Made by a program: the position numbers and the translations under genes. Below, in pieces: positions 1 to 64,000 of a stretch of 64,000 bases of DNA. This DNA comes from Loktanella sp. M215 (GTDB taxonomy: Bacteria > Pseudomonadota > Alphaproteobacteria > Rhodobacterales > Rhodobacteraceae): NCBI RefSeq assembly GCF_021735925.1, contig NZ_WMEA01000004.1, forward strand, positions 186,001-250,000, in the 5' to 3' direction. Positions within the stretch are counted from its first letter, which is position 1. Every line of letters starts with the position of its first letter. Below the pieces are notes generated by a model. It was not told the DNA's origin. It made no database searches and was given only the letters and a program-made list of their open reading frames with translations.

Positions 1-169
1 ACCTAGGCCAAAGGAACAGAGAAGTATGGGCGTGGTGCCGGGGGCGCGGTAGCGCCTCAGAAGCATGCGCTGCGCCTCGCGCGGCCGTTTTCGTGCTATG
101 ACCTTGGGCGGGGTCCGGTCCAAATCGACGACCTACCATTGCCTAGAACGTTCGCTATTTGTTCTCACC

Positions 170-388
170 ATGACGGACTTAGTGCAAATCCCAGATCATA
201 CCCTTTGGCTTGAATATACCTGCGGCAATGTCGTGCCGGTGCGGGTTGCTGTAGCGATGAAAAAGAACCTTCACACCGTGGCGCAGGTTAAACGGGCGGC
301 GCGATGTGCCCAGTGTGGGGCGCGGGTCAAGTCGGACGCTTACGGGCTGCGCATCGCTTGGTCACTTGCCAAGGATCGACAAGACTAG
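170..388 (+). CDS. Small protein with a CxxC knuckle, unknown function
   Basis: A 72-residue protein. The start chosen is the ATG at 170, because the upstream extension to 65 is low-complexity and Arg-rich. The visible feature is a C-terminal RCAQCGA motif and an earlier Cys, which could form a small zinc knuckle. Small Cys-containing proteins of this kind are common in Rhodobacteraceae, but I do not recognise a function. It converges on the next gene, and the two stop codons share bases 385-388. Confidence 0.45.
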   Translation: MTDLVQIPDHTLWLEYTCGNVVPVRVAVAMKKNLHTVAQVKRAARCAQCGARVKSDAYGLRIAWSLAKDRQD

Positions 389-642
389 GCGCGGTCCGGA
401 TGGTAGGGAAAGCCTTCGTCAACGAACTGCGTTGCGGCGGCGTCCTCGTCGGCGTCACAGTCGGAAAATTGCGGGTAAGGGTAAGCGGGTCCGTAGGCCA
501 CGCCGTCACTTTCAAAGAAACCAAGATAGCCCGCCAGCCAAGCGCGGTGGATCTCGGATCGCGCGATGAATCGGCGCAGCCAGCGCGGCGCTGGCTTCCG
601 GGCATAACCATGCAGATACGCGCGGAGATAGATCGAGGTCAT
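385..642 (-). CDS. Hypothetical protein
   Basis: An 85-residue protein. The ATG at 642 was chosen over 657 because a GGAG sits about 9 bases upstream of it. The first half is basic and aromatic (YLRAYLHGYARKPAPRWL); the second half is acidic (DCDADEDAAA). There is no recognised domain, signal peptide or membrane segment. It converges with the 72-aa gene at 170-388. Function unknown. Confidence 0.5.
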   Translation of the reverse strand: MTSIYLRAYLHGYARKPAPRWLRRFIARSEIHRAWLAGYLGFFESDGVAYGPAYPYPQFSDCDADEDAAATQFVDEGFPYHPDRA

Positions 643-709
643 GGCGTCTGGCTCCATCGGATCAGAAAAGGGGCGGGGCCTGCCGCAAGGGACGGCCTAT
701 CTTGGGCGG

Positions 710-1222
710 TCACTTGCGGCGCGAAACAACGCCGTCCGGTGTGAAGCCGTCAAAGGTGGCCTCGGTCTCTCGGGACATGCGGCCGCCGTCAGCGGACACG
801 ACAATCTGGGTGTCGGGGGTGAACCGGAAAATCTCGCCGGTTCCTTCAAGGTGGGTCTTTTGAAAGTCCCTCTCGACCACAACGCTACCGTCCGCATCGA
901 CGCGGATCATAGCACCATCGACTTTTATCTGAATCTGATGCTCGTCAATAATGACGCCCGACCAACCCAGCTCGCGGTCGCGCCTGACCACGATCTTGTC
1001 AGAGTGCATCTTGATCTGAACGTCGGCGCCGTTGTCGTCTGCGGCACGCATGACGACGACGGCCTCCTGATCCTCGGGCTTCGCCAACAGGCGGGCAAGT
1101 GCCTCCTTCGGACGCCAGAAAAAGGGTGCGTCCCGCTTGGTCTTGTTCTTGTTCTTGTGGAAGGCAATCAACAGTTCGGCAGACTGCCAAACGGCTTGGA
1201 CGGACGTAGGAACAAGGGACAT
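710..1222 (-). CDS. Hypothetical protein
   Basis: About 170 residues if translated from the ATG at 1222, which has AAAAAGG at good spacing; an in-frame ATG at 1276 is an alternative. The N-terminal part is helical and basic (FHKNKNKTKRD). The rest looks like repeated beta strands (DVQIKMHSDKIVVRR, VIIDEHQIQIKVDG), so a beta-rich fold is likely. No family recognised. It follows the DUF4942 methyltransferase operon after a terminator-like hairpin. Confidence 0.55.
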   Translation of the reverse strand: MSLVPTSVQAVWQSAELLIAFHKNKNKTKRDAPFFWRPKEALARLLAKPEDQEAVVVMRAADDNGADVQIKMHSDKIVVRRDRELGWSGVIIDEHQIQIKVDGAMIRVDADGSVVVERDFQKTHLEGTGEIFRFTPDTQIVVSADGGRMSRETEATFDGFTPDGVVSRRK

Positions 1223-1296
1223 GATCGGGGCCTTTTTGGCAGAATTACCGTGGGTTGAATCTAGCATGAATGCCATTTTTACTCAATAAAATAAGT

Positions 1297-1325
1297 GGTT
1301 TAAGGCCGTTTTCTAGCCTTAAACC
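1297..1325 (-). terminator. Intrinsic-terminator-like hairpin after the methyltransferase operon
   Basis: A perfect 10-bp stem (GGTTTAAGGC/GCCTTAAACC) with a 9-base loop lies 16 bases past the methyltransferase stop. On the minus strand it is followed by an AT-rich stretch (ACTTATTTTATT). Confidence 0.6.
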
Positions 1326-1341
1326 CTAATTATATCTCGGC

Positions 1342-2676
1342 CTATTTTGGGACGTGTTTCACGCAAAAGCCGGTCGGAATATTGGTGCCGCTTTCCGCAA
1401 AAGTGCCAACGGGCAGATCGTGCCATTCGCCTACGGTGTTGCCGTGGTCGTAGTAGGCGCTGGCGGGCAGGATGCACGCCAGACGGCCACCGGGGCGCAA
1501 GAATTTCAAGGCGTGGTCCAGATGCTTTTTGTAGTGCTGGCCGTAGAAGGGCGGATTCATCAGGACCACATCAAACCGCGGATCAGGTGCGACCTGTAGA
1601 AAATTGGTGGTCATAACGTGGTGGCCCTTGGCGCGAGCCTGGGCGGCGCGTCCCGCGTCATATTCTACGCCGGTCACGATCACCGGGGAACGATAGCGCC
1701 GTTCGGTCGGGTGGTTGTGCCAGTCGGCCAGCATGTCCATCAACTGACCGTCGCCGCACGACGGTTCCAGAATAGTCTCGCCACCGGACAGGTGCAAAGC
1801 GTCGATCACCAGTTTTGCGGCCTTGCGGGGCGTGGGGTAAAATTGAAGGTCGCGGGCAACTTCGGTGCTGGGTCGCCGTGCTTCGGTCTCTGACGGCGCG
1901 TCGGGCAGAACCTCGCCGTAAAATTCCGCAAGCGCCCGGTTAATGTCCAGCAAGCTGTGCTTATCAAAGATCAGGTGCGCGTTGCCGTTCTGGAAAACCT
2001 GGACCTTGCCGCCGTTGAAATCCGACTCTCGATGCCGCTTCGCCTCGGCCAGCATGTCCTCAAACTGGCGGTAGTTGTAGCGGGGTTCGCCGCGATAGAC
2101 GGCAAGGGCGTTCAAGGTGTCCTCCACCCGCTTGCGGCCCCAACTGTTCCAGCCGGTCGCATAGTTCACGATGATACGCTTGGGCAGGCCAGCAACACCG
2201 ATCCGAACGCGGCTGTGACTCTTATAGGCGGGATCAAGGTCGCAGAAACATTCTGCCAGACCTTTGAGAATGTGAAAGCGTGGGTCCAACAGATAAGCCC
2301 CGAACACTTCGGCAAGGTTCTCCAACGTGAAAGGCAGGGGCGTCGTCAGTTTCAATTCGAGCTGTTCGCGGTCCTTGGCTGATGCGATCTTGGCAATGTC
2401 CAGACCTTCGTAAACGTGCTTCCAAGCTGACCGCAAAAGGGCAATCCGAACGTCCTTTTCATAGAGGCGCGGTGCGGTGGAAAAGACAGTGCTGCCGAAT
2501 TTCCCGCCGATGCTGGCGGCGGTGTTAATCGCGGTTTCGGAGTCGTTGAACGCGGCGATTGCGCCGGTGATGCTTTCCGCCTTGTCGTCATACTCGGCCA
2601 CAATGTCGGACAAGCTGCGCCGCAATACGGGCGCGGCATATTCCGGCGTTTCTCCAATTCGTGCGTGGGCGTTCAT
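1342..2676 (-). CDS. DUF4942 domain protein with N6-adenine DNA methyltransferase domain
   Basis: A 444-residue protein. Residues about 60-260 match the DUF4942-type N-terminal region. The C-terminal part is a SAM-dependent methyltransferase: FYPTP at 279-283, the motif I-like EPSCGDG at 304-310, and the catalytic NPPF at 374-377, typical of N6-adenine methyltransferases. It probably methylates adenine in DNA. No restriction endonuclease is adjacent, so it may be an orphan or anti-restriction enzyme of a mobile replicon (inference). It is the last gene of an operon; its start overlaps the previous stop by 4 bases. Confidence 0.85.
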   Translation of the reverse strand: MNAHARIGETPEYAAPVLRRSLSDIVAEYDDKAESITGAIAAFNDSETAINTAASIGGKFGSTVFSTAPRLYEKDVRIALLRSAWKHVYEGLDIAKIASAKDREQLELKLTTPLPFTLENLAEVFGAYLLDPRFHILKGLAECFCDLDPAYKSHSRVRIGVAGLPKRIIVNYATGWNSWGRKRVEDTLNALAVYRGEPRYNYRQFEDMLAEAKRHRESDFNGGKVQVFQNGNAHLIFDKHSLLDINRALAEFYGEVLPDAPSETEARRPSTEVARDLQFYPTPRKAAKLVIDALHLSGGETILEPSCGDGQLMDMLADWHNHPTERRYRSPVIVTGVEYDAGRAAQARAKGHHVMTTNFLQVAPDPRFDVVLMNPPFYGQHYKKHLDHALKFLRPGGRLACILPASAYYDHGNTVGEWHDLPVGTFAESGTNIPTGFCVKHVPK

Positions 2677-3026
2677 GACTCGCCCCCTTCGGCTGCGGGC
2701 ATGTAAAGCGGTTCGATGTTTGCGATCTGAACCATCACCGCCATGTCGCGCCGGCGCATCTGGCCGGAGTCGGCGCGGTAGTTTTCGCGGATCGTCACAC
2801 TAAAGGTGCCACGGTCGCGGGTCGGCGCGATGCTGTATCGCTTTGCCGACGTGCCGCGCTTGATCCAGATAGCCCCATAGTTCGGGGTCTGGTTGGGCAG
2901 GGCTGCGACATAGGGGGCAGTCTCTTGGCGCAGCCACTCGATGCCCTCCACGATGTTGCGCTTATCGGCGGCGGTGATGTGCCGCCCCTTAATGAGCGAC
3001 ACGGCTGCTTTCTTGGTGCTGGTCAT
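2673..3026 (-). CDS. Hypothetical protein, operon partner of the methyltransferase
   Basis: A 117-residue protein. It overlaps the upstream gene (ATGA at 3023-3026) and the downstream methyltransferase, so all three are probably translated together. Basic N-terminus, then a possible beta-rich middle (YGAIWIKRGTSAKRYSIAP). No family recognised and no membrane segment. Its role is probably tied to the methyltransferase or to the mobile replicon. Confidence 0.6.
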   Translation of the reverse strand: MTSTKKAAVSLIKGRHITAADKRNIVEGIEWLRQETAPYVAALPNQTPNYGAIWIKRGTSAKRYSIAPTRDRGTFSVTIRENYRADSGQMRRRDMAVMVQIANIEPLYMPAAEGGES

Positions 3027-3496
3027 GCCAGATCCTCCGCCTTCGTAATTTTGCCGGTGGCCCCGATGAAGCGGCCCCCTGACTGGCTGGTCATGCCGCT
3101 TTTCAGAATGTCGGTCGGTGTCATGTTCGGCGGAAAAATTGTTGCCTCGCCCTTATCGGCGCAGGCGAAAATCCAGCCGCCCGTTCCGTGGTCCTCGCGG
3201 TATTGGATCGCCTCGGCTTCGTTGTCGAAGTGATGGGTGCTGCGTCGGCTGCCGGTTGGCTGCGCGGCGGGGGCGCACATGAGGGCTGCGTTCTCGGTCC
3301 AGTCCGTCGCGTAAACGTCCATCGTGGCAACTGTCACGCCGTCGGGATTCTTTAAGGTCAGAGAGGGCGTCGACGTTGCGGCTATGTGGTGATCGAGGCC
3401 GACAACACGCAAGGCAACTTCGTCCGTGCTATAGATTGCTCGCGGCGTAGAGGTGCCTTCATAGTCGAGATGCAGCGTGAAAAGACGTGCGGTCAT
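3023..3496 (-). CDS. Hypothetical protein
   Basis: A 157-residue soluble protein with a clear ribosome site (AGGAG about 9 bases before the ATG). The N-terminus resembles beta strands (ARLFTLHLDYEG); around residue 90 there is a helix with HHFDNEAEAIQYREDHG. I do not recognise the family. Second gene of the 3803-to-1342 operon. Confidence 0.6.
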   Translation of the reverse strand: MTARLFTLHLDYEGTSTPRAIYSTDEVALRVVGLDHHIAATSTPSLTLKNPDGVTVATMDVYATDWTENAALMCAPAAQPTGSRRSTHHFDNEAEAIQYREDHGTGGWIFACADKGEATIFPPNMTPTDILKSGMTSQSGGRFIGATGKITKAEDLA

Positions 3497-3551
3497 GGTT
3501 TAAGCTCCTGTGGCGTTGCGCCGCCTTTACGGGCGGGGCTGAATGGGGGGA

Positions 3552-3803
3552 TCAGATGCAATTCGCGGCGTAGGCGGCGGAATCCTCGTAGCGCAGGATC
3601 GGGTCGCCGGTTTCGGTCCAGCCGCCCCAGCAAGGGCCGATAAAACCCGCCATTGTCGGGTGTCCTTGCAACTCGGCGCGGGTGCGGGGATTGGCGGACG
3701 TGCCGGTTATTTCGGCGTAGTTCTCGGTCGCCCACGTCGTCAGGCAATCCGTGAAAACTGCGGTCTCGCCGTCGTCGCTTTTGGTGACAATCTGGTAAGC
3801 CAT
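3552..3803 (-). CDS. Small hypothetical protein, first gene of an operon starting at repeat copy 1
   Basis: An 83-residue protein starting at the ATG at 3803, preceded by AAAGGACC. This ribosome site is shared, with small changes, by the DUF3768 gene at 8733: both genes begin at the edge of the duplicated 530-bp element. No domain recognised. It leads the operon ending in the methyltransferase. Confidence 0.55.
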   Translation of the reverse strand: MAYQIVTKSDDGETAVFTDCLTTWATENYAEITGTSANPRTRAELQGHPTMAGFIGPCWGGWTETGDPILRYEDSAAYAANCI

Positions 3804-3865
3804 GATCTTCGGTCCTTTGTGGTGGTGCCGCGTTTCCGGTCTGGTGCCGAAAATCGGGCGAGGGG

Positions 3866-4085
3866 TCAGGCGAGGAAGCGCGAAGCGCGCCCCTCTCCTG
3901 AAAACTTGCCTCCCGGCGAGGGCAGGGGGGGAACCGCCGCAATTCTGAAATCAAAGCCAAAGGGGAGGGGGATCACCCGGCCTGCACACAGCCGCAGGCG
4001 TAGGAAGGACGGGGACACCCCTTTGGGTGCCGTATTTCAGGGTTGCGGTGGGGGACCGGCGGTCCCCTTCTTTCTTTCTTTTCTT
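3866..4085 (+). ncRNA. Candidate structured RNA, copy 1
   Basis: The plus strand can fold as follows: a hairpin at 3866-3901 (TCAGGcGAGG with CCTCtCCTGA); a long stem P1 pairing 3934-3951 with 4034-4051 (18 pairs including G-U wobbles); inside it P2, CCAAAGGGG 3957-3965 with CCCCTTTGG 4018-4026; an inner hairpin CCTGC/GCAGG; and then a terminator. The wobble pairs only work if the plus strand is the RNA. I do not recognise a known RNA family. The 5' end is not defined by sequence. Confidence 0.55.
4051..4085 (+). terminator. Intrinsic terminator of the structured-RNA candidate
   Basis: A perfect hairpin (GGGGACC, loop GGC, GGTCCCC; 4051-4067) is followed by an 18-base pyrimidine tract rich in T. 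The same hairpin is present at 8981 in copy 2. Orientation is plus strand, away from the operon at 3803. Confidence 0.7.
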
Positions 4086-4406
4086 GGCGGTGCAGCGGCG
4101 TTCGGCTTGTCCGAACCCCGCGCCGCGCCCCAGCGATCGTTACCCGCAAGGGCGCATCGGCACGGACCAGGACGACCATGGCCGAAGGTTTGCGCACTGG
4201 CTCGGAGAGACAGGGCGCGGGCCATTCGGACAGGGAGGATGGGCCGGGACGTTGCGGGCGGAAGCCGGTCTGCCGGCTGGAGCCTGAGAAGCGCGGTGAC
4301 ACGCCCAAAGGGCGGGGCAGGGGCTATGACGCCTTACAGGGGATTCAATCTTCTGCGGCCTGTGATACGCCAATCTTAGGTATCAAATCAGCCGGAAAAC
4401 GACCGC

Positions 4407-4928
4407 ATGACCCAAGACCTCTATCTGCCATTCCTAGTGTTAAGTGGCATCGCAATTTTAGGCGGTTTGATCTACGTGGTCCTGCTGCTCAACATTGTGG
4501 GCGCGGCTCTGCGTCCACAATTCAAACTGCGGCCACTGATGAACAAGGCGGAAGGTGCGGTCTATCGCCGGCTCGTCAAAGCCGCGCCTGCGGGTTGGGT
4601 GGTGATGTGTCAGGTATCCTATGGCTCGTTTTTGTCGAACAAGAGTCGCAAGAGGTATTGGACGGTGAACGCCAAGCGGGCGGATTTCATCATCACGGAC
4701 GGCGGGTCCGATGTGGTTGCCGTGATCGAGTATCAGGGCAGCGGGCACTATGGTTCTTCAAGGCAGGGCCGGGACCGGGCGGAAAAAAGCGACAGGATCA
4801 AACGCACGGCGACGACTGAAGCCGGCATCCATTTCTTTGAACTTCCCGAGAGCTGCGGTCCCGATCATGTGGCCCGATTGTTTGACGCGCTGATCGCCGC
4901 CCCAGCTACAGAATTTAAAGAGGCGTAA
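4407..4928 (+). CDS. DUF2726 domain protein with N-terminal membrane anchor
   Basis: A 173-residue protein. Residues about 9-35 form one hydrophobic segment (LVLSGIAILGGLIYVVLLLNIV). The rest matches DUF2726: RRLVKAAP, ADFIITDG and VIEYQGSGHYG, the last two resembling the D...E-x-Q core of a PD-(D/E)xK-like nuclease fold. Family members are often found on mobile DNA, and their function is not established. It leads a plus-strand set with a thermonuclease-like gene 3 bases downstream. Confidence 0.7.
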   Translation: MTQDLYLPFLVLSGIAILGGLIYVVLLLNIVGAALRPQFKLRPLMNKAEGAVYRRLVKAAPAGWVVMCQVSYGSFLSNKSRKRYWTVNAKRADFIITDGGSDVVAVIEYQGSGHYGSSRQGRDRAEKSDRIKRTATTEAGIHFFELPESCGPDHVARLFDALIAAPATEFKEA

Positions 4929-4931
4929 CCC

Positions 4932-5318
4932 ATGCTGAAATTCCTCGCTATCCACGTCCTTCTTTGGCCGGTCGCTGCGACCGCCGAATTGATCCCCGCG
5001 TCCTCGATCTACGTCGTGGACGGCGACACCATCGACGTGCAGGGCGACCGTTTCCGGCTTGTCGGCTTCGACACGCCGGAAACCTATCGGCCTAAGTGCG
5101 ACTTTGAGCTGGCTCTCGGCCGCGCCGCGACTTCACGGCTGCGGAACCTTCTGGATGGGGTGCAGCGGGTCGATTTGGTCGTTCTGCCGGGGCGGGATAA
5201 ATATGATCGCGGCTTGGCGCGGCTGATCGTGCAACAGGTCGATGTGGCTGACACTCTTGTCTCCGAACGGCTGGCGCGTCGGTATGACGGTGGAAAAAGA
5301 TCGGGGTGGTGCAAGTGA
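4932..5318 (+). CDS. Secreted thermonuclease-like protein (SNase family)
   Basis: A 128-residue protein with a signal peptide (about residues 1-18, cleavage near ATA-EL). The staphylococcal-nuclease fold is shown by VVDGDTIDVQGDRFRLVGFD, TPE, and the later GRDKYDRGLARL. It lacks the longer C-terminal extension of the classic enzymes. It probably degrades nucleic acid in the periplasm. It starts 3 bases after the DUF2726 gene and its stop overlaps the next start (TGATG), so the three are co-translated. Confidence 0.8.
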   Translation: MLKFLAIHVLLWPVAATAELIPASSIYVVDGDTIDVQGDRFRLVGFDTPETYRPKCDFELALGRAATSRLRNLLDGVQRVDLVVLPGRDKYDRGLARLIVQQVDVADTLVSERLARRYDGGKRSGWCK

Positions 5319-5476
5319 TGCAGAACGCCGCTGAATCTTACTGGCTGGCGCAAGCCAAGCTGGATCTTCTCAAGCGTGATCCCGTCGATGCAGCGAACGA
5401 TGCCGACGCACTGGCGCGCTTCGCGGAAGGCAGGCTCAACGAATTGCTGCGTGATGCCGGGATGCTGAAAAAGTAG
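5318..5476 (+). CDS. 52-aa hypothetical protein coupled to the thermonuclease gene
   Basis: A short frame whose ATG at 5318 overlaps the stop of the thermonuclease-like gene. It encodes a helical, soluble peptide (AESYWLAQAKLDLLKRD, then FAEGRLNELLRDAGMLKK). No family recognised. Coupling and codon use suggest a real gene. Confidence 0.55.
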   Translation: MQNAAESYWLAQAKLDLLKRDPVDAANDADALARFAEGRLNELLRDAGMLKK

Positions 5477-5617
5477 GATCGCAGGTCCGTTCTTTTTCAG
5501 CGGCAATGCACCGCGGCTGCGGGTGCTGCGCGCATAGCGCAGGGCCGTTTTGGGCAGGGCGTAGTCTTGGCCCGAACGGGCATCAATCGACCTCTGCCGG
5601 AAGTGGAACGGGAATAG

Positions 5618-5644
5618 AAAAAAGGCCCCGCGCAATGCGGGGCC
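5618..5644 (-). terminator. Intrinsic terminator of the ParB-like operon
   Basis: A perfect 8-bp GC stem (GGCCCCGC/GCGGGGCC, loop of 5) is followed on the minus strand by TTTTTT. It is placed 25 bases after the stop of the 227-aa membrane protein gene. Confidence 0.85.
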
Positions 5645-5668
5645 AGGTCGTTCCTCACCACAAGGAAT

Positions 5669-6352
5669 TTAGTCGGATGATCTAAGGGTCTCTGCAAATT
5701 CAGGTGTCATGCAATGTGCCTCGCTTGGATCGTCCATAGGGTAATACACGCCAACGTAACCTCTGTCCTCGTTGGCACAAATTGCCCGAATTATCTCTCC
5801 AAAATATTTTCCTTGGTCTCGGTATACAAGATATTCTGGCACAACGACGGCCCCTAGGATCAACCCTAGCAAGCCTGCAAAAACACCCCATAACACAAGT
5901 TTCTTGCGCGATGGTTTTGGCGGCAATGGCGCTGCCTCGATTAATGTCTGCATATTCATAGCAAAATAACTCGCACATGGGTTGCATAGGAACAAGCGGT
6001 GTGGGGCAGCACGCTTTATTTTCTGTCCTGTTCCATACGGAAAATCTGGGGTCAGGGCGGCGTAGCTGTCTGCCACGCGGCGCAATGCTTCGTCGCCGTT
6101 CATGTCGTCCAGCATCGTCAAAAGGCTGTCTTTCGCCTCCTTCAATGTGACGGCCTTTCCGAACCGGCACACTTGGTCGAACGTGCTGATCGAGCGGCCA
6201 GTGCGGGGATGGTCGGCGTTGTAGCCTCCGCGTGTCTTATAAAGCGCCACGGCGACGGCTGGCTGACCTTCGCGGGCAAAGGTGACGATATGGCCCTTGC
6301 GGGTGACGGGCGGGCCGTTCCGCATGGCGACGGTGTAGGTCTTTACTGACAT
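5669..6352 (-). CDS. Membrane-anchored hypothetical protein
   Basis: A 227-residue protein. Residues 1-110 are soluble and include a strand-rich start (KTYTVAMRNGPPVTRKGHIVTF). One hydrophobic segment lies near 152-175 (LVLWGVFAGLLGLILGAVVV), followed by a short C-terminal domain. No family recognised. It is the last gene of the operon DUF3768 / ParB-like / this gene and is followed by a clear terminator. Confidence 0.6.
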   Translation of the reverse strand: MSVKTYTVAMRNGPPVTRKGHIVTFAREGQPAVAVALYKTRGGYNADHPRTGRSISTFDQVCRFGKAVTLKEAKDSLLTMLDDMNGDEALRRVADSYAALTPDFPYGTGQKIKRAAPHRLFLCNPCASYFAMNMQTLIEAAPLPPKPSRKKLVLWGVFAGLLGLILGAVVVPEYLVYRDQGKYFGEIIRAICANEDRGYVGVYYPMDDPSEAHCMTPEFAETLRSSD

Positions 6353-6409
6353 GATCTGTCTCCGGTCGGGATGGGTGGGGCAGGGCGCGTGTCCGCCCTG
6401 CGGCTTTGG

Positions 6410-8257
6410 TCAGGCCATACCTTCGGGAAGCCATGCGTTGATCCGGTCGATCTGATCTTCCGACAGGCCAAGGGCTGTGCGTGTCGCCGGGTCCGCAAAC
6501 AGGCTTTCCAGCTTTGCGGCCTTCTCGCCCTTCTTCAACTGCTCGAAGTTGGTCACGGTGGGGTGTCCTGCGACCAGTCCCAGAAGGTCGCTCCACAGAT
6601 CATTGAGGTAAGCGCCGTTCACGCGACCAAAGAAGTTCTCGGCGGTGGGTGTGAAGGTGTCGCGGGTGCGCTTGCTCGTCAGCTTGTCGATCATCGCGCC
6701 AAGGTCAGGGCTGCCGATGGTCAGGTGCGCGACCAGATAACGGTTCAACAGGTCCATGATCTTTGCATCGCCCCGCTTGCGAAACTTGGCAAACGCGGCG
6801 GCATGGTCGCGGTTGAACGGGCTGCGGTCGTCGGTGTCACAAACGGTCAGGCGCTTGTCCAGCACATAGCCGGTTTCCGTGGTCGGGACGTTCGGCACTT
6901 CGTCCGTGCGGACGCCGTAAGCGCGGTCGTATCCCATCTTCCCGCAAAGCTGGAAGGCCAGAAGATGAAGCGCCAATTTCGGGTCGTCCAGCATCGCGTT
7001 TTGACGTGCGCCGGTGCCGATCCGGTCCAGATCGCCGCGCAAGGTGTCGGAGATAGGCGACTTCGGCGCGGCCTCGGTCGTGGCATGGCGCGACGGCTGC
7101 AAGATACCTGCTTCAATGGCTGCGGCCTTGTCCTCGGCCCGGATGAAACCGGCCTCGACCTTCACGCTGCCGTCGTTGGTGACATAGATCACGACACCGC
7201 TTGTGGCCCGCTGCTCGTCGGTAAAGTCGCCGTCCCTCTTGGTTTGCAAGGCGTCCAGCTCAGTTGTGCCTTCCTCGTCCAGTGCATCGCCGTTCGCTAG
7301 TTCCACAAGTGCGTCATAACGCTCGGCCTCGGCCTCGGTCAGTTCGCCTTCGACGGGATAGACCTTGCCGAATTTGCGGTCCTGATCGAATTGATAGCTG
7401 ATGTAACCATCAGTGATTGCCTCGGCCCATTTCCAGCCATACGCGGCGGAGTAGTCGGCTGCGGTCTGGGTCAGCTTGGCGGCGAAAACCTCGTCCAGAA
7501 TGGCGGGGTCGTCAAAGGTCGTCACGTCAGCAAACAGGTCGCCACCCATGCGACCTCCTGCGGCGCTGTAGTCTGCCTCTCCGACAAACACGGCGCGGCG
7601 GTCGGTGCCTTTGACGCTGCCGGGTTTCAGGCGGGTCTTGATGGTGTAGTCGTTTAACCCGCCGTAGCCTTTGGCGATTTGCTCGATGTGAAGGGCCAAC
7701 ACCTCCAAGGTAAGAGCCTCGTCGTCGCTGATCGTGAACGCGGCTGCTTGGGACAGGCTCACGCTGCCGTCCCGCAAAGCGTCCAGCACCGGGGCGGGCA
7801 GATTGGACAGGGCCAGGCGGCGGTAAACGTGCTTCTCGGTCACGCCATAAGCGACGGCAATATCTGCGACCTTCACGCCGCGCTTCTCCATCGCGCCAAA
7901 GTCGCGGATTTCGTCTGCGGGGTGCAGATCCTCGCGCTGCGCGTTCTCGCTCGTCGCCCAAAACACGGCGGTCGCCTGATCGGGGGCCATACGGACGGTC
8001 ACGATCTGAAACCGGGGGTCGTCCTGCAACAGCGCCAAGGCGCGGTAACGGCGTCCACCCGCCACGATCCCGACCTTGCCAGTAGCATCGCGCAGGCCTG
8101 CCGGGCTTTGAATGAGGCCATGCTCTTGAATATTCGCGGCAAGTTCGACGATGGCATCGTCGTTCAGGATGGTGCGGGGGTTGATGTCGGAGAGGTAGAG
8201 GTCAGAGAACGGAATTTGCTCGTCGGTCGCTGTGGTGATCTGGGTCTGGTTGGTCAT
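6410..8257 (-). CDS. ParB/Spo0J-like protein, plasmid type
   Basis: A 615-residue protein, much longer than a standard ParB. Residues about 15-110 form a ParB N-terminal domain: INPRTILNDDAIVELAANI, GLIQSP, GGRRYRALALL, ENAQREDLHPADEI. A helix-turn-helix follows at about 125-150 (VADIAVAYGVTEKHVYRRLAL). The long C-terminal region has no recognised domain. No ParA ATPase is adjacent, so it may act as a regulator or plasmid-maintenance protein rather than a partition protein. Second gene of its operon. Confidence 0.8.
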   Translation of the reverse strand: MTNQTQITTATDEQIPFSDLYLSDINPRTILNDDAIVELAANIQEHGLIQSPAGLRDATGKVGIVAGGRRYRALALLQDDPRFQIVTVRMAPDQATAVFWATSENAQREDLHPADEIRDFGAMEKRGVKVADIAVAYGVTEKHVYRRLALSNLPAPVLDALRDGSVSLSQAAAFTISDDEALTLEVLALHIEQIAKGYGGLNDYTIKTRLKPGSVKGTDRRAVFVGEADYSAAGGRMGGDLFADVTTFDDPAILDEVFAAKLTQTAADYSAAYGWKWAEAITDGYISYQFDQDRKFGKVYPVEGELTEAEAERYDALVELANGDALDEEGTTELDALQTKRDGDFTDEQRATSGVVIYVTNDGSVKVEAGFIRAEDKAAAIEAGILQPSRHATTEAAPKSPISDTLRGDLDRIGTGARQNAMLDDPKLALHLLAFQLCGKMGYDRAYGVRTDEVPNVPTTETGYVLDKRLTVCDTDDRSPFNRDHAAAFAKFRKRGDAKIMDLLNRYLVAHLTIGSPDLGAMIDKLTSKRTRDTFTPTAENFFGRVNGAYLNDLWSDLLGLVAGHPTVTNFEQLKKGEKAAKLESLFADPATRTALGLSEDQIDRINAWLPEGMA

Positions 8258-8337
8258 GGGTTCGATCCTTGATGTGTCTGTAGGGAAGGGGAGGGGGGTG
8301 CCGCACCCGGTGGGCGCGGCGGGCCGCGCAGGCGGCT

Positions 8338-8733
8338 CTAGTATTCGTGGCGCTGCATGACGGTCAGGACGCGGCGGGTCGTAGCGGTGTCCTCGGGGGC
8401 AGCACTGCCGAACGTGTACTCGGTGTCGTAGAGGTCGATCTTCCAGAACAGCTTGACCGTCTCACCCGCTTCGATTGCCTCGAAAGCGCCAAAGGTGTGA
8501 TCCCCATAAGGGTCGTTGTCCTCGGTGAAGGTGTCGAACGTCTGCACGGCCCGCATGATCTGCACCTGTGCCCCTGCGGACAGGCTTGCCACGGCGCGCG
8601 TTACGATGATCTGGCCGGGAACGCTGACGTCTGCGCCCCATGTCTTGCGGAAACGGTCGTTCTGCTCTGCGATCTTCGCGGCACGGTCAATCTCGGCCTG
8701 CTCATCTGCCGACAGGGTGGTTTGGTCGTTCAT
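8338..8733 (-). CDS. DUF3768 domain protein
   Basis: A 131-residue protein; the start at 8733 was chosen because of AAAGGACC upstream and the exact match to the copy 1 arrangement. Family hallmarks are visible: NDRFRKTWG, VTRAV, FDTFTEDNDPYGDHTFGAFE, FWKIDLYD and VLTVMQRHEY. DUF3768 proteins are common on plasmids and islands of Rhodobacteraceae; their function is unknown. First gene of the operon leading into the ParB-like protein. Confidence 0.8.
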   Translation of the reverse strand: MNDQTTLSADEQAEIDRAAKIAEQNDRFRKTWGADVSVPGQIIVTRAVASLSAGAQVQIMRAVQTFDTFTEDNDPYGDHTFGAFEAIEAGETVKLFWKIDLYDTEYTFGSAAPEDTATTRRVLTVMQRHEY

Positions 8734-8795
8734 GGTCTTGGTCCTTTGCGGTGGTGCCACGTGTCCGGTCTGGTGCCGATACTCGGGCGAGGGGT

Positions 8796-9017
8796 CAGGC
8801 GAGGAAGCGCTTCAGCGCGCCCCTCTTCTGAAACCTTGCCTCCCGGCGAGGGCAGGGGGGGAACCGCCGCAATGCTGAAATCAAAGCCAAAGGGGAGGGG
8901 GATCACCCGGCCTGCACAAAGCCGCAGGCGCAGGAAGGACGGGGACACCCCTTTGGGTGCCGTATTTCAGGGTTGCGGTGGGGGACCGGCGGTCCCCGTC
9001 TCGCTTTCTTTTTCTCT
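8796..9017 (+). ncRNA. Candidate structured RNA, copy 2
   Basis: The same fold as copy 1. P1 pairs 8864-8881 with 8964-8981 (one G-G mismatch here), P2 and the inner hairpins are kept, and the 5' hairpin keeps its stem with a G-C to G-U change while the loop differs (TTCA instead of GAA). Stem-preserving changes with loop changes support selection on RNA structure. Confidence 0.55.
8981..9017 (+). terminator. Intrinsic terminator of the structured-RNA candidate, copy 2
   Basis: GGGGACC, loop GGC, GGTCCCC (8981-8997), then a T-rich pyrimidine tract. The hairpin is identical to that of copy 1, while the tract has drifted. Confidence 0.7.
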
Positions 9018-9264
9018 GAGCGGTGCAGCGGCGTATCGCGCTTGCGCGAACCCCGCACCGCGCCCCAGCGATCGGAACCCGTCAGGGCGCATCGGCACGG
9101 ACCAGGACGACCATGGCCGAAGGTTCGCGCACTGGCTCGGAGAGACAGGGCGCGGGCCATGCGGACAGGGAGGATGGGCCGGGACGTTGCGGGCGGAGGC
9201 CGGTCTGCCGGCGGGAGCCTGAGAAGCGCGGTGACACGCCTACAGGGCGGGGCAGTGGCCATGA

Positions 9265-9548
9265 CTTTCGATCTATCCAAGTGAGAATTTCACCCGTTCA
9301 AGTGTCGGCGGCCAGATGGAAAAGGCCCTACCCGCACGGCAGGTCTTGCCTTCTTCAGACGCACTTACGGATCACAGCTCACGTTCAGACTTCAATGAAT
9401 GCCGAACAATGGGTGGATGCTGAACGTTCAACAATCCCAGATCGATACGGAACAGAAGAAATGCAGTTCAAAGATTTTGCATATTCACCCTACGATCGAG
9501 GACGTTTTGATCTACCTGCTTTTTAGTGCTTAATCAGGAATTGCAAAA
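9265..9548. other. Gap after repeat copy 2
   Basis: No convincing gene. A 43-codon frame from the ATG at 9395 to 9526 has no clear ribosome site and no recognised product. The region marks the change from the mobile-type module to ordinary chromosome-like genes. Confidence 0.4.
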
Positions 9549-9941
9549 ATGATCCTTTACGCCGTGACCGCCGTCCTCTTCCTCGTCATCGATGTGATCA
9601 TGCTGACCCTCGTGATGAAGCCGCTGTTCACGCGCCACTTGGGCGATGCGATGCGGGACAGTCCGATGTTGGCGCCTGCGGGTCTTTTCTATCTCGCCTA
9701 TGTCGTGGGCCTTGTATTTTTGGTCTCGGCCCCCGCCTTCCGAGATGCGGCCCCGGGACGTGCGGCGCTGCACGGGGCTATCATCGGCGCGATGGCCTAC
9801 GGGACTTACGAATTCACCTCGATGTCGATCATGAAAGACTGGTCCTGGCAGATGGTCGCGACGGATACGATCTGGGGCGCTGCCCTGACGGGGTTCTGCG
9901 CATGGGCCGGGGTCGCTCTGATGTTGCGCTTCCAGGGCTGA
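9549..9941 (+). CDS. DUF2177 family membrane protein
   Basis: A 130-residue protein with four predicted membrane segments: ILYAVTAVLFLVIDVIML, GLFYLAYVVGLVFLV, ALHGAIIGAMAYGTYEF and WGAALTGFCAWAGVALML. Family features are the early D of FLVIDVIML and the YGTYEFTS segment. It sits in the inner membrane; function unknown. It appears to be a single gene. Confidence 0.8.
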   Translation: MILYAVTAVLFLVIDVIMLTLVMKPLFTRHLGDAMRDSPMLAPAGLFYLAYVVGLVFLVSAPAFRDAAPGRAALHGAIIGAMAYGTYEFTSMSIMKDWSWQMVATDTIWGAALTGFCAWAGVALMLRFQG

Positions 9942-10300
9942 CTCTATCGGGCCTGTCTCTCGGCCGGTTCAGTCTGACGGTGCCATGTGCAGGTCCGTCG
10001 ACTGAGTTATGTCGCTGAGGCTGCTGCCGGCGGTGCGGATCTGTTTGGACCATCTCATTCTTTCGAAAAGCAGAGCCATCGTCTCGCCGCGCGACCAAAA
10101 CTTCTCCTATTGAAAACCCCGCGACAAAGGTTGGTTAGAACGATTGACAATTGAGCGAATGAAGGCATGTAGGACCAACCGCGGGAGAGCTTTTTGAAAG
10201 AACGCCACTTGAATGGATCAATTTCAATTGACCCTCACTATTAATGCGTGGCAACTGCGCCGCACCGCTTTTGTAAGATAATGAGATAAGGAACGTAAAA
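9942..10300. other. Intergenic stretch without a recognised gene
   Basis: Nothing gene-like was found. The base composition falls towards AT-rich near 10200-10300, which should hold the promoter of the H-NS-like gene; its ribosome site AAGGAA lies just before 10301. Confidence 0.4.
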
Positions 10301-10624
10301 ATGGCAGACATCGATCTGAACAGCATGTCGCTGGACGACCTCAAGAAACTCCAGAAGAATGTGAACAAGGCCGTCGACGGCTACCAGGATAAGCAGCGCA
10401 AAGAGGCGCTTGCCGCGGCTGACGCCGCTGCACGGGAAATGGGCTTCACATTGGCCGAACTGACCGGAGTACCGGGCGCGAAGAAAACAAAAACTGTTTC
10501 GCCGCCGAAGTACCGCCATCCCGAAAATCCCGAGCAGACCTGGACCGGCCGCGGCCGTCAGCCGGACTGGATGAAGGACGCATTGGAAAACGGTCAGTCC
10601 AAAGACGAATTCCTGATCGCCTAA
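10301..10624 (+). CDS. H-NS/HvrA-like nucleoid-associated protein
   Basis: A 107-residue protein. The N-terminal half is a helical oligomerisation region (SLDDLKKLQKNVNKAVDGYQ). The C-terminus carries the H-NS DNA-binding motif TWTGRGRQPDWMKDAL preceded by PPKYRHPENPEQ. It is a cytoplasmic DNA-binding protein that usually silences AT-rich or acquired DNA; in Rhodobacter the relative HvrA also affects photosynthesis genes. The start has a good AAGGAA ribosome site. Confidence 0.85.
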   Translation: MADIDLNSMSLDDLKKLQKNVNKAVDGYQDKQRKEALAAADAAAREMGFTLAELTGVPGAKKTKTVSPPKYRHPENPEQTWTGRGRQPDWMKDALENGQSKDEFLIA

Positions 10625-10641
10625 TCTGTCCAAGGAGTTAT

Positions 10642-11334
10642 CTACCCGGCGGCAGTCATGCCGCCGTGGTCGGATTTGTGTGCCTCTCCGCTCTGATGGA
10701 TTACCATACGCTCGGCCGGGAAAGGTTTGATCAGTGCAAAGGCTTCGTCAGGCGTACCGGTCATCCACTGTGCGTAATCCTCGGGGGCGAGGATCATCGG
10801 CATCCGGTTCGGGTGGGTATCTATCACCAAGGCGTTCGGTGTTGTCGTAACCATTGAACTGCTCACCATCTCGCGCAGATCGCCGCCACCGTAGTTGCCC
10901 TTGTAGGACCTCCAAACGCCCGCCAGCGCAAAAGGTGGCCTCTCTTCGTCGCCGGTTACGCCGAACCAGACGTATGTAGCGGGGGTGTGGCCCTTCGCCT
11001 CGCAAAAGCTTGTGGCAGGGATCAGGCAGCGCCGCTCCTCAAAGCTCTTCCGCCAGAATTCTGACGTGCGGAGCTTGTCGTCGCGTGCGTTGTTCACGGC
11101 CTTCGGTTGAATCGGTTTGCCAGTCTTCTTCGACACCTGTGGCATCACGAAACCCCAATGCGCGGTTCGGAGCCAGCGGCTGCCGTCGTCGTTCATGCCA
11201 ACAATGGGCGCCATGCCCTTTGGAAAAATGGCGGTCAGCGGTTCAGCGTTTCCAAGATCGTCATGCGCCGCGTCGACCGCGAAGAGCTGTCGCATCGCGT
11301 CCTTGGCCATCGTGTTGGAGTAAAGATTGCACAT
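10642..11334 (-). CDS. SOS-response-associated peptidase (SRAP, HMCES/YedK family)
   Basis: A 230-residue protein. The start at 11334 was chosen because SRAP proteins begin Met-Cys and the exposed Cys2 is catalytic (MCNLYS). Other active-site signatures are the NNARDDKLRT segment and DTHPNRMPMILAPEDYAQWM. It forms a covalent thiazolidine crosslink to abasic sites in single-stranded DNA, protecting them during replication. It converges with the H-NS-like gene (17-bp gap). Confidence 0.88.
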   Translation of the reverse strand: MCNLYSNTMAKDAMRQLFAVDAAHDDLGNAEPLTAIFPKGMAPIVGMNDDGSRWLRTAHWGFVMPQVSKKTGKPIQPKAVNNARDDKLRTSEFWRKSFEERRCLIPATSFCEAKGHTPATYVWFGVTGDEERPPFALAGVWRSYKGNYGGGDLREMVSSSMVTTTPNALVIDTHPNRMPMILAPEDYAQWMTGTPDEAFALIKPFPAERMVIHQSGEAHKSDHGGMTAAG

Positions 11335-11606
11335 GACGGAATTAGACATATCCAGACCGGGTATCTCTACCGAGCCAAACACTGTTTCGGTGACTCTGCC
11401 TCTGCAAAGATCAGGCAATGCTTAGAAAACACTCCTCGTAACAGTTTGCCCGCTTGTATAATCAGTCGACGGTAAAGGAAGAGGGGGTGCGTTCCACTGG
11501 TTATGCCGGCAATCCGATAAAGCAAGAATGTTCAATGCCACAGTCGGAACTATGGAGATCTACACTTTTGGCCTTAATATCTCGCACGATTGTCTCTGAA
11601 AAATTT

Positions 11607-11774
11607 CTACTCAGACACTTTCTTGTGAGGATCCCCATCAGCGGCCAAACTACTTGGAGGAATAGAGTTGTCTTTCCTACGATCATCCGTTTGTTTTTTG
11701 TTTACCAATGAGAAGATCAAAGCTCCAAGCAGAGTGAACATTGCAAGAAGAGGCAACAGAAAATTGAAGTCCAT
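11607..11774 (-). CDS. 55-aa single-pass membrane protein
   Basis: A short frame read by eye. AAGGA lies 8 bases before the ATG at 11774. It encodes an N-terminal membrane helix (FNFLLPLLAMFTLLGALIF) and a polar tail (NKKQTDDRRKDN), stopping at 11607. It lies 87 bases downstream of the disrupted helical-bundle gene on the same strand and could be in its transcript. No family recognised. The rest of 11335-11861 shows no other gene. Confidence 0.5.
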   Translation of the reverse strand: MDFNFLLPLLAMFTLLGALIFSLVNKKQTDDRRKDNSIPPSSLAADGDPHKKVSE

Positions 11775-11861
11775 TTCAGAGGTCCTTGTTTTTAGGTCTA
11801 TTGCGAGTTCGAAATTGTATCGACTTTCAGCATTCCTTTTGCTGAAATTGGCCTCTCAGAC

Positions 11862-12290
11862 TTAGCCTGCCGGCAACTCTTCAACTTTGTCTTCAATCTC
11901 TCTGAACTGTTTGGTCAAACCGTCCGAGATATCGGTATCGCCATCGACAGTCCAATCTGCCATCGTAGTGTCATATATATCCAACAGCTTCTGCTCTCCG
12001 TCACGAACGGCCGTCAGTGAATCTTCATCAAGTCCGGTAATTCAGTCCCTGATTGTGACAACCGCCTGATTTACTGTTCCGCGAAAGGAATCGTCGTCCA
12101 CCCCGGTTTCCGAAAATCGTTCAAGCCAGTTCTCCAGTTGCGTCGCATGGTGACGATGCATGCGCTGCAGGTCCTCGATGATTGGCAAGATTTCAGGCTC
12201 GGCCCGTTCGACCATTGTATCATAACCTGACAGGATATCGTTGCTTGCAGTGTGAATGGTATGGAGCACTTGACTGGTATCGGTCGGCAT
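11862..12290 (-). pseudogene. Helical-bundle stress protein gene broken by one stop codon
   Basis: The first 82 codons (12290-12042) align with the intact 145-aa protein at 40617-41054 (shared VLHTIH, LPIIEDL, RGTVN and AVVT). At 12042-12044 a TGA stands where the paralogue has Trp (TGG). Reading on in the same frame gives a further ~60 codons that stay similar (DIYD, ADWTVDGD, KQFREIED) to a stop at 11862. One nonsense mutation therefore explains the short frame. A general-stress promoter motif is still present upstream. Confidence 0.8.
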
Positions 12291-12329
12291 TGGTCTACCT
12301 TTGATGTTAATGTCAGTGATTGCTGATCA

Positions 12330-12354
12330 AACGCCAAACATTGCCGTTAGTTCC
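12330..12354 (-). promoter_or_regulatory. EcfG-type promoter motif
   Basis: On the minus strand: GGAAC, 16 bases, CGTT, about 40 bases before the start of the disrupted helical-bundle gene. It matches the alphaproteobacterial general-stress consensus. Nothing else stands out in the AT-rich gap 12291-12611. Confidence 0.7.
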
Positions 12355-12611
12355 TATGGCTCAGATCGATTAAATGCCAAGTCTCAAAAGGTAGATCTGT
12401 TTTAACTTCAATAATAGCACACCTATTCGCACGACTTTTTGGAAAGGTCTGGCAAGAAATGATTTTTCTGATTTTTGACCTGAATTAAGTATCCCTGATT
12501 GGCGGGAACATTGTTGCAAAACGAATGAGCGTCCAAGCCGTCAGGTTCTGCCGCGAAACAATTTACGTTGTCGTTCATACCTCGGGTTATAGATATACAC
12601 TGTAGCTGCAG

Positions 12612-13397
12612 TTATAAGTGCAGGCGGTGGGGGGCCGACAGGACCTCACAGCGCCCGTCGCGGACCCGGGTAATCAGCGTCAGGTCTGCCCGGTCCGCCA
12701 GACGCACGGCATAGTCCGTTGCTGTCGAGACGGCAATGACCGTGGCCGCGCCCATCATCACTGCCTTCTGCACCATCTCGGTCGACACGCGCGACGTAAG
12801 TACGACAGCGCCCGAGGCTGGCGCAATACCGGCCCGCAGCAGGGCGCCGGCCAGTTTGTCGAGAGCATTGTGGCGACCCACGTCTTCCCGCGCCAAAACG
12901 ATGCCACGCCCGGGGATCAGAAAGCCTGCCGCGTGGCAGCCGTGGGTGCGGTCGTGCTCCGGCTGCAGTAATCGCAGCAGATCCGGCGCCCCACAAACCT
13001 GCGCTCGGGTCAGATGCACCGCGTCGGCGGAAAGGGGCGGGAGTTCGCGCTCAACCTTGTCCAGACTGTCGATCCCACAAAGTCCGCAGCCCACCGGCCC
13101 GATCATTGCCCGGTGCCGCGCTGCTGCCCTTGCCGCCGCTGCGGGCGTCAGCCACAACCGCGCCTCTGTGCCTTTGGCATGGGTCACGATCTCGATTTCG
13201 CGCAGCTCTGACGGGTCTCGGATTACACCCTCAGTCACAGCAAAGCCCAAAGCGAAATCTTCCAGGTCCGCGGGGCTTGCCATCATTACTCCCAACGTCA
13301 CGGCGTTGCAGACGATGGCGACGGGCCCTTCCCGCACCAGTTCCGGTCGCGCGGTCATCGGGTGCCCTGCCGAGAAAACAGCGCCCTGCACGGTCAC
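12612..13397 (-). CDS. fdhD: FdhD, formate dehydrogenase accessory sulfurtransferase
   Basis: A 261-residue protein. Diagnostic motifs are the Cys loop GCGLCGID (about 103-110), which shuttles sulfur, and EDVGRHNALDKLAGALL (about 168-184). FdhD transfers sulfur from a cysteine desulfurase to the bis-MGD molybdenum cofactor, needed for active formate dehydrogenases. It overlaps the upstream oxidoreductase gene by 4 bases (ATGA), so the pair is one operon and that enzyme is the likely client. Confidence 0.93.
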   Translation of the reverse strand: MTVQGAVFSAGHPMTARPELVREGPVAIVCNAVTLGVMMASPADLEDFALGFAVTEGVIRDPSELREIEIVTHAKGTEARLWLTPAAAARAAARHRAMIGPVGCGLCGIDSLDKVERELPPLSADAVHLTRAQVCGAPDLLRLLQPEHDRTHGCHAAGFLIPGRGIVLAREDVGRHNALDKLAGALLRAGIAPASGAVVLTSRVSTEMVQKAVMMGAATVIAVSTATDYAVRLADRADLTLITRVRDGRCEVLSAPHRLHL

Positions 13398-15715
13398 GCC
13401 ACAATCTCCACCGGCGTGCCTTTGTAGGCTGGCGTCTGAGAGTTCTTCTCATGATAGCTCAGCGGGACCAGCGGGTTGAGCTCCGGGTAGTACCCCGCAA
13501 TGCAGCCGGCTGGCAGGTCGTAGGGCGTCACCGTCAACCCGTCGACGCGGCGCACGTGGCCGTCATCGATGGCGCAGACCAGGCTCACGCTCTGGCCTTC
13601 CTCCAGCCCAAGGCGGGCCATCTCATCACGATTGATAAGCACGATCTCACGGCTACCCTCCAATCCGCGCAGCCGGTCTGAAAACCCGTAGATCGTGGTG
13701 TTGAACTGGTCGTTCGAGCGCAGGGTCACCAGTGTCATGAGTTTGCCGTCTCCGGTGATTTCTTCACCGAGCGCGGACAACGTCGTGGGCAGGGTGAACT
13801 GCGCCTTGCCACTCTCGGTTTTCCAGACCCGCTCCCGGGCTGGGTTGCCTCTGTAAAACCCTCCGGGCTCGAATAGCCGCTCGTTGAAATCGGCGAATTT
13901 GTCGGGAAAGGTTTGCGAGATCAGGTCGCGGATCAGGTCATAATTACCGATCCAATCATCCCACTTCAGCTTCGGGTTCTGGTCCAGCGTCGCCTTGGCG
14001 ATCTGCGCCACGATCGCCGTTTCCGACTGTACCTGAGGTCCTGGCGGCGAGGCGGTACCGATCGAGCCGTAGATATGCGACAGCGAATCCTCCATTGAGA
14101 CCGCTTGCGGACCGCTGGCCTGGATGTCCTCGTCTGTCCGCCCGAGGCAGGGAAACAGGTAGGACACTTGTCCCGGCGTCAGATGTGTGCGGTTTAGCTT
14201 CGTCGCAATGTTGACGGTCAGACGAAGATGAGGCCAGGCCTTCTCCATCCGATCACGGTCGGGCAGGGCGCGCACAAGGTTGCCCCCTAAAAGGATCATT
14301 GCTTTTACCCGGCCATCAAGAATGCCTTCGCAGGCATGGACAGCGTTCATCCCCTCCTCCTCCGGCAGGTCGATGTCGAAGAGCGCCCGCAACTTGTCTG
14401 CGGGCATGTGTGAGGACTTCTCGCCAATGCCAACGGTGCGCTGCCCCTGCACATTGGAATGCCCCCGCACCGGAGAGACCCCGGCGCCCAGCCGTCCGAT
14501 GTTACCGCGCATCAGCAACAGGTTGCACAGCATCCCGAGGTTCAGCCAGCCGTTCACGTGCTGGGTCAGCCCCATGCCATAGATGCCGATGGCATTCTTG
14601 GCCCCAATATAAATCTCGGCGGCCTCGGCGATCATCGCGCGGGTCAGACCAGCGTTTCGTTCGATATCCGCCCAGTCCATCGCACGGACCGCCAGCGCCG
14701 TCTCTTCGAAGCCCGTGGTGTCACTGGCGATGAAATCGTGGTCCAGTACCGTTCCCGGGGCCGCGTCCTCTGCATCCAGCACGCATTTCATCAGCCCGGC
14801 GATTACTGCGATGTCGCCGCCAGGGCGCACCTGATAGTATTTCTCAGAAATTTGGGTGGTCTTGCAAACTGTCATCTGCACCGGGTTCTGGGGATCGACG
14901 AACTCGATCAGACCACGCTCGCGCACCGGGTTGAAGGTGACGATCCGGCAGCCCCGCTTCACCGCCGCCTTCAGCGTATGAAGGAACCTGGGACTATTGC
15001 TCCCGGTATTCTGTCCGAAGAAAAAGATTGTGTCGCAATGATCAAAATCTTCCAGAGTGCAGGTGCCGACCGGCGTGCCGATGAAGGTCTGCAGGTTCAC
15101 GGAGGTCGTCTCGTGACACATGTTGGATGATTGTGGCAGGTTCTGGTGCCCCATCGCCCGGGCAAACAACGCGTAAAGAAACGATGCCTCCAGCCCTGCG
15201 TGACCGGAGGCATAGAACACCGCCTCCCGCGACTCCATCGCCCGCAGCTCCGCCCCGATCTCGGCGTAGGCCGTATCCCAGCTGACAGCTTGATAGGTGT
15301 CAGTGTCGGGGTCATAGCGCAGCGGGTCCGTCAGCCGCCCGGCCTTTTCAAGGTCATGGTCGTGCAGCTTGCGCAACTCCGTGAGCGGGTTCTCAGCAAA
15401 GAACGCTGCATCCGCACGTCTGGTATCCAGCTCCCACAGGGTTGCCTTGGCACCGTTTTCGCAGAACTCGAATGTGTGGGGGTCCGAAGGTTTGGCCCAG
15501 GCACAAGACGTACACATCACGCCGCCTGGCTTGTTCAGCTTCGACAGGACAGCCAGCGCCCGGGTCGAGCTACTGGCCTCGCCGAAAATCCTCGAGACCC
15601 CTTTCAGTGATCCCCAGCCGCCGGCAGCGTGGGTGTCATATGGCGTATCCGCGTCCTGACGTGTTGCATCGTGAGCGGAGGCGTCCTGTTCAGACTTGTC
15701 GGACTTACGGGTCAT
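13394..15715 (-). CDS. FdhF/YdeP family molybdopterin oxidoreductase
   Basis: A 773-residue protein from the ATG at 15715; the longer frame to 15928 is probably not translated. N-terminal CTSCAW...FCENGAK gives the Cys ligands of an Fe-S cluster, followed by a bis-MGD-binding core (FFFGQNTGSN, GVSPVRGHSNVQGQRT, LMLRGN-type segments) and a C-terminal MopB domain (LVTLRSNDQFNTTIYG). The FdhF/YdeP group is formate-dehydrogenase-like but the substrate is often unproven. There are no separate electron-transfer subunits here. Operon with fdhD. Confidence 0.85.
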   Translation of the reverse strand: MTRKSDKSEQDASAHDATRQDADTPYDTHAAGGWGSLKGVSRIFGEASSSTRALAVLSKLNKPGGVMCTSCAWAKPSDPHTFEFCENGAKATLWELDTRRADAAFFAENPLTELRKLHDHDLEKAGRLTDPLRYDPDTDTYQAVSWDTAYAEIGAELRAMESREAVFYASGHAGLEASFLYALFARAMGHQNLPQSSNMCHETTSVNLQTFIGTPVGTCTLEDFDHCDTIFFFGQNTGSNSPRFLHTLKAAVKRGCRIVTFNPVRERGLIEFVDPQNPVQMTVCKTTQISEKYYQVRPGGDIAVIAGLMKCVLDAEDAAPGTVLDHDFIASDTTGFEETALAVRAMDWADIERNAGLTRAMIAEAAEIYIGAKNAIGIYGMGLTQHVNGWLNLGMLCNLLLMRGNIGRLGAGVSPVRGHSNVQGQRTVGIGEKSSHMPADKLRALFDIDLPEEEGMNAVHACEGILDGRVKAMILLGGNLVRALPDRDRMEKAWPHLRLTVNIATKLNRTHLTPGQVSYLFPCLGRTDEDIQASGPQAVSMEDSLSHIYGSIGTASPPGPQVQSETAIVAQIAKATLDQNPKLKWDDWIGNYDLIRDLISQTFPDKFADFNERLFEPGGFYRGNPARERVWKTESGKAQFTLPTTLSALGEEITGDGKLMTLVTLRSNDQFNTTIYGFSDRLRGLEGSREIVLINRDEMARLGLEEGQSVSLVCAIDDGHVRRVDGLTVTPYDLPAGCIAGYYPELNPLVPLSYHEKNSQTPAYKGTPVEIVA

Positions 15716-16051
15716 CAGGCCAGCACCTCTGCGTCTAGCGCCCCCAGATGGACGTGGAGCTAAAACCTTTAAACTGACCGCAGGTTCCCACCTGGCACGC
15801 AACCAAAATTGGGGGCCTCGGCAGTCAGGTTTGGGAGCTGGCTGCCAACCCCGGCAAGGGGTCAGTAGCGGCAGTGTGACGGTCTTTTTCTCAAACTTTG
15901 CCGTCCTTCCAGAGGCAGGGGATACCAACGCAAAGCTAACTTACGTGTCGAATAAATTTCTCTCCAAAAACACCGGATCCAATCTGAGGGATTGCAGTTA
16001 TGTCGTTGACGCGGTCTGGAGCCGCCGCCGGGTTTTGAAAGGTGCGTAGCA
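15716..16051. other. Upstream region of the fdhF-like operon
   Basis: Divergent intergenic region between the oxidoreductase (minus) and the rhodopsin-transducer homologue (plus). It contains G/C-rich repeats such as GGCAG...GGCTGCC around 15800-15860, but I could not assign a known riboswitch. The ribosome site AAAGG of the plus-strand gene is at its right edge. Confidence 0.35.
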
Positions 16052-16423
16052 ATGCAAAGTCTTGGAAGACGACACTGGGTTTTTGTCGATGGGTACCTTC
16101 CCCCTTCGAGCAACGGACCCGAGCCTGAGATGAAAAGCCATGAAGCCATTTGTATCTTGAATTCATGTGACGAATGCGCCCATGTGAACCTCACATTGTA
16201 TTTCGCGGAGAGCGAGCCTGTCGGGCCCTACAGCGTCAAAGTTGCGGCTAGGCGGACACTCCACCTACGTCTGAACGACCTCAATGACCCTCAACCTGTT
16301 CCGACTGATACTGATTACGCGTGCGTCCTAACCAGCGACCAGCCCGTTATCGTCCAACACACGCGGCTCGATTCCCGCCAATCTGAAAACGGCCTTTTCA
16401 GCACGATTGCATATTCGGAATGA
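16052..16423 (+). CDS. Sensory rhodopsin transducer-like protein (ASRT family)
   Basis: A 123-residue soluble protein matching the Anabaena sensory rhodopsin transducer family over its full length: GRRHWVFVDGYLPP, GPEPEMKSHEAICILN, EPVGPYSVKV, ARRTLHLRLNDL, DTDYACVLTSDQPVIVQHTRLDSRQ. Family members form a tetrameric beta barrel; in Anabaena it binds the cytoplasmic side of a sensory rhodopsin. No rhodopsin gene is in the window, so the partner is unknown; many homologues occur without one and may bind sugars or DNA. Confidence 0.88.
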   Translation: MQSLGRRHWVFVDGYLPPSSNGPEPEMKSHEAICILNSCDECAHVNLTLYFAESEPVGPYSVKVAARRTLHLRLNDLNDPQPVPTDTDYACVLTSDQPVIVQHTRLDSRQSENGLFSTIAYSE

Positions 16424-16738
16424 GGTAAGCGAAGACGCCTCCGCCAACCCTATGTCCAGTTCAGCGGCTTCGCCAAAATCTAGACATGAAGAAAGAAAAC
16501 ACGGTGTCGCTTGAAAGGTATCGCAGATACCTCAAACCGAATTGGCCATCTTGCCTAGGCGGACAGCCGAGGGCTGCGAACTTGCACAGGAGAGGGGGTC
16601 AATAGCTCGGCGGCTTTGGTTTCATCCTGCCATCTGTAAGGTGGATGTCGGCGCGACCTTCTCGGCGGGAGGCACTCAACGGTTTGTTTTATGACCAACC
16701 GGATTAGCTGCAATGATAATTAACTGAGTGAGATCACC
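16424..16738. other. Intergenic stretch without a recognised gene
   Basis: About 315 bases with no convincing frame, no strong hairpin plus T-run, and no stress-promoter motif. It presumably holds the nitrilase-family promoter near its right edge. Confidence 0.4.
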
Positions 16739-17686
16739 ATGGAATACGTGTCAATCGACCTTTGGGCCGCCAACTTGGAGCTGCCACTGCCTGACCTATC
16801 GACGTGGCTCGCGCGATTGGATGCTCGTGTGGCACAGACCGCTGCGCGGGGCGCCCACATGCTGGTTCTGCCCGAATTCTCATGCGCACAGTGGTTGAGT
16901 TTTGCACCGATCGACCTGCCTCCCGAAAACATCATGGCATGGCTTGCAGAATGTGGGACCGTCGCGCTGGACGCAATCGCCGTCATGGCTGCGCGGCATG
17001 GCGTCACGATCCTGCCGGGTACGATCCCGTTTCCGGCCGCGCCGGTTGATGGCCAACCCGCATTTCTGAACCGCGCATGGCTGATGACGCCCGATGGTTC
17101 ACGTCATCCCCAAGACAAGCTCAGTCTGACGCCGCTGGAAGAACACGGTGCTGGCGGGATCACGATCCGCGGCGACACGATCAATGTGATCGACTGGAAC
17201 GGCCTGCGTGTCGCAATGATCATCTGTCTTGATACGGAATTTACGCATCTTTGGTCGCGCCTCGGGCAACTAGACCTAGATCTGATTATCATACCCGCGA
17301 AGACCGACATGATCACCGGGTACAACCGTGTCTTTGGATGTGCACGGTCGCGAGCGATCGAGTTGCAAACAGTGATTTGTGTACTGGGTGCGGTGGGTGT
17401 CCCGTTTGGCCAGGCGGCGACCGACACCGGTGTCGGCGGCGCGAGTGTCTTTACACCCTGTGACATCAGCGTGTCGCTCGACGGTGTCCACGCGCACATC
17501 CAGGCTCAAACCGCAGCCCTTATGACGGACCTTGTCTTGTCAGCCTCCGACATACCGGTGGGCGCAAGTCGCCGATTGCGCAACGGGTTCGCGGAAGCAG
17601 AAGTCTGTCCAGCGCTCTGGAACGCAGATCATCTCGTGGTCAATGATTCCGGCGAGGCAAAGCAGGTTTCAGCGCCTCATCAGTAG
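16739..17686 (+). CDS. Carbon-nitrogen hydrolase (nitrilase superfamily)
   Basis: A 315-residue cytoplasmic enzyme. The Glu-Lys-Cys triad is visible: E46 in MLVLPEFSCA, K127 in HPQDKLSL, C163 in MIICLDTEF. The family hydrolyses nitriles, amides or carbamoyl groups; the substrate cannot be told from sequence. It stands alone, about 180 bases before galU. Confidence 0.85.
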   Translation: MEYVSIDLWAANLELPLPDLSTWLARLDARVAQTAARGAHMLVLPEFSCAQWLSFAPIDLPPENIMAWLAECGTVALDAIAVMAARHGVTILPGTIPFPAAPVDGQPAFLNRAWLMTPDGSRHPQDKLSLTPLEEHGAGGITIRGDTINVIDWNGLRVAMIICLDTEFTHLWSRLGQLDLDLIIIPAKTDMITGYNRVFGCARSRAIELQTVICVLGAVGVPFGQAATDTGVGGASVFTPCDISVSLDGVHAHIQAQTAALMTDLVLSASDIPVGASRRLRNGFAEAEVCPALWNADHLVVNDSGEAKQVSAPHQ

Positions 17687-17864
17687 CTACCTACCCTCGA
17701 GCGAGGGAACGTCTGATTCCAGCATTTCAATCACGATCGGTTTTGGTTGACCGCAGCTTTTGAAACCCGGCGGTTGATTTGTGGTTCCACTCCCGGCGGT
17801 GAACAGGTGGAACCTGAGCAGTCTCGTTGCGTTTTGGTCCCGAAACCGGAGTTGGAGATCAGAC

Positions 17865-18707
17865 GTGACACAGTTGCATACCGTTGTATTTCCTGTCGCC
17901 GGTCGTGGCACGCGACTGTTGCCGATCACGAAGTCAGTCCCTAAAGAGTTATTGCCCGTCTACGACAAGCCTGTTTTGCAGTTTGCGGTCGAGGAAGCGC
18001 TTGACGCAGGTGCAAAACGTCTGATCTTCGTGACACATGCATCGAAAACGGCCATCCCCAATTACCTGAAACCTGACAATGCTTTGAAAGCTGCGCTTGA
18101 TGGTGGGGGCAAGACCGAACTGCTGAGGGCTTTGGATGACGTTAGCCTGGACAACACCGTCGAGGTCATCTTTGTGGAACAAGATAGCCCACTTGGCTTA
18201 GGTCATGCCGTTTTGCTGTCGGCTCCACATGTAACTGGTAGCGCCTTTGGTGTTATCCTGCCGGACGACGTGATCCTTGGAACGCCGTGCTTGACAGAGA
18301 TGGCCGCAGGCTACCCAGGCGGTCACATGATTGCTGCTATGAAAGTTTCTGCGGACGACGTGTCAAAATATGGCATCTTTGACGCTGTGGCGGACGGTGA
18401 TCAGCATCAAATCTTCAGGGCAAATGGTCTTGTGGAAAAGCCCGATTCCGAAACAGCACCGTCACAGCTGGCAGCGGTCGGGCGCTACATACTGGATATC
18501 TGTGTGTTTGACGCTTTGCGGACGTTAGCGCCCGGCGCTGGCGGTGAATACCAGTTAACTGACGCGATTGCGGCCGATGTCGGCCGGGTCGAACTGAATG
18601 GTTTTGCGTTTTCTGGGTCGCGCTACGACTGCGGCAACCATGCCGGTCTTCTACAGGCGGCAAATGCTCGCGCTGCTCAGGTTGGACAGGCTTTGGTGGC
18701 GGAATGA
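17865..18707 (+). CDS. galU: UTP-glucose-1-phosphate uridylyltransferase GalU
   Basis: About 280 residues from the GTG at 17865, which has GGAG 7 bases upstream; the longer frame lacks family similarity. Motifs: VAGRGTRLLPITKSVPKELL (nucleotide binding), VEQDSPLGLGHAV, GVILPDD, VEKP, and GGEYQLTDAI. It makes UDP-glucose from UTP and glucose 1-phosphate for surface polysaccharides, and for trehalose synthesis by OtsA, whose gene at 53167-54530 is damaged here. Confidence 0.92.
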   Translation: MTQLHTVVFPVAGRGTRLLPITKSVPKELLPVYDKPVLQFAVEEALDAGAKRLIFVTHASKTAIPNYLKPDNALKAALDGGGKTELLRALDDVSLDNTVEVIFVEQDSPLGLGHAVLLSAPHVTGSAFGVILPDDVILGTPCLTEMAAGYPGGHMIAAMKVSADDVSKYGIFDAVADGDQHQIFRANGLVEKPDSETAPSQLAAVGRYILDICVFDALRTLAPGAGGEYQLTDAIAADVGRVELNGFAFSGSRYDCGNHAGLLQAANARAAQVGQALVAE

Positions 18708-18916
18708 ACTTGGCGCGCTCGAAATCGCTGGACCCAAAGCTTGCTCCGATGCGCTCGTAACCAGAATGAGAAGAAACGCTGCTGTATCCCTCTTTCAGGG
18801 CGGCGGCACGGTGAGATCATAGTCGGGTCCCAGTTAATAGGTCAGGTTCGGGACCTTCGAATAACGTAGAATGAAAGCTGAGCCTATTTATACGATATCG
18901 ACACGGAAGGATTGTC

Positions 18917-19423
18917 ATGCCGGATCTGATTGAACCAATTTTCAGGGCATTGATCGTCGTCATTGCTGTCGTTGCACTGTGTCGTCTGAACGGTTTGCGT
19001 TCGTTTTCAAAAATGTCGAGCTTCGATTTTGCGCTGACAGTTGCGACTGGTTCTTTGGTTGCCAGCACCGTGCAAAACGTGAGCCAGGGCATTGGCATAG
19101 GCCTTGTTTCCATTCTGGCTATTTTTGCCGTGCAGTTTGCAATTGCAAGGCTGCGTCAGTCTTTTAAATGGGCGCAAAGACTGACAGACAATGAACCGTT
19201 GCTTCTCGTGAAGAATGGCCAAATATTGCACGATCACCTCAAGGCGGCGCGTGTGACCGAGGATGACCTCGTGGCAAAATTACGCGAGGCGAACGCGTTT
19301 TCACTTAATGAGGTGGCGGCTGTTGTCCTTGAAACGACAGGGGATATCAGTGTCATGCACAGTGCAAATTCTGATCGTGGCCTCGAGTCGTACATTCTGA
19401 AAGGTGTGCGCACCTCGGTCTGA
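18917..19423 (+). CDS. DUF421 membrane protein (short form)
   Basis: A 168-residue protein with three membrane segments in the first 80 residues (ALIVVIAVVALCRL; FDFALTVATGSLVAS; GIGLVSILAIFAVQFAI). The cytoplasmic YetF-like domain contains NEPLLLVKNGQIL and LREANAFSLNEVAAVVLETTGDISV. Function unknown; relatives are linked to envelope stress and sporulation in other bacteria. AAGGA ribosome site. One of three DUF421 genes in the window (also 29139 and 47050). It is followed by the MscS-type channel. Confidence 0.82.
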   Translation: MPDLIEPIFRALIVVIAVVALCRLNGLRSFSKMSSFDFALTVATGSLVASTVQNVSQGIGIGLVSILAIFAVQFAIARLRQSFKWAQRLTDNEPLLLVKNGQILHDHLKAARVTEDDLVAKLREANAFSLNEVAAVVLETTGDISVMHSANSDRGLESYILKGVRTSV

Positions 19424-19479
19424 TGGATATGCGAGTCTGAGAACTGTCGTTCACTTCGATGAAGAGAGGCCTTCTGAAG

Positions 19480-21210
19480 ATGTCAGTTTCACAGATTGAT
19501 TTTTCATTAGTAAAGCTCATGCCTTTGTTACTCCTGCGACGGCGAACGGCCTCTTTTTTTCTGATATTGACACTGAGCATTGCAATTGTGATTTCAACGT
19601 CGGCGAAAGCACAAGAAACAACTTTTGAGACGCCAGCGTTGAACGCGGGATTGGGACCTGTCCCTGATCGCATCGATCGCAAAACACCCCGTGCCGCGAT
19701 GGCCAGCTTTTTGCGGGCAGCGAACGATGGAGACTGGAACGCCGCGGCACATGTCCTCGATCTGAACGACGTCGATGCAGAATTACAGGCGGCGGATGGG
19801 CCAAAGCTCGCGCGCCAACTGTACGAAATCATTGATCGCAAAGCGGTGTTGGACTGGTCACTGCTTCTGGACCGCCCGGATGCTCTTCAGGCCTTGGGTG
19901 GTGAGAACGAAGCACAGGCGGGCGAACCACGCCGATCGCTTTTGCTCAGGGATTTGCCGCTTGATCCGGTGCCCGCTGAAATTCGGCTGAACCGGGTTCA
20001 GCCCACAAACGTGTCACCACCTGTATGGATATTTCCATCCGAGACCGTAAGAGACGTGCCCGCACTTCATCGGCTCTACGGTCCGTCACAATTTGAAATG
20101 GCCTTGCCAACAAGCCTCCGGACAAAAACAATTGCCGGGTTGATGTGGTGGGAGTTGATCGGTCTTCCGTTTCTGGTGGTGACTGCGATTGCCTTGGGTT
20201 TTCTCGTGCGGCGCGTTCTGCAGATGTTGTGGCGACGCGCAGATTCCAAGCTAGCAACTGGTATCCTGCGCGCCCTGTCCACACCGTTCATGGTCGCCAG
20301 CGTTACTGGTCTGATCTGGTGGGCGACCGAGTACGTCTTTGTATTTTCGGGTCGGATAGACATGTTTCTTGCGCCAGCCATTGCTACAGGATTTGTCGTG
20401 TCGCTGCTGCTTTTCATCGTGAATGGCGTCGAAGGACTGCTCGATGGGTTGGTTGCCCCAGGGGAAGAAGTCGATCTGACTGTCCCCGAACAAGCTGAAG
20501 CGCGCGTATTATCGACACGGCTAAATGCTGTAAGGCGGATATTGGTTGTTGTGGTGTCGCTGATTGGTGCGGGAGTGGTCTTGTCGTCCGCCGATCTGGC
20601 AAGCAATTTAGGGTTGTCTCTGCTCACTTCGGCTGGCGCACTTACGCTGGTGCTGGGATTCGCCGCACGCAATGTATTGGCCAACATCATGGCGTCGCTG
20701 CAGATTGCACTGAACCAATCTGCTCGTGTGGGAGACCGTGTCGTCTTCAAAGGTGAACTTTGTCATGTTGAACGCATCAACATGACGTTCGTCCAGTTAC
20801 GCAATTGGGACAGCACGCGGCTTATCGTACCTGTTGTCGAGTTTGTATCTGAAACCTTCTCAAATTGGACGATTGAGGATCCGGAAATGCTGCGTTTTCT
20901 CAAGTTAAAGCTCGATCCTCATGCCGACGTAGATGCCTTGCGGGATGCGTTTAATGACATCTTGTCCGATTTAAAGGGTAAGAAAATCGGAAAAAATCTC
21001 GCATCGCTTGAAGAGTCTAGCGTGGAGGTCGCCGGCCAGGACACATTTGGCTTGGATGTGTGGTTTGGGGTTCCATGTTGTGACCCCAATACGTCTTGGG
21101 AGCTGGCCTGTCACGTTCGCGAAAGACTGATCGCCCGTGCGGCTGATATCGAGACGGATACCGGTGAACCCATCTTTCCAAGAAATGGCACCGCTGCGCT
21201 AAGTGATTAG
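19480..21210 (+). CDS. Mechanosensitive ion channel of the MscS family
   Basis: About 576 residues from the ATG at 19480 (AGAGG upstream; 19459 is an alternative start). It has a signal sequence (FFLILTLSIAIVISTSAKAQ), a periplasmic domain to about residue 215, then membrane segments (LIGLPFLVVTAIALGFLV; FMVASVTGLIWWATEYVFVF; ILVVVVSLIGAGVVLSS) and the pore and beta domain (SAGALTLVLGFAARNVLANIMASLQIAL; VGDRVVFKGELCHVERINM). It opens on membrane tension to release solutes, fitting a neighbourhood of osmolyte (trehalose) and stress genes. Confidence 0.88.
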   Translation: MSVSQIDFSLVKLMPLLLLRRRTASFFLILTLSIAIVISTSAKAQETTFETPALNAGLGPVPDRIDRKTPRAAMASFLRAANDGDWNAAAHVLDLNDVDAELQAADGPKLARQLYEIIDRKAVLDWSLLLDRPDALQALGGENEAQAGEPRRSLLLRDLPLDPVPAEIRLNRVQPTNVSPPVWIFPSETVRDVPALHRLYGPSQFEMALPTSLRTKTIAGLMWWELIGLPFLVVTAIALGFLVRRVLQMLWRRADSKLATGILRALSTPFMVASVTGLIWWATEYVFVFSGRIDMFLAPAIATGFVVSLLLFIVNGVEGLLDGLVAPGEEVDLTVPEQAEARVLSTRLNAVRRILVVVVSLIGAGVVLSSADLASNLGLSLLTSAGALTLVLGFAARNVLANIMASLQIALNQSARVGDRVVFKGELCHVERINMTFVQLRNWDSTRLIVPVVEFVSETFSNWTIEDPEMLRFLKLKLDPHADVDALRDAFNDILSDLKGKKIGKNLASLEESSVEVAGQDTFGLDVWFGVPCCDPNTSWELACHVRERLIARAADIETDTGEPIFPRNGTAALSD

Positions 21211-21312
21211 GTTTGACATTGATAATGCTAATGGTTGCCGCACCTCAGTAAAAACCGCTTTTATGAAACATCCGAATGTTAATTGGGGTCAGCGCTGCCT
21301 ACCTTCAGTCAT

Positions 21313-21507
21313 TCAACAGTCTTGTTTTGGCTTGGACCCTTCGACCACTGTCAGTTTCGGGTGTTTGCTTTCAGGTATTACCCCACCGACGACCGGTGAC
21401 TTGTGCTCCTTCAGAAGCCGCCAAGCCTCATTGAAGTCTGCCGGAGACAGAAACGATCCTTTGATGACCATCCGTTCCAGAAGCTCGATAGCAGTTAGAT
21501 TTTCCAT
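21313..21507 (-). CDS. Small hypothetical protein (64 aa)
   Basis: AGAAGGG lies before the ATG at 21507. Helical N-terminus (LTAIELLERMVIKG) and a likely second helix (FNEAWRLLKEHK), with a polar C-terminus. No family recognised. It lies downstream of the catalase gene on the same strand, after the catalase terminator. Confidence 0.55.
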   Translation of the reverse strand: MENLTAIELLERMVIKGSFLSPADFNEAWRLLKEHKSPVVGGVIPESKHPKLTVVEGSKPKQDC

Positions 21508-21620
21508 TCTTGACCCTTCTTTGCTGTTTCAAATGAGTGGCTCAGGATCAGCCAGTGTAGTTTGACTGAGAGACGTCACCGCATGCATTTTCATACGTTT
21601 TTTGCCTCTCTTCCCGCGCT

Positions 21621-21650
21621 GGCTGTCGCACCACAATGGGTGCGACAGCC
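21621..21650 (-). terminator. Terminator-like hairpin after the catalase gene
   Basis: A perfect 12-bp stem (GGCTGTCGCACC/GGTGCGACAGCC) starts 7 bases past the catalase stop. The T-run is missing, so it may also act as an mRNA 3' end stabiliser. Confidence 0.6.
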
Positions 21651-21656
21651 TTCAAT

Positions 21657-23771
21657 TTATTTGGCCATGCGTTTCCAGAATCGCAGAGAGCCGCACGCTT
21701 TCACAAAGGCCTTTGCATCCTTGGCAGCGCCAATCGTCATCATACCGTCATCGACCTTGACGCCCGCTGCCTTCAGCAGGTGGTCTGTCTCTTGTGAACG
21801 ACCGATGAACTTTGCATGCGCAAACGCGTCTGCGACGAAGGTGCGGGCCGGGTGTAGATCAGCGAGCGCCTTTGCTCCGTCCGCCGTCGCAAGAATGGCC
21901 ACGGCATCATAGAGCACAGAGGGCGCACCATCGATCTTCTGATCTGCCGGTACTTTCTTGCCGCCCGCCGTCACAATGCCTCCGACTTTCTGCGCGACAA
22001 TCTCGACCACGCCTCCAGCCGCAGTAACGGCGTCTTTCAGGCCATCCAGAACCGCGTCATCGATGCCGTCGGTCACCAGAATGCCCATCTTGCGACCGGC
22101 GAAGCTGTCGGGACCATTCTTGAGGATGGACAGTGCGTCCGATGCAGGCAGATCGGTGATCGGCTCACGTGCCGCCTCGTGTGCCGTCGGCACCTCGTCC
22201 AGCCCGAGACCGTCAGCCACCTTGCTAGCCAAATCGGCATCGATGTGGGGCAGGTGAGCCACCATACGTTTGCGGATCTCGGGGGCCACGACCTTTGACA
22301 GCTCGAAGATGAGGGCGTCGGTTATGTGGCCTTGCTCGATCTTGGTCTGACTGACGTAGAACTGCCGCGCCTGACTGTAGTGATCGGCAAACGTCTCTGC
22401 GCGGACTTTACGCTTTTCCCCATCGATCTCTTCGGGGAAGGATCGGAAGCCTGCCTTGGGATCGGCACGGGGTCCGCCCTGTGCCCAGCCATTCGGCTCA
22501 TAGTTGGCACGACCTTTGGGATTGTGCATCGCCATGTGGCCATCCTGCTGAAAGTGATGCATGGGGCAGCGCGGCGCATTGATCGGAATATGCGTGAAGT
22601 TCGGCCCGCCCAACCGTTTCGTCTGCGTATCGAGGTAGGAGAAGTTCCGCCCCTGCAGCAACGGGTCATTGGTAAAGTCGATCCCCGGCACGATGTTCTG
22701 CGTGCAGAAAGCGACCTGTTCGGTCTCGGCAAAGAAGTTGTCGACGCGCCGATCAAGGACCATCCTGCCAATGATCCGCACGGGCACGTCCTCTTCGGGG
22801 ATCAGCTTGGTCGCATCAAGCACGTCGAAGTCGAATTTATCAGCGAACGCATCGTCGAAGACCTGCACGCCCAGTTCCCATTCGGGAAAATCGCCGGTCT
22901 CAATGGCGTTCCACATGTCCCGGCGGTGGAAGTCGGGATCGGCACCGTTGATCTTGACGGCTTCATCCCACAGGACCGACTGTAGGCCGGCTTTCGGCTT
23001 CCAGTGAAACTTGACGAAATGTCCTTTGCCCTCGGCATTGACGAAGCGGAAGGTGTGAACGCCGAACCCTTCCATGAATCGCAGAGAGCGGGGAATGGCG
23101 CGGTCTGACATGGTCCACATGACCATATGCATGGCTTCTGGCATCAGGGAAATGAAATCCCAGAAGTTGTCGTGGGCCGTCTGCGCCTGCGGAAAGCCGC
23201 GGTCGGGTTCCTGTTTTGCGGCGTGAATGAGATCAGGGAACTTCATGGCGTCTTGGATGAAAAACACCGGAATGTTGTTGCCAACCAGATCCCAGTTGCC
23301 GTCCTCAGTGTAAAACTTGACGGCAAAGCCGCGCACGTCGCGAGCAAGATCGGGCGACCCCATATTGCCGGCCACGGTCGAGAAGCGGGCGAATACAGGA
23401 ACGCGCCGTCCTTTCTCCTGAAAGAGATGTGCAGCCGTCAGATCCGGGATGGCGTCCGTGGTCTCAAAGTACCCGTGAGCACCATACCCCCGTGCGTGGA
23501 CGACACGCTCCGGAATACGCTCATGGTCGAAATGAAAGATCTTCTCGCGGAAATGAAAATCTTCCAGAAGAGCAGGCCCACGCGGTCCGGCTTTCAGAAT
23601 GTTCTGATTGTCCGACACGGGAATCCCCTGTGCCGTCGTGAGACGCTCGCCACCGTCATCCGGCTGCTGATGGGTCTCGCCACCCGTGCCCGGATGGCGC
23701 GCGCGCTCGACGGTTTCATCGGTCGACTGGGTGTCGGCGGTCGGCGGATTGGAGGGTATATTCTGATCCAT
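21657..23771 (-). CDS. katE: Large-subunit heme catalase (HPII/KatE type)
   Basis: A 704-residue protein from the ATG at 23771. Heme catalase core: [15 protein letters not shown] (catalytic His), [25 protein letters not shown] (Asn), and the proximal Tyr segment [15 protein letters not shown]. Residues after about 560 form the C-terminal flavodoxin/GATase-1-like domain of clade-2 catalases ([16 protein letters not shown]). It breaks down hydrogen peroxide in the cytoplasm. A general-stress promoter motif lies about 70 bases upstream. The last residues are unlike the family consensus but the length is normal. Confidence 0.95.
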
Positions 23772-23840
23772 GACGAACACTTTCTTTCTGTTATGGACGG
23801 TTTGAACGGGCGATGTGGGATCACGATTTCGTAAGTTGTT

Positions 23841-23865
23841 AACACCGTTGCCAAACGATCGTTCC
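23841..23865 (-). promoter_or_regulatory. EcfG-type promoter motif before katE
   Basis: Minus strand: GGAAC, 16 bases, TGTT, ending 70 bases upstream of the katE start. It fits the alphaproteobacterial general-stress sigma consensus. Confidence 0.65.
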
Positions 23866-23972
23866 CACGGCGACCTTCGATATCGCTGGGATATCAGTTT
23901 CATCTTGAGCCGCGTAAATGCAGTTTGATTTGGTTGTGTTGAACGTCTCTTTTGGACGTCCGCCCGGCAATT

Positions 23973-24929
23973 TTACTGGGCAGGAACTTGCATTGAACCC
24001 GAAACGGAAGCCTCACCCAGCGCCGCTTCGAGGAGTGCAATTTGTGGCGCGAGGTCGCGGGCGCGCAGCCGGTCCGTAGGTGCGACCTCAAGCGGCCAAG
24101 GTCCAAGCGTTCCTTGAAGTGCCGCGTCGATCAGGGGGCGGGCCGGAGGCAGGGCGTCGTCAATGAGATAGTCGGTACGATCCGCTCTTGCCCGCAGTGC
24201 ATCCGACATCCCACCCTGCGCACGCCCGTCGAGGCGGCAAGAGGCGGCCACCCGGACGTCGCCGGCATGTAGGACGCCGTGGCCAGCGGCTTTCAGTCGT
24301 CGCACCAGATCGCGGTCTTCGCCGGTGGGTATATTCGCAAAACCGCCGACAGCGCGATAAGCGGTGGTGCGGACAGACAGGCTCGCCCCGGCGGCATGGC
24401 CGTGGTCGCCGGTGAGGCCGCAGGGACCTGGCTTCATCAGGCGGTAATAAGCAATGACAAGCGCTTCGTAGCGGCCCTCCATCTCCGCAGGGGAAAGCTC
24501 CATATCCTGCAAGACGAAGAGTTCATCGGACATCGGTTCGACTCGTCCGCAGACCGCTGCGACGTGACCGAGGTAGTGGAGATTACGCTCGATCCAGTCA
24601 GGCGCAGTGAGAGAATCGGCATCCGTGCAAAGCAGCGCCTCGGCGTCGGGCCAAGTGGCAAGTGCTGCATCGCAGCCGAGGCGACGTGCGGTACCGACGC
24701 CGTGGCCGACTGGAAGAGTACAGTCGAGAACGACGAGGTTGATGTCCAGTGCCGCCGCACAGGCGCGGGCAACCGGCCCGGTGCCGTCGCCGCAATTGTT
24801 GGCGACCAGCATCACAGCTACATCGGTCAGATCTTGTGCAGCAAGGGCGTGCAGGCACGCGCCGATGCGGGCGGCCTCGTTCCGGGCGGGAATGACAACG
24901 GCTGCTTTGACAGGGCAGGGGGGTCTCAT
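23973..24929 (-). CDS. Family 2 glycosyltransferase
   Basis: A 318-residue protein. GT-A fold: AAVVIPARNEAARIGACL at the start, metal-binding DAD at 103-105 (LLCTDADSLTAP), and GEDRDLVRRL (acceptor-side ED) further on. It probably transfers a sugar from a nucleotide-sugar in the cytoplasm. Its ATG overlaps the methyltransferase stop by 4 bases. Last gene of a five-gene operon. Acceptor unknown. Confidence 0.85.
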   Translation of the reverse strand: MRPPCPVKAAVVIPARNEAARIGACLHALAAQDLTDVAVMLVANNCGDGTGPVARACAAALDINLVVLDCTLPVGHGVGTARRLGCDAALATWPDAEALLCTDADSLTAPDWIERNLHYLGHVAAVCGRVEPMSDELFVLQDMELSPAEMEGRYEALVIAYYRLMKPGPCGLTGDHGHAAGASLSVRTTAYRAVGGFANIPTGEDRDLVRRLKAAGHGVLHAGDVRVAASCRLDGRAQGGMSDALRARADRTDYLIDDALPPARPLIDAALQGTLGPWPLEVAPTDRLRARDLAPQIALLEAALGEASVSGSMQVPAQ

Positions 24930-25486
24930 CGTGGGATCTCACCGCGGTCGATGCTGTAGGCGCCGGTATCGGCGACGGACTTGAGAATGGTGCCCTCAGG
25001 CAAGGCGGACTGGAACACAGTGAGGGTGTCGCGGCCCTGCAGGGCTTGGGCGGTGTCGCCGAGGTAGGTGACGCAGATGAGCTCAGCGCCCGGGGCCAAG
25101 TCGACAAGATCGCGGGCAAGCTGACGGATTGCGTCGGGGGTCAGGAAATAGAGCACCTCTGACAGGATGATGAGATCGTAATTCGCGGCCGGCAAGGGGC
25201 AGGGATAGACGGCCTGAAGGAAGTGCGCGTCCGGGACGCGGTTCTGTGCCGCGATCACCGCGCGTGAGACAGCGTCGATCCCCGTATAGCTGTCGCAGAG
25301 GAGGGCCAGATGGTGCGCCAATGCGCCGTTGCCGCAGCCGATCTCTAACGCGGACCGGTAGCGGTCGCGCGTCAGGGCCTTGCGCGTGGCCCTGAACTTG
25401 GCCTGTTCATAGGGGCTGGTCGCGAAATGCCATGGGTCGTCAGTGTCGGCGTAGAGCGTTTCCAGATGGTCAAGGACCGACGACAT
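24926..25486 (-). CDS. NodS-like SAM-dependent methyltransferase
   Basis: A 186-residue protein. SAM-binding motif I ALEIGCGNGALAHHLA near residue 44, then YTGIDAVSRAVIAAQ and YDLIILSEVLYFL. The N-terminus DPWHFATSPYEQAKFRATRKAL is typical of NodS-type N-methyltransferases, which methylate amino sugars. Next to a PIG-L deacetylase, an N-methylated deacetylated amino sugar is a reasonable product (inference). Overlaps both neighbours. Confidence 0.82.
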   Translation of the reverse strand: MSSVLDHLETLYADTDDPWHFATSPYEQAKFRATRKALTRDRYRSALEIGCGNGALAHHLALLCDSYTGIDAVSRAVIAAQNRVPDAHFLQAVYPCPLPAANYDLIILSEVLYFLTPDAIRQLARDLVDLAPGAELICVTYLGDTAQALQGRDTLTVFQSALPEGTILKSVADTGAYSIDRGEIPR

Positions 25487-26190
25487 CAGGCGGCCCGCCA
25501 GAAGATTTCAGGTTCAGTCGCGAAGGCGTCGATGAACGCCTGCGGCAGACGAAACCCGGTCGGGTCGTCGTCGACCACCAGCCCGCGCTGGGTGCGATGC
25601 GCCGCGATAGCGAGGATCTTGCGAGCGCGCCACGCGGCGGACTCCAAGGCCACGGGATGGCGTTCCGCCACGTGATCCAAAAGATCGGGGTCGTCCCACC
25701 TGCTCCAGACCGGATAGCTGAAAAGCGTGAGGTCCGGCATCGCAAGTGCGACCCGCTGTGCAATGCAGGCGGTCGTGCGGTGATCCTCTTGATGGTCCTC
25801 CGGCGCCGGGGCGAACAGGTGCTGCACGCCCCGGTCGCGGCAGACCGCCACGATGTCAGCAACGATCCGGTCTGCGTCCTGCAGCCCCAGCCAACCGTCC
25901 GGATGGCCAAGCCACGTCATGTCGGTCGGCATCCCGCCCAGCCGCACGATGGCATGCGACAACTCCTGCCAGCGCATCGCCGCCAGCCGGCCGGCGGGCC
26001 AGTCGGTCGATCCGGGATGAGAGCCGCCGCCATCGGTCATGCAGATGACATGCGCGCCGTGATTGTCGAAGGCATGGGCCAGCAGGGCACCGCAGCCGAG
26101 GCTTTCGTCGTCGGGATGCGGGGCAAGCACCACGATGGGCGCGCCGCCGGTCAGGCTCTCGGCCGAAACGCGTGGCAGATCCGGGGTCAT
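25486..26190 (-). CDS. PIG-L family N-deacetylase (LmbE-like)
   Basis: A 234-residue protein. The start at 26190 overlaps the upstream stop as ATGA, so it was preferred over 26202. The zinc-binding motif APHPDDESLGCG (24-29 is PHPDDE) is intact, and a later HLFAPAPEDHQEDHRTT supplies the His ligand. The family removes acetyl groups from N-acetylglucosamine-type substrates. Third gene of the operon. Confidence 0.88.
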   Translation of the reverse strand: MTPDLPRVSAESLTGGAPIVVLAPHPDDESLGCGALLAHAFDNHGAHVICMTDGGGSHPGSTDWPAGRLAAMRWQELSHAIVRLGGMPTDMTWLGHPDGWLGLQDADRIVADIVAVCRDRGVQHLFAPAPEDHQEDHRTTACIAQRVALAMPDLTLFSYPVWSRWDDPDLLDHVAERHPVALESAAWRARKILAIAAHRTQRGLVVDDDPTGFRLPQAFIDAFATEPEIFWRAA

Positions 26191-27278
26191 ATGAAGTCCC
26201 ACAGGGTTCCCTCCTCGTTGAAACAGGCCTCTCCCACGCGGGTCTGGAAGGCGTCACGTGCCGCCTGCCGCAAATAGACCGAGAGGTCGCGGGCCTTGCG
26301 CCCGGTGACCGCGCCGTCGGCGAAATGCGTCAATCCGACGGATTGTTCCACGGCGCGGATCGCGTCGAGGGCCACCTCCTCTGTCGCGAGACGCGCGGCC
26401 GCAGACAGGATCGGTGCGCGGTGCGCCACCCCGTCCGCGTCGGGCGCCGCGGCACGTGCTGCGCGGGTCACGAGGGCCGCGGCCGCCATCGCCCCGATCG
26501 CGACGGAGGACAGGCGCGCCATCTGTGCGGGGGCCGACAAGCGGTCACGCGCGCGCAGACCGTCGGCGGCAGCCTCCAGCAGGCCGAGGGTCGCGCCGAC
26601 TTGCAGGGCGGCGATGCGCCAGACGCCGCCGATGAAATGCGGCTCTGTCACGTAGGCGCCGGGGGAGCCGAGCCAGATCACGTCCTGAAGCGCGATGCCA
26701 CTGGTGTCGAAGCGGCCAGAGGCGGTGGCCCGCATCCCCAGCATCTGCCATGTCTGCGCATCGGCGCGGCCTCCGTCGCGCACGTCGATCAACCCAAGGC
26801 GCACGGCGGGCCCCGACGACACGGTGATAATCGCATGCGTGACGGTGCCGAGGCCGGAGGCAAAGGTCTTGTCCCCGACCAGATGATCGTTCTGCCCCGG
26901 CGCGACTGGTACGGCGCCGTCGGCACCCCAGACACCGAGGATCGCACCGGTGTCGATCAGGGCCTGAACCTGTGCGGCGTCCTGCGTGTCGCCGTGCACC
27001 CGGGCCAAGTAGAGCCCGTTCATGTGCCCTTCCCACAGCCGGCCGACCGGCAGATTTGCCGCCCCGACGCGGAGCAGGCGATGTACGGTCCGTGCCGGGG
27101 CGGCGGTGCCGTCATCGTCCAGCCACCCCGCCTGCCGGAGCAGTGCGAGAGATGCGACAATGTCGCTGTCGCCGCACTCTTCGCCACGGGCCGCCGCGTC
27201 AAGGCTCTGGGCGATGCGGTGACGGGTGTCCGCCTCGGACCGCGGCGATGGTGAAGTGTGGTCGCGATCAAGCAGCAT
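26187..27278 (-). CDS. Acyl-CoA dehydrogenase-like protein
   Basis: A 363-residue protein. Fold features: N-terminal helices, middle beta region (ILGVWGADG; LVGDKTFASGLGTVTHAIITV; WQMLGMRATASGRFDTSGI) and C-terminal helical bundle (EEVALDAIRAVEQSVGLTHFADG). It is similar to acyl-CoA dehydrogenase family members in such glycan clusters; a role as an FAD enzyme is likely but the acyl-CoA substrate is not certain. It begins directly after the GT4 stop and overlaps the PIG-L start. Confidence 0.78.
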   Translation of the reverse strand: MLLDRDHTSPSPRSEADTRHRIAQSLDAAARGEECGDSDIVASLALLRQAGWLDDDGTAAPARTVHRLLRVGAANLPVGRLWEGHMNGLYLARVHGDTQDAAQVQALIDTGAILGVWGADGAVPVAPGQNDHLVGDKTFASGLGTVTHAIITVSSGPAVRLGLIDVRDGGRADAQTWQMLGMRATASGRFDTSGIALQDVIWLGSPGAYVTEPHFIGGVWRIAALQVGATLGLLEAAADGLRARDRLSAPAQMARLSSVAIGAMAAAALVTRAARAAAPDADGVAHRAPILSAAARLATEEVALDAIRAVEQSVGLTHFADGAVTGRKARDLSVYLRQAARDAFQTRVGEACFNEEGTLWDFI

Positions 27279-28295
27279 TCAGACCACCTTTCCCGTCTGG
27301 GACCCGGCGCTGCAGGAGAGATCAAGCTGGACGGACCATCGCTTGGCGACTGCCGCCAGTCGGAAGTGCGGCTGTGCTGCGACCTTGGGGCGCAGGCTGC
27401 GCCACGTGCGGATCCGGGCAACGATCTGGTCGGGATCGGTGCCGTCGACGACTTGCTCCGTATCACCAAGCACCTCAGCGTTGGCGCCGATGCCATGATG
27501 GGCAAGAACGGGCAGACCAACGGCGTTCGCCTCTGCCATGACCAGACCAAAGGTCTCGGCGAACGTGGTCTGTGGGTAGAAAAGGCACAGGGATCGGCGC
27601 ATCTGAGCAATCAGGGCGGCGTGGGGCAGGGCACCAAGGAACGTGACTCCGTCGGGCACCGGGCCGGTATCCCAGGCCAGATAACCGGGATCGGCTACAG
27701 CGAGGGTCAGGCTAGGGATTGCGTCCCGCGCAGTGCGGAATTGGGCAAAGACTTGTGCAAGACCCTTGTGGGGGGAACTGGCGAACAGGAGGCGGTTTGG
27801 GTCGTAGGCCGTAGCATCGGGCGTCAGATCGTCGGCGATGGGATTGTGAATAAAATCAATGAAGGGCAGAGGTCTATTCAGCAGGAACGTTCGCAATGCG
27901 CTGGCATGGCTACGTGATACACAGATCAAAGCAACGCGGGCCGCGGTCAGAGCCTGCGCCATCGGTCGGTTGTGGCGACCGGGGTGGATATGAAGCCACA
28001 GAATGATCCGTGCATCAGGATGGTCCTTGCGCAGCTTGCAGGCGACTTTCCACGCGTTGATGACGATAAAGGTCGATGTGGACTGGGCAGCAAATGCGTC
28101 TTCGAGGGGCCGCATGCTCCCTGCCGGTGTAGAGCCGCTTGCCTCACGGCCCTTTTGAAAGTGGACGACTTCAGTCTGCTGCGAGAGAGCCAATGACACG
28201 CGCAGCACTGTAGCTTCGGTTCCACCCAGTCCACCCTTATTCAGGCGAACGCGACATCCGCATCCAAATTCCCCGGAACTGACACTGCGCGACAC
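27279..28295 (-). CDS. Family 4 glycosyltransferase
   Basis: GT-B enzyme. Recognisable parts: NKGGLGGTEATVLRVSLAL near the N-terminus, HNPIADDLTPD, FASSPHKGLAQVFAQF, and the C-terminal TTFAETFGLVMAEANAVGLPV with the E-x7-E pattern of GT4. The start is unsure: the frame is open to 28565, but family similarity begins near 28240, so a GTG at 28295 is my choice. First gene of the operon, facing a ferritin-like gene across a 143-bp gap. Confidence 0.78.
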   Translation of the reverse strand: MSRSVSSGEFGCGCRVRLNKGGLGGTEATVLRVSLALSQQTEVVHFQKGREASGSTPAGSMRPLEDAFAAQSTSTFIVINAWKVACKLRKDHPDARIILWLHIHPGRHNRPMAQALTAARVALICVSRSHASALRTFLLNRPLPFIDFIHNPIADDLTPDATAYDPNRLLFASSPHKGLAQVFAQFRTARDAIPSLTLAVADPGYLAWDTGPVPDGVTFLGALPHAALIAQMRRSLCLFYPQTTFAETFGLVMAEANAVGLPVLAHHGIGANAEVLGDTEQVVDGTDPDQIVARIRTWRSLRPKVAAQPHFRLAAVAKRWSVQLDLSCSAGSQTGKVV

Positions 28296-28361
28296 GCCGG
28301 GTTCCGCTGACAGCGGAGCGGAGGCGGTAGACTTAGATTTCCTACATAGAAACTTTGGCGT

Positions 28362-28386
28362 GGAACGTCGGACGTCGATCGGTGTT
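28362..28386 (+). promoter_or_regulatory. EcfG-type promoter motif before the YciF-like gene
   Basis: GGAAC, 16 bases, TGTT, ending 52 bases before the ATG at 28439. Same spacing as the katE site. Confidence 0.65.
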
Positions 28387-28438
28387 GACAAGTTATGTCG
28401 CGTGCCGACGCCGATTTTTAAAAACGGAGGACGAACCA

Positions 28439-28945
28439 ATGGCCAGAACAAAAACCCTGGAAGACTTGTTTCTCGATACCCTGAAGGACATCTACTACGC
28501 CGAGCGTAAAATACTGAAAGCACTGCCCAAGATGAAGCGTGCGGCAACGGATGAGAACCTTGCACAGGCGTTTGAGAAGCATCACGGCGAGACCGAAGAG
28601 CAGATCGAACGGCTTCAGAAGGTTTTTGAAATCATGGGTAAACCCGCCCGTGGCAAGACCTGCGACGCCATCGAAGGCATCATTTCCGAAGCTGAAGATG
28701 TCATGGACGAGTTCAAGGGCAGCCCCGCTCTGGACGCCGGACTGATCTCATCGGCCCAGGCCGTCGAGCATTACGAAATCACCCGCTACGGGACACTGCA
28801 TCGCTGGGCGACAGAGCTGGGAATGAAAGATGTAGCCAAACTCCTGGATGAGACGCTGCAGCAGGAATGGAAGACAGACGCGGACCTTACCAAGCTTGCT
28901 GACAAGACCGTCAACGATGCGGCGAAAGCGCCGGACGCTGCCTAA
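28439..28945 (+). CDS. YciF/YciE-type ferritin-like protein
   Basis: A 168-residue protein; GGAGG lies upstream of the ATG at 28439. Starts with TLEDLFLDTLKDIYYAERKILKALPKM (family signature). Glu/His residues for a di-iron site are seen in EKHHGETEEQIERL, EVM..., AVEHYEITRYGTL and ETLQQEWKTD. It is a stress-induced helical bundle whose exact reaction is unknown. It has a stress promoter upstream and a strong terminator downstream, so it is a single-gene unit. Confidence 0.9.
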   Translation: MARTKTLEDLFLDTLKDIYYAERKILKALPKMKRAATDENLAQAFEKHHGETEEQIERLQKVFEIMGKPARGKTCDAIEGIISEAEDVMDEFKGSPALDAGLISSAQAVEHYEITRYGTLHRWATELGMKDVAKLLDETLQQEWKTDADLTKLADKTVNDAAKAPDAA

Positions 28946-28955
28946 GAGCATCAAA

Positions 28956-28985
28956 AAGGGCAAGGCTTTTCCAAGCCTTGCCCTA
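28956..28985 (+). terminator. Strong hairpin after the ferritin-like gene
   Basis: A perfect 12-bp stem (AGGGCAAGGCTT/AAGCCTTGCCCT) with loop TTCC, 12 bases after the stop. Followed by an AT-rich stretch but no long T-run. Confidence 0.75.
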
Positions 28986-29138
28986 CTAAATCGTCAGCAC
29001 GAAAGTGAATTTCTTTTGGTTGTTCTGTCACGCCCATATCTGTACGCAAATTCCTAAATCTGTCACCGCCTAAACGACTAAAACGCATGGGGCTCTTTTG
29101 TGGTCATCGCGATCGGCTGAAAATCAGGACTGCACGCT

Positions 29139-29867
29139 TTGGAAGATCCGGTTATCCCATTTGACCTGGCGCGCATGTTCTTCGGAACTGATCCGGCTTT
29201 GTTTTATCTCGAAATTGTTTTTCGGACGTGCGTCGTCTACGCATACGCTTTGATTTTGATCAGATGGGTGGGTGGACGTGGTATCGCCCAGATGTCGACC
29301 GTTGAATTTTTGCTGGTCATCGCCCTTGGTTCCGCTGTCGGCGATGCGATGTTTTATCCGGAAGTGCCGCTGTTTCATGCCATGCTGGTTATTACGATCG
29401 TCGTAATCATCAACAAGCTCCTCGATCTGTTGATTTATCGGTACAGCGCGGCCGAGAAATTTGTCGATGGCGAAACGGTGGAGATCATCCGCAACGGTGT
29501 GATCATCGTCTCGAGTCTCCGCAGGACGAGGATCGGCAAGAACGAACTGTTCGAGAGCCTGCGCGAACAGGGTGTGGTCAATCTTGGCGAGGTGCGGCAA
29601 GCCTATCTTGAATCGTCAGGTCGCTTCAGCATTTTCCGAGCGAAGCCTCCGCAACTTGGACTGCCGATTGAACCTGCATGGGATGTCTGCCCGCCTCCGA
29701 CGTATAATCCTGGCATAGCGGTCGATGGCGTATCTTTAGCATGCTGTAATTGTGGCGTCGTCATTCCTGCGCCGGTCAAGGTATCAACTGCATGCTTGCG
29801 GTGTGGCGGTATCATCTGGACTTCAGCTATCATGGCGTCCTCAGACAGCAGGCTCCAGCAAACTTAA
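29139..29867 (+). CDS. DUF421 membrane protein with C-terminal zinc-ribbon-like tail
   Basis: A 242-residue protein from a TTG at 29139 (AGGAC upstream); ATG 29175 is possible. Three membrane segments (FRTCVVYAYALILI; MSTVEFLLVIALGSAVGDAMF; MLVITIVVIINKLLDLL) and a YetF domain (VDGETVEIIRNGVII, LGEVRQAYLESSGRFSIF). Unlike the other two DUF421 proteins here it ends with two CxxC pairs (CCNCG...CLRCGG), suggesting a zinc ribbon. It overlaps the convergent Crp/Fnr gene by 27 bases. Confidence 0.82.
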   Translation: MEDPVIPFDLARMFFGTDPALFYLEIVFRTCVVYAYALILIRWVGGRGIAQMSTVEFLLVIALGSAVGDAMFYPEVPLFHAMLVITIVVIINKLLDLLIYRYSAAEKFVDGETVEIIRNGVIIVSSLRRTRIGKNELFESLREQGVVNLGEVRQAYLESSGRFSIFRAKPPQLGLPIEPAWDVCPPPTYNPGIAVDGVSLACCNCGVVIPAPVKVSTACLRCGGIIWTSAIMASSDSRLQQT

Positions 29868-30590
29868 ATCGAATTCTGCGTAGCGATTGCGGAAGTTAAG
29901 CCGCTCCTCCCACGCTTTCCGATTGTTAAGGCGGACATAGGGACGCGTTCGTGTCAACGCGCCGGATTTTTCCAAGGGTTTTAGCAAGCGATTTACGTAG
30001 ATTGGCGTCAGGCCCAACGCGTCGCCAATTTCTCTTTGCGAGAATGGTAACAAAATCCGATCTGATTCCTGCAGGCTGCAGTGATCGATCTTCGCCTTGA
30101 GCGAAAAAATGAAATGTAACAGTCGGTCTTCCGCGGTGAGACGCGTAATGGCATGCATGCGATCGAGCAGGACCACGGTCTCGATGCTGGCGAGCGACAA
30201 CAACGACTCAAAGAGACGTGGATGTGTTGATGCAAGGGCTAAAAGTTTTGTCCGGCTTAGCAGCGTGACCGATCCATCCGTTTGCATCGTCGTTTCATGG
30301 GGTGGGGGGCCGACCCCCAGGTCTCCAAAACCAATGACGTCTCCCGCCATATAGATCTGTGTGATCGTCGTTTTGTCTGGGTCGGTGCGGACCCGGACGG
30401 CAGACCAGCCAGAGCGCAAGATCGCAATGCGGTTATCCGGTCGTTGGGAATCGAAGACCGGAGCGTGACTCATGCGTTGCTCGGGTCTCCACTCGAGGTC
30501 TTCCAAAGCTTCGCGCTCCAAGACTGTAAGATCCAGCAATCGCGAAAAACGGGACAGAAACGCGCTTTGACTTTGTCGTTCCATTGGCAA
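29841..30590 (-). CDS. Crp/Fnr family transcription regulator (intact copy)
   Basis: A 249-residue protein. Cyclic-nucleotide-binding-like beta roll at about 20-125 (IAILRSGWSAVRVRTDPDKTTITQIYMAGDVIGFGDL), a dimer helix (ARLHAITRLTAEDRLLHFIF-like region), and a winged helix (LPFSQREIGDALGLTPIYVNRLLKPL). It lacks the four Cys of FNR, so it does not sense oxygen by an Fe-S cluster. A second, frameshifted copy lies at 48188-48935. Confidence 0.87.
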   Translation of the reverse strand: MPMERQSQSAFLSRFSRLLDLTVLEREALEDLEWRPEQRMSHAPVFDSQRPDNRIAILRSGWSAVRVRTDPDKTTITQIYMAGDVIGFGDLGVGPPPHETTMQTDGSVTLLSRTKLLALASTHPRLFESLLSLASIETVVLLDRMHAITRLTAEDRLLHFIFSLKAKIDHCSLQESDRILLPFSQREIGDALGLTPIYVNRLLKPLEKSGALTRTRPYVRLNNRKAWEERLNFRNRYAEFDLSLLEPAV

Positions 30591-30637
30591 TTCCTGAAAT
30601 ATTCAGCGGGACTTGGGCTGTTTGCAGGGACCCTACA

Positions 30638-30694
30638 TTAAACCCGTTTCAAAGTCATATCGCCAACCTGTTCTTTATGATGGGCGTTGCGCAT
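30638..30694 (-). pseudogene. Remnant: last 18 codons of a response regulator
   Basis: Reading the minus strand gives MRNAHHKEQVGDMTLKRV and a stop. This lines up with the last residues of the intact regulator at 48983-49408 (MSNAQHAEQAGDVTLKLV), and the spacing to the Crp gene is the same. Similarity ends at 30694. It is what remains after a deletion in this copy of the block. Confidence 0.8.
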
Positions 30695-30703
30695 TGTGAC
30701 TGA

Positions 30704-30820
30704 GATGAAGAAGCAGAGCAGGAGATCGGCGGTGTAGAGACGCCGACAGAAAACCGGCCTCAAGAACCGGGGCAGGCAGCCGACGCTAAACCGCAGAAGA
30801 AAGCCAAGTCGGTTTCCTGA
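30704..30820 (+). pseudogene. Possible DUF2934-type tail fragment
   Basis: A 38-codon open tail without a start codon, ending TGA at 30820 (ADAKPQKKAKSVS). It resembles the Ala/Pro/Lys-rich C-terminus of the DUF2934 protein at 51533-51730, and its position in the block agrees, but low-complexity similarity is weak evidence. The rest of 30821-30911 shows nothing. Confidence 0.4.
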
Positions 30821-30911
30821 TCCGGTCTGATGCCTTCGCGTGAACGGCTTTTGCGACTTCCGAAAATCGCGCCGGGTTTACGCAGGATACCAAGCCTGAC
30901 CGGCGAATGAA

Positions 30912-31331
30912 TCAGTGACCTGGCCACAGGCCCGGCGAGGCGGCAATTTCGAGGAGGTGGCCGTCAGGGTCGCGAAAGTAAATGCTCTTCCCACCCCGCA
31001 TCCAACTTGTCCTGCTTAAAATCTCGACACCTTTCGAAGTAAGATGGGCGTCCCAAACCTCCAAAGCCTCATGGGTTGCTTCAAACGCCAGATGGATCTG
31101 GCCCGATGCATCGTGAGGCGGGATGTCGTTGTCGCCATCGGCTATGGCACCCTGCGCGGTTCCACCGCTCAAGAAAATCAGAAGAACACTGCGCCCGTTG
31201 ACGTCGTAAGCGCAAAGACGGTCCGATTTCTTCAGAGGTTTCAACCCTATAACATTTTCATAGAAAATGCAGGCTGGATTAAGATTCTCGACATAAATTG
31301 CAGTTTCGAGAATGCCTTTAAGTGCCGGCAT
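30912..31331 (-). CDS. Glyoxalase-fold (VOC) protein
   Basis: A 139-residue protein with the vicinal-oxygen-chelate pattern: ILETAIYVENLNPACIFYENVIGL at the start, IHLAFEA in the middle, and the C-terminal IYFRDPDGHLLEIAASP with the Glu metal ligand. It may bind a divalent metal; the substrate is unknown (resistance proteins and dioxygenases share the fold). It faces the deaminase gene divergently. Confidence 0.82.
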   Translation of the reverse strand: MPALKGILETAIYVENLNPACIFYENVIGLKPLKKSDRLCAYDVNGRSVLLIFLSGGTAQGAIADGDNDIPPHDASGQIHLAFEATHEALEVWDAHLTSKGVEILSRTSWMRGGKSIYFRDPDGHLLEIAASPGLWPGH

Positions 31332-31398
31332 ACTATAATGTCCTTCAACTTGTTAGCGCGTCTGTTTCACATATTTAGCCTGCGAGAGGAGATGGCAA

Positions 31399-31881
31399 AT
31401 GTCTGATATTCACAATGATACCCGTTTGACCTCAACTGAACGCGAGGCGGTGCAAGGCGTCGTAGATCGCGCTTTGCGCGCCTCGCAAAATGATGATCGC
31501 ACCGGAATTGCAGCGGCGATCGTCTGTGGCGAGTGGATTCTGGAGATCGCAGAGAACGAAGTGAACACGTTTGGGGATCCAACCAAACATGCCGAAATGG
31601 TTGTCATCGCGGCGGTGACAGAGAAGCTTGATCGCAAAGAGCTTTCCGACTGTACACTCATATCATCTCTTCAGCCCTGTGAGATGTGCCTGTCAGCTAT
31701 GCGCTTCGCTGGTATCAAAAGGGTCATTTATTGTGCTCAGCAAGCAAATGTCGCAGGAAAGTATTTCGTCTTTCCAGATTTGAAGATCGAAGATTTTGAG
31801 AGGGCAGGGGAGGCGTTTGAATATATCGGTGGCGTGTCAGAGAAAGAAGTCATCCACCTTTACGCAGCAGGTGATGAATAA
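31399..31881 (+). CDS. Nucleoside/cytidine deaminase-family protein (copy A)
   Basis: A 160-residue zinc deaminase: catalytic HAE at 64-66 (TKHAEMVVIAA) and PCEMC at 93-97 (LQPCEMCLSAMRFAGIKRVIYC). The family includes guanine deaminase and tRNA adenosine deaminase; the substrate is unclear. GAGGAG ribosome site. A paralogue with HGE in place of HAE is at 51866-52327. Confidence 0.85.
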   Translation: MSDIHNDTRLTSTEREAVQGVVDRALRASQNDDRTGIAAAIVCGEWILEIAENEVNTFGDPTKHAEMVVIAAVTEKLDRKELSDCTLISSLQPCEMCLSAMRFAGIKRVIYCAQQANVAGKYFVFPDLKIEDFERAGEAFEYIGGVSEKEVIHLYAAGDE

Positions 31882-32120
31882 ACAGAAAGACTTAAAGAGG
31901 ATGGCTACTAATATAGTAAGAAACCTGCGCGCCGAATTGCGTTATCTCTAGACCGGGGAAAATATCAAGTCCCAGCAAGATTGATGGCGACAATAGCTGT
32001 ACAGAGTACAGGCAGCGTTTCCAGCCAGCCGGCTTACATGAGCAGTGGCAAGCCGTTTGACATGTTCAATCCGGAGAACAATATTAATGGCTTGCAACGG
32101 CTGCCAAGGACACTGTGGTG

Positions 32121-34628
32121 ATGAGCGACCTTACCAGATTTTCCGGCTCAAGAGATTTTACCGGCCTGCCCGCTATCTCCACGTATGCTTGGGATTCCGC
32201 GACAGATTGTCTGACCTTGTCGGCCGGAGCACAGCACATGCTCGGTGTCGCCAGTCCGATTTCGACAGATGACTTCTTTGATCGTGTTCATGTGGACGAT
32301 CGCGTAAAATTTGCAGCCGAGACAATTTCGTTTCTTGAAACAGGTGGCGAGCAAACCCGGGAGTTTCGATTTTGCCACAGCGATGGCACATTGCGGTATG
32401 TCATATCTCACGCATCTCTGGAGAGGTTGCATCGCACGGACCAGGATCGGATTACCGGCGTATTCATCGACGTTACTCATGCACGAGAGCATGACACGCG
32501 CGTGATCGGTCATCGGTCCGAAAATTTTGGCTTTTACGATCATGATGTTGCGACCGGGAGTTCCACCTGGTCACCAGGCCTTCAGCGCATGCTGATAACG
32601 CCACTCGCCACGCCGATGACTGAGAAAGCCATTCACGACAGCATACATCCAGATGATCGTGAGTGGTTCGCAGCGCGGACGCGGGCGATCAAAAGTGTCG
32701 CCGGATCCTACGAGTTTACGTTCCGGGTCGTTCTACCAGATGATCGAATTCTTCTGGTGCGTGACAGGGGTGAGGCTCATGCGCCGGTCGATCCAACCAC
32801 CGGCAAAGTTTCGCGTCTAACCGGTACGCTGACGGACATCACACCAACCACTCACATTGGTAGCCTTCACAAGCTGGCCAACAATGCCTTTTGGCAGTTG
32901 ATCGATACTGCTCCAGTTGGCGCTTATGCAGTGGATTCGGATTTGCGCATGGTTCGCGTCAGCCGTGGCGCTCACGCCACCTTTGCCGGCATCGACAACC
33001 TGTTGGGCCGCGACCTTGACGATGTTCTTCATATTCTGTGGCCAGAACCCTTCGCATCTGAAGCTGTAGCACAATTTCGCAATACGCTTATCTCAGGTGA
33101 CCCTTACCACGCTGATCCAGTCGTCGAGGATCGCGCTGATCGCAATGTTCTCGAGGCTTATGACTGGAGCATTGAGCGCATTATACTGGAAGACGGGCGT
33201 CCTGGAGTGTTGTGCTATTTCTATGACCTGAGCGAACGTGTGCGCCACGAGCGGACACTCGAAGAACAACAGTTACGGCTCAGCCTTGCCTATGACGCGG
33301 CCAACATGGGGGCATGGGAAATAGACCTCGTGAATGGCGGGGCTCTGGGGACACCGAAACTGTTCGAGATGTTCGGTGAACCCGATTTTACCGGTGACGT
33401 GTCCGACCTCTGGCGCAGGAGGATTCATGCTGATGACCAGAGCCTGGTCGATGCGACATTTGAGGAGGCCGTGCGGAATGGCGGACCTTTCAATGTGGAT
33501 TTCCGTATCGTCACCGGCAACGGCGACGTCCGTCACATGGCGGCCAAAGCGATTCTGCAGAAAGACAAACGCGGTCGCCCGTCGCGCATGATTGGTGTTG
33601 ATCACGACATCACGCATCGCAAGGAAACCGAGCTGGCGCTCCGTGACAGCCAGCATCAGTTGCGAACCGTTCTGGATCACACGGTGGCATTCATCGGCGT
33701 GTTGGGTCCGGCTGGCACTCTGCGCGAAGCAAACCGCCCCGCGATCGAGTTTGGTGGGCTTTCCCGTGATGATGTCATCGGAAAACCGTTCTGGGAGGCA
33801 TTCTGGTGGACACATGATGATGCTGTTGCCGACCGGTGTCGACAGGCTGTCATAGAAGGTCAGGCTGGACGGGCACAACGTTTCGACGTCGTCGTGCGCG
33901 GAGAGGAAGACAGACTGATCACGATCGACTTCCTGCTGGCGCCGGTGTTTGACGACGCCGGCGTGTTGCAAATGATGGTCGTGTCAGGCTTTGACATTTC
34001 AGATCGGGAAAAGGCGCGGGAACGCGAGCGTTCTCTTATGGGCGAAATTAATCACCGCACCAAGAATATACTTACACTGGTGCAGGTCGTCGCCCGGCAA
34101 ACGGCGCGCGGTGGCGCTGCAGGTTTTGTGGCGCGATTTGAAGAGCGGATCGCGGCCCTCGCCAAAGCGCAGGATCTGCTGTTCAGCAGCAAGGCTGACC
34201 GGGTCGATTTGAAGGCACTCGCAAAATCGCAGCTGGGTCATCTAAGTGATGTGATTGAGAGCAGAATTATCCTGAACGGTCCACCAGTGGCTCTCGATGC
34301 AGATGCCGCGCAGGCTGTCGGGATGGCGCTGCATGAGTTGGCCACGAACGCAGGAAAATACGGTGCGCTATCTTCAGGAGATGGCCGCGTTGACGTAGCC
34401 TGGCAGATGAACAGCCATGATGACACTTTCGAAATAAGGTGGTCTGAACGCGATGGTCCGCCCGTTATACCACCTGAAACGAAGGGGTTTGGATCAACCG
34501 TTATCGACCAGATGACACGCTCGGTTCTGGATGCGGAGGTACAGCTCGACTACGAACCAGAAGGTGTCAGATGGAGGCTCGTCTGCGCCCGTGATGCCCT
34601 GAGCAAGTCATCGCAAAACTATTCCTGA
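32121..34628 (+). CDS. PAS-domain sensor histidine kinase, HWE type
   Basis: About 835 residues; the ATG at 32121 is favoured by AAGGA 10 bases upstream. Several PAS/PAC domains fill residues about 10-620 (for example VHVDDRVKFAAETISFLE, IHPDDREWFAAR, IHADDQSLVDATFEEA, GVDHDITHRKETELAL). The C-terminus is an HWE kinase: phospho-His in GEINHRTKNILTLVQ, N-box ALHELATNAGKYGAL, and WSE in IRWSERDGPP. There are no membrane segments, so it is cytoplasmic. HWE kinases often feed the alphaproteobacterial general stress response. Followed by a receiver protein. Confidence 0.92.
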   Translation: MSDLTRFSGSRDFTGLPAISTYAWDSATDCLTLSAGAQHMLGVASPISTDDFFDRVHVDDRVKFAAETISFLETGGEQTREFRFCHSDGTLRYVISHASLERLHRTDQDRITGVFIDVTHAREHDTRVIGHRSENFGFYDHDVATGSSTWSPGLQRMLITPLATPMTEKAIHDSIHPDDREWFAARTRAIKSVAGSYEFTFRVVLPDDRILLVRDRGEAHAPVDPTTGKVSRLTGTLTDITPTTHIGSLHKLANNAFWQLIDTAPVGAYAVDSDLRMVRVSRGAHATFAGIDNLLGRDLDDVLHILWPEPFASEAVAQFRNTLISGDPYHADPVVEDRADRNVLEAYDWSIERIILEDGRPGVLCYFYDLSERVRHERTLEEQQLRLSLAYDAANMGAWEIDLVNGGALGTPKLFEMFGEPDFTGDVSDLWRRRIHADDQSLVDATFEEAVRNGGPFNVDFRIVTGNGDVRHMAAKAILQKDKRGRPSRMIGVDHDITHRKETELALRDSQHQLRTVLDHTVAFIGVLGPAGTLREANRPAIEFGGLSRDDVIGKPFWEAFWWTHDDAVADRCRQAVIEGQAGRAQRFDVVVRGEEDRLITIDFLLAPVFDDAGVLQMMVVSGFDISDREKARERERSLMGEINHRTKNILTLVQVVARQTARGGAAGFVARFEERIAALAKAQDLLFSSKADRVDLKALAKSQLGHLSDVIESRIILNGPPVALDADAAQAVGMALHELATNAGKYGALSSGDGRVDVAWQMNSHDDTFEIRWSERDGPPVIPPETKGFGSTVIDQMTRSVLDAEVQLDYEPEGVRWRLVCARDALSKSSQNYS

Positions 34629-34893
34629 CAGATTTCAGTACTTTATTCTAACTGCCGAAGTAGGGAACGCGACAAGCCAATCTCCTGTTCAGTTGGCCGC
34701 ACTCGCAGCCATGGTGTAAGCAACAGGACGACGATCACGTATGACTCTCGCGGGCTTCATGCATGACTATCCCCGACCTGGTCGCATGTTTGTGAGCCAG
34801 ATCTGCATTTATTATTAAATCCGGTTGTAACAAACAGGGGTTTAAGGTGTTGCACTAGAGGATTTGCATTCTGCTTACGCAAATTCACGAAAC

Positions 34894-35301
34894 ATGTTGG
34901 TTGTTATGGCGCAGGAAAAATTACCCTTGGAAGGCTTGACGATCCTGCTGGTCGAAGATGAGCCGCTTATCGCGCTGGATATTGCCATGATATTGCAGGA
35001 CGCGGGGGCAACGGTAATAGGACCCTGCAAAAACGTAGTCGCAGCCCTTTTGCGAATACAACAGGGTTCAGACAAGGTAGAGCTTCATGGTGCTGTTTTG
35101 GATGTCGATTTGGGGGACGAAACATCAATTCCGGTAGCAAGGGTGCTGAAGGATAACGAAATACCATTCGTTTTTCATACCGGCATGAATCCTTTGCGAC
35201 ATCCGCTATTGGCCGATTTCGATGTCCCAGTCGTGTCAAAGCCTTCCACCAGTACGGCACTGATTGCGGCAATCCAGTCGCAGATTGCAATGATCCGTTA
35301 G
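34894..35301 (+). CDS. Stand-alone response regulator receiver
   Basis: About 135 residues (start unsure: ATG 34894 or 34906). CheY-like fold: acidic pocket ILLVEDEPLIALD, phospho-acceptor Asp in GAVLDVDLG, Thr in VFHTGM, Lys in VVSKPST. No output domain. Receivers of this type commonly sit next to HWE kinases, so it is probably the partner of the kinase 270 bases upstream. Confidence 0.85.
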   Translation: MLVVMAQEKLPLEGLTILLVEDEPLIALDIAMILQDAGATVIGPCKNVVAALLRIQQGSDKVELHGAVLDVDLGDETSIPVARVLKDNEIPFVFHTGMNPLRHPLLADFDVPVVSKPSTSTALIAAIQSQIAMIR

Positions 35302-35354
35302 TTGCCGTGCTCACCGTGTGGGAGCGCATCCAAGCCCCTCGCTAGTTCTTAGAC

Positions 35355-36560
35355 TTATAGGGAAGTTACTAACTCTGAAAGCTTGCCAGTGGCCTCCCCG
35401 CCACCCTCTCTCGACGCTGGCAGGGTGAGCCTGAAACAACTGCCTTCACCGACTGTACTGGTCACGTTCAGGCTGCCACCTTGCATTTCGGCAAGGTTGC
35501 GGGAAATTGACAATCCCATCCCTGTACCTCCGGCGCGCCGCACTGCGCTGGAATCGATCTGATAGAAGGCTTCGAAGATGCTGTTGAACTCAACTTCATA
35601 GATACCCGCGCCGCTGTCTTGTATTTCAAAGACAACCGTTTCGGCCTCGGTCTTGATCATAAGCCTTACGAATCCCTGGTCGGTAAATTTGATGGCATTG
35701 CCGACCAGATTAAACAGTATCTGACGCGTCCTGACTTTGTCGGCGAACACTGTAACGGCATCTTGTGTCACTTCAAATGACAGGCCCTTTTCCTGCGCCA
35801 GCGTCCTGAGTTGATATATGACAGGGTCCGCGATGTCCTTAATGTCGCAGATCTCGCACGCGACTGACAGATTTCCTGATTCGATCTTCGCGGAATCCAG
35901 CATTTCATTGATCAGGTGCAGGAGATGTTCGCCAGATTTGACCATGCGTTCCATCAAGTCTGAAAGTTGTGCGAACACGTCATCCAGCAAAGTTCTGATC
36001 TCAGCGGGCGATCTGTCGTTGCTCTCCAGCGCAGCCAAGAGTGTTTTGGAGGATTTCAAAAGCCGGGCACTATTGGCAAGGCGCGCGACGCCCAGGATGA
36101 CCGTTAGGGGGGTTCGCAATTCGTGGCTCAGCACCCCTATAAAATCTGTTTTGGCTTTGTTGGCCGCTTCCGCCTGGGCGAGACGCTCTTCCTGTTCGAC
36201 CTGGCTGGTGATGTTGCTGAGCGTGGCCATATACCGGTCTGGCCCAAGCCTCTTGATCGAAATGGACAGGACCTGCGGCCGTGCACCCCGTCGCGCGTCT
36301 CCCGGATCGATGTTGATGCGATAACCGTCGTGGATCGTGCCGTGATCGGCTGAAAATGCGGCTACGGCGGTGCGCAGATCCGTTGCGTGGCGTTCCATGA
36401 GATGGAAGAGGTTCGTCGCGTCCCTGTCAGTGGCGAGCGGTATCAATAAATTCATTGCATGGGGATTGACCAGGCTCATTCGCCCTGTCGTATCGAATTC
36501 GATTAATCCCACGGGGCAGGAATAAAGGAAACTCATAAGGCTATCGTCGTCAGATGTCAC
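35355..36560 (-). CDS. PAS-type histidine kinase downstream of the PYP-like gene
   Basis: A 401-residue protein from a GTG at 36560 with AGAGG upstream. Residues 1-125 look like a PAS domain (CPVGLIEFDTTGRMSLVNPHAMNLL), followed by a HisKA region with H146 (FIGVLSHELRTPLTVIL) and an HATPase with N-box VGNAIKFTDQG, IQDSGAGI and GGTGMGLSIS. Soluble. Only 12 bases separate it from the photoactive-yellow-protein-like gene, so the two are co-transcribed and the small protein is the likely sensor or partner (inference). Confidence 0.92.
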   Translation of the reverse strand: MTSDDDSLMSFLYSCPVGLIEFDTTGRMSLVNPHAMNLLIPLATDRDATNLFHLMERHATDLRTAVAAFSADHGTIHDGYRINIDPGDARRGARPQVLSISIKRLGPDRYMATLSNITSQVEQEERLAQAEAANKAKTDFIGVLSHELRTPLTVILGVARLANSARLLKSSKTLLAALESNDRSPAEIRTLLDDVFAQLSDLMERMVKSGEHLLHLINEMLDSAKIESGNLSVACEICDIKDIADPVIYQLRTLAQEKGLSFEVTQDAVTVFADKVRTRQILFNLVGNAIKFTDQGFVRLMIKTEAETVVFEIQDSGAGIYEVEFNSIFEAFYQIDSSAVRRAGGTGMGLSISRNLAEMQGGSLNVTSTVGEGSCFRLTLPASREGGGEATGKLSELVTSL

Positions 36561-36572
36561 CGGTCTACCTCT

Positions 36573-36941
36573 TTATCGTTCAATCAACATGTATCGTCGC
36601 GCAATTTGCGGTGCCTGGAGGAGACGCAATCGCACAGGGGTGGGACGCATCCTCAGGGTCAGAACAAACGGGATGATATTGTCCAGGTGAGGCTCATCCT
36701 CAAACCGTTGGGCCACCATGTAATTGTTCATGCATTGCGCAATGTTGTCGAAGAACGGCGCTCCTAAAACGCTTTGCGGCAAGAGGCCCGCGAGCTGCGC
36801 CTCGGTTGCGTTGTAGACATCCGCGACCGTATCGCGACGCATGCCAATGACACCGAACGGGAGGGCGTCAAGTGTCGTTGAATCCAAAATCTCTAGATCG
36901 GCGATGGACACTGTCTCGAAACCGTAGCGTGCCTCGTTCAT
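36573..36941 (-). CDS. pyp: Photoactive yellow protein (PYP) homologue
   Basis: A 122-residue protein from the ATG at 36941 (GAGG 9 bases upstream); PYPs are about 125 residues. It aligns along its length with Halorhodospira PYP: LDALPFGVI, VYNATEAQLAG, VLGAPFFDNIAQC, and RMRPTPVRLRLL. The chromophore Cys (C69 in PYP) is C70 here; Tyr42 and Glu46 equivalents are Y43 and E47. Thr50 and Arg52 are replaced by Ala and Leu. PYP carries p-coumaric acid and senses blue light. The genes for the chromophore are not in the window. Confidence 0.78.
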   Translation of the reverse strand: MNEARYGFETVSIADLEILDSTTLDALPFGVIGMRRDTVADVYNATEAQLAGLLPQSVLGAPFFDNIAQCMNNYMVAQRFEDEPHLDNIIPFVLTLRMRPTPVRLRLLQAPQIARRYMLIER

Positions 36942-37163
36942 CAATCGTTTCCTCAAGGTCACCTGCCGGTGAAATACCTATTTTCGAATATGAATAGTAA
37001 AAATTCGGCAGTGGAAGATTTTCTATGGCAATTCAATGTGACAACATTTTGGCAAGGAAGCCACGTAGTGCACTGGATGAAAAAATCCATAGCGGGACAC
37101 CTGCGTAAAGTGTCCTCTTGATATCGCCTGATGTCGGAAATTGCCTTCCGGTAAGCATGATCA

Positions 37164-39629
37164 TTAAGAAAACGAGCTGTCGATCCAGTCTTGCAGCCGC
37201 TCGGCTGTGCTATGATTGAGCGACTGGAGCCGACCGAATTGTGCCAGGTAGGGACAGGGCTCGTCGAGGCGAGTGGCAACGGTATCGAGAGTAAAAGCTG
37301 CGGCTGACTTCAGGTTGGCCAACTCTTCCCAAGTCACCGGAACGGCGACAGGTGCACCCGGACGGGCCCGGAGTGAGTAGGGCGATACTGCTGTGGCACC
37401 CCTCTCGTTGCGGAGCCAGTCAATGAAGATGCGGCCCTTGCGCCGGGCCTTGGACATTGATGCAGTGAAGCGAGTTGGATCTTTGCTCGCCAGCACATGC
37501 GCCACGGTTTGGGTGAAGCCCCTGACCGCATCCCACGACGCCGTTCGACGCAAAGGCGCCCAGACATGGATACCTTTGCCGCCGGTGACCATCGCTCCAG
37601 TCTCCAGGCCGAGGTCGGCCAGCCAGCCGCGCAGATATGTTGCAGCGCGACGTACGTCAGGCCAGTCTAAGCCCTCGTCGGGGTCGAGGTCGAATACCAG
37701 CCGGTCGGGGCGCTCGGGCGCATCGGTACGCACACCCTGAATGTGAAACTCGATCGTGCCCATCTGGGCGGCGGCGACGAAAGCGGCGGGGCGGGTGGCA
37801 TACATGTAATCCGCCGATCCGCCACTACTGTCCTTCAAAGCGATACGGCGGAGGAGGGCAGGCATGGTATCGTGGGCATGCTTCTGGAAAAAGACCTCGC
37901 CATCTATCCCGCGGGGACAGCGCAGGAGCGACAGGGGCCGGTGTCCCGCGATCTGGACTAATCTCTCGCCAACGCGATCATAATGGCGAGCGACATCGAG
38001 CTTGGTAAAGGGTGCGGCGCCGAACACCCGGCGATCAGAATTACTGATAGGGATGCCGGCCACCACGGGGCTGTCGGACTGCGGCATCTCGAGCGTCACG
38101 TTGGCGGCGGCCTTATCCTCTCGGATCCCTAAAAATCTGCCATGGCGGATGTGGCCATCGGCCGTGAACTCACCGAACTCGACCTCAATGACCACGTGGG
38201 GTGTTACCCATTTCGCAGTGCGGGCGATGGCAGCCGGTACAGCCGTGAATGGGCTGGTCTTGCGGGGCGAAATTTCGGCCGCCAGTCGGGCGAAATCGGC
38301 GTCGGAGAAACCGGTACCGATCCGGCCGCGATAGCGCAGCCCGTCCGGTCCGGTCTCCCCCACGAGAAGGGATGAAAATAGCCGGCCCCTCTTATCGGAC
38401 GGTGACAGCCCGCCTACGATAAACTCCTGTCGCCGGGTACATTTGATTTTCCGCCAGGCGTCGGTGCGCTCCCCGCGATAAGGTGCGTCAATACGCTTGC
38501 TGATGATCCCTTCCGCCCCTGCGGCGGCTGCGGCGGCAAAGACCTCGGCCCCGTGGCCCTGGACATGATCGCTCATCCGCAGGGCGCCGTCCTTGGGTTG
38601 TCCCTCCATCAACGCGGCAAGCCGCTTGCGGCGTTCAATCTGGGCTAATCCGGTCAGATCCTTGCCATTCAGCGACAGCAGATCGAACGCGTATAACACC
38701 AACGACGAACCAGCTTCGATCGCGTCTTGCAATGATGAGAAGGCGGAGGGTCCGACATGCGCCGCCATGACCTCGCCGTCAATTAGGGCCGACTTGCAAG
38801 GCAGCGTGTCGAAGGCGCCGCTAAGGGCCGCGAACCTGTCCGTCCAATCATGACCATTGCGCGTGAAGAGACGGGTGCCACCCTTGCCAAGGCTGGCGAG
38901 ACACCGATAGCCGTCGAACTTCGTCTCGTGGATCCAGTCATCCCCCTCGGGCGGCTCCGCATGCAATGTGGCGAGTTGCACCTTACGGAACGCAGGTGGT
39001 TTACCCGGGTGGGGCAGTGGGAGCGCCTTCGCTTTTGTCCCCGCTGCAATCTCGGGCATTGTCCGCCCAGTCCGAATTGATGTGACATGCGCCTCCGTCA
39101 GTCCATCGGCGTCTTCTGTCGCCAGTTCATCACGTTCCTTGATGAGGAGCCAGTTCTCGCGCTTTTCCGCTTTGCGTGGCTTCATCCGGACGAGGGCCCA
39201 GGCGCCTCGCATCCGGCGTCCCTGCACGACCACCTTGAGGTTGCCAGCCTCTAATTCTGCAGCCACGTTTCCTTTTGGGAGCCATGTCCCTTCATCCCAG
39301 AGCATGACCGTGCCGCCGCCGTATTCCCTCTTCGGGATCGTGCCTTCGAAGTCTGCATAGTTCAGCGGGTGGTCCTCGGTGCGGACCGCCAGACGTTTTT
39401 CACGCGGGTTCGCGCTCGGACCACGGGTTACGGCCCAACTGAGCAAAACCCCGTTCCATTCGAGCCTGAAATCGTAGTGCAGCCGGGTGGCGTCATGTTT
39501 CTGAACCAGGAACCGAAGCCCGCCGCTTCGGGCACCTGCTTGTCCTGACGGCTCTGAGGTGCGGGTAAAATCCCGCTTCGCGTTATACTCCGCAAGATCG
39601 CGGCCGGAGGTGCTATTTGCTGGCGCCAC
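37164..39629 (-). CDS. ligD: DNA ligase D (LigD), NHEJ
   Basis: A 821-residue multi-domain enzyme from a GTG at 39629. Order: 3'-phosphoesterase (about 25-190; HYDFRLEWNGVLLSWAV), ATP-dependent ligase (about 210-510; K237 in ETKFDGYR), and primase-polymerase (about 540-815; VFDLDPDEGLDWPDVR). It joins double-strand breaks with Ku. One base separates it from ku, so they form one operon. Confidence 0.95.
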   Translation of the reverse strand: MAPANSTSGRDLAEYNAKRDFTRTSEPSGQAGARSGGLRFLVQKHDATRLHYDFRLEWNGVLLSWAVTRGPSANPREKRLAVRTEDHPLNYADFEGTIPKREYGGGTVMLWDEGTWLPKGNVAAELEAGNLKVVVQGRRMRGAWALVRMKPRKAEKRENWLLIKERDELATEDADGLTEAHVTSIRTGRTMPEIAAGTKAKALPLPHPGKPPAFRKVQLATLHAEPPEGDDWIHETKFDGYRCLASLGKGGTRLFTRNGHDWTDRFAALSGAFDTLPCKSALIDGEVMAAHVGPSAFSSLQDAIEAGSSLVLYAFDLLSLNGKDLTGLAQIERRKRLAALMEGQPKDGALRMSDHVQGHGAEVFAAAAAAGAEGIISKRIDAPYRGERTDAWRKIKCTRRQEFIVGGLSPSDKRGRLFSSLLVGETGPDGLRYRGRIGTGFSDADFARLAAEISPRKTSPFTAVPAAIARTAKWVTPHVVIEVEFGEFTADGHIRHGRFLGIREDKAAANVTLEMPQSDSPVVAGIPISNSDRRVFGAAPFTKLDVARHYDRVGERLVQIAGHRPLSLLRCPRGIDGEVFFQKHAHDTMPALLRRIALKDSSGGSADYMYATRPAAFVAAAQMGTIEFHIQGVRTDAPERPDRLVFDLDPDEGLDWPDVRRAATYLRGWLADLGLETGAMVTGGKGIHVWAPLRRTASWDAVRGFTQTVAHVLASKDPTRFTASMSKARRKGRIFIDWLRNERGATAVSPYSLRARPGAPVAVPVTWEELANLKSAAAFTLDTVATRLDEPCPYLAQFGRLQSLNHSTAERLQDWIDSSFS

Positions 39630-39630
39630 G

Positions 39631-40506
39631 TCAGGACGCCTTCTTACCAGCCTTCGCGGGTGTCTTTGCTACGAGTTTCTTCGCAGGGGTCTTTGCGGCA
39701 GGTTTCTTCTCCGGTGCCTTCTTCGTGCTGCCAAGACTTTGTTTGAGCGCAGACATCAGATCGACAACGTTCTCGCCTGTAGGCCGGTCCTCTTCGCCAG
39801 CGCTGACCCGGGGCGTTTTGCGGTTTTTCTTCTTTGCTGTGATCAGTGCAGTCATCGCCTCGGCATAATGGTCGGTGAAGTTATCAGCATCGAAGGGTGC
39901 CGTCTTCTTCTCGATCAACGCCGTCGCCAGATCGAGCAATTCCGTGTCGGCCTTCTTGTCCTCGATGGACGAGAACATCGGCTCACTCTCACGCAGTTCG
40001 TCAGCATAGTAGAGCGTTTCCAAAAGCAGACCGTCACCGCAGGGTTTGATGGCCACGAGATATTCTTTACCCCGCATCGTCATCTGCCCCAATCCCACTT
40101 TCTGACTGCTCCGCAGGGCGTCACGCACGACGCGGTAGGCGTCCTCAGCCAGATCGTCGGTCGGAACGAGGTAGTAAGGTTTGTCGAAATAAAGTGGCGA
40201 TATCTCGTGAGCACCCACGAACTGAACCAGCTCCAGGGTCTTCTTTGTCTCGAGCTTAATGGCGTCGATTTCTTCGGGATCCAGCAAGATATAGTTGCCG
40301 TCGATCTCATAGCCTTTGACGATATCCTCAGATTTGACAGGACCGACCCCTGACACGGTCTTGGAATACTGCACCCGCTTGCCGCTTGGCTTGTGTATCT
40401 GTCGAAAGGACACGCGCGCCGAAGAATTATGTGCTGCGTAGAGTTCGACCGGGATCGAGACGAGGGACAGGCGAAGCTGACCTTTCCAAAGTGCGCGCTG
40501 AGCCAT
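39631..40506 (-). CDS. ku: Ku, bacterial NHEJ end-binding protein
   Basis: A 291-residue protein from the ATG at 40506 with AAAGGA upstream. Ku core: ALWKGQLRLSLVSIPVELY, FRQIHKPSGKRVQY, YEIDGNYILLDPEEIDAI, YYLVPTDD. The C-terminal ~45 residues are Lys/Ala/Pro-rich (TPAKKLVAKTPAKAGKK), a DNA-binding tail seen in many bacterial Ku proteins. It recruits LigD to DNA ends. No stress-promoter motif was seen upstream. Confidence 0.95.
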   Translation of the reverse strand: MAQRALWKGQLRLSLVSIPVELYAAHNSSARVSFRQIHKPSGKRVQYSKTVSGVGPVKSEDIVKGYEIDGNYILLDPEEIDAIKLETKKTLELVQFVGAHEISPLYFDKPYYLVPTDDLAEDAYRVVRDALRSSQKVGLGQMTMRGKEYLVAIKPCGDGLLLETLYYADELRESEPMFSSIEDKKADTELLDLATALIEKKTAPFDADNFTDHYAEAMTALITAKKKNRKTPRVSAGEEDRPTGENVVDLMSALKQSLGSTKKAPEKKPAAKTPAKKLVAKTPAKAGKKAS

Positions 40507-40616
40507 AGTGGATCCTTTCGTGGCATCAAACAGACTGTAAGCAAGCATGCTAATTAGTAGGCACGAAGGCCGAACTTATTTAAACAGTTTATTGGTTGGC
40601 ATCGGGACGTCGTGCT

Positions 40617-41054
40617 TCAGGCTTTACCTGTCAGGAGTCCGGAAATCTGTTCTTTGATTTCGTGATACTGTCGCGTCAGAAACTCGGAAATGTCGAAGTG
40701 TCCATCTACGGTCCATTCCGCAAGAGATTTGTCATAGATGTCCATGAGGGCCTCTTCGTCCTCACGGACGGCCGGCAGGGCATCGGCATCAAGTCCAGCA
40801 ACCCAATCCCGCAGTGTGACCACTGCTTTGTTAACGGTCCCCCGGACCGTTGCGTCGCCATCACCCGTATCCTGAAGTCCCTGCAGCGCATCTTCCTGTT
40901 CCATGGCATGACAACGATGCAAGTTACTGAGGTCTTCGATGATAGGTAATATATCAGGGTCGGCACGGTCCAGCATGGTCTCATAACCTGCCAGCACGTC
41001 GTTGGTCGCCGCATGGATCGTATGCAGAACATGGCGAACATCGTTGGGCATCAT
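40617..41054 (-). CDS. Four-helix-bundle stress protein (DUF2383-like)
   Basis: A 145-residue helical protein with HTIHAATNDVLAGYETML, ILPIIEDLSNLHRCHAMEQEDAL and RGTVNKAVVTLRDWVAG. It resembles the DUF2383/PA2169-type bundle family, but the family assignment is only fair. It is the intact paralogue of the broken gene at 11862-12290. An EcfG-type motif lies upstream. Function unknown. Confidence 0.7.
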   Translation of the reverse strand: MMPNDVRHVLHTIHAATNDVLAGYETMLDRADPDILPIIEDLSNLHRCHAMEQEDALQGLQDTGDGDATVRGTVNKAVVTLRDWVAGLDADALPAVREDEEALMDIYDKSLAEWTVDGHFDISEFLTRQYHEIKEQISGLLTGKA

Positions 41055-41081
41055 GTCACCTATTAAGAATATTTGAACCTG

Positions 41082-41107
41082 AACGTCGTGAGATAAAAAT
41101 TGGTTCC
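41082..41107 (-). promoter_or_regulatory. EcfG-type promoter motif before the helical-bundle gene
   Basis: Minus strand: GGAAC, 17 bases, CGTT, ending 28 bases before the start. It stands back to back with the plus-strand site at 41158. Confidence 0.65.
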
Positions 41108-41157
41108 ATTCAATAAGAGTGGCAGAATCCTGCTTCAGGCCGATTCCAGTTGCCCAG

Positions 41158-41182
41158 GGAACTCCTCAGGAATTGGCATGTT
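41158..41182 (+). promoter_or_regulatory. EcfG-type promoter motif before the 77-aa gene
   Basis: GGAAC, 16 bases, TGTT, ending 31 bases before the ATG at 41213. The pair of divergent sites shares one 158-bp intergenic region. Confidence 0.6.
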
Positions 41183-41212
41183 GCATCCTATACTATTCAT
41201 GAGGGTGACATC

Positions 41213-41446
41213 ATGCGCCGCAATAATTTACCTATCGCCATCGGGGCCACAATCTTCAGCTTGCTGGCCACAGTGCTGTATTTTCGTGACGCCACTCGAA
41301 CAAGACAGCTTGCCGCGAATCCAACTAACAGGCGTGTGAGAAATGCAGGGCCAGATGAGATGCGCGATCCGCCTCCATCGTGGACGCAGGAAGACGAGCG
41401 CTCGGATGAATCGTTTCCGGCAAGCGATCCTCCAGGCACCTACTGA
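41213..41446 (+). CDS. Small single-pass membrane protein ending SFPASDPPGTY
   Basis: A 77-residue protein with a GAGGGTGAC ribosome site. One membrane helix (LPIAIGATIFSLLATVLYF) is followed by a polar tail. The acidic ending DERSDESFPASDPPGTY is a motif seen at the end of many small alphaproteobacterial stress proteins. Stress promoter upstream. Overall function unknown. Confidence 0.65.
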   Translation: MRRNNLPIAIGATIFSLLATVLYFRDATRTRQLAANPTNRRVRNAGPDEMRDPPPSWTQEDERSDESFPASDPPGTY

Positions 41447-41468
41447 CCCGGTAAAGCAGGAAAACGAT

Positions 41469-42794
41469 GTGAAAACCGACAAATCTGATTGCGAGCCCAA
41501 TCTGTCGCTCGAGCCTCGGGCAGGCGTTGTCATCATCGGTGCCGGTTTTGCGGGACTTGAGGTTGCACGCGAGCTTGGCAAGGCCGGCGTTGAGACGACG
41601 ATCATCGACCGCCGCAATCATCACCTGTTCCAGCCGCTTCTTTACCAGGTTGCCACGGCCGCACTTTCAGCCCCCGATATCGCCGAGCCGATCCGCAGGA
41701 TACTGCGGAGATACAGATCGGTTAAAGTTCTGCTAGGTGATGTTGATCAGATTGATACCGCTGCGCGAAAGGTACGTCTGATCACGGGAGAGAGCGTGGC
41801 ATACGGTCGTCTCGTTTTGGCCTCCGGAGCCGGACAAAGTTACTTTGGACATGATAACTGGGAGTTGTGGGCACCGGGTCTGAAAACGATCGATGATGCG
41901 CGACATATCCGCTCCCAGGTTCTCTTGAAGTTCGAACAGGCTGAACGTGCATCTGACCCGAAAGAGCGGCATCGCCTCCTGAGCTTCGCAATCATCGGCG
42001 GTGGCCCTACCGGCGTCGAGTTGGCTGGCGCCATCGCTGAACTCAGCCGGTATACTCTGGCCCGGGACTTTCGGGTCATCGATCCGGCGGCAACAACGAT
42101 TACGCTAATCGAGGCAGGGCCCCGGCTGCTATCGGCTTTCGATGAAAGTCTTTCGGCTTATGCGAAAGAGCGTCTTGAAAGTCTGGGGGTCCTGGTTCGT
42201 ACGGGAGAAACGGTCAAAGATATAGGACCGTGCAAAATTCAGGTAGGCGACCGAGAGGAACCGGTGGGCCTGGTTGTCTGGGCGGCAGGGGTGGCTGCCT
42301 CGCCACTTGCACGACAATTGGGAGACACTGACCGCGTCGGCCGGATTGTCGTCGACGACACGCTAGCCGTCACGGGCCATGACGATATCTTTGCATTGGG
42401 TGATGCCGCAGCTTTCATAAGAGAAGACGGGACGTCCTTGCCGGGTCTGGCTCAGGTTGCCAAGCAGCAGGGCACGCATCTTGGCCGCGGACTTGCAGCC
42501 AGAATTCTGTCAGGAGAACCGCTAAAGCCATTCCATTACGAGAGCCGAGGCAATACCGCCATCGTGGGTCGCCATGCTGCTGTCTTCGAAAATGGTGGGT
42601 TCAAAGTGAAAGGATGGCTGGCATGGCTGGCATGGGCTGTGATTCACATATATTTGCTGGTGGGGTTTCAGCATCGCTTTCTGGTCTCAATGCAATGGTT
42701 GTGGCGCTACCTTACCTATGATCGAGGAGCGCGGCTGATTGGCTCACAGGATGAAGTCCGTGACGTGGGGACGACATTGCATAGGAAGTCGTAA
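41469..42794 (+). CDS. ndh: Type II NADH dehydrogenase (NAD(P)/FAD oxidoreductase)
   Basis: A 441-residue protein from the GTG at 41469 (AGGA 8 bases upstream). Two dinucleotide-binding folds: GVVIIGAGFAGLEVARELGKAG and FAIIGGGPTGVELAGAIAEL. FAD/quinone signatures: HHLFQPLLYQVATAAL and DDIFALGDAAAF. A hydrophobic segment in the C-terminal region (WLAWLAWAVIHIYLLVGF) anchors it to the inner membrane. It passes electrons from NADH to quinone without pumping protons. 22 bases after the 77-aa gene, so it may share the stress promoter. Confidence 0.9.
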   Translation: MKTDKSDCEPNLSLEPRAGVVIIGAGFAGLEVARELGKAGVETTIIDRRNHHLFQPLLYQVATAALSAPDIAEPIRRILRRYRSVKVLLGDVDQIDTAARKVRLITGESVAYGRLVLASGAGQSYFGHDNWELWAPGLKTIDDARHIRSQVLLKFEQAERASDPKERHRLLSFAIIGGGPTGVELAGAIAELSRYTLARDFRVIDPAATTITLIEAGPRLLSAFDESLSAYAKERLESLGVLVRTGETVKDIGPCKIQVGDREEPVGLVVWAAGVAASPLARQLGDTDRVGRIVVDDTLAVTGHDDIFALGDAAAFIREDGTSLPGLAQVAKQQGTHLGRGLAARILSGEPLKPFHYESRGNTAIVGRHAAVFENGGFKVKGWLAWLAWAVIHIYLLVGFQHRFLVSMQWLWRYLTYDRGARLIGSQDEVRDVGTTLHRKS

Positions 42795-43062
42795 TGGTCA
42801 TCGGATAACCCGACGGGCCCGATCCGGTGCTTTTGAGTCCCCGTCAAAACACGCATCACACGACCCAGTCCCAACCGATATTGGTTCGTATGGACGTGTG
42901 ATGCGCCATTCAAGAACCACCATGGGCCAATGGTTCTGAACAGAATAAAACATGGCTTCGCATTGTCTGCTTTCAAGTCTGTCACCGCGCTGCGCACTCA
43001 TATTGCATTGTGGACCGTCACAAAAAATGAGCCCGTCCGCGTCACCCATTCCCAAGCTTCAC

Positions 43063-43522
43063 TTAAACAATGCGCTCGACCATCATCTGTTTGATTTCCG
43101 CAATTGCCTTCGCAGGGTTCAGCCCCTTTGGGCAGGTTTTGGCGCAGTTCATGATGGTGTGGCACCGATACAGTTTGAACGGATCCTCCAGATCATCCGT
43201 TAGTCTCATCAAGGCCGGCGATACAGGCCAGGGTATTGACGCCGTTGATATTCATCGAACAGGAGCCGCAAATGCCCTCCCGGCAGGATCGTCGGAACGT
43301 CAGGGTGGGGTCGATGTCATTCTTGATTTTGATCAAGGCATCCAGAACCATCGGGCCACAGGTATCCAGATCTACAAAAAATGTATCCAACCGGGGATTT
43401 TGACCATCATCGGGATTCCAGCGGTAGATGGACAGCTTCTTACAGTGTGTGGCCCCCACGGGCTTTGGCCACGTCTTGCCCGTCACCATCCGGGAGTTTT
43501 TGGGAAGTCTGAATTCAACCAT
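43063..43522 (-). pseudogene. sdhB: sdhB with an internal deletion
   Basis: The first ~109 codons match the succinate dehydrogenase iron-sulfur subunit ([50 protein letters not shown]), with the [2Fe-2S] Cys present. After GLDE the frame hits a stop; in another frame the C-terminal end follows directly ([39 protein letters not shown]). About 100 residues of the middle are missing. An IS copy sits 47 bases upstream of its start. Confidence 0.9.
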
Positions 43523-43568
43523 ATCTCATTCCTTCACCACGATTAGCAGGACAACCGGCTGTTACTTA

Positions 43569-45055
43569 GTTCGCCCTGAATAAGTCACAAGCGTATGATT
43601 TTGCTCGTAGATTTCGTAAAAACTGTGGCAGATAATTGCAGGGTTTCGTATGCTGGGTCGCGAAACCTTGCAAATTCCGGAGCCGAGATGAAGCCTCATC
43701 CCCGCACTGACGAGCAGGACGATCTCCTGCGTCCCCGCCTGACTGAGATGATCGATCTTCGCCACGCATTGGCGAAACTGGAAAAGCTGATTGACTGGGA
43801 GTTCTTCGAAACCGAATGGGCCAGTTTCTTTCCCGCCACGACAGGGCGGCCAGCAACATCGCCGCGCCTGGTCGCGGGGCTGCTGTATCTCCAACATGCC
43901 TATCGTCTGTCCGACGACGCCGTCGTCGCCCGATGGGTCGAGAACCCTTACTACCAGCACTTCACCGGTGAGACATTCTTCCAGCACCGCCCCCCTGTCG
44001 ATCCGTCCTGCTTGACCCGCTGGCGTCAGCTGATCGGAGAGGAAGGGGCCGAGTGGCTGCTGACCAAGACGATTGAAGCTGGGGTCACGTCCGGGGCCGT
44101 GGAGGATCGCAGTCTCGCGCGCATTGCCGTGGACACGACGGTGATGGAGAAGAACATCGCGCATCCAACGGATGCGCGCCTGTATGAAAAGGCACGTCGC
44201 CAGCTTGTGGCCTTGGCCCAAGAAGGCGAGATCACGCTGCGGCAGAACTACAATCGACTGGCACCCCGCCTCGCAATGCAGATCGGGCGCTACGCCCACG
44301 CCCGGCAATTCAAGCGCATGCGCAAAGCCCTGAAAAAGTTGAAGGGCTACACCGGCCGCATCCTGCGCGACATCCGCCGTCAGCTCGAGAAAATTCCGGG
44401 TGGCGCCTTCCGTGAGCGTGCTCTGGACACCCTCGTGCTCGTCAGTCGCCTGCTGCATCAGAACCCAAAGAGCCATGGCAAGATTTACGCCCTGCATGAA
44501 CCCGAGGTCGACTGCATCTCCAAAGGCAAGGCCCGCAAGCGCTATGAGTTCGGGACCAAGGTCAGCCTGGCCACTACCATCGACGAGGGCTTCGTCGTCG
44601 GCATGCGCGCCCTGCCGGGCAATCCCTACGATGGGCATACTTTGCCCGAAGCCCCGGAGCAGGTCGCGATCCTGACCGGTCGGTCTCCGGATCTGGCCGT
44701 CGTGGACCGCGGCTATCGCGGCCACGGTGTATCGACGACAAAAGTGCTGATCAGCGGCACGCGCCGGGGCCTGACGCCAAAGTTGAAGACACTGCTGAGG
44801 CGGCGCAGCGCCATAGAACCAGAGATTGGACACATGAAAACTGACGGACGTCTGTCGCGATGCCCGCTCAAGGGGACGTTCGGCGATGCGGTCTTCGCCG
44901 TGCTCTGTGGTTGCGGCCACAACATCCGCAAGATCCTGGCCCACCTCAGGGCTTTGTTGTCCCTCATCCTGACCGCATTATGCGCCGCCGCAACGGACAG
45001 GATCAGGCCGGCAAACTGCTAACTTGTCGCCGGATCGTGTTGTTCAGCGTGAACT
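43569..45055 (+). mobile_element. IS5/IS1182-like insertion sequence
   Basis: Imperfect terminal inverted repeats are visible: GTTCGCCCTGAATAA at the left and, on the other strand, GTTCACGCTGAACAA at the right. ACTTA occurs just outside both ends (43564-43568 and 45056-45060) as a likely target duplication, though the exact ends may shift by a base or two. Length ~1.49 kb with one transposase gene, apparently intact. Confidence 0.8.
43688..45022 (+). CDS. IS5/IS1182-type DDE transposase
   Basis: A 444-residue protein; the start at 43688 was chosen by family similarity (PHPRTDEQDDLLRPRL). Features: RPATSPRLVAGLLYLQHAYRLSD, DDE-type core with IAVDTTVMEKNIAHPTD, GMRALPGNPYDGHTLPEA, LAVVDRGYRGHG, and the final acidic part RRRSAIEPEIGHMKTDGRL. 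The length is complete, so it may still be active. Confidence 0.92.
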   Translation: MKPHPRTDEQDDLLRPRLTEMIDLRHALAKLEKLIDWEFFETEWASFFPATTGRPATSPRLVAGLLYLQHAYRLSDDAVVARWVENPYYQHFTGETFFQHRPPVDPSCLTRWRQLIGEEGAEWLLTKTIEAGVTSGAVEDRSLARIAVDTTVMEKNIAHPTDARLYEKARRQLVALAQEGEITLRQNYNRLAPRLAMQIGRYAHARQFKRMRKALKKLKGYTGRILRDIRRQLEKIPGGAFRERALDTLVLVSRLLHQNPKSHGKIYALHEPEVDCISKGKARKRYEFGTKVSLATTIDEGFVVGMRALPGNPYDGHTLPEAPEQVAILTGRSPDLAVVDRGYRGHGVSTTKVLISGTRRGLTPKLKTLLRRRSAIEPEIGHMKTDGRLSRCPLKGTFGDAVFAVLCGCGHNIRKILAHLRALLSLILTALCAAATDRIRPANC

Positions 45056-45289
45056 ACTTATGTAGAGAGCGGCGGCGCCAACGCAATTGCTCTACTTTGG
45101 TGCACGTTCCAAACTATAAAGCTAAAGTTCAGGCTAAAGAATCCGGTGGTCGACGGCGACCACCGGATCCCGTTCAGGGTCTGAAACCAAACTCTGATTG
45201 CCTAAACCGCCGCTGAGAGTGGCGAAGTGTCCCATGCTTGTCAACTGAGCGCTCAAAGTGAAAATCTCTACTCTGCTGATTTTTCATCG

Positions 45290-45739
45290 TCACACGCTCT
45301 CAGCCGTCCTTTGCATCCAATCACGATGACGCTGTTCATCGGCCAGCGCCTTTTCAAAGAAGGCTTTGGACCGAGGGTTCGCATCGTCGTGTGTCGACGC
45401 ACGTTCGTAGGCTGTTACGGTGTCATCTTCGTTGGTCTTCATCGCCTTGAGAATGGCGCCATCTCCCATAAGGCTCGCCAAGGCGACCTTGCCGGTTGTC
45501 AGCATCTGTTTCATGTCGCCTTCAATGGGAGCGACCGCACCCGATTCATCGGCAATTTCTTTGAGGACTTCAAGATGCTGCAGGTGATCGTCCTTGAACT
45601 GCGCCACCTGACTTTTGAAAGACGCATCAGAGAGATGACTGATTGTGGAGTCGTATGCAGCGATGGCATCCCGCTCCAGATAAACGAGGTCTGTGATAAG
45701 ACTGTTGAAGTCGCCTTCGTTGCCAACTGTCGTGGCCAT
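45290..45739 (-). CDS. Ferritin-like four-helix protein (DUF2383 type)
   Basis: A 149-residue protein. Di-iron-type residues: LERDAIAAYDSTI (Glu), DDHLQHLEVL (His), NEDDTVTAYERAS (Glu) and DEQRHRDWM (Glu, His). It likely binds metal and protects against oxidative stress. A near-perfect EcfG-type motif lies upstream, back to back with the Mn-catalase promoter. Confidence 0.8.
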   Translation of the reverse strand: MATTVGNEGDFNSLITDLVYLERDAIAAYDSTISHLSDASFKSQVAQFKDDHLQHLEVLKEIADESGAVAPIEGDMKQMLTTGKVALASLMGDGAILKAMKTNEDDTVTAYERASTHDDANPRSKAFFEKALADEQRHRDWMQRTAESV

Positions 45740-45801
45740 CGGACATTCTCCTTCGGATCCAAGTCAAAATTCAGAAGCCTTTGCAAACTTTCCAGATTTG
45801 A

Positions 45802-45826
45802 AACGCCGTGACTGAAAAATCGTTCC
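45802..45826 (-). promoter_or_regulatory. EcfG-type promoter motif before the ferritin-like gene
   Basis: Minus strand: GGAAC, 16 bases, CGTT, ending 63 bases before the start. Best match to consensus in the window. Confidence 0.7.
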
Positions 45827-45956
45827 TTCAAGATGGTCAGGATAATTTGCATAACTTTCGACAGACGGATTAACAAAAAGTAAACTGGCTCGGTTCCATT
45901 GCAGAGCGCCTATTCTTTATATTCCCAACCCGTTGTCTGACCTTTGCAATTTAAGG

Positions 45957-45981
45957 GGAACCAACGATCGGAACTTCCGTT
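45957..45981 (+). promoter_or_regulatory. EcfG-type promoter motif before Mn-catalase
   Basis: GGAAC, 16 bases, CGTT, ending 56 bases before the ATG at 46037. Confidence 0.7.
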
Positions 45982-46036
45982 CACCAACATGTGCAATCAT
46001 GTGCGTGCAATTTTATCTCGCCCGAAAGGTAGAACG

Positions 46037-46861
46037 ATGTTTCATCATTCCGGAAAGCTTCAGTACGACGTCAAGGTCGACACGCCGGACCCGCAGTTTG
46101 CCAAATATCTTCAGCAAGCCATCGGGGGTATCGAAGGCGAAATCCGCGTGGCAATGCAGTACTTCTTCCAGGCCATGGGCGCGCGTGGCGACAGCAAGTA
46201 CCGGGATCTGTTGATGATGACCGCCACGGAGGAACTGAGCCACATCGAGTTCCTCGGCCATGCTGTTGCGCTCAATCTCGACGGCGCGCCGGTGACTGCA
46301 CAGGAGGATGCTGCCAAAGACCCGATCGTAAATGCGATCATGGGGGGCATGAATCCGCGCCACATTCTGTCATCAGGTCTGTCTGCCATGCCGGTCGATG
46401 CCAACGGTGTCGCATTTGACATGAGCCACGTATATGCGACGGGCAACCTCGCCGCCGACATGACAGCTAATGCTATGGCCGAAGGTTCTGGACGCGTGCT
46501 TGCGAGCCGCCTTTACAACATGACCGAAGACAAGGGCATGAAGGACATGTTGTCCTTCCTGATTGCCCGGGACACGATGCACCAGCAGCAGTGGCTGGCT
46601 GTCATCGAAGAACTGGGCGGCATGCCGGCCATGCTGCCAATTCCGAACTCCACGCCTGAATCCCATGAGGCCACCCAGCACAGCTATTATTTCCTCAACA
46701 CCTCGCTCGACGAGGAGACACCGGAAGGTCGTTGGACGAGCGGGCCGTCTCTCGATGGCAGAGGCGAATTCTCTGTTGTGAAGCCTCCCGAACCCCTGGG
46801 TCAGAAGCCCGACCTCGGCAAGGCACGCAAGCACAGCGGTGCGCAAAAAGAACAGATGTAA
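46037..46861 (+). CDS. Manganese catalase
   Basis: A 274-residue protein from the ATG at 46037 with AAAGG upstream. Dinuclear manganese ligands are visible in GGIEGEIRVAMQYFFQA (Glu), MTATEELSHIEFLGH (Glu, His), and SFLIARDTMHQQQW (His). It breaks down hydrogen peroxide without heme. A second catalase type beside the heme enzyme at 21657. Stress promoter upstream and a hairpin downstream make it a single unit. Confidence 0.93.
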   Translation: MFHHSGKLQYDVKVDTPDPQFAKYLQQAIGGIEGEIRVAMQYFFQAMGARGDSKYRDLLMMTATEELSHIEFLGHAVALNLDGAPVTAQEDAAKDPIVNAIMGGMNPRHILSSGLSAMPVDANGVAFDMSHVYATGNLAADMTANAMAEGSGRVLASRLYNMTEDKGMKDMLSFLIARDTMHQQQWLAVIEELGGMPAMLPIPNSTPESHEATQHSYYFLNTSLDEETPEGRWTSGPSLDGRGEFSVVKPPEPLGQKPDLGKARKHSGAQKEQM

Positions 46862-46889
46862 GAGACCTGTAGAAAAGTAATTGTTTCAA

Positions 46890-46922
46890 ATCGAAGGGCG
46901 GCGACACCTGTGGCCCTTCGAT
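46890..46922 (+). terminator. Terminator-like hairpin after Mn-catalase
   Basis: Perfect 10-bp stem ATCGAAGGGC/GCCCTTCGAT with a 13-base loop, 28 bases past the stop; no T-run. Confidence 0.55.
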
Positions 46923-47049
46923 CAATTCGACGCTCAGCCCGAGCACAAAGCTGAGAGCCCCTCCGCGGCGGGCATTTTACTCTATCGCGTGTAAAAAATT
47001 TTGGCCGACTGCAGCGACCCCTAAACTCGTCGAGAAAGCGGGAAAAACG

Positions 47050-47604
47050 ATGTTTGATGACCCTCTCTTGTATGACGGTGTGGGCGGATTGCTGCGCACC
47101 GTCTGTGCCGCAGCGATCATGTATCTCACAGTCGTCGCGGCCGTTCGGTTGTTCGGTAAGCGTTCGACGTCGCAGATGAACAATTTTGACTGGATCGTCA
47201 CCGTGGCCATCGGCTCGTTGATGGCGTCGGGTGTGCTGTTGGCGGATGTCACTGTGCTGGAAAGCGCGGCGGCCGTTTACACGCTTCTGGTGCTGCAATG
47301 GGGTCTCACCAAGATCATGATTCACTCTGATAAGGTAACAAAGATCGTTAAATCGGAGCCGACGTTGTTGCTTCATCGGGGCCAGATTCTTGCAGACGCA
47401 TTGCGCAAGGAGAGATTGACCGAAGCTGAAATCCATGCCGCCGTTCGCGAGGCCGGCTACAGCCGCATCGAAGATGTGCAATGGGTTGTTCTTGAGACTA
47501 ATTCAACATTGAGCGTCATCGGGACGAACAAACCGCTGGGTGACCCAAACATGCTCAATCATGTCGGAGGGACAAAGGGAGTTCTGGATCCGTCCGCGTC
47601 GTAA
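47050..47604 (+). CDS. DUF421 membrane protein
   Basis: A 184-residue protein with three N-terminal membrane segments (LLRTVCAAAIMYLTVVAAVRLF; FDWIVTVAIGSLMASGVLL; SAAAVYTLLVLQWGLTKI) and a cytoplasmic YetF domain (SEPTLLLHRGQIL, REAGYSRIEDVQWVVLETNSTLSVI). Function unknown. The DUF202 gene follows after 19 bases, so they are probably co-transcribed. Confidence 0.83.
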   Translation: MFDDPLLYDGVGGLLRTVCAAAIMYLTVVAAVRLFGKRSTSQMNNFDWIVTVAIGSLMASGVLLADVTVLESAAAVYTLLVLQWGLTKIMIHSDKVTKIVKSEPTLLLHRGQILADALRKERLTEAEIHAAVREAGYSRIEDVQWVVLETNSTLSVIGTNKPLGDPNMLNHVGGTKGVLDPSAS

Positions 47605-47623
47605 TTCGATAAGAAGCTTGACG

Positions 47624-48010
47624 ATGCCAGATACGGATCTGTCCGACGACCCGGATTCGATAGAACTGGCTGATACCCGTACGGCATGGGCAGAAGACCG
47701 CACCGTGTTAGCCAATGAGCGAACGTTTGCGGGGTGGATGCGTACGGGCATGGCCTGCATTGCTCTGGCCCTTGGCTTGAAGGCCGTATTCAAAGACACT
47801 GACTATCCCGTTCTTGCCAGAAGTGTGGCGGAGGTGTTCATTTTTGCCGCGCTGCTCATATTCTGGTCTGCCGTTTTCAAATGCCGCAAAGCTCAGCGCC
47901 GTATGAAAGATCATGACGTTGAAGCTCAATCATATCGTTACATGACCTTCCTCGCCTGTGTCCTTACTCTTGGCGCTCTCGCGACAGGGGTTATTCTCTG
48001 GCTGCTATAG
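47624..48010 (+). CDS. DUF202 (YidH-type) membrane protein
   Basis: A 128-residue protein. Family signature RTVLANERTFAGWMRTGMACIALALGLKAV, then two more membrane segments (AEVFIFAALLIFWSAVF; FLACVLTLGALATGVILWLL). Inner-membrane protein of unknown role. Operon partner of DUF421. Confidence 0.83.
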   Translation: MPDTDLSDDPDSIELADTRTAWAEDRTVLANERTFAGWMRTGMACIALALGLKAVFKDTDYPVLARSVAEVFIFAALLIFWSAVFKCRKAQRRMKDHDVEAQSYRYMTFLACVLTLGALATGVILWLL

Positions 48011-48187
48011 TCAGTAATGCAAATGCCGGCATGAGGTGAGGCCGCAGTGTCGCGCAGTATTGTAAAAGATTACTTTTTTCGACATTGTCTCGAACAGCAT
48101 GTCCGAAACCAATGGGTGCCACCGTCGCAACGCGTCTTTCTAGTGGAGATCCATGATGAAAGCCCAAAGCATTTAATGCATGAACTG

Positions 48188-48935
48188 TTAAGATGCATTG
48201 ATTAAATTCACATCGAATTCTGCATAGCGATTGCGGAAGTTAAGCCGCTCCTCCCACGTCTTCCGATTATTAAGGCGAACATAGGGGCGCGATCGCGTCA
48301 AATCGCCGGATTTTTCCAGGCGTTTTAGCAAGCGATTTACGTAGATTGGCGTCAGGCCCAACGCGTCGCCGATTTCTTTTTGCGAGAATGGTAGCAAAAT
48401 CCGATCTGATTCCTGCAGGCTGCAATGATCTATCTTCGCCTTCAGCGACATAATGAAATGTAACAGCCGGTCTTCCGCGGTGAGACGTGTAATGGCATGC
48501 ATGCGGTCAAGCAGGACAACGGTGTCGATGCTGCCGAGCGACAACAACGCCTCAAAGAGACGAGGATGCGTTGATGCAAGGGCAAAGAGCTTGGGGCCTG
48601 CTTAACAGAGCCACCGATCCATCCGTCTGCATCGTGGTCTCATGAGGCGGGGTGCCAACCCCTAATTCACTCAATCCGATCACATCTCCCGCCATATAGA
48701 TCTGCGTGATCGTTATTCTGTCTGGGTCGGTCCGGACACGGACGGCAGACCAGCCAGAACGCAGGATCGCAATGCGGTCATCCGGTCGTTCGGCATCGAA
48801 GACCGGAACGTAATTCAGGCGTTGCTCGGGTCGCGCCTCGAGGTCTTCCAAAGTCTCGCGCTCAGAAGCTGTAAGATCCAGCAATCGCGAAAAACGGGCC
48901 AGGAACGCACTATGACTCTGTCGTTCCATTGGCAA
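48188..48935 (-). pseudogene. Crp/Fnr regulator gene with a +1 frameshift
   Basis: Second copy of the regulator at 29841-30590. Codons from 48935 read well to ALLSR, then shift; the remaining sensor and winged-helix part (LLHFIMSLKAKIDHC, LPFSQKEIGDALGLTPIYVNRLLKRL) continues in another frame to 48188. Compared with the intact copy there is one extra C in a CCCC run (plus strand GGGG 48593-48596). All else is in frame, so either a recent mutation or a sequencing error. Confidence 0.85.
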
Positions 48936-48982
48936 TTCCTGACGTATTCAGCTGGACTTGGGCAGTTTGCAGGGACGCTAGA

Positions 48983-49408
48983 CTAAACCAGTTTTAAAGT
49001 CACGTCGCCAGCCTGTTCAGCATGCTGAGCGTTGCTCATAGCGGCCGCGATATCTTGCAAGGCTTGAGAGATCATGCGGCTCGGATACGGTTTTTGGAAA
49101 AACAACGATCCCACGGGGATGTCGATCGCATCGATATGCGTGGCCCCGGAGGCGATAATGATGACAACGGGTGGCCATCTGTCGCGGATGTAAGCGGCGA
49201 GCTTCAGCCCGTCCATGGAGCCGGGCATTTCGACGTCAGTAAACAGGATCCCGATATCGGTATGTTGGTTCATCAGCGCGATGGTCTCGTCCGCGGATTT
49301 GGCCTCATATGTCCGGAACCCGGGCTCGGTGATGATGTCGATCGCGTCCATGCGGATCAGAGGTTCGTCTTCTACAACCAGTACGGCGGGTAATGTCGAG
49401 ATGGGCAT
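48983..49408 (-). CDS. Response regulator receiver protein
   Basis: About 141 residues (ATG 49408; GTG 49423 is possible). CheY-like: VLVVEDEPLIRMDA, phospho-Asp in GILFTDVEMPGSMDG, and Lys in FFQKPYPS. No output domain. Upstream lies the frameshifted histidine kinase on the same strand, its probable partner. Its last 18 codons have a remnant copy at 30638. Confidence 0.87.
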   Translation of the reverse strand: MPISTLPAVLVVEDEPLIRMDAIDIITEPGFRTYEAKSADETIALMNQHTDIGILFTDVEMPGSMDGLKLAAYIRDRWPPVVIIIASGATHIDAIDIPVGSLFFQKPYPSRMISQALQDIAAAMSNAQHAEQAGDVTLKLV

Positions 49409-49584
49409 GGTCCGGGACTTCACAAATAATTAAGATTTCAAAAAGTAAGGGCGACGCGAGATCCGTCAACAAAAAAAGCAAAACCTGTGTTGAAACGTCA
49501 CCGCAGACTGACAAGGCTTGGATATTGTCGGGGTAGGAATACAAACTGACTGGAGATGCGAACATCCGCGAGGGCTGCCCGCTC

Positions 49585-51217
49585 TCATGTGAATTTCGCA
49601 CTGACAGTGCTGTCCGCTTCGGCGCAAGGCAGGCGGATGAGAAACTCTGCACCGCCGCCGGGAGCATCCTCAATGGAGACAGCCCCTTTGGCCTGCGAGG
49701 CCATGCCCGCCACTTGGGCAAGGCCCAGTCCTGTCCCCCCATTGCCGGCTTTGGTCGTAAAGAATGGTTTGAACAAATCTGATCTAAGTTCGGCTGGGAT
49801 TCCTGGCCCGGTGTCGGTCACACTAATCTCGATGTCGGAGCCGCGCTGGGACGCTGCGATGACGATCCTGCCGCTACCGTGCATTGCATCGCGGGCGTTC
49901 ACAACGAGATTGACCAAAGCCAGTTCAAGCTGATCGCGGTTGACTTGCGCCGTCAGCGACCCTTCCGAGATCTGCACATCCACCTCGACCTGAGGTCCCG
50001 CCGCCTGTTGCAGCAGATAGGCCATGTCATCGCAGAGTTCGCGCAAGCCCACCGGTGCGATTTCCGCACCATCTTCCTTCGCAAAGCTGAGGAGGCGATT
50101 GCTGAGCTTGGTGCCACGTTCGACCGCACCTTCGATCAAGCGGGCGTACTGCACGATCTCCAGGTTATCAGTTTTCCGGACAATCATGCGAAGGCCGGAC
50201 TGCATGGCAGACAGGATATTCCGGAAATCGTGGACGATGGTGGCCGTGAACTGCGACATCGCTTCGGAGCGTTGCAACTCCATCATGCGTCGGTCTTCCG
50301 CGCGCCGCGTATCAAGATCCTTGATGACATATGTCGGCAGACCCGCGCCGATTAGGATCGCGGTCAGAGCTCCGACAATAAGGGCCGACACGCCCCGCGA
50401 ACGGGGTTGATCGATCAGGGCCTTGTTTACCGCCACATGAGCGGACCAACCCGTCAGCGCGGACGTGGCATAAGCCGAATAGTTTGTCAGGCCTTCGAAG
50501 GTAACGCCTTGGTAGATGCCAGTACCGGCTGCTGCGACAGCCTGCAGAACATAGGAGGTGCCGGGCGTACCCACGCGTTCTACAAAATCCAGAGAGCGTG
50601 CTATGAAATTTCCGTTTCGATCGACGATTGCTCCAACAGCATCGTCCGGCAGTTGCTCCATCAATCTGTCCTGATAAACCTGCGGATCGACATAGACGAT
50701 GAGAGACAGACTCGGCTTTCCGGGGACCGGCACCTCCATAACCACACACGGACAAAACTGGCCTGCGCGGATGACCTGACCAGCTGCGGCTTCGTCAGAT
50801 GCATCTGTTGACGGTGGTTCAGTCACAACACCTGCCACAAACCCGGTCGCCGTTTCCTGAAAGAGCGTCTCGCCGGTGACCTGGTTGCTGAGTGTGATCG
50901 CAGTCCAGCCCGGCACGAGTGCTATCGCATCCCGGGCCCGATCGGCCCCCGCCACGATATTGCCGTCACCGAAGTACCGTGACGTCGACAGGACCTTCAG
51001 CGCAGAGATATCCGCTTGCCACCGCGCGTCCGAGAGCAGGACCGAGTGTCTCGGCGGTGGCGAGGGCCGAGGCTTCCACCCGACCGACTTCGCGCTGCGA
51101 CGACTGCCTGAACAGAAAGGCGACAATGACAACGGCAGGCAGTAGCATCGCTGCGCCGACAATGAGCAGTATCCTCTGCGACGTCGAAATCGTCCTGAGC
51201 TTCAAGTGCAGCCTCAC
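49585..51217 (-). pseudogene. Membrane sensor histidine kinase gene with a frameshift near the start
   Basis: From a GTG at 51217 the frame gives a membrane segment (ILLIVGAAMLLPAVVIVAFLF) and ALATAETLGPALG; dropping one G there (51030-51031 plus strand) joins it to DARWQADISALKVLSTSRYF in the long frame. That frame encodes a periplasmic sensor domain, a second membrane segment (ALIVGALTAILIGAGLPTYV), a kinase core with HDFRNILSAMQSGL, and an ATPase (NLVVNARDAM, DTGPGIP, GGTGLGLAQ). Without correction the sensor would lack its first membrane helix. Confidence 0.75.
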
Positions 51218-51532
51218 ACCGGTTGAAATGTCTTGCCCCACATTCTGACGGAACAGGACGGCTGTCGTCAAAAACAAATGCAAGCCTACGCTCACTGCCC
51301 AAGACCGCGACAATCGACCGCAAATCGACGAGGTCAGACAGCACGACAGTTCGACAGTATATTCTTTGAATCATTAACCCTGAGACGTTCTGGCGCAAAA
51401 GGCTCCACGCCGTTGCGTTAATTAGTGTCGCAAAAATCGGCGCACATCAAAGCAGTTAAATCACGCTGGAACCCGGGTCATCCATATTGGTAATGAAATC
51501 GATACTTCAAACAGCATAGAAGGACCGTTGAT

Positions 51533-51730
51533 ATGGATGCCACCAGACAACAAGAAATCGAGGAACGGGCTTACGCTTTGTGGGAAGCCGCTGGCCGCCC
51601 GGAGGGCGACGCGGATCGATTTTGGCATGAAGCCCAGATGGAGTCAGATGGTGCCACGACGGCCGCTGGGACGGAGCCTGAAGCACAGGATCCGCCGGCT
51701 GCGGCTAAACCTGGCAAAAAAACTAAGTAG
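51533..51730 (+). CDS. DUF2934 domain protein
   Basis: A 65-residue protein. QEIEERAYALWEAAGRPEGDADRFWHEA is the DUF2934 signature, followed by an Ala/Pro/Lys tail. Function unknown; the family is common among alphaproteobacterial stress genes. A degenerate promoter-like GGAAC-N17-GTA lies at 51468. Confidence 0.8.
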   Translation: MDATRQQEIEERAYALWEAAGRPEGDADRFWHEAQMESDGATTAAGTEPEAQDPPAAAKPGKKTK

Positions 51731-51865
51731 CTCTGCACCGTGACTGGCTGCCGCAGCTTTACGTTAAACTGAGGTCAACACACTTACAACGCCGTCTGGT
51801 CGTAGCCGAGAGGACTATGTGCGGATCGATCGTAATTGTTTTATAAGGACAGGGAGGGGCGTCGG

Positions 51866-52327
51866 ATGCCTGATATAAGGAAAGATAGTCGATTATCGGC
51901 CACTGAACGCCAAGCCGTACAAGGCGTTGTTGATCGTGCGCTGAGCGCCTCGCATGACCAGAACCGAACCGGGATCGCCGCGGCCATCGTCTGTCAGGAC
52001 TGGATCTTAAACGCCTGCAACGATCCGACCCTCCATGGGGAAATGGTCGTCATTTCAGCCATCACGCAGCGCCTCGTTCGCGAGGAACTGTCGGATTGCA
52101 CATTGGTCTCGTCGCTCCAGCCCTGCGAGATGTGCCTGTCGGCCATGCGCTTCGCGGGCATCAAGCGGGTCATCTTTTGCGCCCAACAAGAGAATGTCGC
52201 GGCAAAATACTTTGTTTTCCCCCAGCTCAGCATTGTCGATTTCGCCAAGGCTGGGGAGCCCTTCGAATATGTTGGAGGCGTTATGGAGGATGCGGTCATC
52301 CACCTCTATGAGACTGGCGCAGAATAG
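51866..52327 (+). CDS. Nucleoside/cytidine deaminase-family protein (copy B)
   Basis: About 153 residues; GGGAGGGG precedes the ATG at 51866. It shares long stretches with copy A at 31399 (TERQAVQGVVDRAL, RTGIAAAIVC, SSLQPCEMCLSAMRFAGIKRVI). The Zn site is HGE (TLHGEMVV) rather than HAE; Zn and catalytic residues His, Glu and the PCEMC pair are all kept. Substrate unknown. Confidence 0.85.
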   Translation: MPDIRKDSRLSATERQAVQGVVDRALSASHDQNRTGIAAAIVCQDWILNACNDPTLHGEMVVISAITQRLVREELSDCTLVSSLQPCEMCLSAMRFAGIKRVIFCAQQENVAAKYFVFPQLSIVDFAKAGEPFEYVGGVMEDAVIHLYETGAE

Positions 52328-52517
52328 GTCCATCGACATCATGATTTTCCCAAGGTCATTTCGCTTATGAAAATCTCAAATCAATATGGATCGCACCTGA
52401 GGAAGAAACATTCAGGACTCCGTAAAAGACTGTACCAAACGTCATTGCAGGGGTTCAATCGGCTCTTGACGTCTTAACGAGAGTAAACTGGAAGTAAGGA
52501 AAGATTGGAATTAATAC

Positions 52518-53000
52518 GTGGATATCGCAAATAACATCCGACAGATTAACAATCATCAACGGCGCCTGTTTGATGCGTTAGAAGAAATAGATATTACTGA
52601 AATTTCAACGTTAGCAGCGGTCTGGCGCGGTCTGATGTTTTATTTGAGCGTAAATATGGATGCCAAGGAGAGGATATTCTACCCTCATTTGGCACGTGTA
52701 GGGTTGGGTGCGACAGGTGCTGGAAATGCTGAAGCGGAAGCAATCACTGCACTTCAAGCCCACGATCGGATTCGGTCGAAAATAGCTGATTTAGATAGGT
52801 TAGAAATTGGTTACCCTGAATGGTTTGTAGCACTGCAAGAATTGCGTAATTTGAATAGTGACCATATTGCACTGGAGGAAAGTCAGAACCTTGCAGACTT
52901 TCGTCGTCGTGCCACTCTCAACTTGAGACATGAGCTTGCCATCGAATTCCTTGCCTTTCAGTGTGATCGCCTCATTTCAGGTAAAAGTGAAATAAACTAA
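52518..53000 (+). CDS. Hemerythrin-like (HHE) protein
   Basis: A 160-residue helical protein starting at GTG. Residues of an HHE-type site: NNHQRRLFDALEEID, KERIFYPHLA, LQAHDRIRSKIADLD, NSDHIALEE. It may bind iron and oxygen or nitric oxide. The gene is clearly more AT-rich than its neighbours (many AAT, ATT, TTA codons), which suggests recent acquisition. Single gene. Confidence 0.7.
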   Translation: MDIANNIRQINNHQRRLFDALEEIDITEISTLAAVWRGLMFYLSVNMDAKERIFYPHLARVGLGATGAGNAEAEAITALQAHDRIRSKIADLDRLEIGYPEWFVALQELRNLNSDHIALEESQNLADFRRRATLNLRHELAIEFLAFQCDRLISGKSEIN

Positions 53001-53166
53001 AATTCCATTTTCCACTTAGTAATACAGCGTTGCGTCAGTACGCCGCCATTGTTACGCGATCAGTCGTCCTTCCAGCCAGTCGCGTGTTGCTTTCATTGTC
53101 TGATCCGGCACTTTCGGGGCTTATTGACGGCGTAATGCCCACTCCCGACTGCATAAAGACAGCCTA

Positions 53167-54530
53167 TTACGCCGTCTGTGCGAGCCTCGACATCGTCGCG
53201 AGGTACGTTTCCGTCCAGTGACCGATGTCGTCGTGCCGCACCGTTTCGACCAGTTCTTGATGACGTTCGCGGCGTTCCTCCAGAGGCATGGCCAAAGCGG
53301 TGCGCAGGGCTTGGGCCATTTCATCGATATCGTAGGGGTTTACAATCAGGGCCGAGGTCATGGCCTCTGCAGCGCCCGCGAACTGCGAGAGGATCAGGAC
53401 GCCTGGATTGTAGGGAGACTGTGCTGCCACGTATTCCTTTGCAACGAGATTCATGCCGTCGCAGAACGGCGTGACAAAGCCGACGTCCGCCGCCCGGTAA
53501 AGCGAGGCCAGCGTGTCGCGCGGGATCGCACGGTGGATGTAACGGATCGGTGTCCAGTTCAGATCGGAATACAGACCGTTGACCTGACCGGAGATGCGTT
53601 CCAATTCATTTCGGATGTTCTGATAGGCCGTGACCTCTTCACGGGTGGGCGGTGCAATTTGCAACAAAGACGCACGCGGATCGCTTTCTTCGCATATCTC
53701 CAGATAAGCACCGAAGGCTCTCATCCGGTTGTCCAGCCCCTTGGAATAATCCAGCCGGTCAACGCCCATAACCAGTCGTTCGCCGGTCGCCAGATTTAAT
53801 AGTTTCCGCCCGTCCTGACGGCCCGCCACTTCACCAAAGGATTGGACGTCGATCCCAATGGGAAAACTGCGAATTTCGAAATGACGGTCGCGGTACTGCA
53901 GCGACCCACGCGCAGATGCTCTGCGCCAACAAGGCCGCGATACATTTCCAGTGCGGCCGCCACATCGCGTTGGGTCTGCAGTCCGACAAGGTCAAAACTT
54001 GAGATCCACTCCGGAAAAATGCCGTGTTCTGGCAAGGCCATCAAGTCATGCACAGCCGGAAACGGGATGTGATGAAAGTAGCCAAGGGTTGCTTCCACGC
54101 CTTCGTCGCGCAGGCAGGCGGCCAGAGGCAAAAAGTGATAGTCGTGGATCCAGACCATATCGTCCGGCTGCAGATGTTCGGCCATCATACGTGCCAGACG
54201 GCGGTTGACACCCATGTAGGTTTCGAAGTCGCCGGCGTTCAGGGCCATCAGATCTGCCCGGCGATGACACAGCGGCCACAGGACGGAATTGGCGTATCCT
54301 AAGTAATAGCCATCGTGTTCCTCTTGCGTCAGATCAAAAGTCCGCATGTCGTAGCCGTCACCGGGCACATCGCGAAATTCATCATTCTCTAATTCTGCTA
54401 TCTGCCCTGAAGTACCGTACCAGATGCCACCATCCTCGTTCAAACAATCATGCAGCGCTACGACCAGACCGCCGGAGGGAGGGCCATCAGACGGCACCCG
54501 GTTGGACACTACGATCAGCCGACCCGTCAC
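53167..54530 (-). pseudogene. otsA: otsA with a frameshift (trehalose-6-phosphate synthase)
   Basis: Starts at GTG 54530: RLIVVSNRVPSDGPPSGGLVVAL, then VWIHDYHFLPLAACLRDEG and FHHIPFP, all typical of OtsA. Near 53903-53906 one base is missing; after it the correct frame is SLQYRDRHFEIRSFPIGIDV, GERLVMGVDRLDYSKGL and PFCDGMNLVAKEYVA to 53167. It would convert UDP-glucose and glucose 6-phosphate to trehalose 6-phosphate. No otsB is seen. A sequencing error is possible. Confidence 0.88.
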
Positions 54531-54745
54531 GACGCACCGCCGTCGGCACAGGCCGCCAGCCGGACAGCTCGATAATGGACAGCCGTGCCAGGGCCTTTGG
54601 CTTCCAGCTGCTTGCCTGTCGTCTGACCAACCGCATCCTGTGATTGCCGATGAACGAGGTACACTTCCCCACTGCCGACGAGCGGGTGGCGTGTCAGCGG
54701 GCCATCGTGGCGCATTTCTGCGCCGACCGTATCTAGGATCGACAT
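54527..54745 (-). CDS. 72-aa protein coupled to otsA
   Basis: A strong ribosome site AAGGAGAG precedes the ATG at 54745, and the stop overlaps the otsA start (GTGA at 54527-54530). Soluble, with HPLVGSGEVYLVHRQSQDAV. No family recognised. Coupling suggests a role with OtsA. Confidence 0.6.
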   Translation of the reverse strand: MSILDTVGAEMRHDGPLTRHPLVGSGEVYLVHRQSQDAVGQTTGKQLEAKGPGTAVHYRAVRLAACADGGAS

Positions 54746-54925
54746 CTCGATGCTCTCCTTCCACGATGGCTCTGTTTGCTCAGTTGTGTCTGGCATCGAA
54801 AGACGAGAGACAACATGCTGACGCACAACAGTTTTCCCATTGACGCCAAAATTATATTAAGATTCGAATCCAGCCACATTTTTTTTACGCTTTTTCCAGC
54901 CGACGATTTGGTTTCAAACCGGACG

Positions 54926-55303
54926 TCATAATTGCTCCAACGCAGAGATAAGGCTGATCTTGTTCTTGGATTTAGGCAGAACCGAAAACATCATGTTGCG
55001 GAAGCCGCTATCGAATTCCAACTCGCGGTTGGTATGTAGGATGAAACAGACCCCCTTATTGGCCAGAAAACGGGCAGTGACCTCGGAGCCGCCACGACCC
55101 AGATCACCGTCCAGAATAATGAGGGGATGGTACAAACTGAAATTCAGCCCGTGAAAGGTGGCTAAGGCGCTTTCAGCATCGTGGTAGACACCGTCGACAT
55201 TCAGTTCTAATTCACGCAGGGTGCCTGCCAGCCAGGAGGCGACCTGTAGATCGCTTTCGACCATAATAATCCTGTCGAACCTGATTTCCCCAGCAGCGCT
55301 CAT
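54926..55303 (-). CDS. Receiver-like protein
   Basis: A 125-residue protein with the general layout of a receiver: IIMVESDLQVASWL (acidic pocket reduced to E and D), LIILDGDLG (candidate phospho-Asp), ILHTNRE and LPKSKNKI (Thr and Lys). It is more diverged than the other receivers here and may be a degenerate or special type. It lies between glgB and the otsA pair on the same strand. Confidence 0.65.
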   Translation of the reverse strand: MSAAGEIRFDRIIMVESDLQVASWLAGTLRELELNVDGVYHDAESALATFHGLNFSLYHPLIILDGDLGRGGSEVTARFLANKGVCFILHTNRELEFDSGFRNMMFSVLPKSKNKISLISALEQL

Positions 55304-55375
55304 CTCTGATCCCGCATAAATATGTAATCCACGTCGGCTGCCTGATTATAGCGTGCCGTATTACAATTCTAACAC

Positions 55376-57571
55376 TTACGATGATAAAGAAGTTCCTTTC
55401 AGGAATACGGTCGCCAGAGGCGGAAGTGTCACGCAGATCCGCGCGGGCTGACCGTGCATTTCCTCATCAACGGTAGGCAAAGGAACAGGGTTTCCTGCGC
55501 CGCTTCCGCCGTATCCGGAGGCATCGGTGTTCAGAACCTCCCGCCAAACACCGGACGAGGGCACGCCGGTGTCGTACTGCTCGCGCACGACCGGCGCCAT
55601 GTTGCAGATCGCGATGATCGGTTCAGTACCCTCGTGTCCGAAACGGATGAAACTGAAGACATTGTCGTCCTTGTTGCCGCCGTCGATCCATTGAAAGCCG
55701 GCAGGGTCGCAGTCGCGCTCATGCAGGGAACCTTCGCGGCGATACAGCGCGTTCAGGTCTGCGATCAGGCGGCGCACGCCGTCGTGGGCCGGATCGTCCA
55801 GGAGGTGCCAATCAAGGCTGCGGTCGTGGTTCCACTCCCGCTCTTGCCCGAATTCGCCGCCCATGAAGAGCAGCTTCTTTCCCGGATGCCCCCACATAAA
55901 GCCATAGTAGGCCCGTAGGTTGGCGAACTGCTGCCAGCGGTCGCCAGGCATCTTGCCCAGCATCGAGCCCTTGCCGTGGACGACCTCGTCATGGCTGAGC
56001 GGCAAGACAAAGTTTTCTGAAAACGCATAGACCAGCCCGAATGTCATCTTGTCGTGGTAGTACTTCCGGTTGATCGGATCCTCGGACATATACTGCAGCG
56101 TGTCGTGCATCCAGCCCATGTTCCATTTGAAGGCAAATCCCAGCCCGCCCTCGTTGGCCGGGCGGCTGACACCCGGGAAGGCGGTGCTTTCCTCGGCAAT
56201 CGTCGCGGCCCCCGACGTGACCTGTTCTACTTGTGCATTCGTGCCGCGCAGGAAATCGATGGCATCGAGGTTCTCGCGCCCACCGTAGGCATTGGGGATC
56301 CACTCACCATCGTCGCGGGAATAGTCGAGATAGAGCATTGAAGCTACGGCATCGACCCGCAGCGCGTCGACGTGCAGGTCCTTCAACCAGTAGATCGCTG
56401 ATGAACGCAAGAAATTTGCAACCTCGCGGCGGCCGAAATTATAGATTAGGGTGTTCCAGTCCTTGTGAAACCCCTGGCGCGGGTCGGCATGTTCATAAAG
56501 CGCAGTGCCGTCGAACTGCGCCAGCCCGTGTGCGTCGGACGGAAAATGCGCCGGGACCCAGTCGACGATGACGCCGATGTCGACACCGTGCAGCTTGTCG
56601 ACCATCTGCACGAACTGTTCCGGCGTGCCGAAACGCGAGGTGGGCGCGTACATGCCGATCGGCTGATAGCCCCATGACCCGGTGAACGGATGTTCGGACA
56701 GCGGCAGGAATTCGACGTGGGTAAAGCCCATCTCGGTCACGTAGTCGATCAGCAGATCGCCCATCGTCGCATAGTCGAGAATGGTATCGCCGTCGCCGCG
56801 CCGCCAGCTGCTGGGATGCACCTCGTAGATCGAGACCGGCTTGTCGCGCAGGTCCTTCGGGCGACCGGCCATCCAGCCATCGTCCGTCCAGGTGTGGCGG
56901 ACCCGGCCTTCGACGATGGACGCCGTGCCCGGCGACTGTTCGGCGTGGAACCCGACGGGATCGGATTTTAGCGGTTGCAGCTGACCGTAAACGCCAAGGA
57001 TTTCGTACTTGTAGGTATCGCCGCGAGCGACTTCGGGAATGAACAACTCCCACACGCCGGAGGCACCGCGCCGCCGCATCGGGTGCCGCCGTCCGTCCCA
57101 GGCATTGAACGTGCCGACCACGCTGACACGCCGGGCATTCGGCGCCCAGACGGCAAAGGTCGTCCCCGCGACCCCTTCGTGCTGGACCGGATGCGCACCC
57201 AGCTTTGTGTAGAGCTCTTCGTGACGCCCTTCGCCCAGCAGGTATTCGTCCAGCTCTCCCAATACAGGGCCGAACCGGTAGGGGTCGTCACGGATCCAAG
57301 AGTGGTCGCCCGCTTGCATCCGCAGGCGGTAATCGAACCGCTTCTTCTTCCCGGGGATGACGGAGGAGAAGAACCCCTCCGCGTGGACCTTCTGCAACTG
57401 TGCGACATCGCGCCCCTTGGCGTCCGTCACCCAGACCTCGCCTGCGTCAGGGGCGAAGACGTTGACGGTCACGGTCTTGTCCGTCTCGGACATGCCGAGG
57501 AAGCTGAAGGGGTCGCCGTGGCGGCCCCGCAAAATGGATTCCATCTGGTCGTCGAAAGATGTGGCGATCAT
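55376..57571 (-). CDS. glgB: 1,4-alpha-glucan branching enzyme GlgB
   Basis: A 731-residue protein from the ATG at 57571, overlapping the treS stop. N-terminal CBM48-type region (about 120-210), GH13 barrel: [12 protein letters not shown], nucleophile D407 in [17 protein letters not shown], acid/base E460 in [27 protein letters not shown]. It makes alpha-1,6 branches in glycogen. Last gene of the glgE-treS-glgB operon. Confidence 0.95.
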
Positions 57572-60500
57572 GCCGCGTCCTTTCCGTTCAGGATGTCGAG
57601 GAGGCCATGCAGAGGCGTTTCGATCCACGCAGGCCGCATAGCACGTTCGTATCCCACTTCATAAGCCGCCTTGCGGATCAGGAAGAGGTCGAGCAATGCG
57701 CGTTCCACGTCACTGGTGCCAGGATGTATGGGGCTGTCGCCCATGGTGTTGCGATAAGCGCTGAGGAACGCGGCAGAGGTCGCGTCGCGCCAGCCGATGA
57801 TCTGGTCACGCACCCATTCCCGGTTTGATCCCGCATCGACGCGCCGGTGCAGCACGTCCCACGTCGCATAGTCGAAGGACCGCAACATGCCCGCCACGTC
57901 GCGCAGGGGAGAGGTCTTGACGCGACGCTCGTGCAGAGGACGGGTCGGTTCACCCTCAAAGTCGATCAGGATGACATCGTTCTGCGACACGAGCACCTGT
58001 CCCAAGTGATAGTCGCCATGGATGCGGATGCGCGCGCCAGAGGGGTCCATGCCCCGCAACGCGGCAAAGCGACCGGCGATATCGTCTCGGCGGGACAGCA
58101 AATCATCCGCCAGTGTCTGTGCGTCGCCGGTCAGGGTGGTGGCGCTCAGGTTGTTCATCAGCGTCGCGACCTCGGCCTCGGTCTCGTCGACCAGCGCCGC
58201 GATGTCGTCGCGCGTCAGCGGCTCGCTCGAAAATTCGCCGGACCCGCTGCCGAGGGCGAGGTGCAGTTCAGCAGTCCGCTTGCCCAGCACGGTGCCAAGA
58301 TCAAGTGTTCCGCCCATGAGGGTGCCTTCCTGCTCCTCGACCGGCTGAACCTCTCTCGCCTGCAAATCACGGTCGAGGGCTGCGGTGATAAAGGCCCAGG
58401 CGTCACCTTGATTGCGCACGAACTCCAGTGCCGCCGCCAGCGTCGTGACGGCACCGTCGGCATCGGTGAGGTCCACGGTCCCCAGCAGCGCAGGGGCGTT
58501 CTTGAAGTCGGTCTCATCCGTTAGGAAGCGGGCGATCTCGATATCCGGCTGCACACCGCTGCGCAGTCGGCGATAGAGCTTCAGGACGATCTGGTCGCCG
58601 AAGGCGATGGAGGCGTTGGATTGCTCCCCCGGTAGCAGGCGTACGTCCGTGTCGGTGTCCACCTCGTCCAGCCGGTCCGACCGGGTAAACCTTAAGGTGG
58701 CATCGCCCTGAGTCATGTCCTGACCGCTGCGCATCGCGTCCAGCATGGCGATGCTCATCTCCTCGTCAACCGCTCCGTCCATCAGGGCGCCGACACGATT
58801 AGTGCGCCGCAGCTTGGCCAGCGTGTTTGGCAGGCGCGGGCCGAGGGTCAGCGCCTCTTCGCGCCAGACGGCAGAGAGGGGGAGGAAATAGGACTGCATG
58901 TCGCCTCCGATCTCTACGTCGGCGATGGACAGCAAATGTTTGCCGTCCGACAGCTCGCCCAGTTGGCGCAGGGTCACGGCACCGGTCCGCTCGCCTTTGC
59001 CGGCGAACCAGCGTTGCAGGGACAGGTACTGCGGCAGGGTGGACTTGACAAAGTCGCGCCCTTCGCGCCCATCCAGCGCCGTGGACAGCCGCCCGTCGCG
59101 GGTCGTCAGGGTCAGGAAGTCGGGCAGCGTGCCTGCGACCGGCGCGTGCCAGGACGGCGCCTGATCGCTGTCGGCGAGTTCGAACCAGTAAAAACCGTAG
59201 GCCGGCAGCGTCAGCAGATAGGGCAGGTCGCCGATCGGCGGAAAGGCGGACTGACCCGACAGCTCCACGGGGACCCGACCGGCAAAGGCGGACAGATCCA
59301 GTTCGGCCGCCTGCGCGGACCGCGACAGGTTCGCGACGCAAAGCATCGCGACGGATCCTTCCTCGCCCAGCGTGCCGGTGCGGCGGATATAGGCCAGGAT
59401 CTTGCGGTTCTGCGGATAGAGGATGTCGATCTCGCCCCGCCCAAAGGTGGAGTGCTTCAGCCGAACCGCCAGCATCCGCTTGATCCAGTGCAGGTAGGAC
59501 GATGGCGAGGCTTGCTGAGCCTCGACGTTGATCGCTTGGTAGCCGTAGGTCTCGTCTTGAATTGTCGGGAGATAGAGCCGCTGTGGGCTAGCGCGACTGA
59601 AGCCGGCGTTGCGATCGGCAGACCACTGCATCGGCGTGCGCACACCGTCGCGGTCGCCGAGGTAGTAGTTGTCGCCCATCCCGATCTCGTCGCCGTAATA
59701 CAGCACTGGTGTGCCTGGCATCGACATCAGCAGCGAGTTCAGCAATTCGATCTTGCGCCGGTCGTTCTGCATCAGGGGCGCCAGACGACGGCGGATCCCC
59801 ATGTTGATCCGCGCGCGCTTGTCGGCGGCGTAGGTGTCCCACAGGTAGTCCCGCTCGCGGTCGGTGACCATTTCCAGCGTCAGCTCATCATGGTTACGCA
59901 GGAAGATCGCCCACTGGCAGTTCTCGGGAATTTCCGGCGTCTGCCGAATGATGTCGGTGATCGCGTGACGGTCTTCCTGTGCTACGGCCATGTACATGCG
60001 CGGCATCAGGGGAAAGTGGAACCCCATGTGACATTCGTCGTCGTCGCCAAAATAGGGGCGGGTGTCCTCGGGCCACTGGTTCGCCTCGGCCAGCAGCATC
60101 CGGTTTTCGTAATGCTGATCGAGGTCAGCGCGAATGGCCTTAAGAATGTCGTGAGTCTCGGGCAGGTTCTCATTGTTGGTGCCGTCGCGTTCCACCAGAT
60201 AGGGGATCGCGTCAAGCCGCAGCCCATCGACGCCCTTGTCCAGCCAGAAGTGCATGACGTCCAGCACCGCCTCCAGAACCTTGGGGTTGTCGAAGTTCAG
60301 GTCGGGCTGGTGGTCGAAGAAGCGGTGCCAGTAGAACTGTTCCGCCACCGGATCCCAAGACCAGTTGCTGTCGTGGGTGTCATTGAAGATGACGCGAGTC
60401 TTGTCCATCCACTGCGTCGGATCGTCGGTCCAGACGTAGAAATCCCGCTCGGGACTGCCTTTAGGCGCGCGGCGGGCACGCTGGAACCAGTCGTGCTGGT

Positions 60501-60852
60501 CGCTGGTGTGGTTGATAACAAGTTCGGTTACGACTTTCAGCCCGCGGCGGTGCGCCTCGTCCACGAAGGCCTGAAAATCGTCCATTGTGCCGTATTGCGG
60601 GTTTACTTCTTTGAATTCCGCAATGTCATAGCCGTCATCGCGCAGGGGCGACGGATAGAACGGCAGGATCCAGATCGTGTTGACCCCAAGCTCCTGCACG
60701 TAGTCAAGCCGCTGCATCAGGCCAGCGAAATCGCCGATACCGTCCCCATTGCTGTCCTGAAACGCTTTGACGTGCAATTGGTAGATGATCGCGTCCTTGT
60801 ACCAGTCGAAAACGGTAGCGTCGGCGGCGGGCATATCGGTCTTGGTAGTCAT
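57568..60852 (-). CDS. treS: Trehalose synthase fused to maltokinase
   Basis: A 1094-residue fusion. Residues 1-560: GH13 trehalose synthase with D214 ([16 protein letters not shown]), E256 ([13 protein letters not shown]) and D322 (FLRNHDELT). Residues about 620-1090: maltokinase with kinase-like motifs [13 protein letters not shown] and [14 protein letters not shown]. TreS interconverts maltose and trehalose; the kinase makes maltose 1-phosphate, the donor for GlgE. The start overlaps the glgE stop (TGATG). Confidence 0.93.
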
Positions 60853-62834
60853 CAGCGGGGTTCTCCCGGCGCGATCAGGCGCCAAATTGCGTAAGGACGG
60901 GACTCAGGGTCGAGGTGCAGGGTCTGGTACTTGCCGTGCCAGGTGAAACGGTTGCCCTTGACCAGATCCTCGACCTCGATCGAGGCGTTGTCGTCCAGCC
61001 CAAACTTCCAGAGCGGAATCTCGAAGGTGAACTCGGCCGGGGCGTAGGGGTCGATCAGGACGTGGAACAGGACGAAGTTGCCGGTTTCGGCATCGTGGCG
61101 CGCGTAGGCCAGCACGCGGTTGTCGTTGGCCACTTCGAACTGCAGGTTGGTGAAGTCGCGCATCGCCGGCTGTTCGCGCCGGACGCGGTTGATCAGGCGG
61201 ACGTCGTCCTTGATGTGACCGGGCGCGTCATAGTCGCGGTGGCGCAACTCGTACTTCTCGCTGTCGAGGTATTCCTCGCGCCCGGGCAACGGCGCTGCCT
61301 CGCAGAGCTCGAACCCCGAATAAAGGCCCCAGTTGCCCGCAAGGCTCGCGGCCAGAATGGCCCGCGTGCGGAACCCCGGACGGCCAGAGGTCTGCAGGAA
61401 GACCGGGTTGATGTCGGGCGTGTTGACGAAGAAGTTCGGCCGCATGTAGTGGCGGCAGTCTTCGTTCGTCAGCTCCGTCAGGTATTCCGTCAGTTCAGCC
61501 TTGTCGTTGCGCCAGGTGTAGTAGCTGTAAGACTGGTTGAATCCCACCTTCGCCAGCCTCTTCATCACCTTGGGACGGGTGAAGGCTTCGGCCAGGAAGA
61601 TCGCGCCGGGGTGGACGGCGTGCACCTCCGCGATGATCCATTCCCAGAAGGGAAACGGCTTGGTGTGCGGGTTGTCGACGCGAAAGCACAAGACGCCATG
61701 CCCGGCCCAGAACAGGAACATGTCGCGGATCGCTTCCCAGAAGGGCGCGTTCGGTGTGCCGTCGTCCAGATAGTAGCGGAAATTGACGATGTCCTCGTAT
61801 TTCTTCGGCGGGTTTTCCGCGTATTTGATGGTGCCGTCGGGCCTGCGATCAAACCAGTCGGGGTGTTCCGCAATCCAGGGGTGATCGGGCGACGCGTTCA
61901 GCGCGATGTCCATCGCGATCTCGAGGTTATAGTCCGTCGCAGCTGCGACCAGCGCATCGAAGTCGTCCAGTGTGCCAAGCTCGGGATGCACCGCCGAATT
62001 GCCACCCTCATCCGATCCGATCGCATATGGCGAGCCAACGTCGTCAGAGCCTGCGGCCAAGGTGTTGTTTTTGCCCTTGCGGTTGGTCGAACCGATCGGA
62101 TGGATTGGCGGGAAGTAAAGCACGTCGAAGCCCAGATCTTTGACGTAAGGCAGGCGGTCGATGGTGGTACGGAATGTGCCGTGCTTACCTTCCGCGCCGG
62201 TCGAACGGGGAAAGAGCTCGTACCACGCACTGAAGGCAGCGCGTTCGTGATCGACCCAGACTGGAACCTTGTGATCGTAGGTGCAGGCATTGGCCCGTGG
62301 ACCCGCGCGGTGCATCAGCGCATCGGTCTCCTCCGACATCACGACATCCACCGCGGTCTTGCTCTTCAGCGCCTTCGCCAGCGCCGTCAACGCCTTGGCA
62401 TCTGCGCCTTGCGCCGGCGTGTCGGCGATCATCAGACGCGCTTCCTCGATCTCCACTGAGACATCCTGACCGGCCGCGATCTTTTTCGCGGCATCGCGCC
62501 GCCAAGTGCCCCAAACGTCACGCCAAGCGGCGATCATAAAGGTATGTGGGCCGGGCGCGTCGAAAGTGACCTCAGCCTGCCAGCGGTCATTCTTCAACGC
62601 CTGCATCCGCGTTTCGGTCCACTCCGCTTGGCCGTCCGCACGGGTCAGCACCGCCGCCGCAAAGACTTCGTGACCGTCTCCGAAGACATCGGCTGAAATC
62701 TCTAAGGGCCAGCCTACCACCGCCTTTGCAGCAAATCTTCCGGCATCGATCTCAGGCTTTACAGCCTCGATAACCATGCGCGAAGCTCCGAGACTTTGCA
62801 GCGAACTTCGGGAAGCCTGAGGATCCAATGTCAT
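60852..62834 (-). CDS. glgE: Maltosyltransferase GlgE
   Basis: A 660-residue GH13 subfamily enzyme; AAAAGG precedes the ATG at 62834. N-terminal beta domain, then YFPPIHPIGSTNRKGKNN, nucleophile D387 in CFRVDNPHTKPFPFW, E416 in IFLAEAFTRPKVM. It extends alpha-1,4-glucan from maltose 1-phosphate. First gene of the operon with treS-mak and glgB, i.e. the GlgE pathway. Confidence 0.95.
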   Translation of the reverse strand: MTLDPQASRSSLQSLGASRMVIEAVKPEIDAGRFAAKAVVGWPLEISADVFGDGHEVFAAAVLTRADGQAEWTETRMQALKNDRWQAEVTFDAPGPHTFMIAAWRDVWGTWRRDAAKKIAAGQDVSVEIEEARLMIADTPAQGADAKALTALAKALKSKTAVDVVMSEETDALMHRAGPRANACTYDHKVPVWVDHERAAFSAWYELFPRSTGAEGKHGTFRTTIDRLPYVKDLGFDVLYFPPIHPIGSTNRKGKNNTLAAGSDDVGSPYAIGSDEGGNSAVHPELGTLDDFDALVAAATDYNLEIAMDIALNASPDHPWIAEHPDWFDRRPDGTIKYAENPPKKYEDIVNFRYYLDDGTPNAPFWEAIRDMFLFWAGHGVLCFRVDNPHTKPFPFWEWIIAEVHAVHPGAIFLAEAFTRPKVMKRLAKVGFNQSYSYYTWRNDKAELTEYLTELTNEDCRHYMRPNFFVNTPDINPVFLQTSGRPGFRTRAILAASLAGNWGLYSGFELCEAAPLPGREEYLDSEKYELRHRDYDAPGHIKDDVRLINRVRREQPAMRDFTNLQFEVANDNRVLAYARHDAETGNFVLFHVLIDPYAPAEFTFEIPLWKFGLDDNASIEVEDLVKGNRFTWHGKYQTLHLDPESRPYAIWRLIAPGEPR

Positions 62835-62961
62835 GGGTCTATACCTTTTCAGTATCGCTTTTTACGTAGTATCAATGATGTGAGACATCGTTCGTTCCTT
62901 AGCTCGCCCGTTTATATTGCGACAATTCAGTCTTAACGACGCCTGAGAGATGAAGACGGGA

Positions 62962-63281
62962 TCAATGTCCGGTTATTGGACGTGACGCTTTAGGATGGAG
63001 GAATTGCTCGCTGGCCTGTTGTCCGATCCCCACATCCCGTGCCGCTTGGGACAGTGCGCTAAATCCCGCGTTACCGCCCAGGCTCGCCTGGACTTTGTTC
63101 GGGTAAATTACGGCATAGCCATGCGTCGGTCCTGCTTGCGCCGAAAGATCGGCGACAGATAAAGGTCCCTGATCCCGTTCGGGACCAGATGCTGCAGATG
63201 ATCCTGCGCCACAGCAGTAACGCGGTCGCGCAGTTGCAGACGGAAGGTTGCGGTCAATGGAATTTTGGCTGTGTTACCCAT
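62962..63281 (-). pseudogene. treY: treY remnant (malto-oligosyltrehalose synthase)
   Basis: The ATG at 63281 gives IPLTATFRLQLRDRV, then LVPNGIRDLYLSPIF, the TreY N-terminus. Around 63133 the frame shifts; in the next frame AGPTHGYAVIYPNKVQASLG and GNAGFSALSQAARDVGIG follow, as in TreY, then it ends at 62962. TreY is normally over 700 residues, so over 85 percent is missing. It overlaps the end of treZ by 28 bases. Confidence 0.85.
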
Positions 63282-64000
63282 GTGCAAAATGCAAAATCGT
63301 TTGTCGGAGCGCCGAGCTGCAAACCTGCGCCATCGATTGGCCATAGATCCGGCGGCACGGCTTGGCCCAACTGCACAACGCTGTGCAATTTCCCCGCGCC
63401 GAAGGACCAGGTGACTGCCAGTGCCTTCGACCCGATGACGTGGGAACTGGCCCCAGTCTGGCCGCTGTGTAGAAGGGGCAGAACCTGTGTGCACCGCCAC
63501 GCCAGTAGGCGGGCAGTCAGATTGCGCCAGTCGTCGGCATCTTCGGGTAAGGTGTTGTAGGGTCGTGCGCTGGCAAAAGTCGCGGGGTCCAGCGGATCGG
63601 GTAGGTCACCACCGAACCCCGTAAAGGACGAGAACTCGGCCAGACGGCCCTTGCGAACGATATCAGCGAGATCGCCCTGAAAGTCGCAAAAAAAGGGGAA
63701 CGGCGTGCGCGCCCCTACTTCCTCGCCTTGAAACAGCATCGGCACGAAGGGCGCGGTCAGCAGCAGCGCATGCGCCACCCGCATCGCCTCCGGCCCGGCG
63801 AGCGCAATCAGCCGTTCACCCAGCGCGCGGTTGCCGATCTGGTCGTGCGTCTGGTTGGCGTTGACGAAGGCGTCGGGCGGCAGGTGGGCGCTGGGTGCGC
63901 CGCGCGGCGGGCCGTCATGCGGATCGTCTTGCCGGGACTGCCCCTGTGCGACGTGGCCATCGGTCAGCGCGATCGCAAGATCCCCAATGGGATCAACGGA
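63254..64000 (-). CDS. treZ: Malto-oligosyltrehalose trehalohydrolase TreZ (C-terminal part)
   Basis: The gene runs off the right edge of the window; the frame is open to base 64000. About 248 residues are seen: DPIGDLAIALTDG, SAHLPPDAFVNANQTHDQIG, PFVPMLFQGEEVGARTPFPF and LPDPLDPATFA, all TreZ hallmarks of the last third. It releases trehalose from malto-oligosyltrehalose made by TreY. With treY broken it has no obvious substrate source in this locus. Confidence 0.9.
   Translation of the reverse strand, partial: SVDPIGDLAIALTDGHVAQGQSRQDDPHDGPPRGAPSAHLPPDAFVNANQTHDQIGNRALGERLIALAGPEAMRVAHALLLTAPFVPMLFQGEEVGARTPFPFFCDFQGDLADIVRKGRLAEFSSFTGFGGDLPDPLDPATFASARPYNTLPEDADDWRNLTARLLAWRCTQVLPLLHSGQTGASSHVIGSKALAVTWSFGAGKLHSVVQLGQAVPPDLWPIDGAGLQLGAPTNDFAFCTWVTQPKFH

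Follow-up and report, generated by a model that had tools for sequence, protein, structure and literature searches.

The element and its setting in Loktanella sp. M215

The present analysis concerns a 64-kb window, by which we mean the whole stretch of DNA analysed (positions 186001–250000 of a 456-kb contig of Loktanella sp. M215), and an element that occurs in it twice, at 3803..4330 and 8733..9265, in each case with the plus strand as the folded strand and with a core that we call type A. The copies align end to end, with 92.5% identity, and, as the original prediction had it, each adjoins a minus-strand gene, extending to its start codon (ATG at 3803 and 8733). The first gene read away from copy 1 (3552..3803, minus strand) encodes 83 amino acids with no Pfam family, and the same minus-strand run contains a DUF4942/methyltransferase gene (1342..2676, minus strand); the first gene read away from copy 2 (8338..8733, minus strand) is a DUF3768 gene, with a ParB-like gene next after it (6410..8257, minus strand).

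The stems that had been proposed were recovered at the stated positions. The closing stem (5′ arm 3934..3951, 3′ arm 4034..4051, plus strand) is paired at all 18 positions in copy 1, by 15 Watson-Crick and 3 G-T pairs, but at only 17 of 18 in copy 2, which has one G-G, and the wobble pairs in it take the G-T form on the plus strand, as predicted. The inner stem (3957..3965 with 4018..4026), in which the last bases of the 5′ arm are an invariant GG, is paired at 9 of 9 positions in both copies. The conserved core was located by our model R1 at 3952..4031 in copy 1 (83.4 bits) and 8882..8961 in copy 2 (84.6 bits), and comprises P1, an AGGGGGA bulge, a TC-CCCGNCCT stem and a variable apical loop. 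Its stem P3 pairs 3976..3983 with 4006..4013, with one mismatch in copy 1 (G3980-A4009), and is closed in that copy by T3973-A4015 and C3974-G4014 (alignments A1 and A2). A 5′ hairpin, H1 (3907..3924), carries GGCGA in or beside its loop when read by eye, and similar hairpins bearing GGCGA were seen in many family members, also by eye and uncounted. The predicted GC hairpin with a pyrimidine tail, H3 (4050..4068), is present and terminator-like in copy 1, with 3 terminator-like sites against 1.0 expected around that copy and 2 against 0.5 around copy 2, although its T-run is not a feature of the family. Compared with dinucleotide shuffles, the plus-strand folds of copies 1 and 2 had z of −5.1 and −4.3 with DNA parameters and −5.4 and −4.5 with RNA parameters, and in none of these four tests did any of 200 shuffles fold as well; the minus-strand folds were also non-random but weaker (DNA −4.0 and −3.0, RNA −4.4 and −4.2).

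The remainder of the element is a distal module of 226 bp (4105..4330 and 9040..9265), 93% identical between copies, which occurs on other plasmids also without the type A core. In one such case (L194) it lies upstream of an ArdC-like gene with a B-like core recognised by eye, and a module without the type A core is also found in a 4.0-Mb contig of the same genome (C1, at 2290612); around the module at loci L193 and L007 there was neither an A nor a B core. A match of this module to the Rfam family gntR-DTE scored 18.5 bits against a gathering threshold of 63.6 and was rejected.

The two copies exist, but a count of two understates the element in this genome: the 456-kb contig contains five near-full-length copies, at 36018, 43839, 180878, 189803 and 194733, three with the type A core and two with a different core, type B, and there are partial copies on this contig and on other contigs of the genome. 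All five lie on the plus strand, 9.6–26 kb on the 5′ side of two PF03432 relaxases, which are both on the minus strand (26457 and 168774) and 142 kb apart. To the right of each relaxase lies a separate set of elements, which gives the contig the look of a single replicon with two conjugative modules.

Family, core architecture and folded strand

No description of this element family was recognised in the literature searched, which was mostly open-access. The family had been described as unrecognised, with a check of Rfam suggested, and in that check no Rfam family matched the 64-kb window at the gathering threshold, nor did anything match over the cores at a permissive threshold. By distant blastn against 72,556 plasmid records, some part of the element was detected in 100 records, with at least 80% covered in one place in 1 record, and the core region was detected in 83 records, with at least 80% covered in 10. 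These matches were mostly alphaproteobacterial, with outliers that include Thiothrix, Sedimenticola and Nitrosospira, and the 83 core-bearing plasmids were typed as 37 conjugative, 24 mobilizable and 22 non-mobilizable. Relatives detected with the core model likewise lie on plasmids, mostly conjugative or mobilizable, and on large contigs, from Alphaproteobacteria and some beta- and gammaproteobacteria. Model R1 under strict filters matched 8 of 289 Alphaproteobacteria genomes and 12 of 398 Pseudomonadota genomes, draws that both contain the window's own genome. The exact core pattern occurred at at least 120 loci in genome contigs; the 80 pattern matches listed included a Cerasicoccus isolate as well as metagenome-assembled genomes with the labels Saprospiraceae and Nitrospina, whose binning may be wrong. 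The loci include near-duplicates, such as a Thiothrix plasmid present twice and two viral contigs (L210 and L215) that look like one phage.

Nineteen diverse cores (alignment A1) share one architecture, consisting of a closing stem whose sequence is free, an invariant GG/CC, the AGGGGGA bulge, a conserved short stem (TC-CCCGNCCT / AGGNNGGGGA) and an apical loop that is free in length. The covariation of the core is overwhelming. In A1, double-sided changes occur in 12 of the 14 pairs of the closing stem, with a score of 0.428 against 0.147 in shuffled alignments and at most 0.133 in slides, while the number of pairs with a double change was 14 against 11.7 shuffled, a value equalled by 33 of 500 shuffles. 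In alignment A2, which has 110 rows of model matches drawn from 100 of 120 loci picked by the pattern, there were 370 double-changed cells against 99.8 shuffled, a score of 0.457 against 0.127 and at most 0.078 in slides, and 95.9% of cells were paired. Because these loci were picked by an exact pattern over part of the core, conservation of the pattern columns in A2 is built in, but P1 and the 3′ half of the core are not in that pattern; A2 and A3 were fitted to the model structure, and A1 and A6 were not. A lack of covariation in a larger alignment had been offered as grounds to reject a structured element, and the strong covariation seen here leaves that part of the original prediction standing.

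As to which strand folds, symmetric scoring of 129 cores gave 45 G-T against 14 A-C pairs in the closing stem P1 and 80 G-T against 2 A-C in the variable pairs of P3, and because G-T pairs so far outnumber A-C pairs it is the plus strand, in the window's orientation, that folds. The leader hairpin, with 86 G-T and 73 A-C, is strand-neutral. Energy models do not separate DNA from RNA as the folded molecule: for P3 the plus strand is favoured with either parameter set, the mean pairing probability for the consensus on that strand being 0.82 with RNA and 0.66 with DNA parameters, and for P1 the RNA parameters slightly favour the minus strand.

Adjoining genes, relaxases and a sister core

The distance from core to gene is narrow. 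Among 158 model matches with a pickable opposite-strand frame (of 169; 4 had none and 7 lay inside the window or too close to an end), the opposite-strand start codon lies 80–119 nt from the core in 132, with a median of 100, and 140–179 nt away in 15 more, as chosen by a start-codon picker with a weak pull towards 100 nt; for the window copies, which are outside the 158, the distance by coordinates is 161 nt. When plain longest frames were used instead (n = 159), the nearest gene on the left was on the minus strand in 117, on the plus strand in 28 and absent in 14, whereas the right-hand gene was on the plus strand in 74, on the minus strand in 71 and absent in 14. The core is thus placed narrowly with respect to the start of the left, opposite-strand gene and has right-hand genes on either strand, and the element therefore belongs to the opposite-strand gene, whose template is the folded strand. 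A Pfam scan of 114 of the 139 distinct first genes gave ArdC_N (30), DUF932 (15), HTH_ParB (14), DUF3768 (10), ArdA (8) and N6/N4 methylase (4), with single matches to DUF2958, DUF736, DUF4942, VbhA and others and the rest without a listed family. The ArdC of R388 is reported to be needed in the recipient and not in the donor (PMC7213743).

Promoter-like sequences were not enriched. With an E. coli sigma-70 matrix, the 95th percentile of shuffles was exceeded in 0 of 129 elements for the minus strand, in 2 of 129 for the left region of the plus strand and in 5 of 129 for the right-hand region, the last two at or below chance. The window copies had 0 promoter sites and a terminator-like hairpin in both, and in the family the best 8 nt after the core contained a mean of 3.95 T against 3.70 shuffled, near chance. 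The absence of enrichment on either strand fits silence of the element in double-stranded DNA.

Orientation was surveyed by searching for model R1 and relaxase family PF03432 in 50 chosen records behind the loci, with relaxase matches below the Pfam cut-off also used in four (G334:C14, G347:C62, G360:C15 and W02). There were 86 elements on contigs shared with PF03432, 74 of them within 40 kb of the nearest match. The commonest arrangement, in 58 of the 74, is an element on the 5′ side of the relaxase and on the opposite strand; a further 6 lie on the 3′ side and on the same strand, where the folded strand also runs away from the relaxase. Another 6 were classed as 3′-side and opposite-strand, comprising four on G347:C62, one on G333:C22 and one on W04, the last consistent with the away-orientation if one goes round its 17-kb circle in the opposite sense. 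The remaining 4, in W01, G331, G342 and G361, are on the 5′ side and the same strand, only 1.3–3.4 kb from the relaxase, and the other elements within 40 kb there are consistent. Overall the folded strand runs away from the relaxase in 65 of 74 and towards it in 9, and contigs with at least two type A elements had all of them on one strand in 28 of 34. Since it mostly points away from the relaxase, the folded strand would be the T-strand, and relaxase orientation likewise suggests that the plus strand is the T-strand in the window's plasmid. The bias partly follows gene orientation and is therefore not independent of the gene spacing. The elements at 1.3–3.4 kb from a relaxase (L172:7015, L169:3664, L170:9814 and L171:10217) are inverted with respect to the others nearby, and the one in W01 (pCB4) lies before a MerR-family gene that points away from the relaxase.

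Type B was recognised in six sister copies from the same genus (L004, L005, L015, L020, L021 and L022), which hold it in the same frame at 85–88% overall identity to copy 1 but with an entirely different apical core, as if the core had been swapped as a cassette. Depending on the query, type B is present on 273 to 290 plasmid records, including plasmids of Pseudomonas, Enterobacter, Klebsiella, Citrobacter and Xanthomonas. Its spacing to genes is looser than that of type A, because only five of eight plasmid places examined have a minus-strand gene to the left, starting at 138–317 nt; these genes are ArdC-like (pP80_h), DUF932 followed by ParB-like (pPUV-11 and pTTS12), a DNA-binding protein and a transposase. 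Of the three places without such a gene, two have a plus-strand gene and the third is a 2.5-kb RepL plasmid with one annotated gene; in pPFS (L197), a RepL plasmid of Pseudomonas fragi of 2547 bp, the type B core lies about 430 bp before repL. The type B closing stem also covaries over the 26 rows of alignment A6, with a score of 0.247 against 0.095 shuffled and 61 double-changed cells against 30.5; in the same alignment the pairs with a double change (9 against 8.7) and the further pair types (25 against 22.5) do not stand out. Of 26 type B copies (L197–L222), 18 have a TTGA within the 3′ arm of their stem, in differing registers, which could be a −35-like box in a duplex; no consistent −10 was found among the 26.

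The type B core was also present in 20 viral contigs. Of ten whose proteins were scanned, seven carry proteins of ssDNA phages, namely replication proteins (phrog_942, phrog_702, G2P/CRI), a microvirus-type capsid (phrog_514), and a secretin or a Zot-family protein, the last an assembly protein in inoviruses. We counted L210 as an eighth ssDNA-phage-like contig because the start of its Rep resembles that of L213. Type B is on the majority-coding strand in 8 of 8 of these contigs (coding fractions 0.67–1.00), which represent fewer than eight independent cases because some are close relatives; the other 12 viral contigs, among them one with a terminase (L203), had no consistent strand bias (0.18–1.00). 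Annotated phage records gave three type B matches, all on the plus strand: two named microvirus records, with 4 of 6 and 6 of 6 coding sequences on the element's strand, and RHph_N39. In microviruses and inovirus-like phages the packaged strand is generally the coding strand. The exact type A pattern was found in a single stretch among 2.9 million viral contigs, and with one match type A is not shown in ssDNA phages; the whole element matched nothing among phage records at E 1e-5.

Possible roles of the element

Patterns detected are consistent with a site that acts on single-stranded DNA. We consider the element to be an ssDNA initiation element, a Frpo-like promoter and/or a primer site, for establishment genes, and would put the probability of this at roughly 0.6; it probably allows early genes, those for anti-restriction among them, to be turned on before the incoming plasmid has become double-stranded. 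A fold on the template strand near early-type genes, on what appears to be the T-strand, together with the lack of a recognisable dsDNA promoter and a sister core in phages, is what such an element predicts, and ssDNA as the functional form is suggested both by how the folded strand lies relative to the relaxase and by the finding of the sister core in ssDNA phages. During conjugation the plus strand, as the presumed T-strand, would enter the recipient and fold there into the conserved hairpin, which may be recognised through its invariant bulge and loops. RNA synthesis would then start at the element and proceed leftwards along the T-strand into the minus-strand operon, allowing early expression of establishment genes (anti-restriction, methylases, ParB-like), and the element would probably also give a primer for second-strand synthesis and be off once the plasmid is double-stranded. 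Both the RNA start at the element and the enzyme responsible are things that we infer. Several observations are against the ssDNA initiation element: the 9 of 74 elements near a relaxase that point towards it, the lack of −10/−35 boxes, phage evidence that comes from type B and not from the window's type A, the three of eight type B plasmid places with no minus-strand gene close to the left, a strand bias partly owed to gene orientation, better support of P3 by RNA than by DNA parameters, and the strand-neutral leader hairpin.

Known systems offer partial parallels. A paper by Masai and Arai (1997) reportedly has both transcription and primer RNA in its title. For F and ColIb-P9, genes are described as expressed early from the incoming ssDNA; the Frpo fold is reported to rebuild −10/−35 boxes, and fusions downstream of a deleted Frpo1 or Frpo2 of F showed no significant rise in transconjugants (PMC9849209). 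Like the Frpo/ssi of these plasmids, our elements are repeated, structured and upstream of SSB/anti-restriction-type operons, apparently in leading regions, to judge from their genes and from where the relaxase lies; in both cases the template strand is the one that folds, and here, as argued above, it is probably also the T-strand. Unlike Frpo, the element has no canonical −10/−35 boxes (0 of 129) and a different core, and type B occurs also in ssDNA phages; blastn of cores A and B against F 48000–68500 gave no match at E 1. Because the canonical boxes and the similarity to F are missing, we say that the element works like a Frpo or a single-strand origin and do not file it as one. The IncN CUPs (pKM101/R46) carry promoters and are likewise repeated, conserved elements upstream of ard and other leading-region genes; repeats were seen in the R46 leading region by blastn comparison, and cores A and B had no match in R46 1–50000. 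CUP sites are bound by the repressor ArdK (PMC6289460). EGeRS1 of the pLS20 family is similarly a conserved structured region, of 400–600 bp, upstream of ardC/establishment operons, for which no constitutive promoter was reported (PMC8708921). Its authors judge it highly unlikely as an ssDNA promoter because the T-strand is the non-template strand in those Gram-positive plasmids (PMC8708921), whereas relaxase orientation suggests the opposite here.

An alternative explanation is a pure complementary-strand initiation site (ssi/sso) that primes the second strand on incoming ssDNA through primase or RNA polymerase, with gene proximity incidental. Such sites and phage complementary-strand origins are active as folded ssDNA in one orientation, a likeness that we draw from strand bias, type B being on the majority-coding strand in all eight ssDNA-phage-like contigs and type A biased to the presumed T-strand. 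The occurrence of type B on those contigs and on the 2.5-kb RepL plasmid, where complementary-strand priming is needed, fits this explanation, as does the sharing of one strand by all type A elements in 28 of 34 multi-element contigs. A single site per molecule would be enough, yet copies precede several operons, mostly at 80–119 nt from a start codon, and many products of the adjoining genes are for anti-restriction or establishment; type A is tied to genes at a narrow distance in a way that sso/ssi are not. The annotated origin of phage G4, the only known origin compared, has no resemblance to the element core when read by eye. On balance we regard priming without gene expression as unlikely, though it is the foremost of the alternatives.

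Two further explanations seem less probable still. The view taken in the original prediction was of a structured plus-strand RNA with a terminator, which as a non-coding RNA might, for instance, be a regulator acting in trans, and the plus-strand structure with its wobble bias, the good support of P3 under RNA parameters and the terminator-like hairpin in the window copies agree with it. The structural half of that view has survived, but promoter-like sites are not enriched, T-runs in the family are near the shuffled level, there is no Rfam match and placement is tied to a minus-strand gene, which starts only about 100–160 nt from the core, so that a left-side plus-strand promoter would overlap it; we do not think that the element is a plus-strand RNA gene. 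It could instead be a dsDNA control region, or a 5′ leader or insulator of the minus-strand operon, resembling EGeRS1, which stops read-through without a promoter (PMC8708921), or a repressed promoter such as a CUP. The narrow distance to the gene and a strand-neutral leader hairpin by the ribosome site are compatible with this, but the conserved core folds on the template strand and not in the mRNA, and promoter-like sites on the minus strand show no enrichment within the element or on its right; we give it about as little weight as the RNA.

Types A and B might be two cores of one initiation superfamily, read by fold and not by −10/−35 boxes and common to the leading regions of proteobacterial conjugative plasmids and islands and to microvirus- and inovirus-like genomes, which plasmids coupled to anti-restriction genes and which is read only while the DNA is single-stranded; we advance this tentatively, as somewhat short of an even chance. 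Two surveys for Frpo are reported to have mainly used BLAST of five known sequences and candidates with a −35/−10 consensus in a few islands (PMC11541004, PMC12826799). Searches of that kind would miss this family. If the element does the same job as Frpo, it would be a switch for establishment genes on many alphaproteobacterial and other plasmids. It would then mark leading regions and the direction of transfer from sequence alone and predict new anti-defence genes beside it, and one DNA fold would link conjugation with the replication of ssDNA phages.
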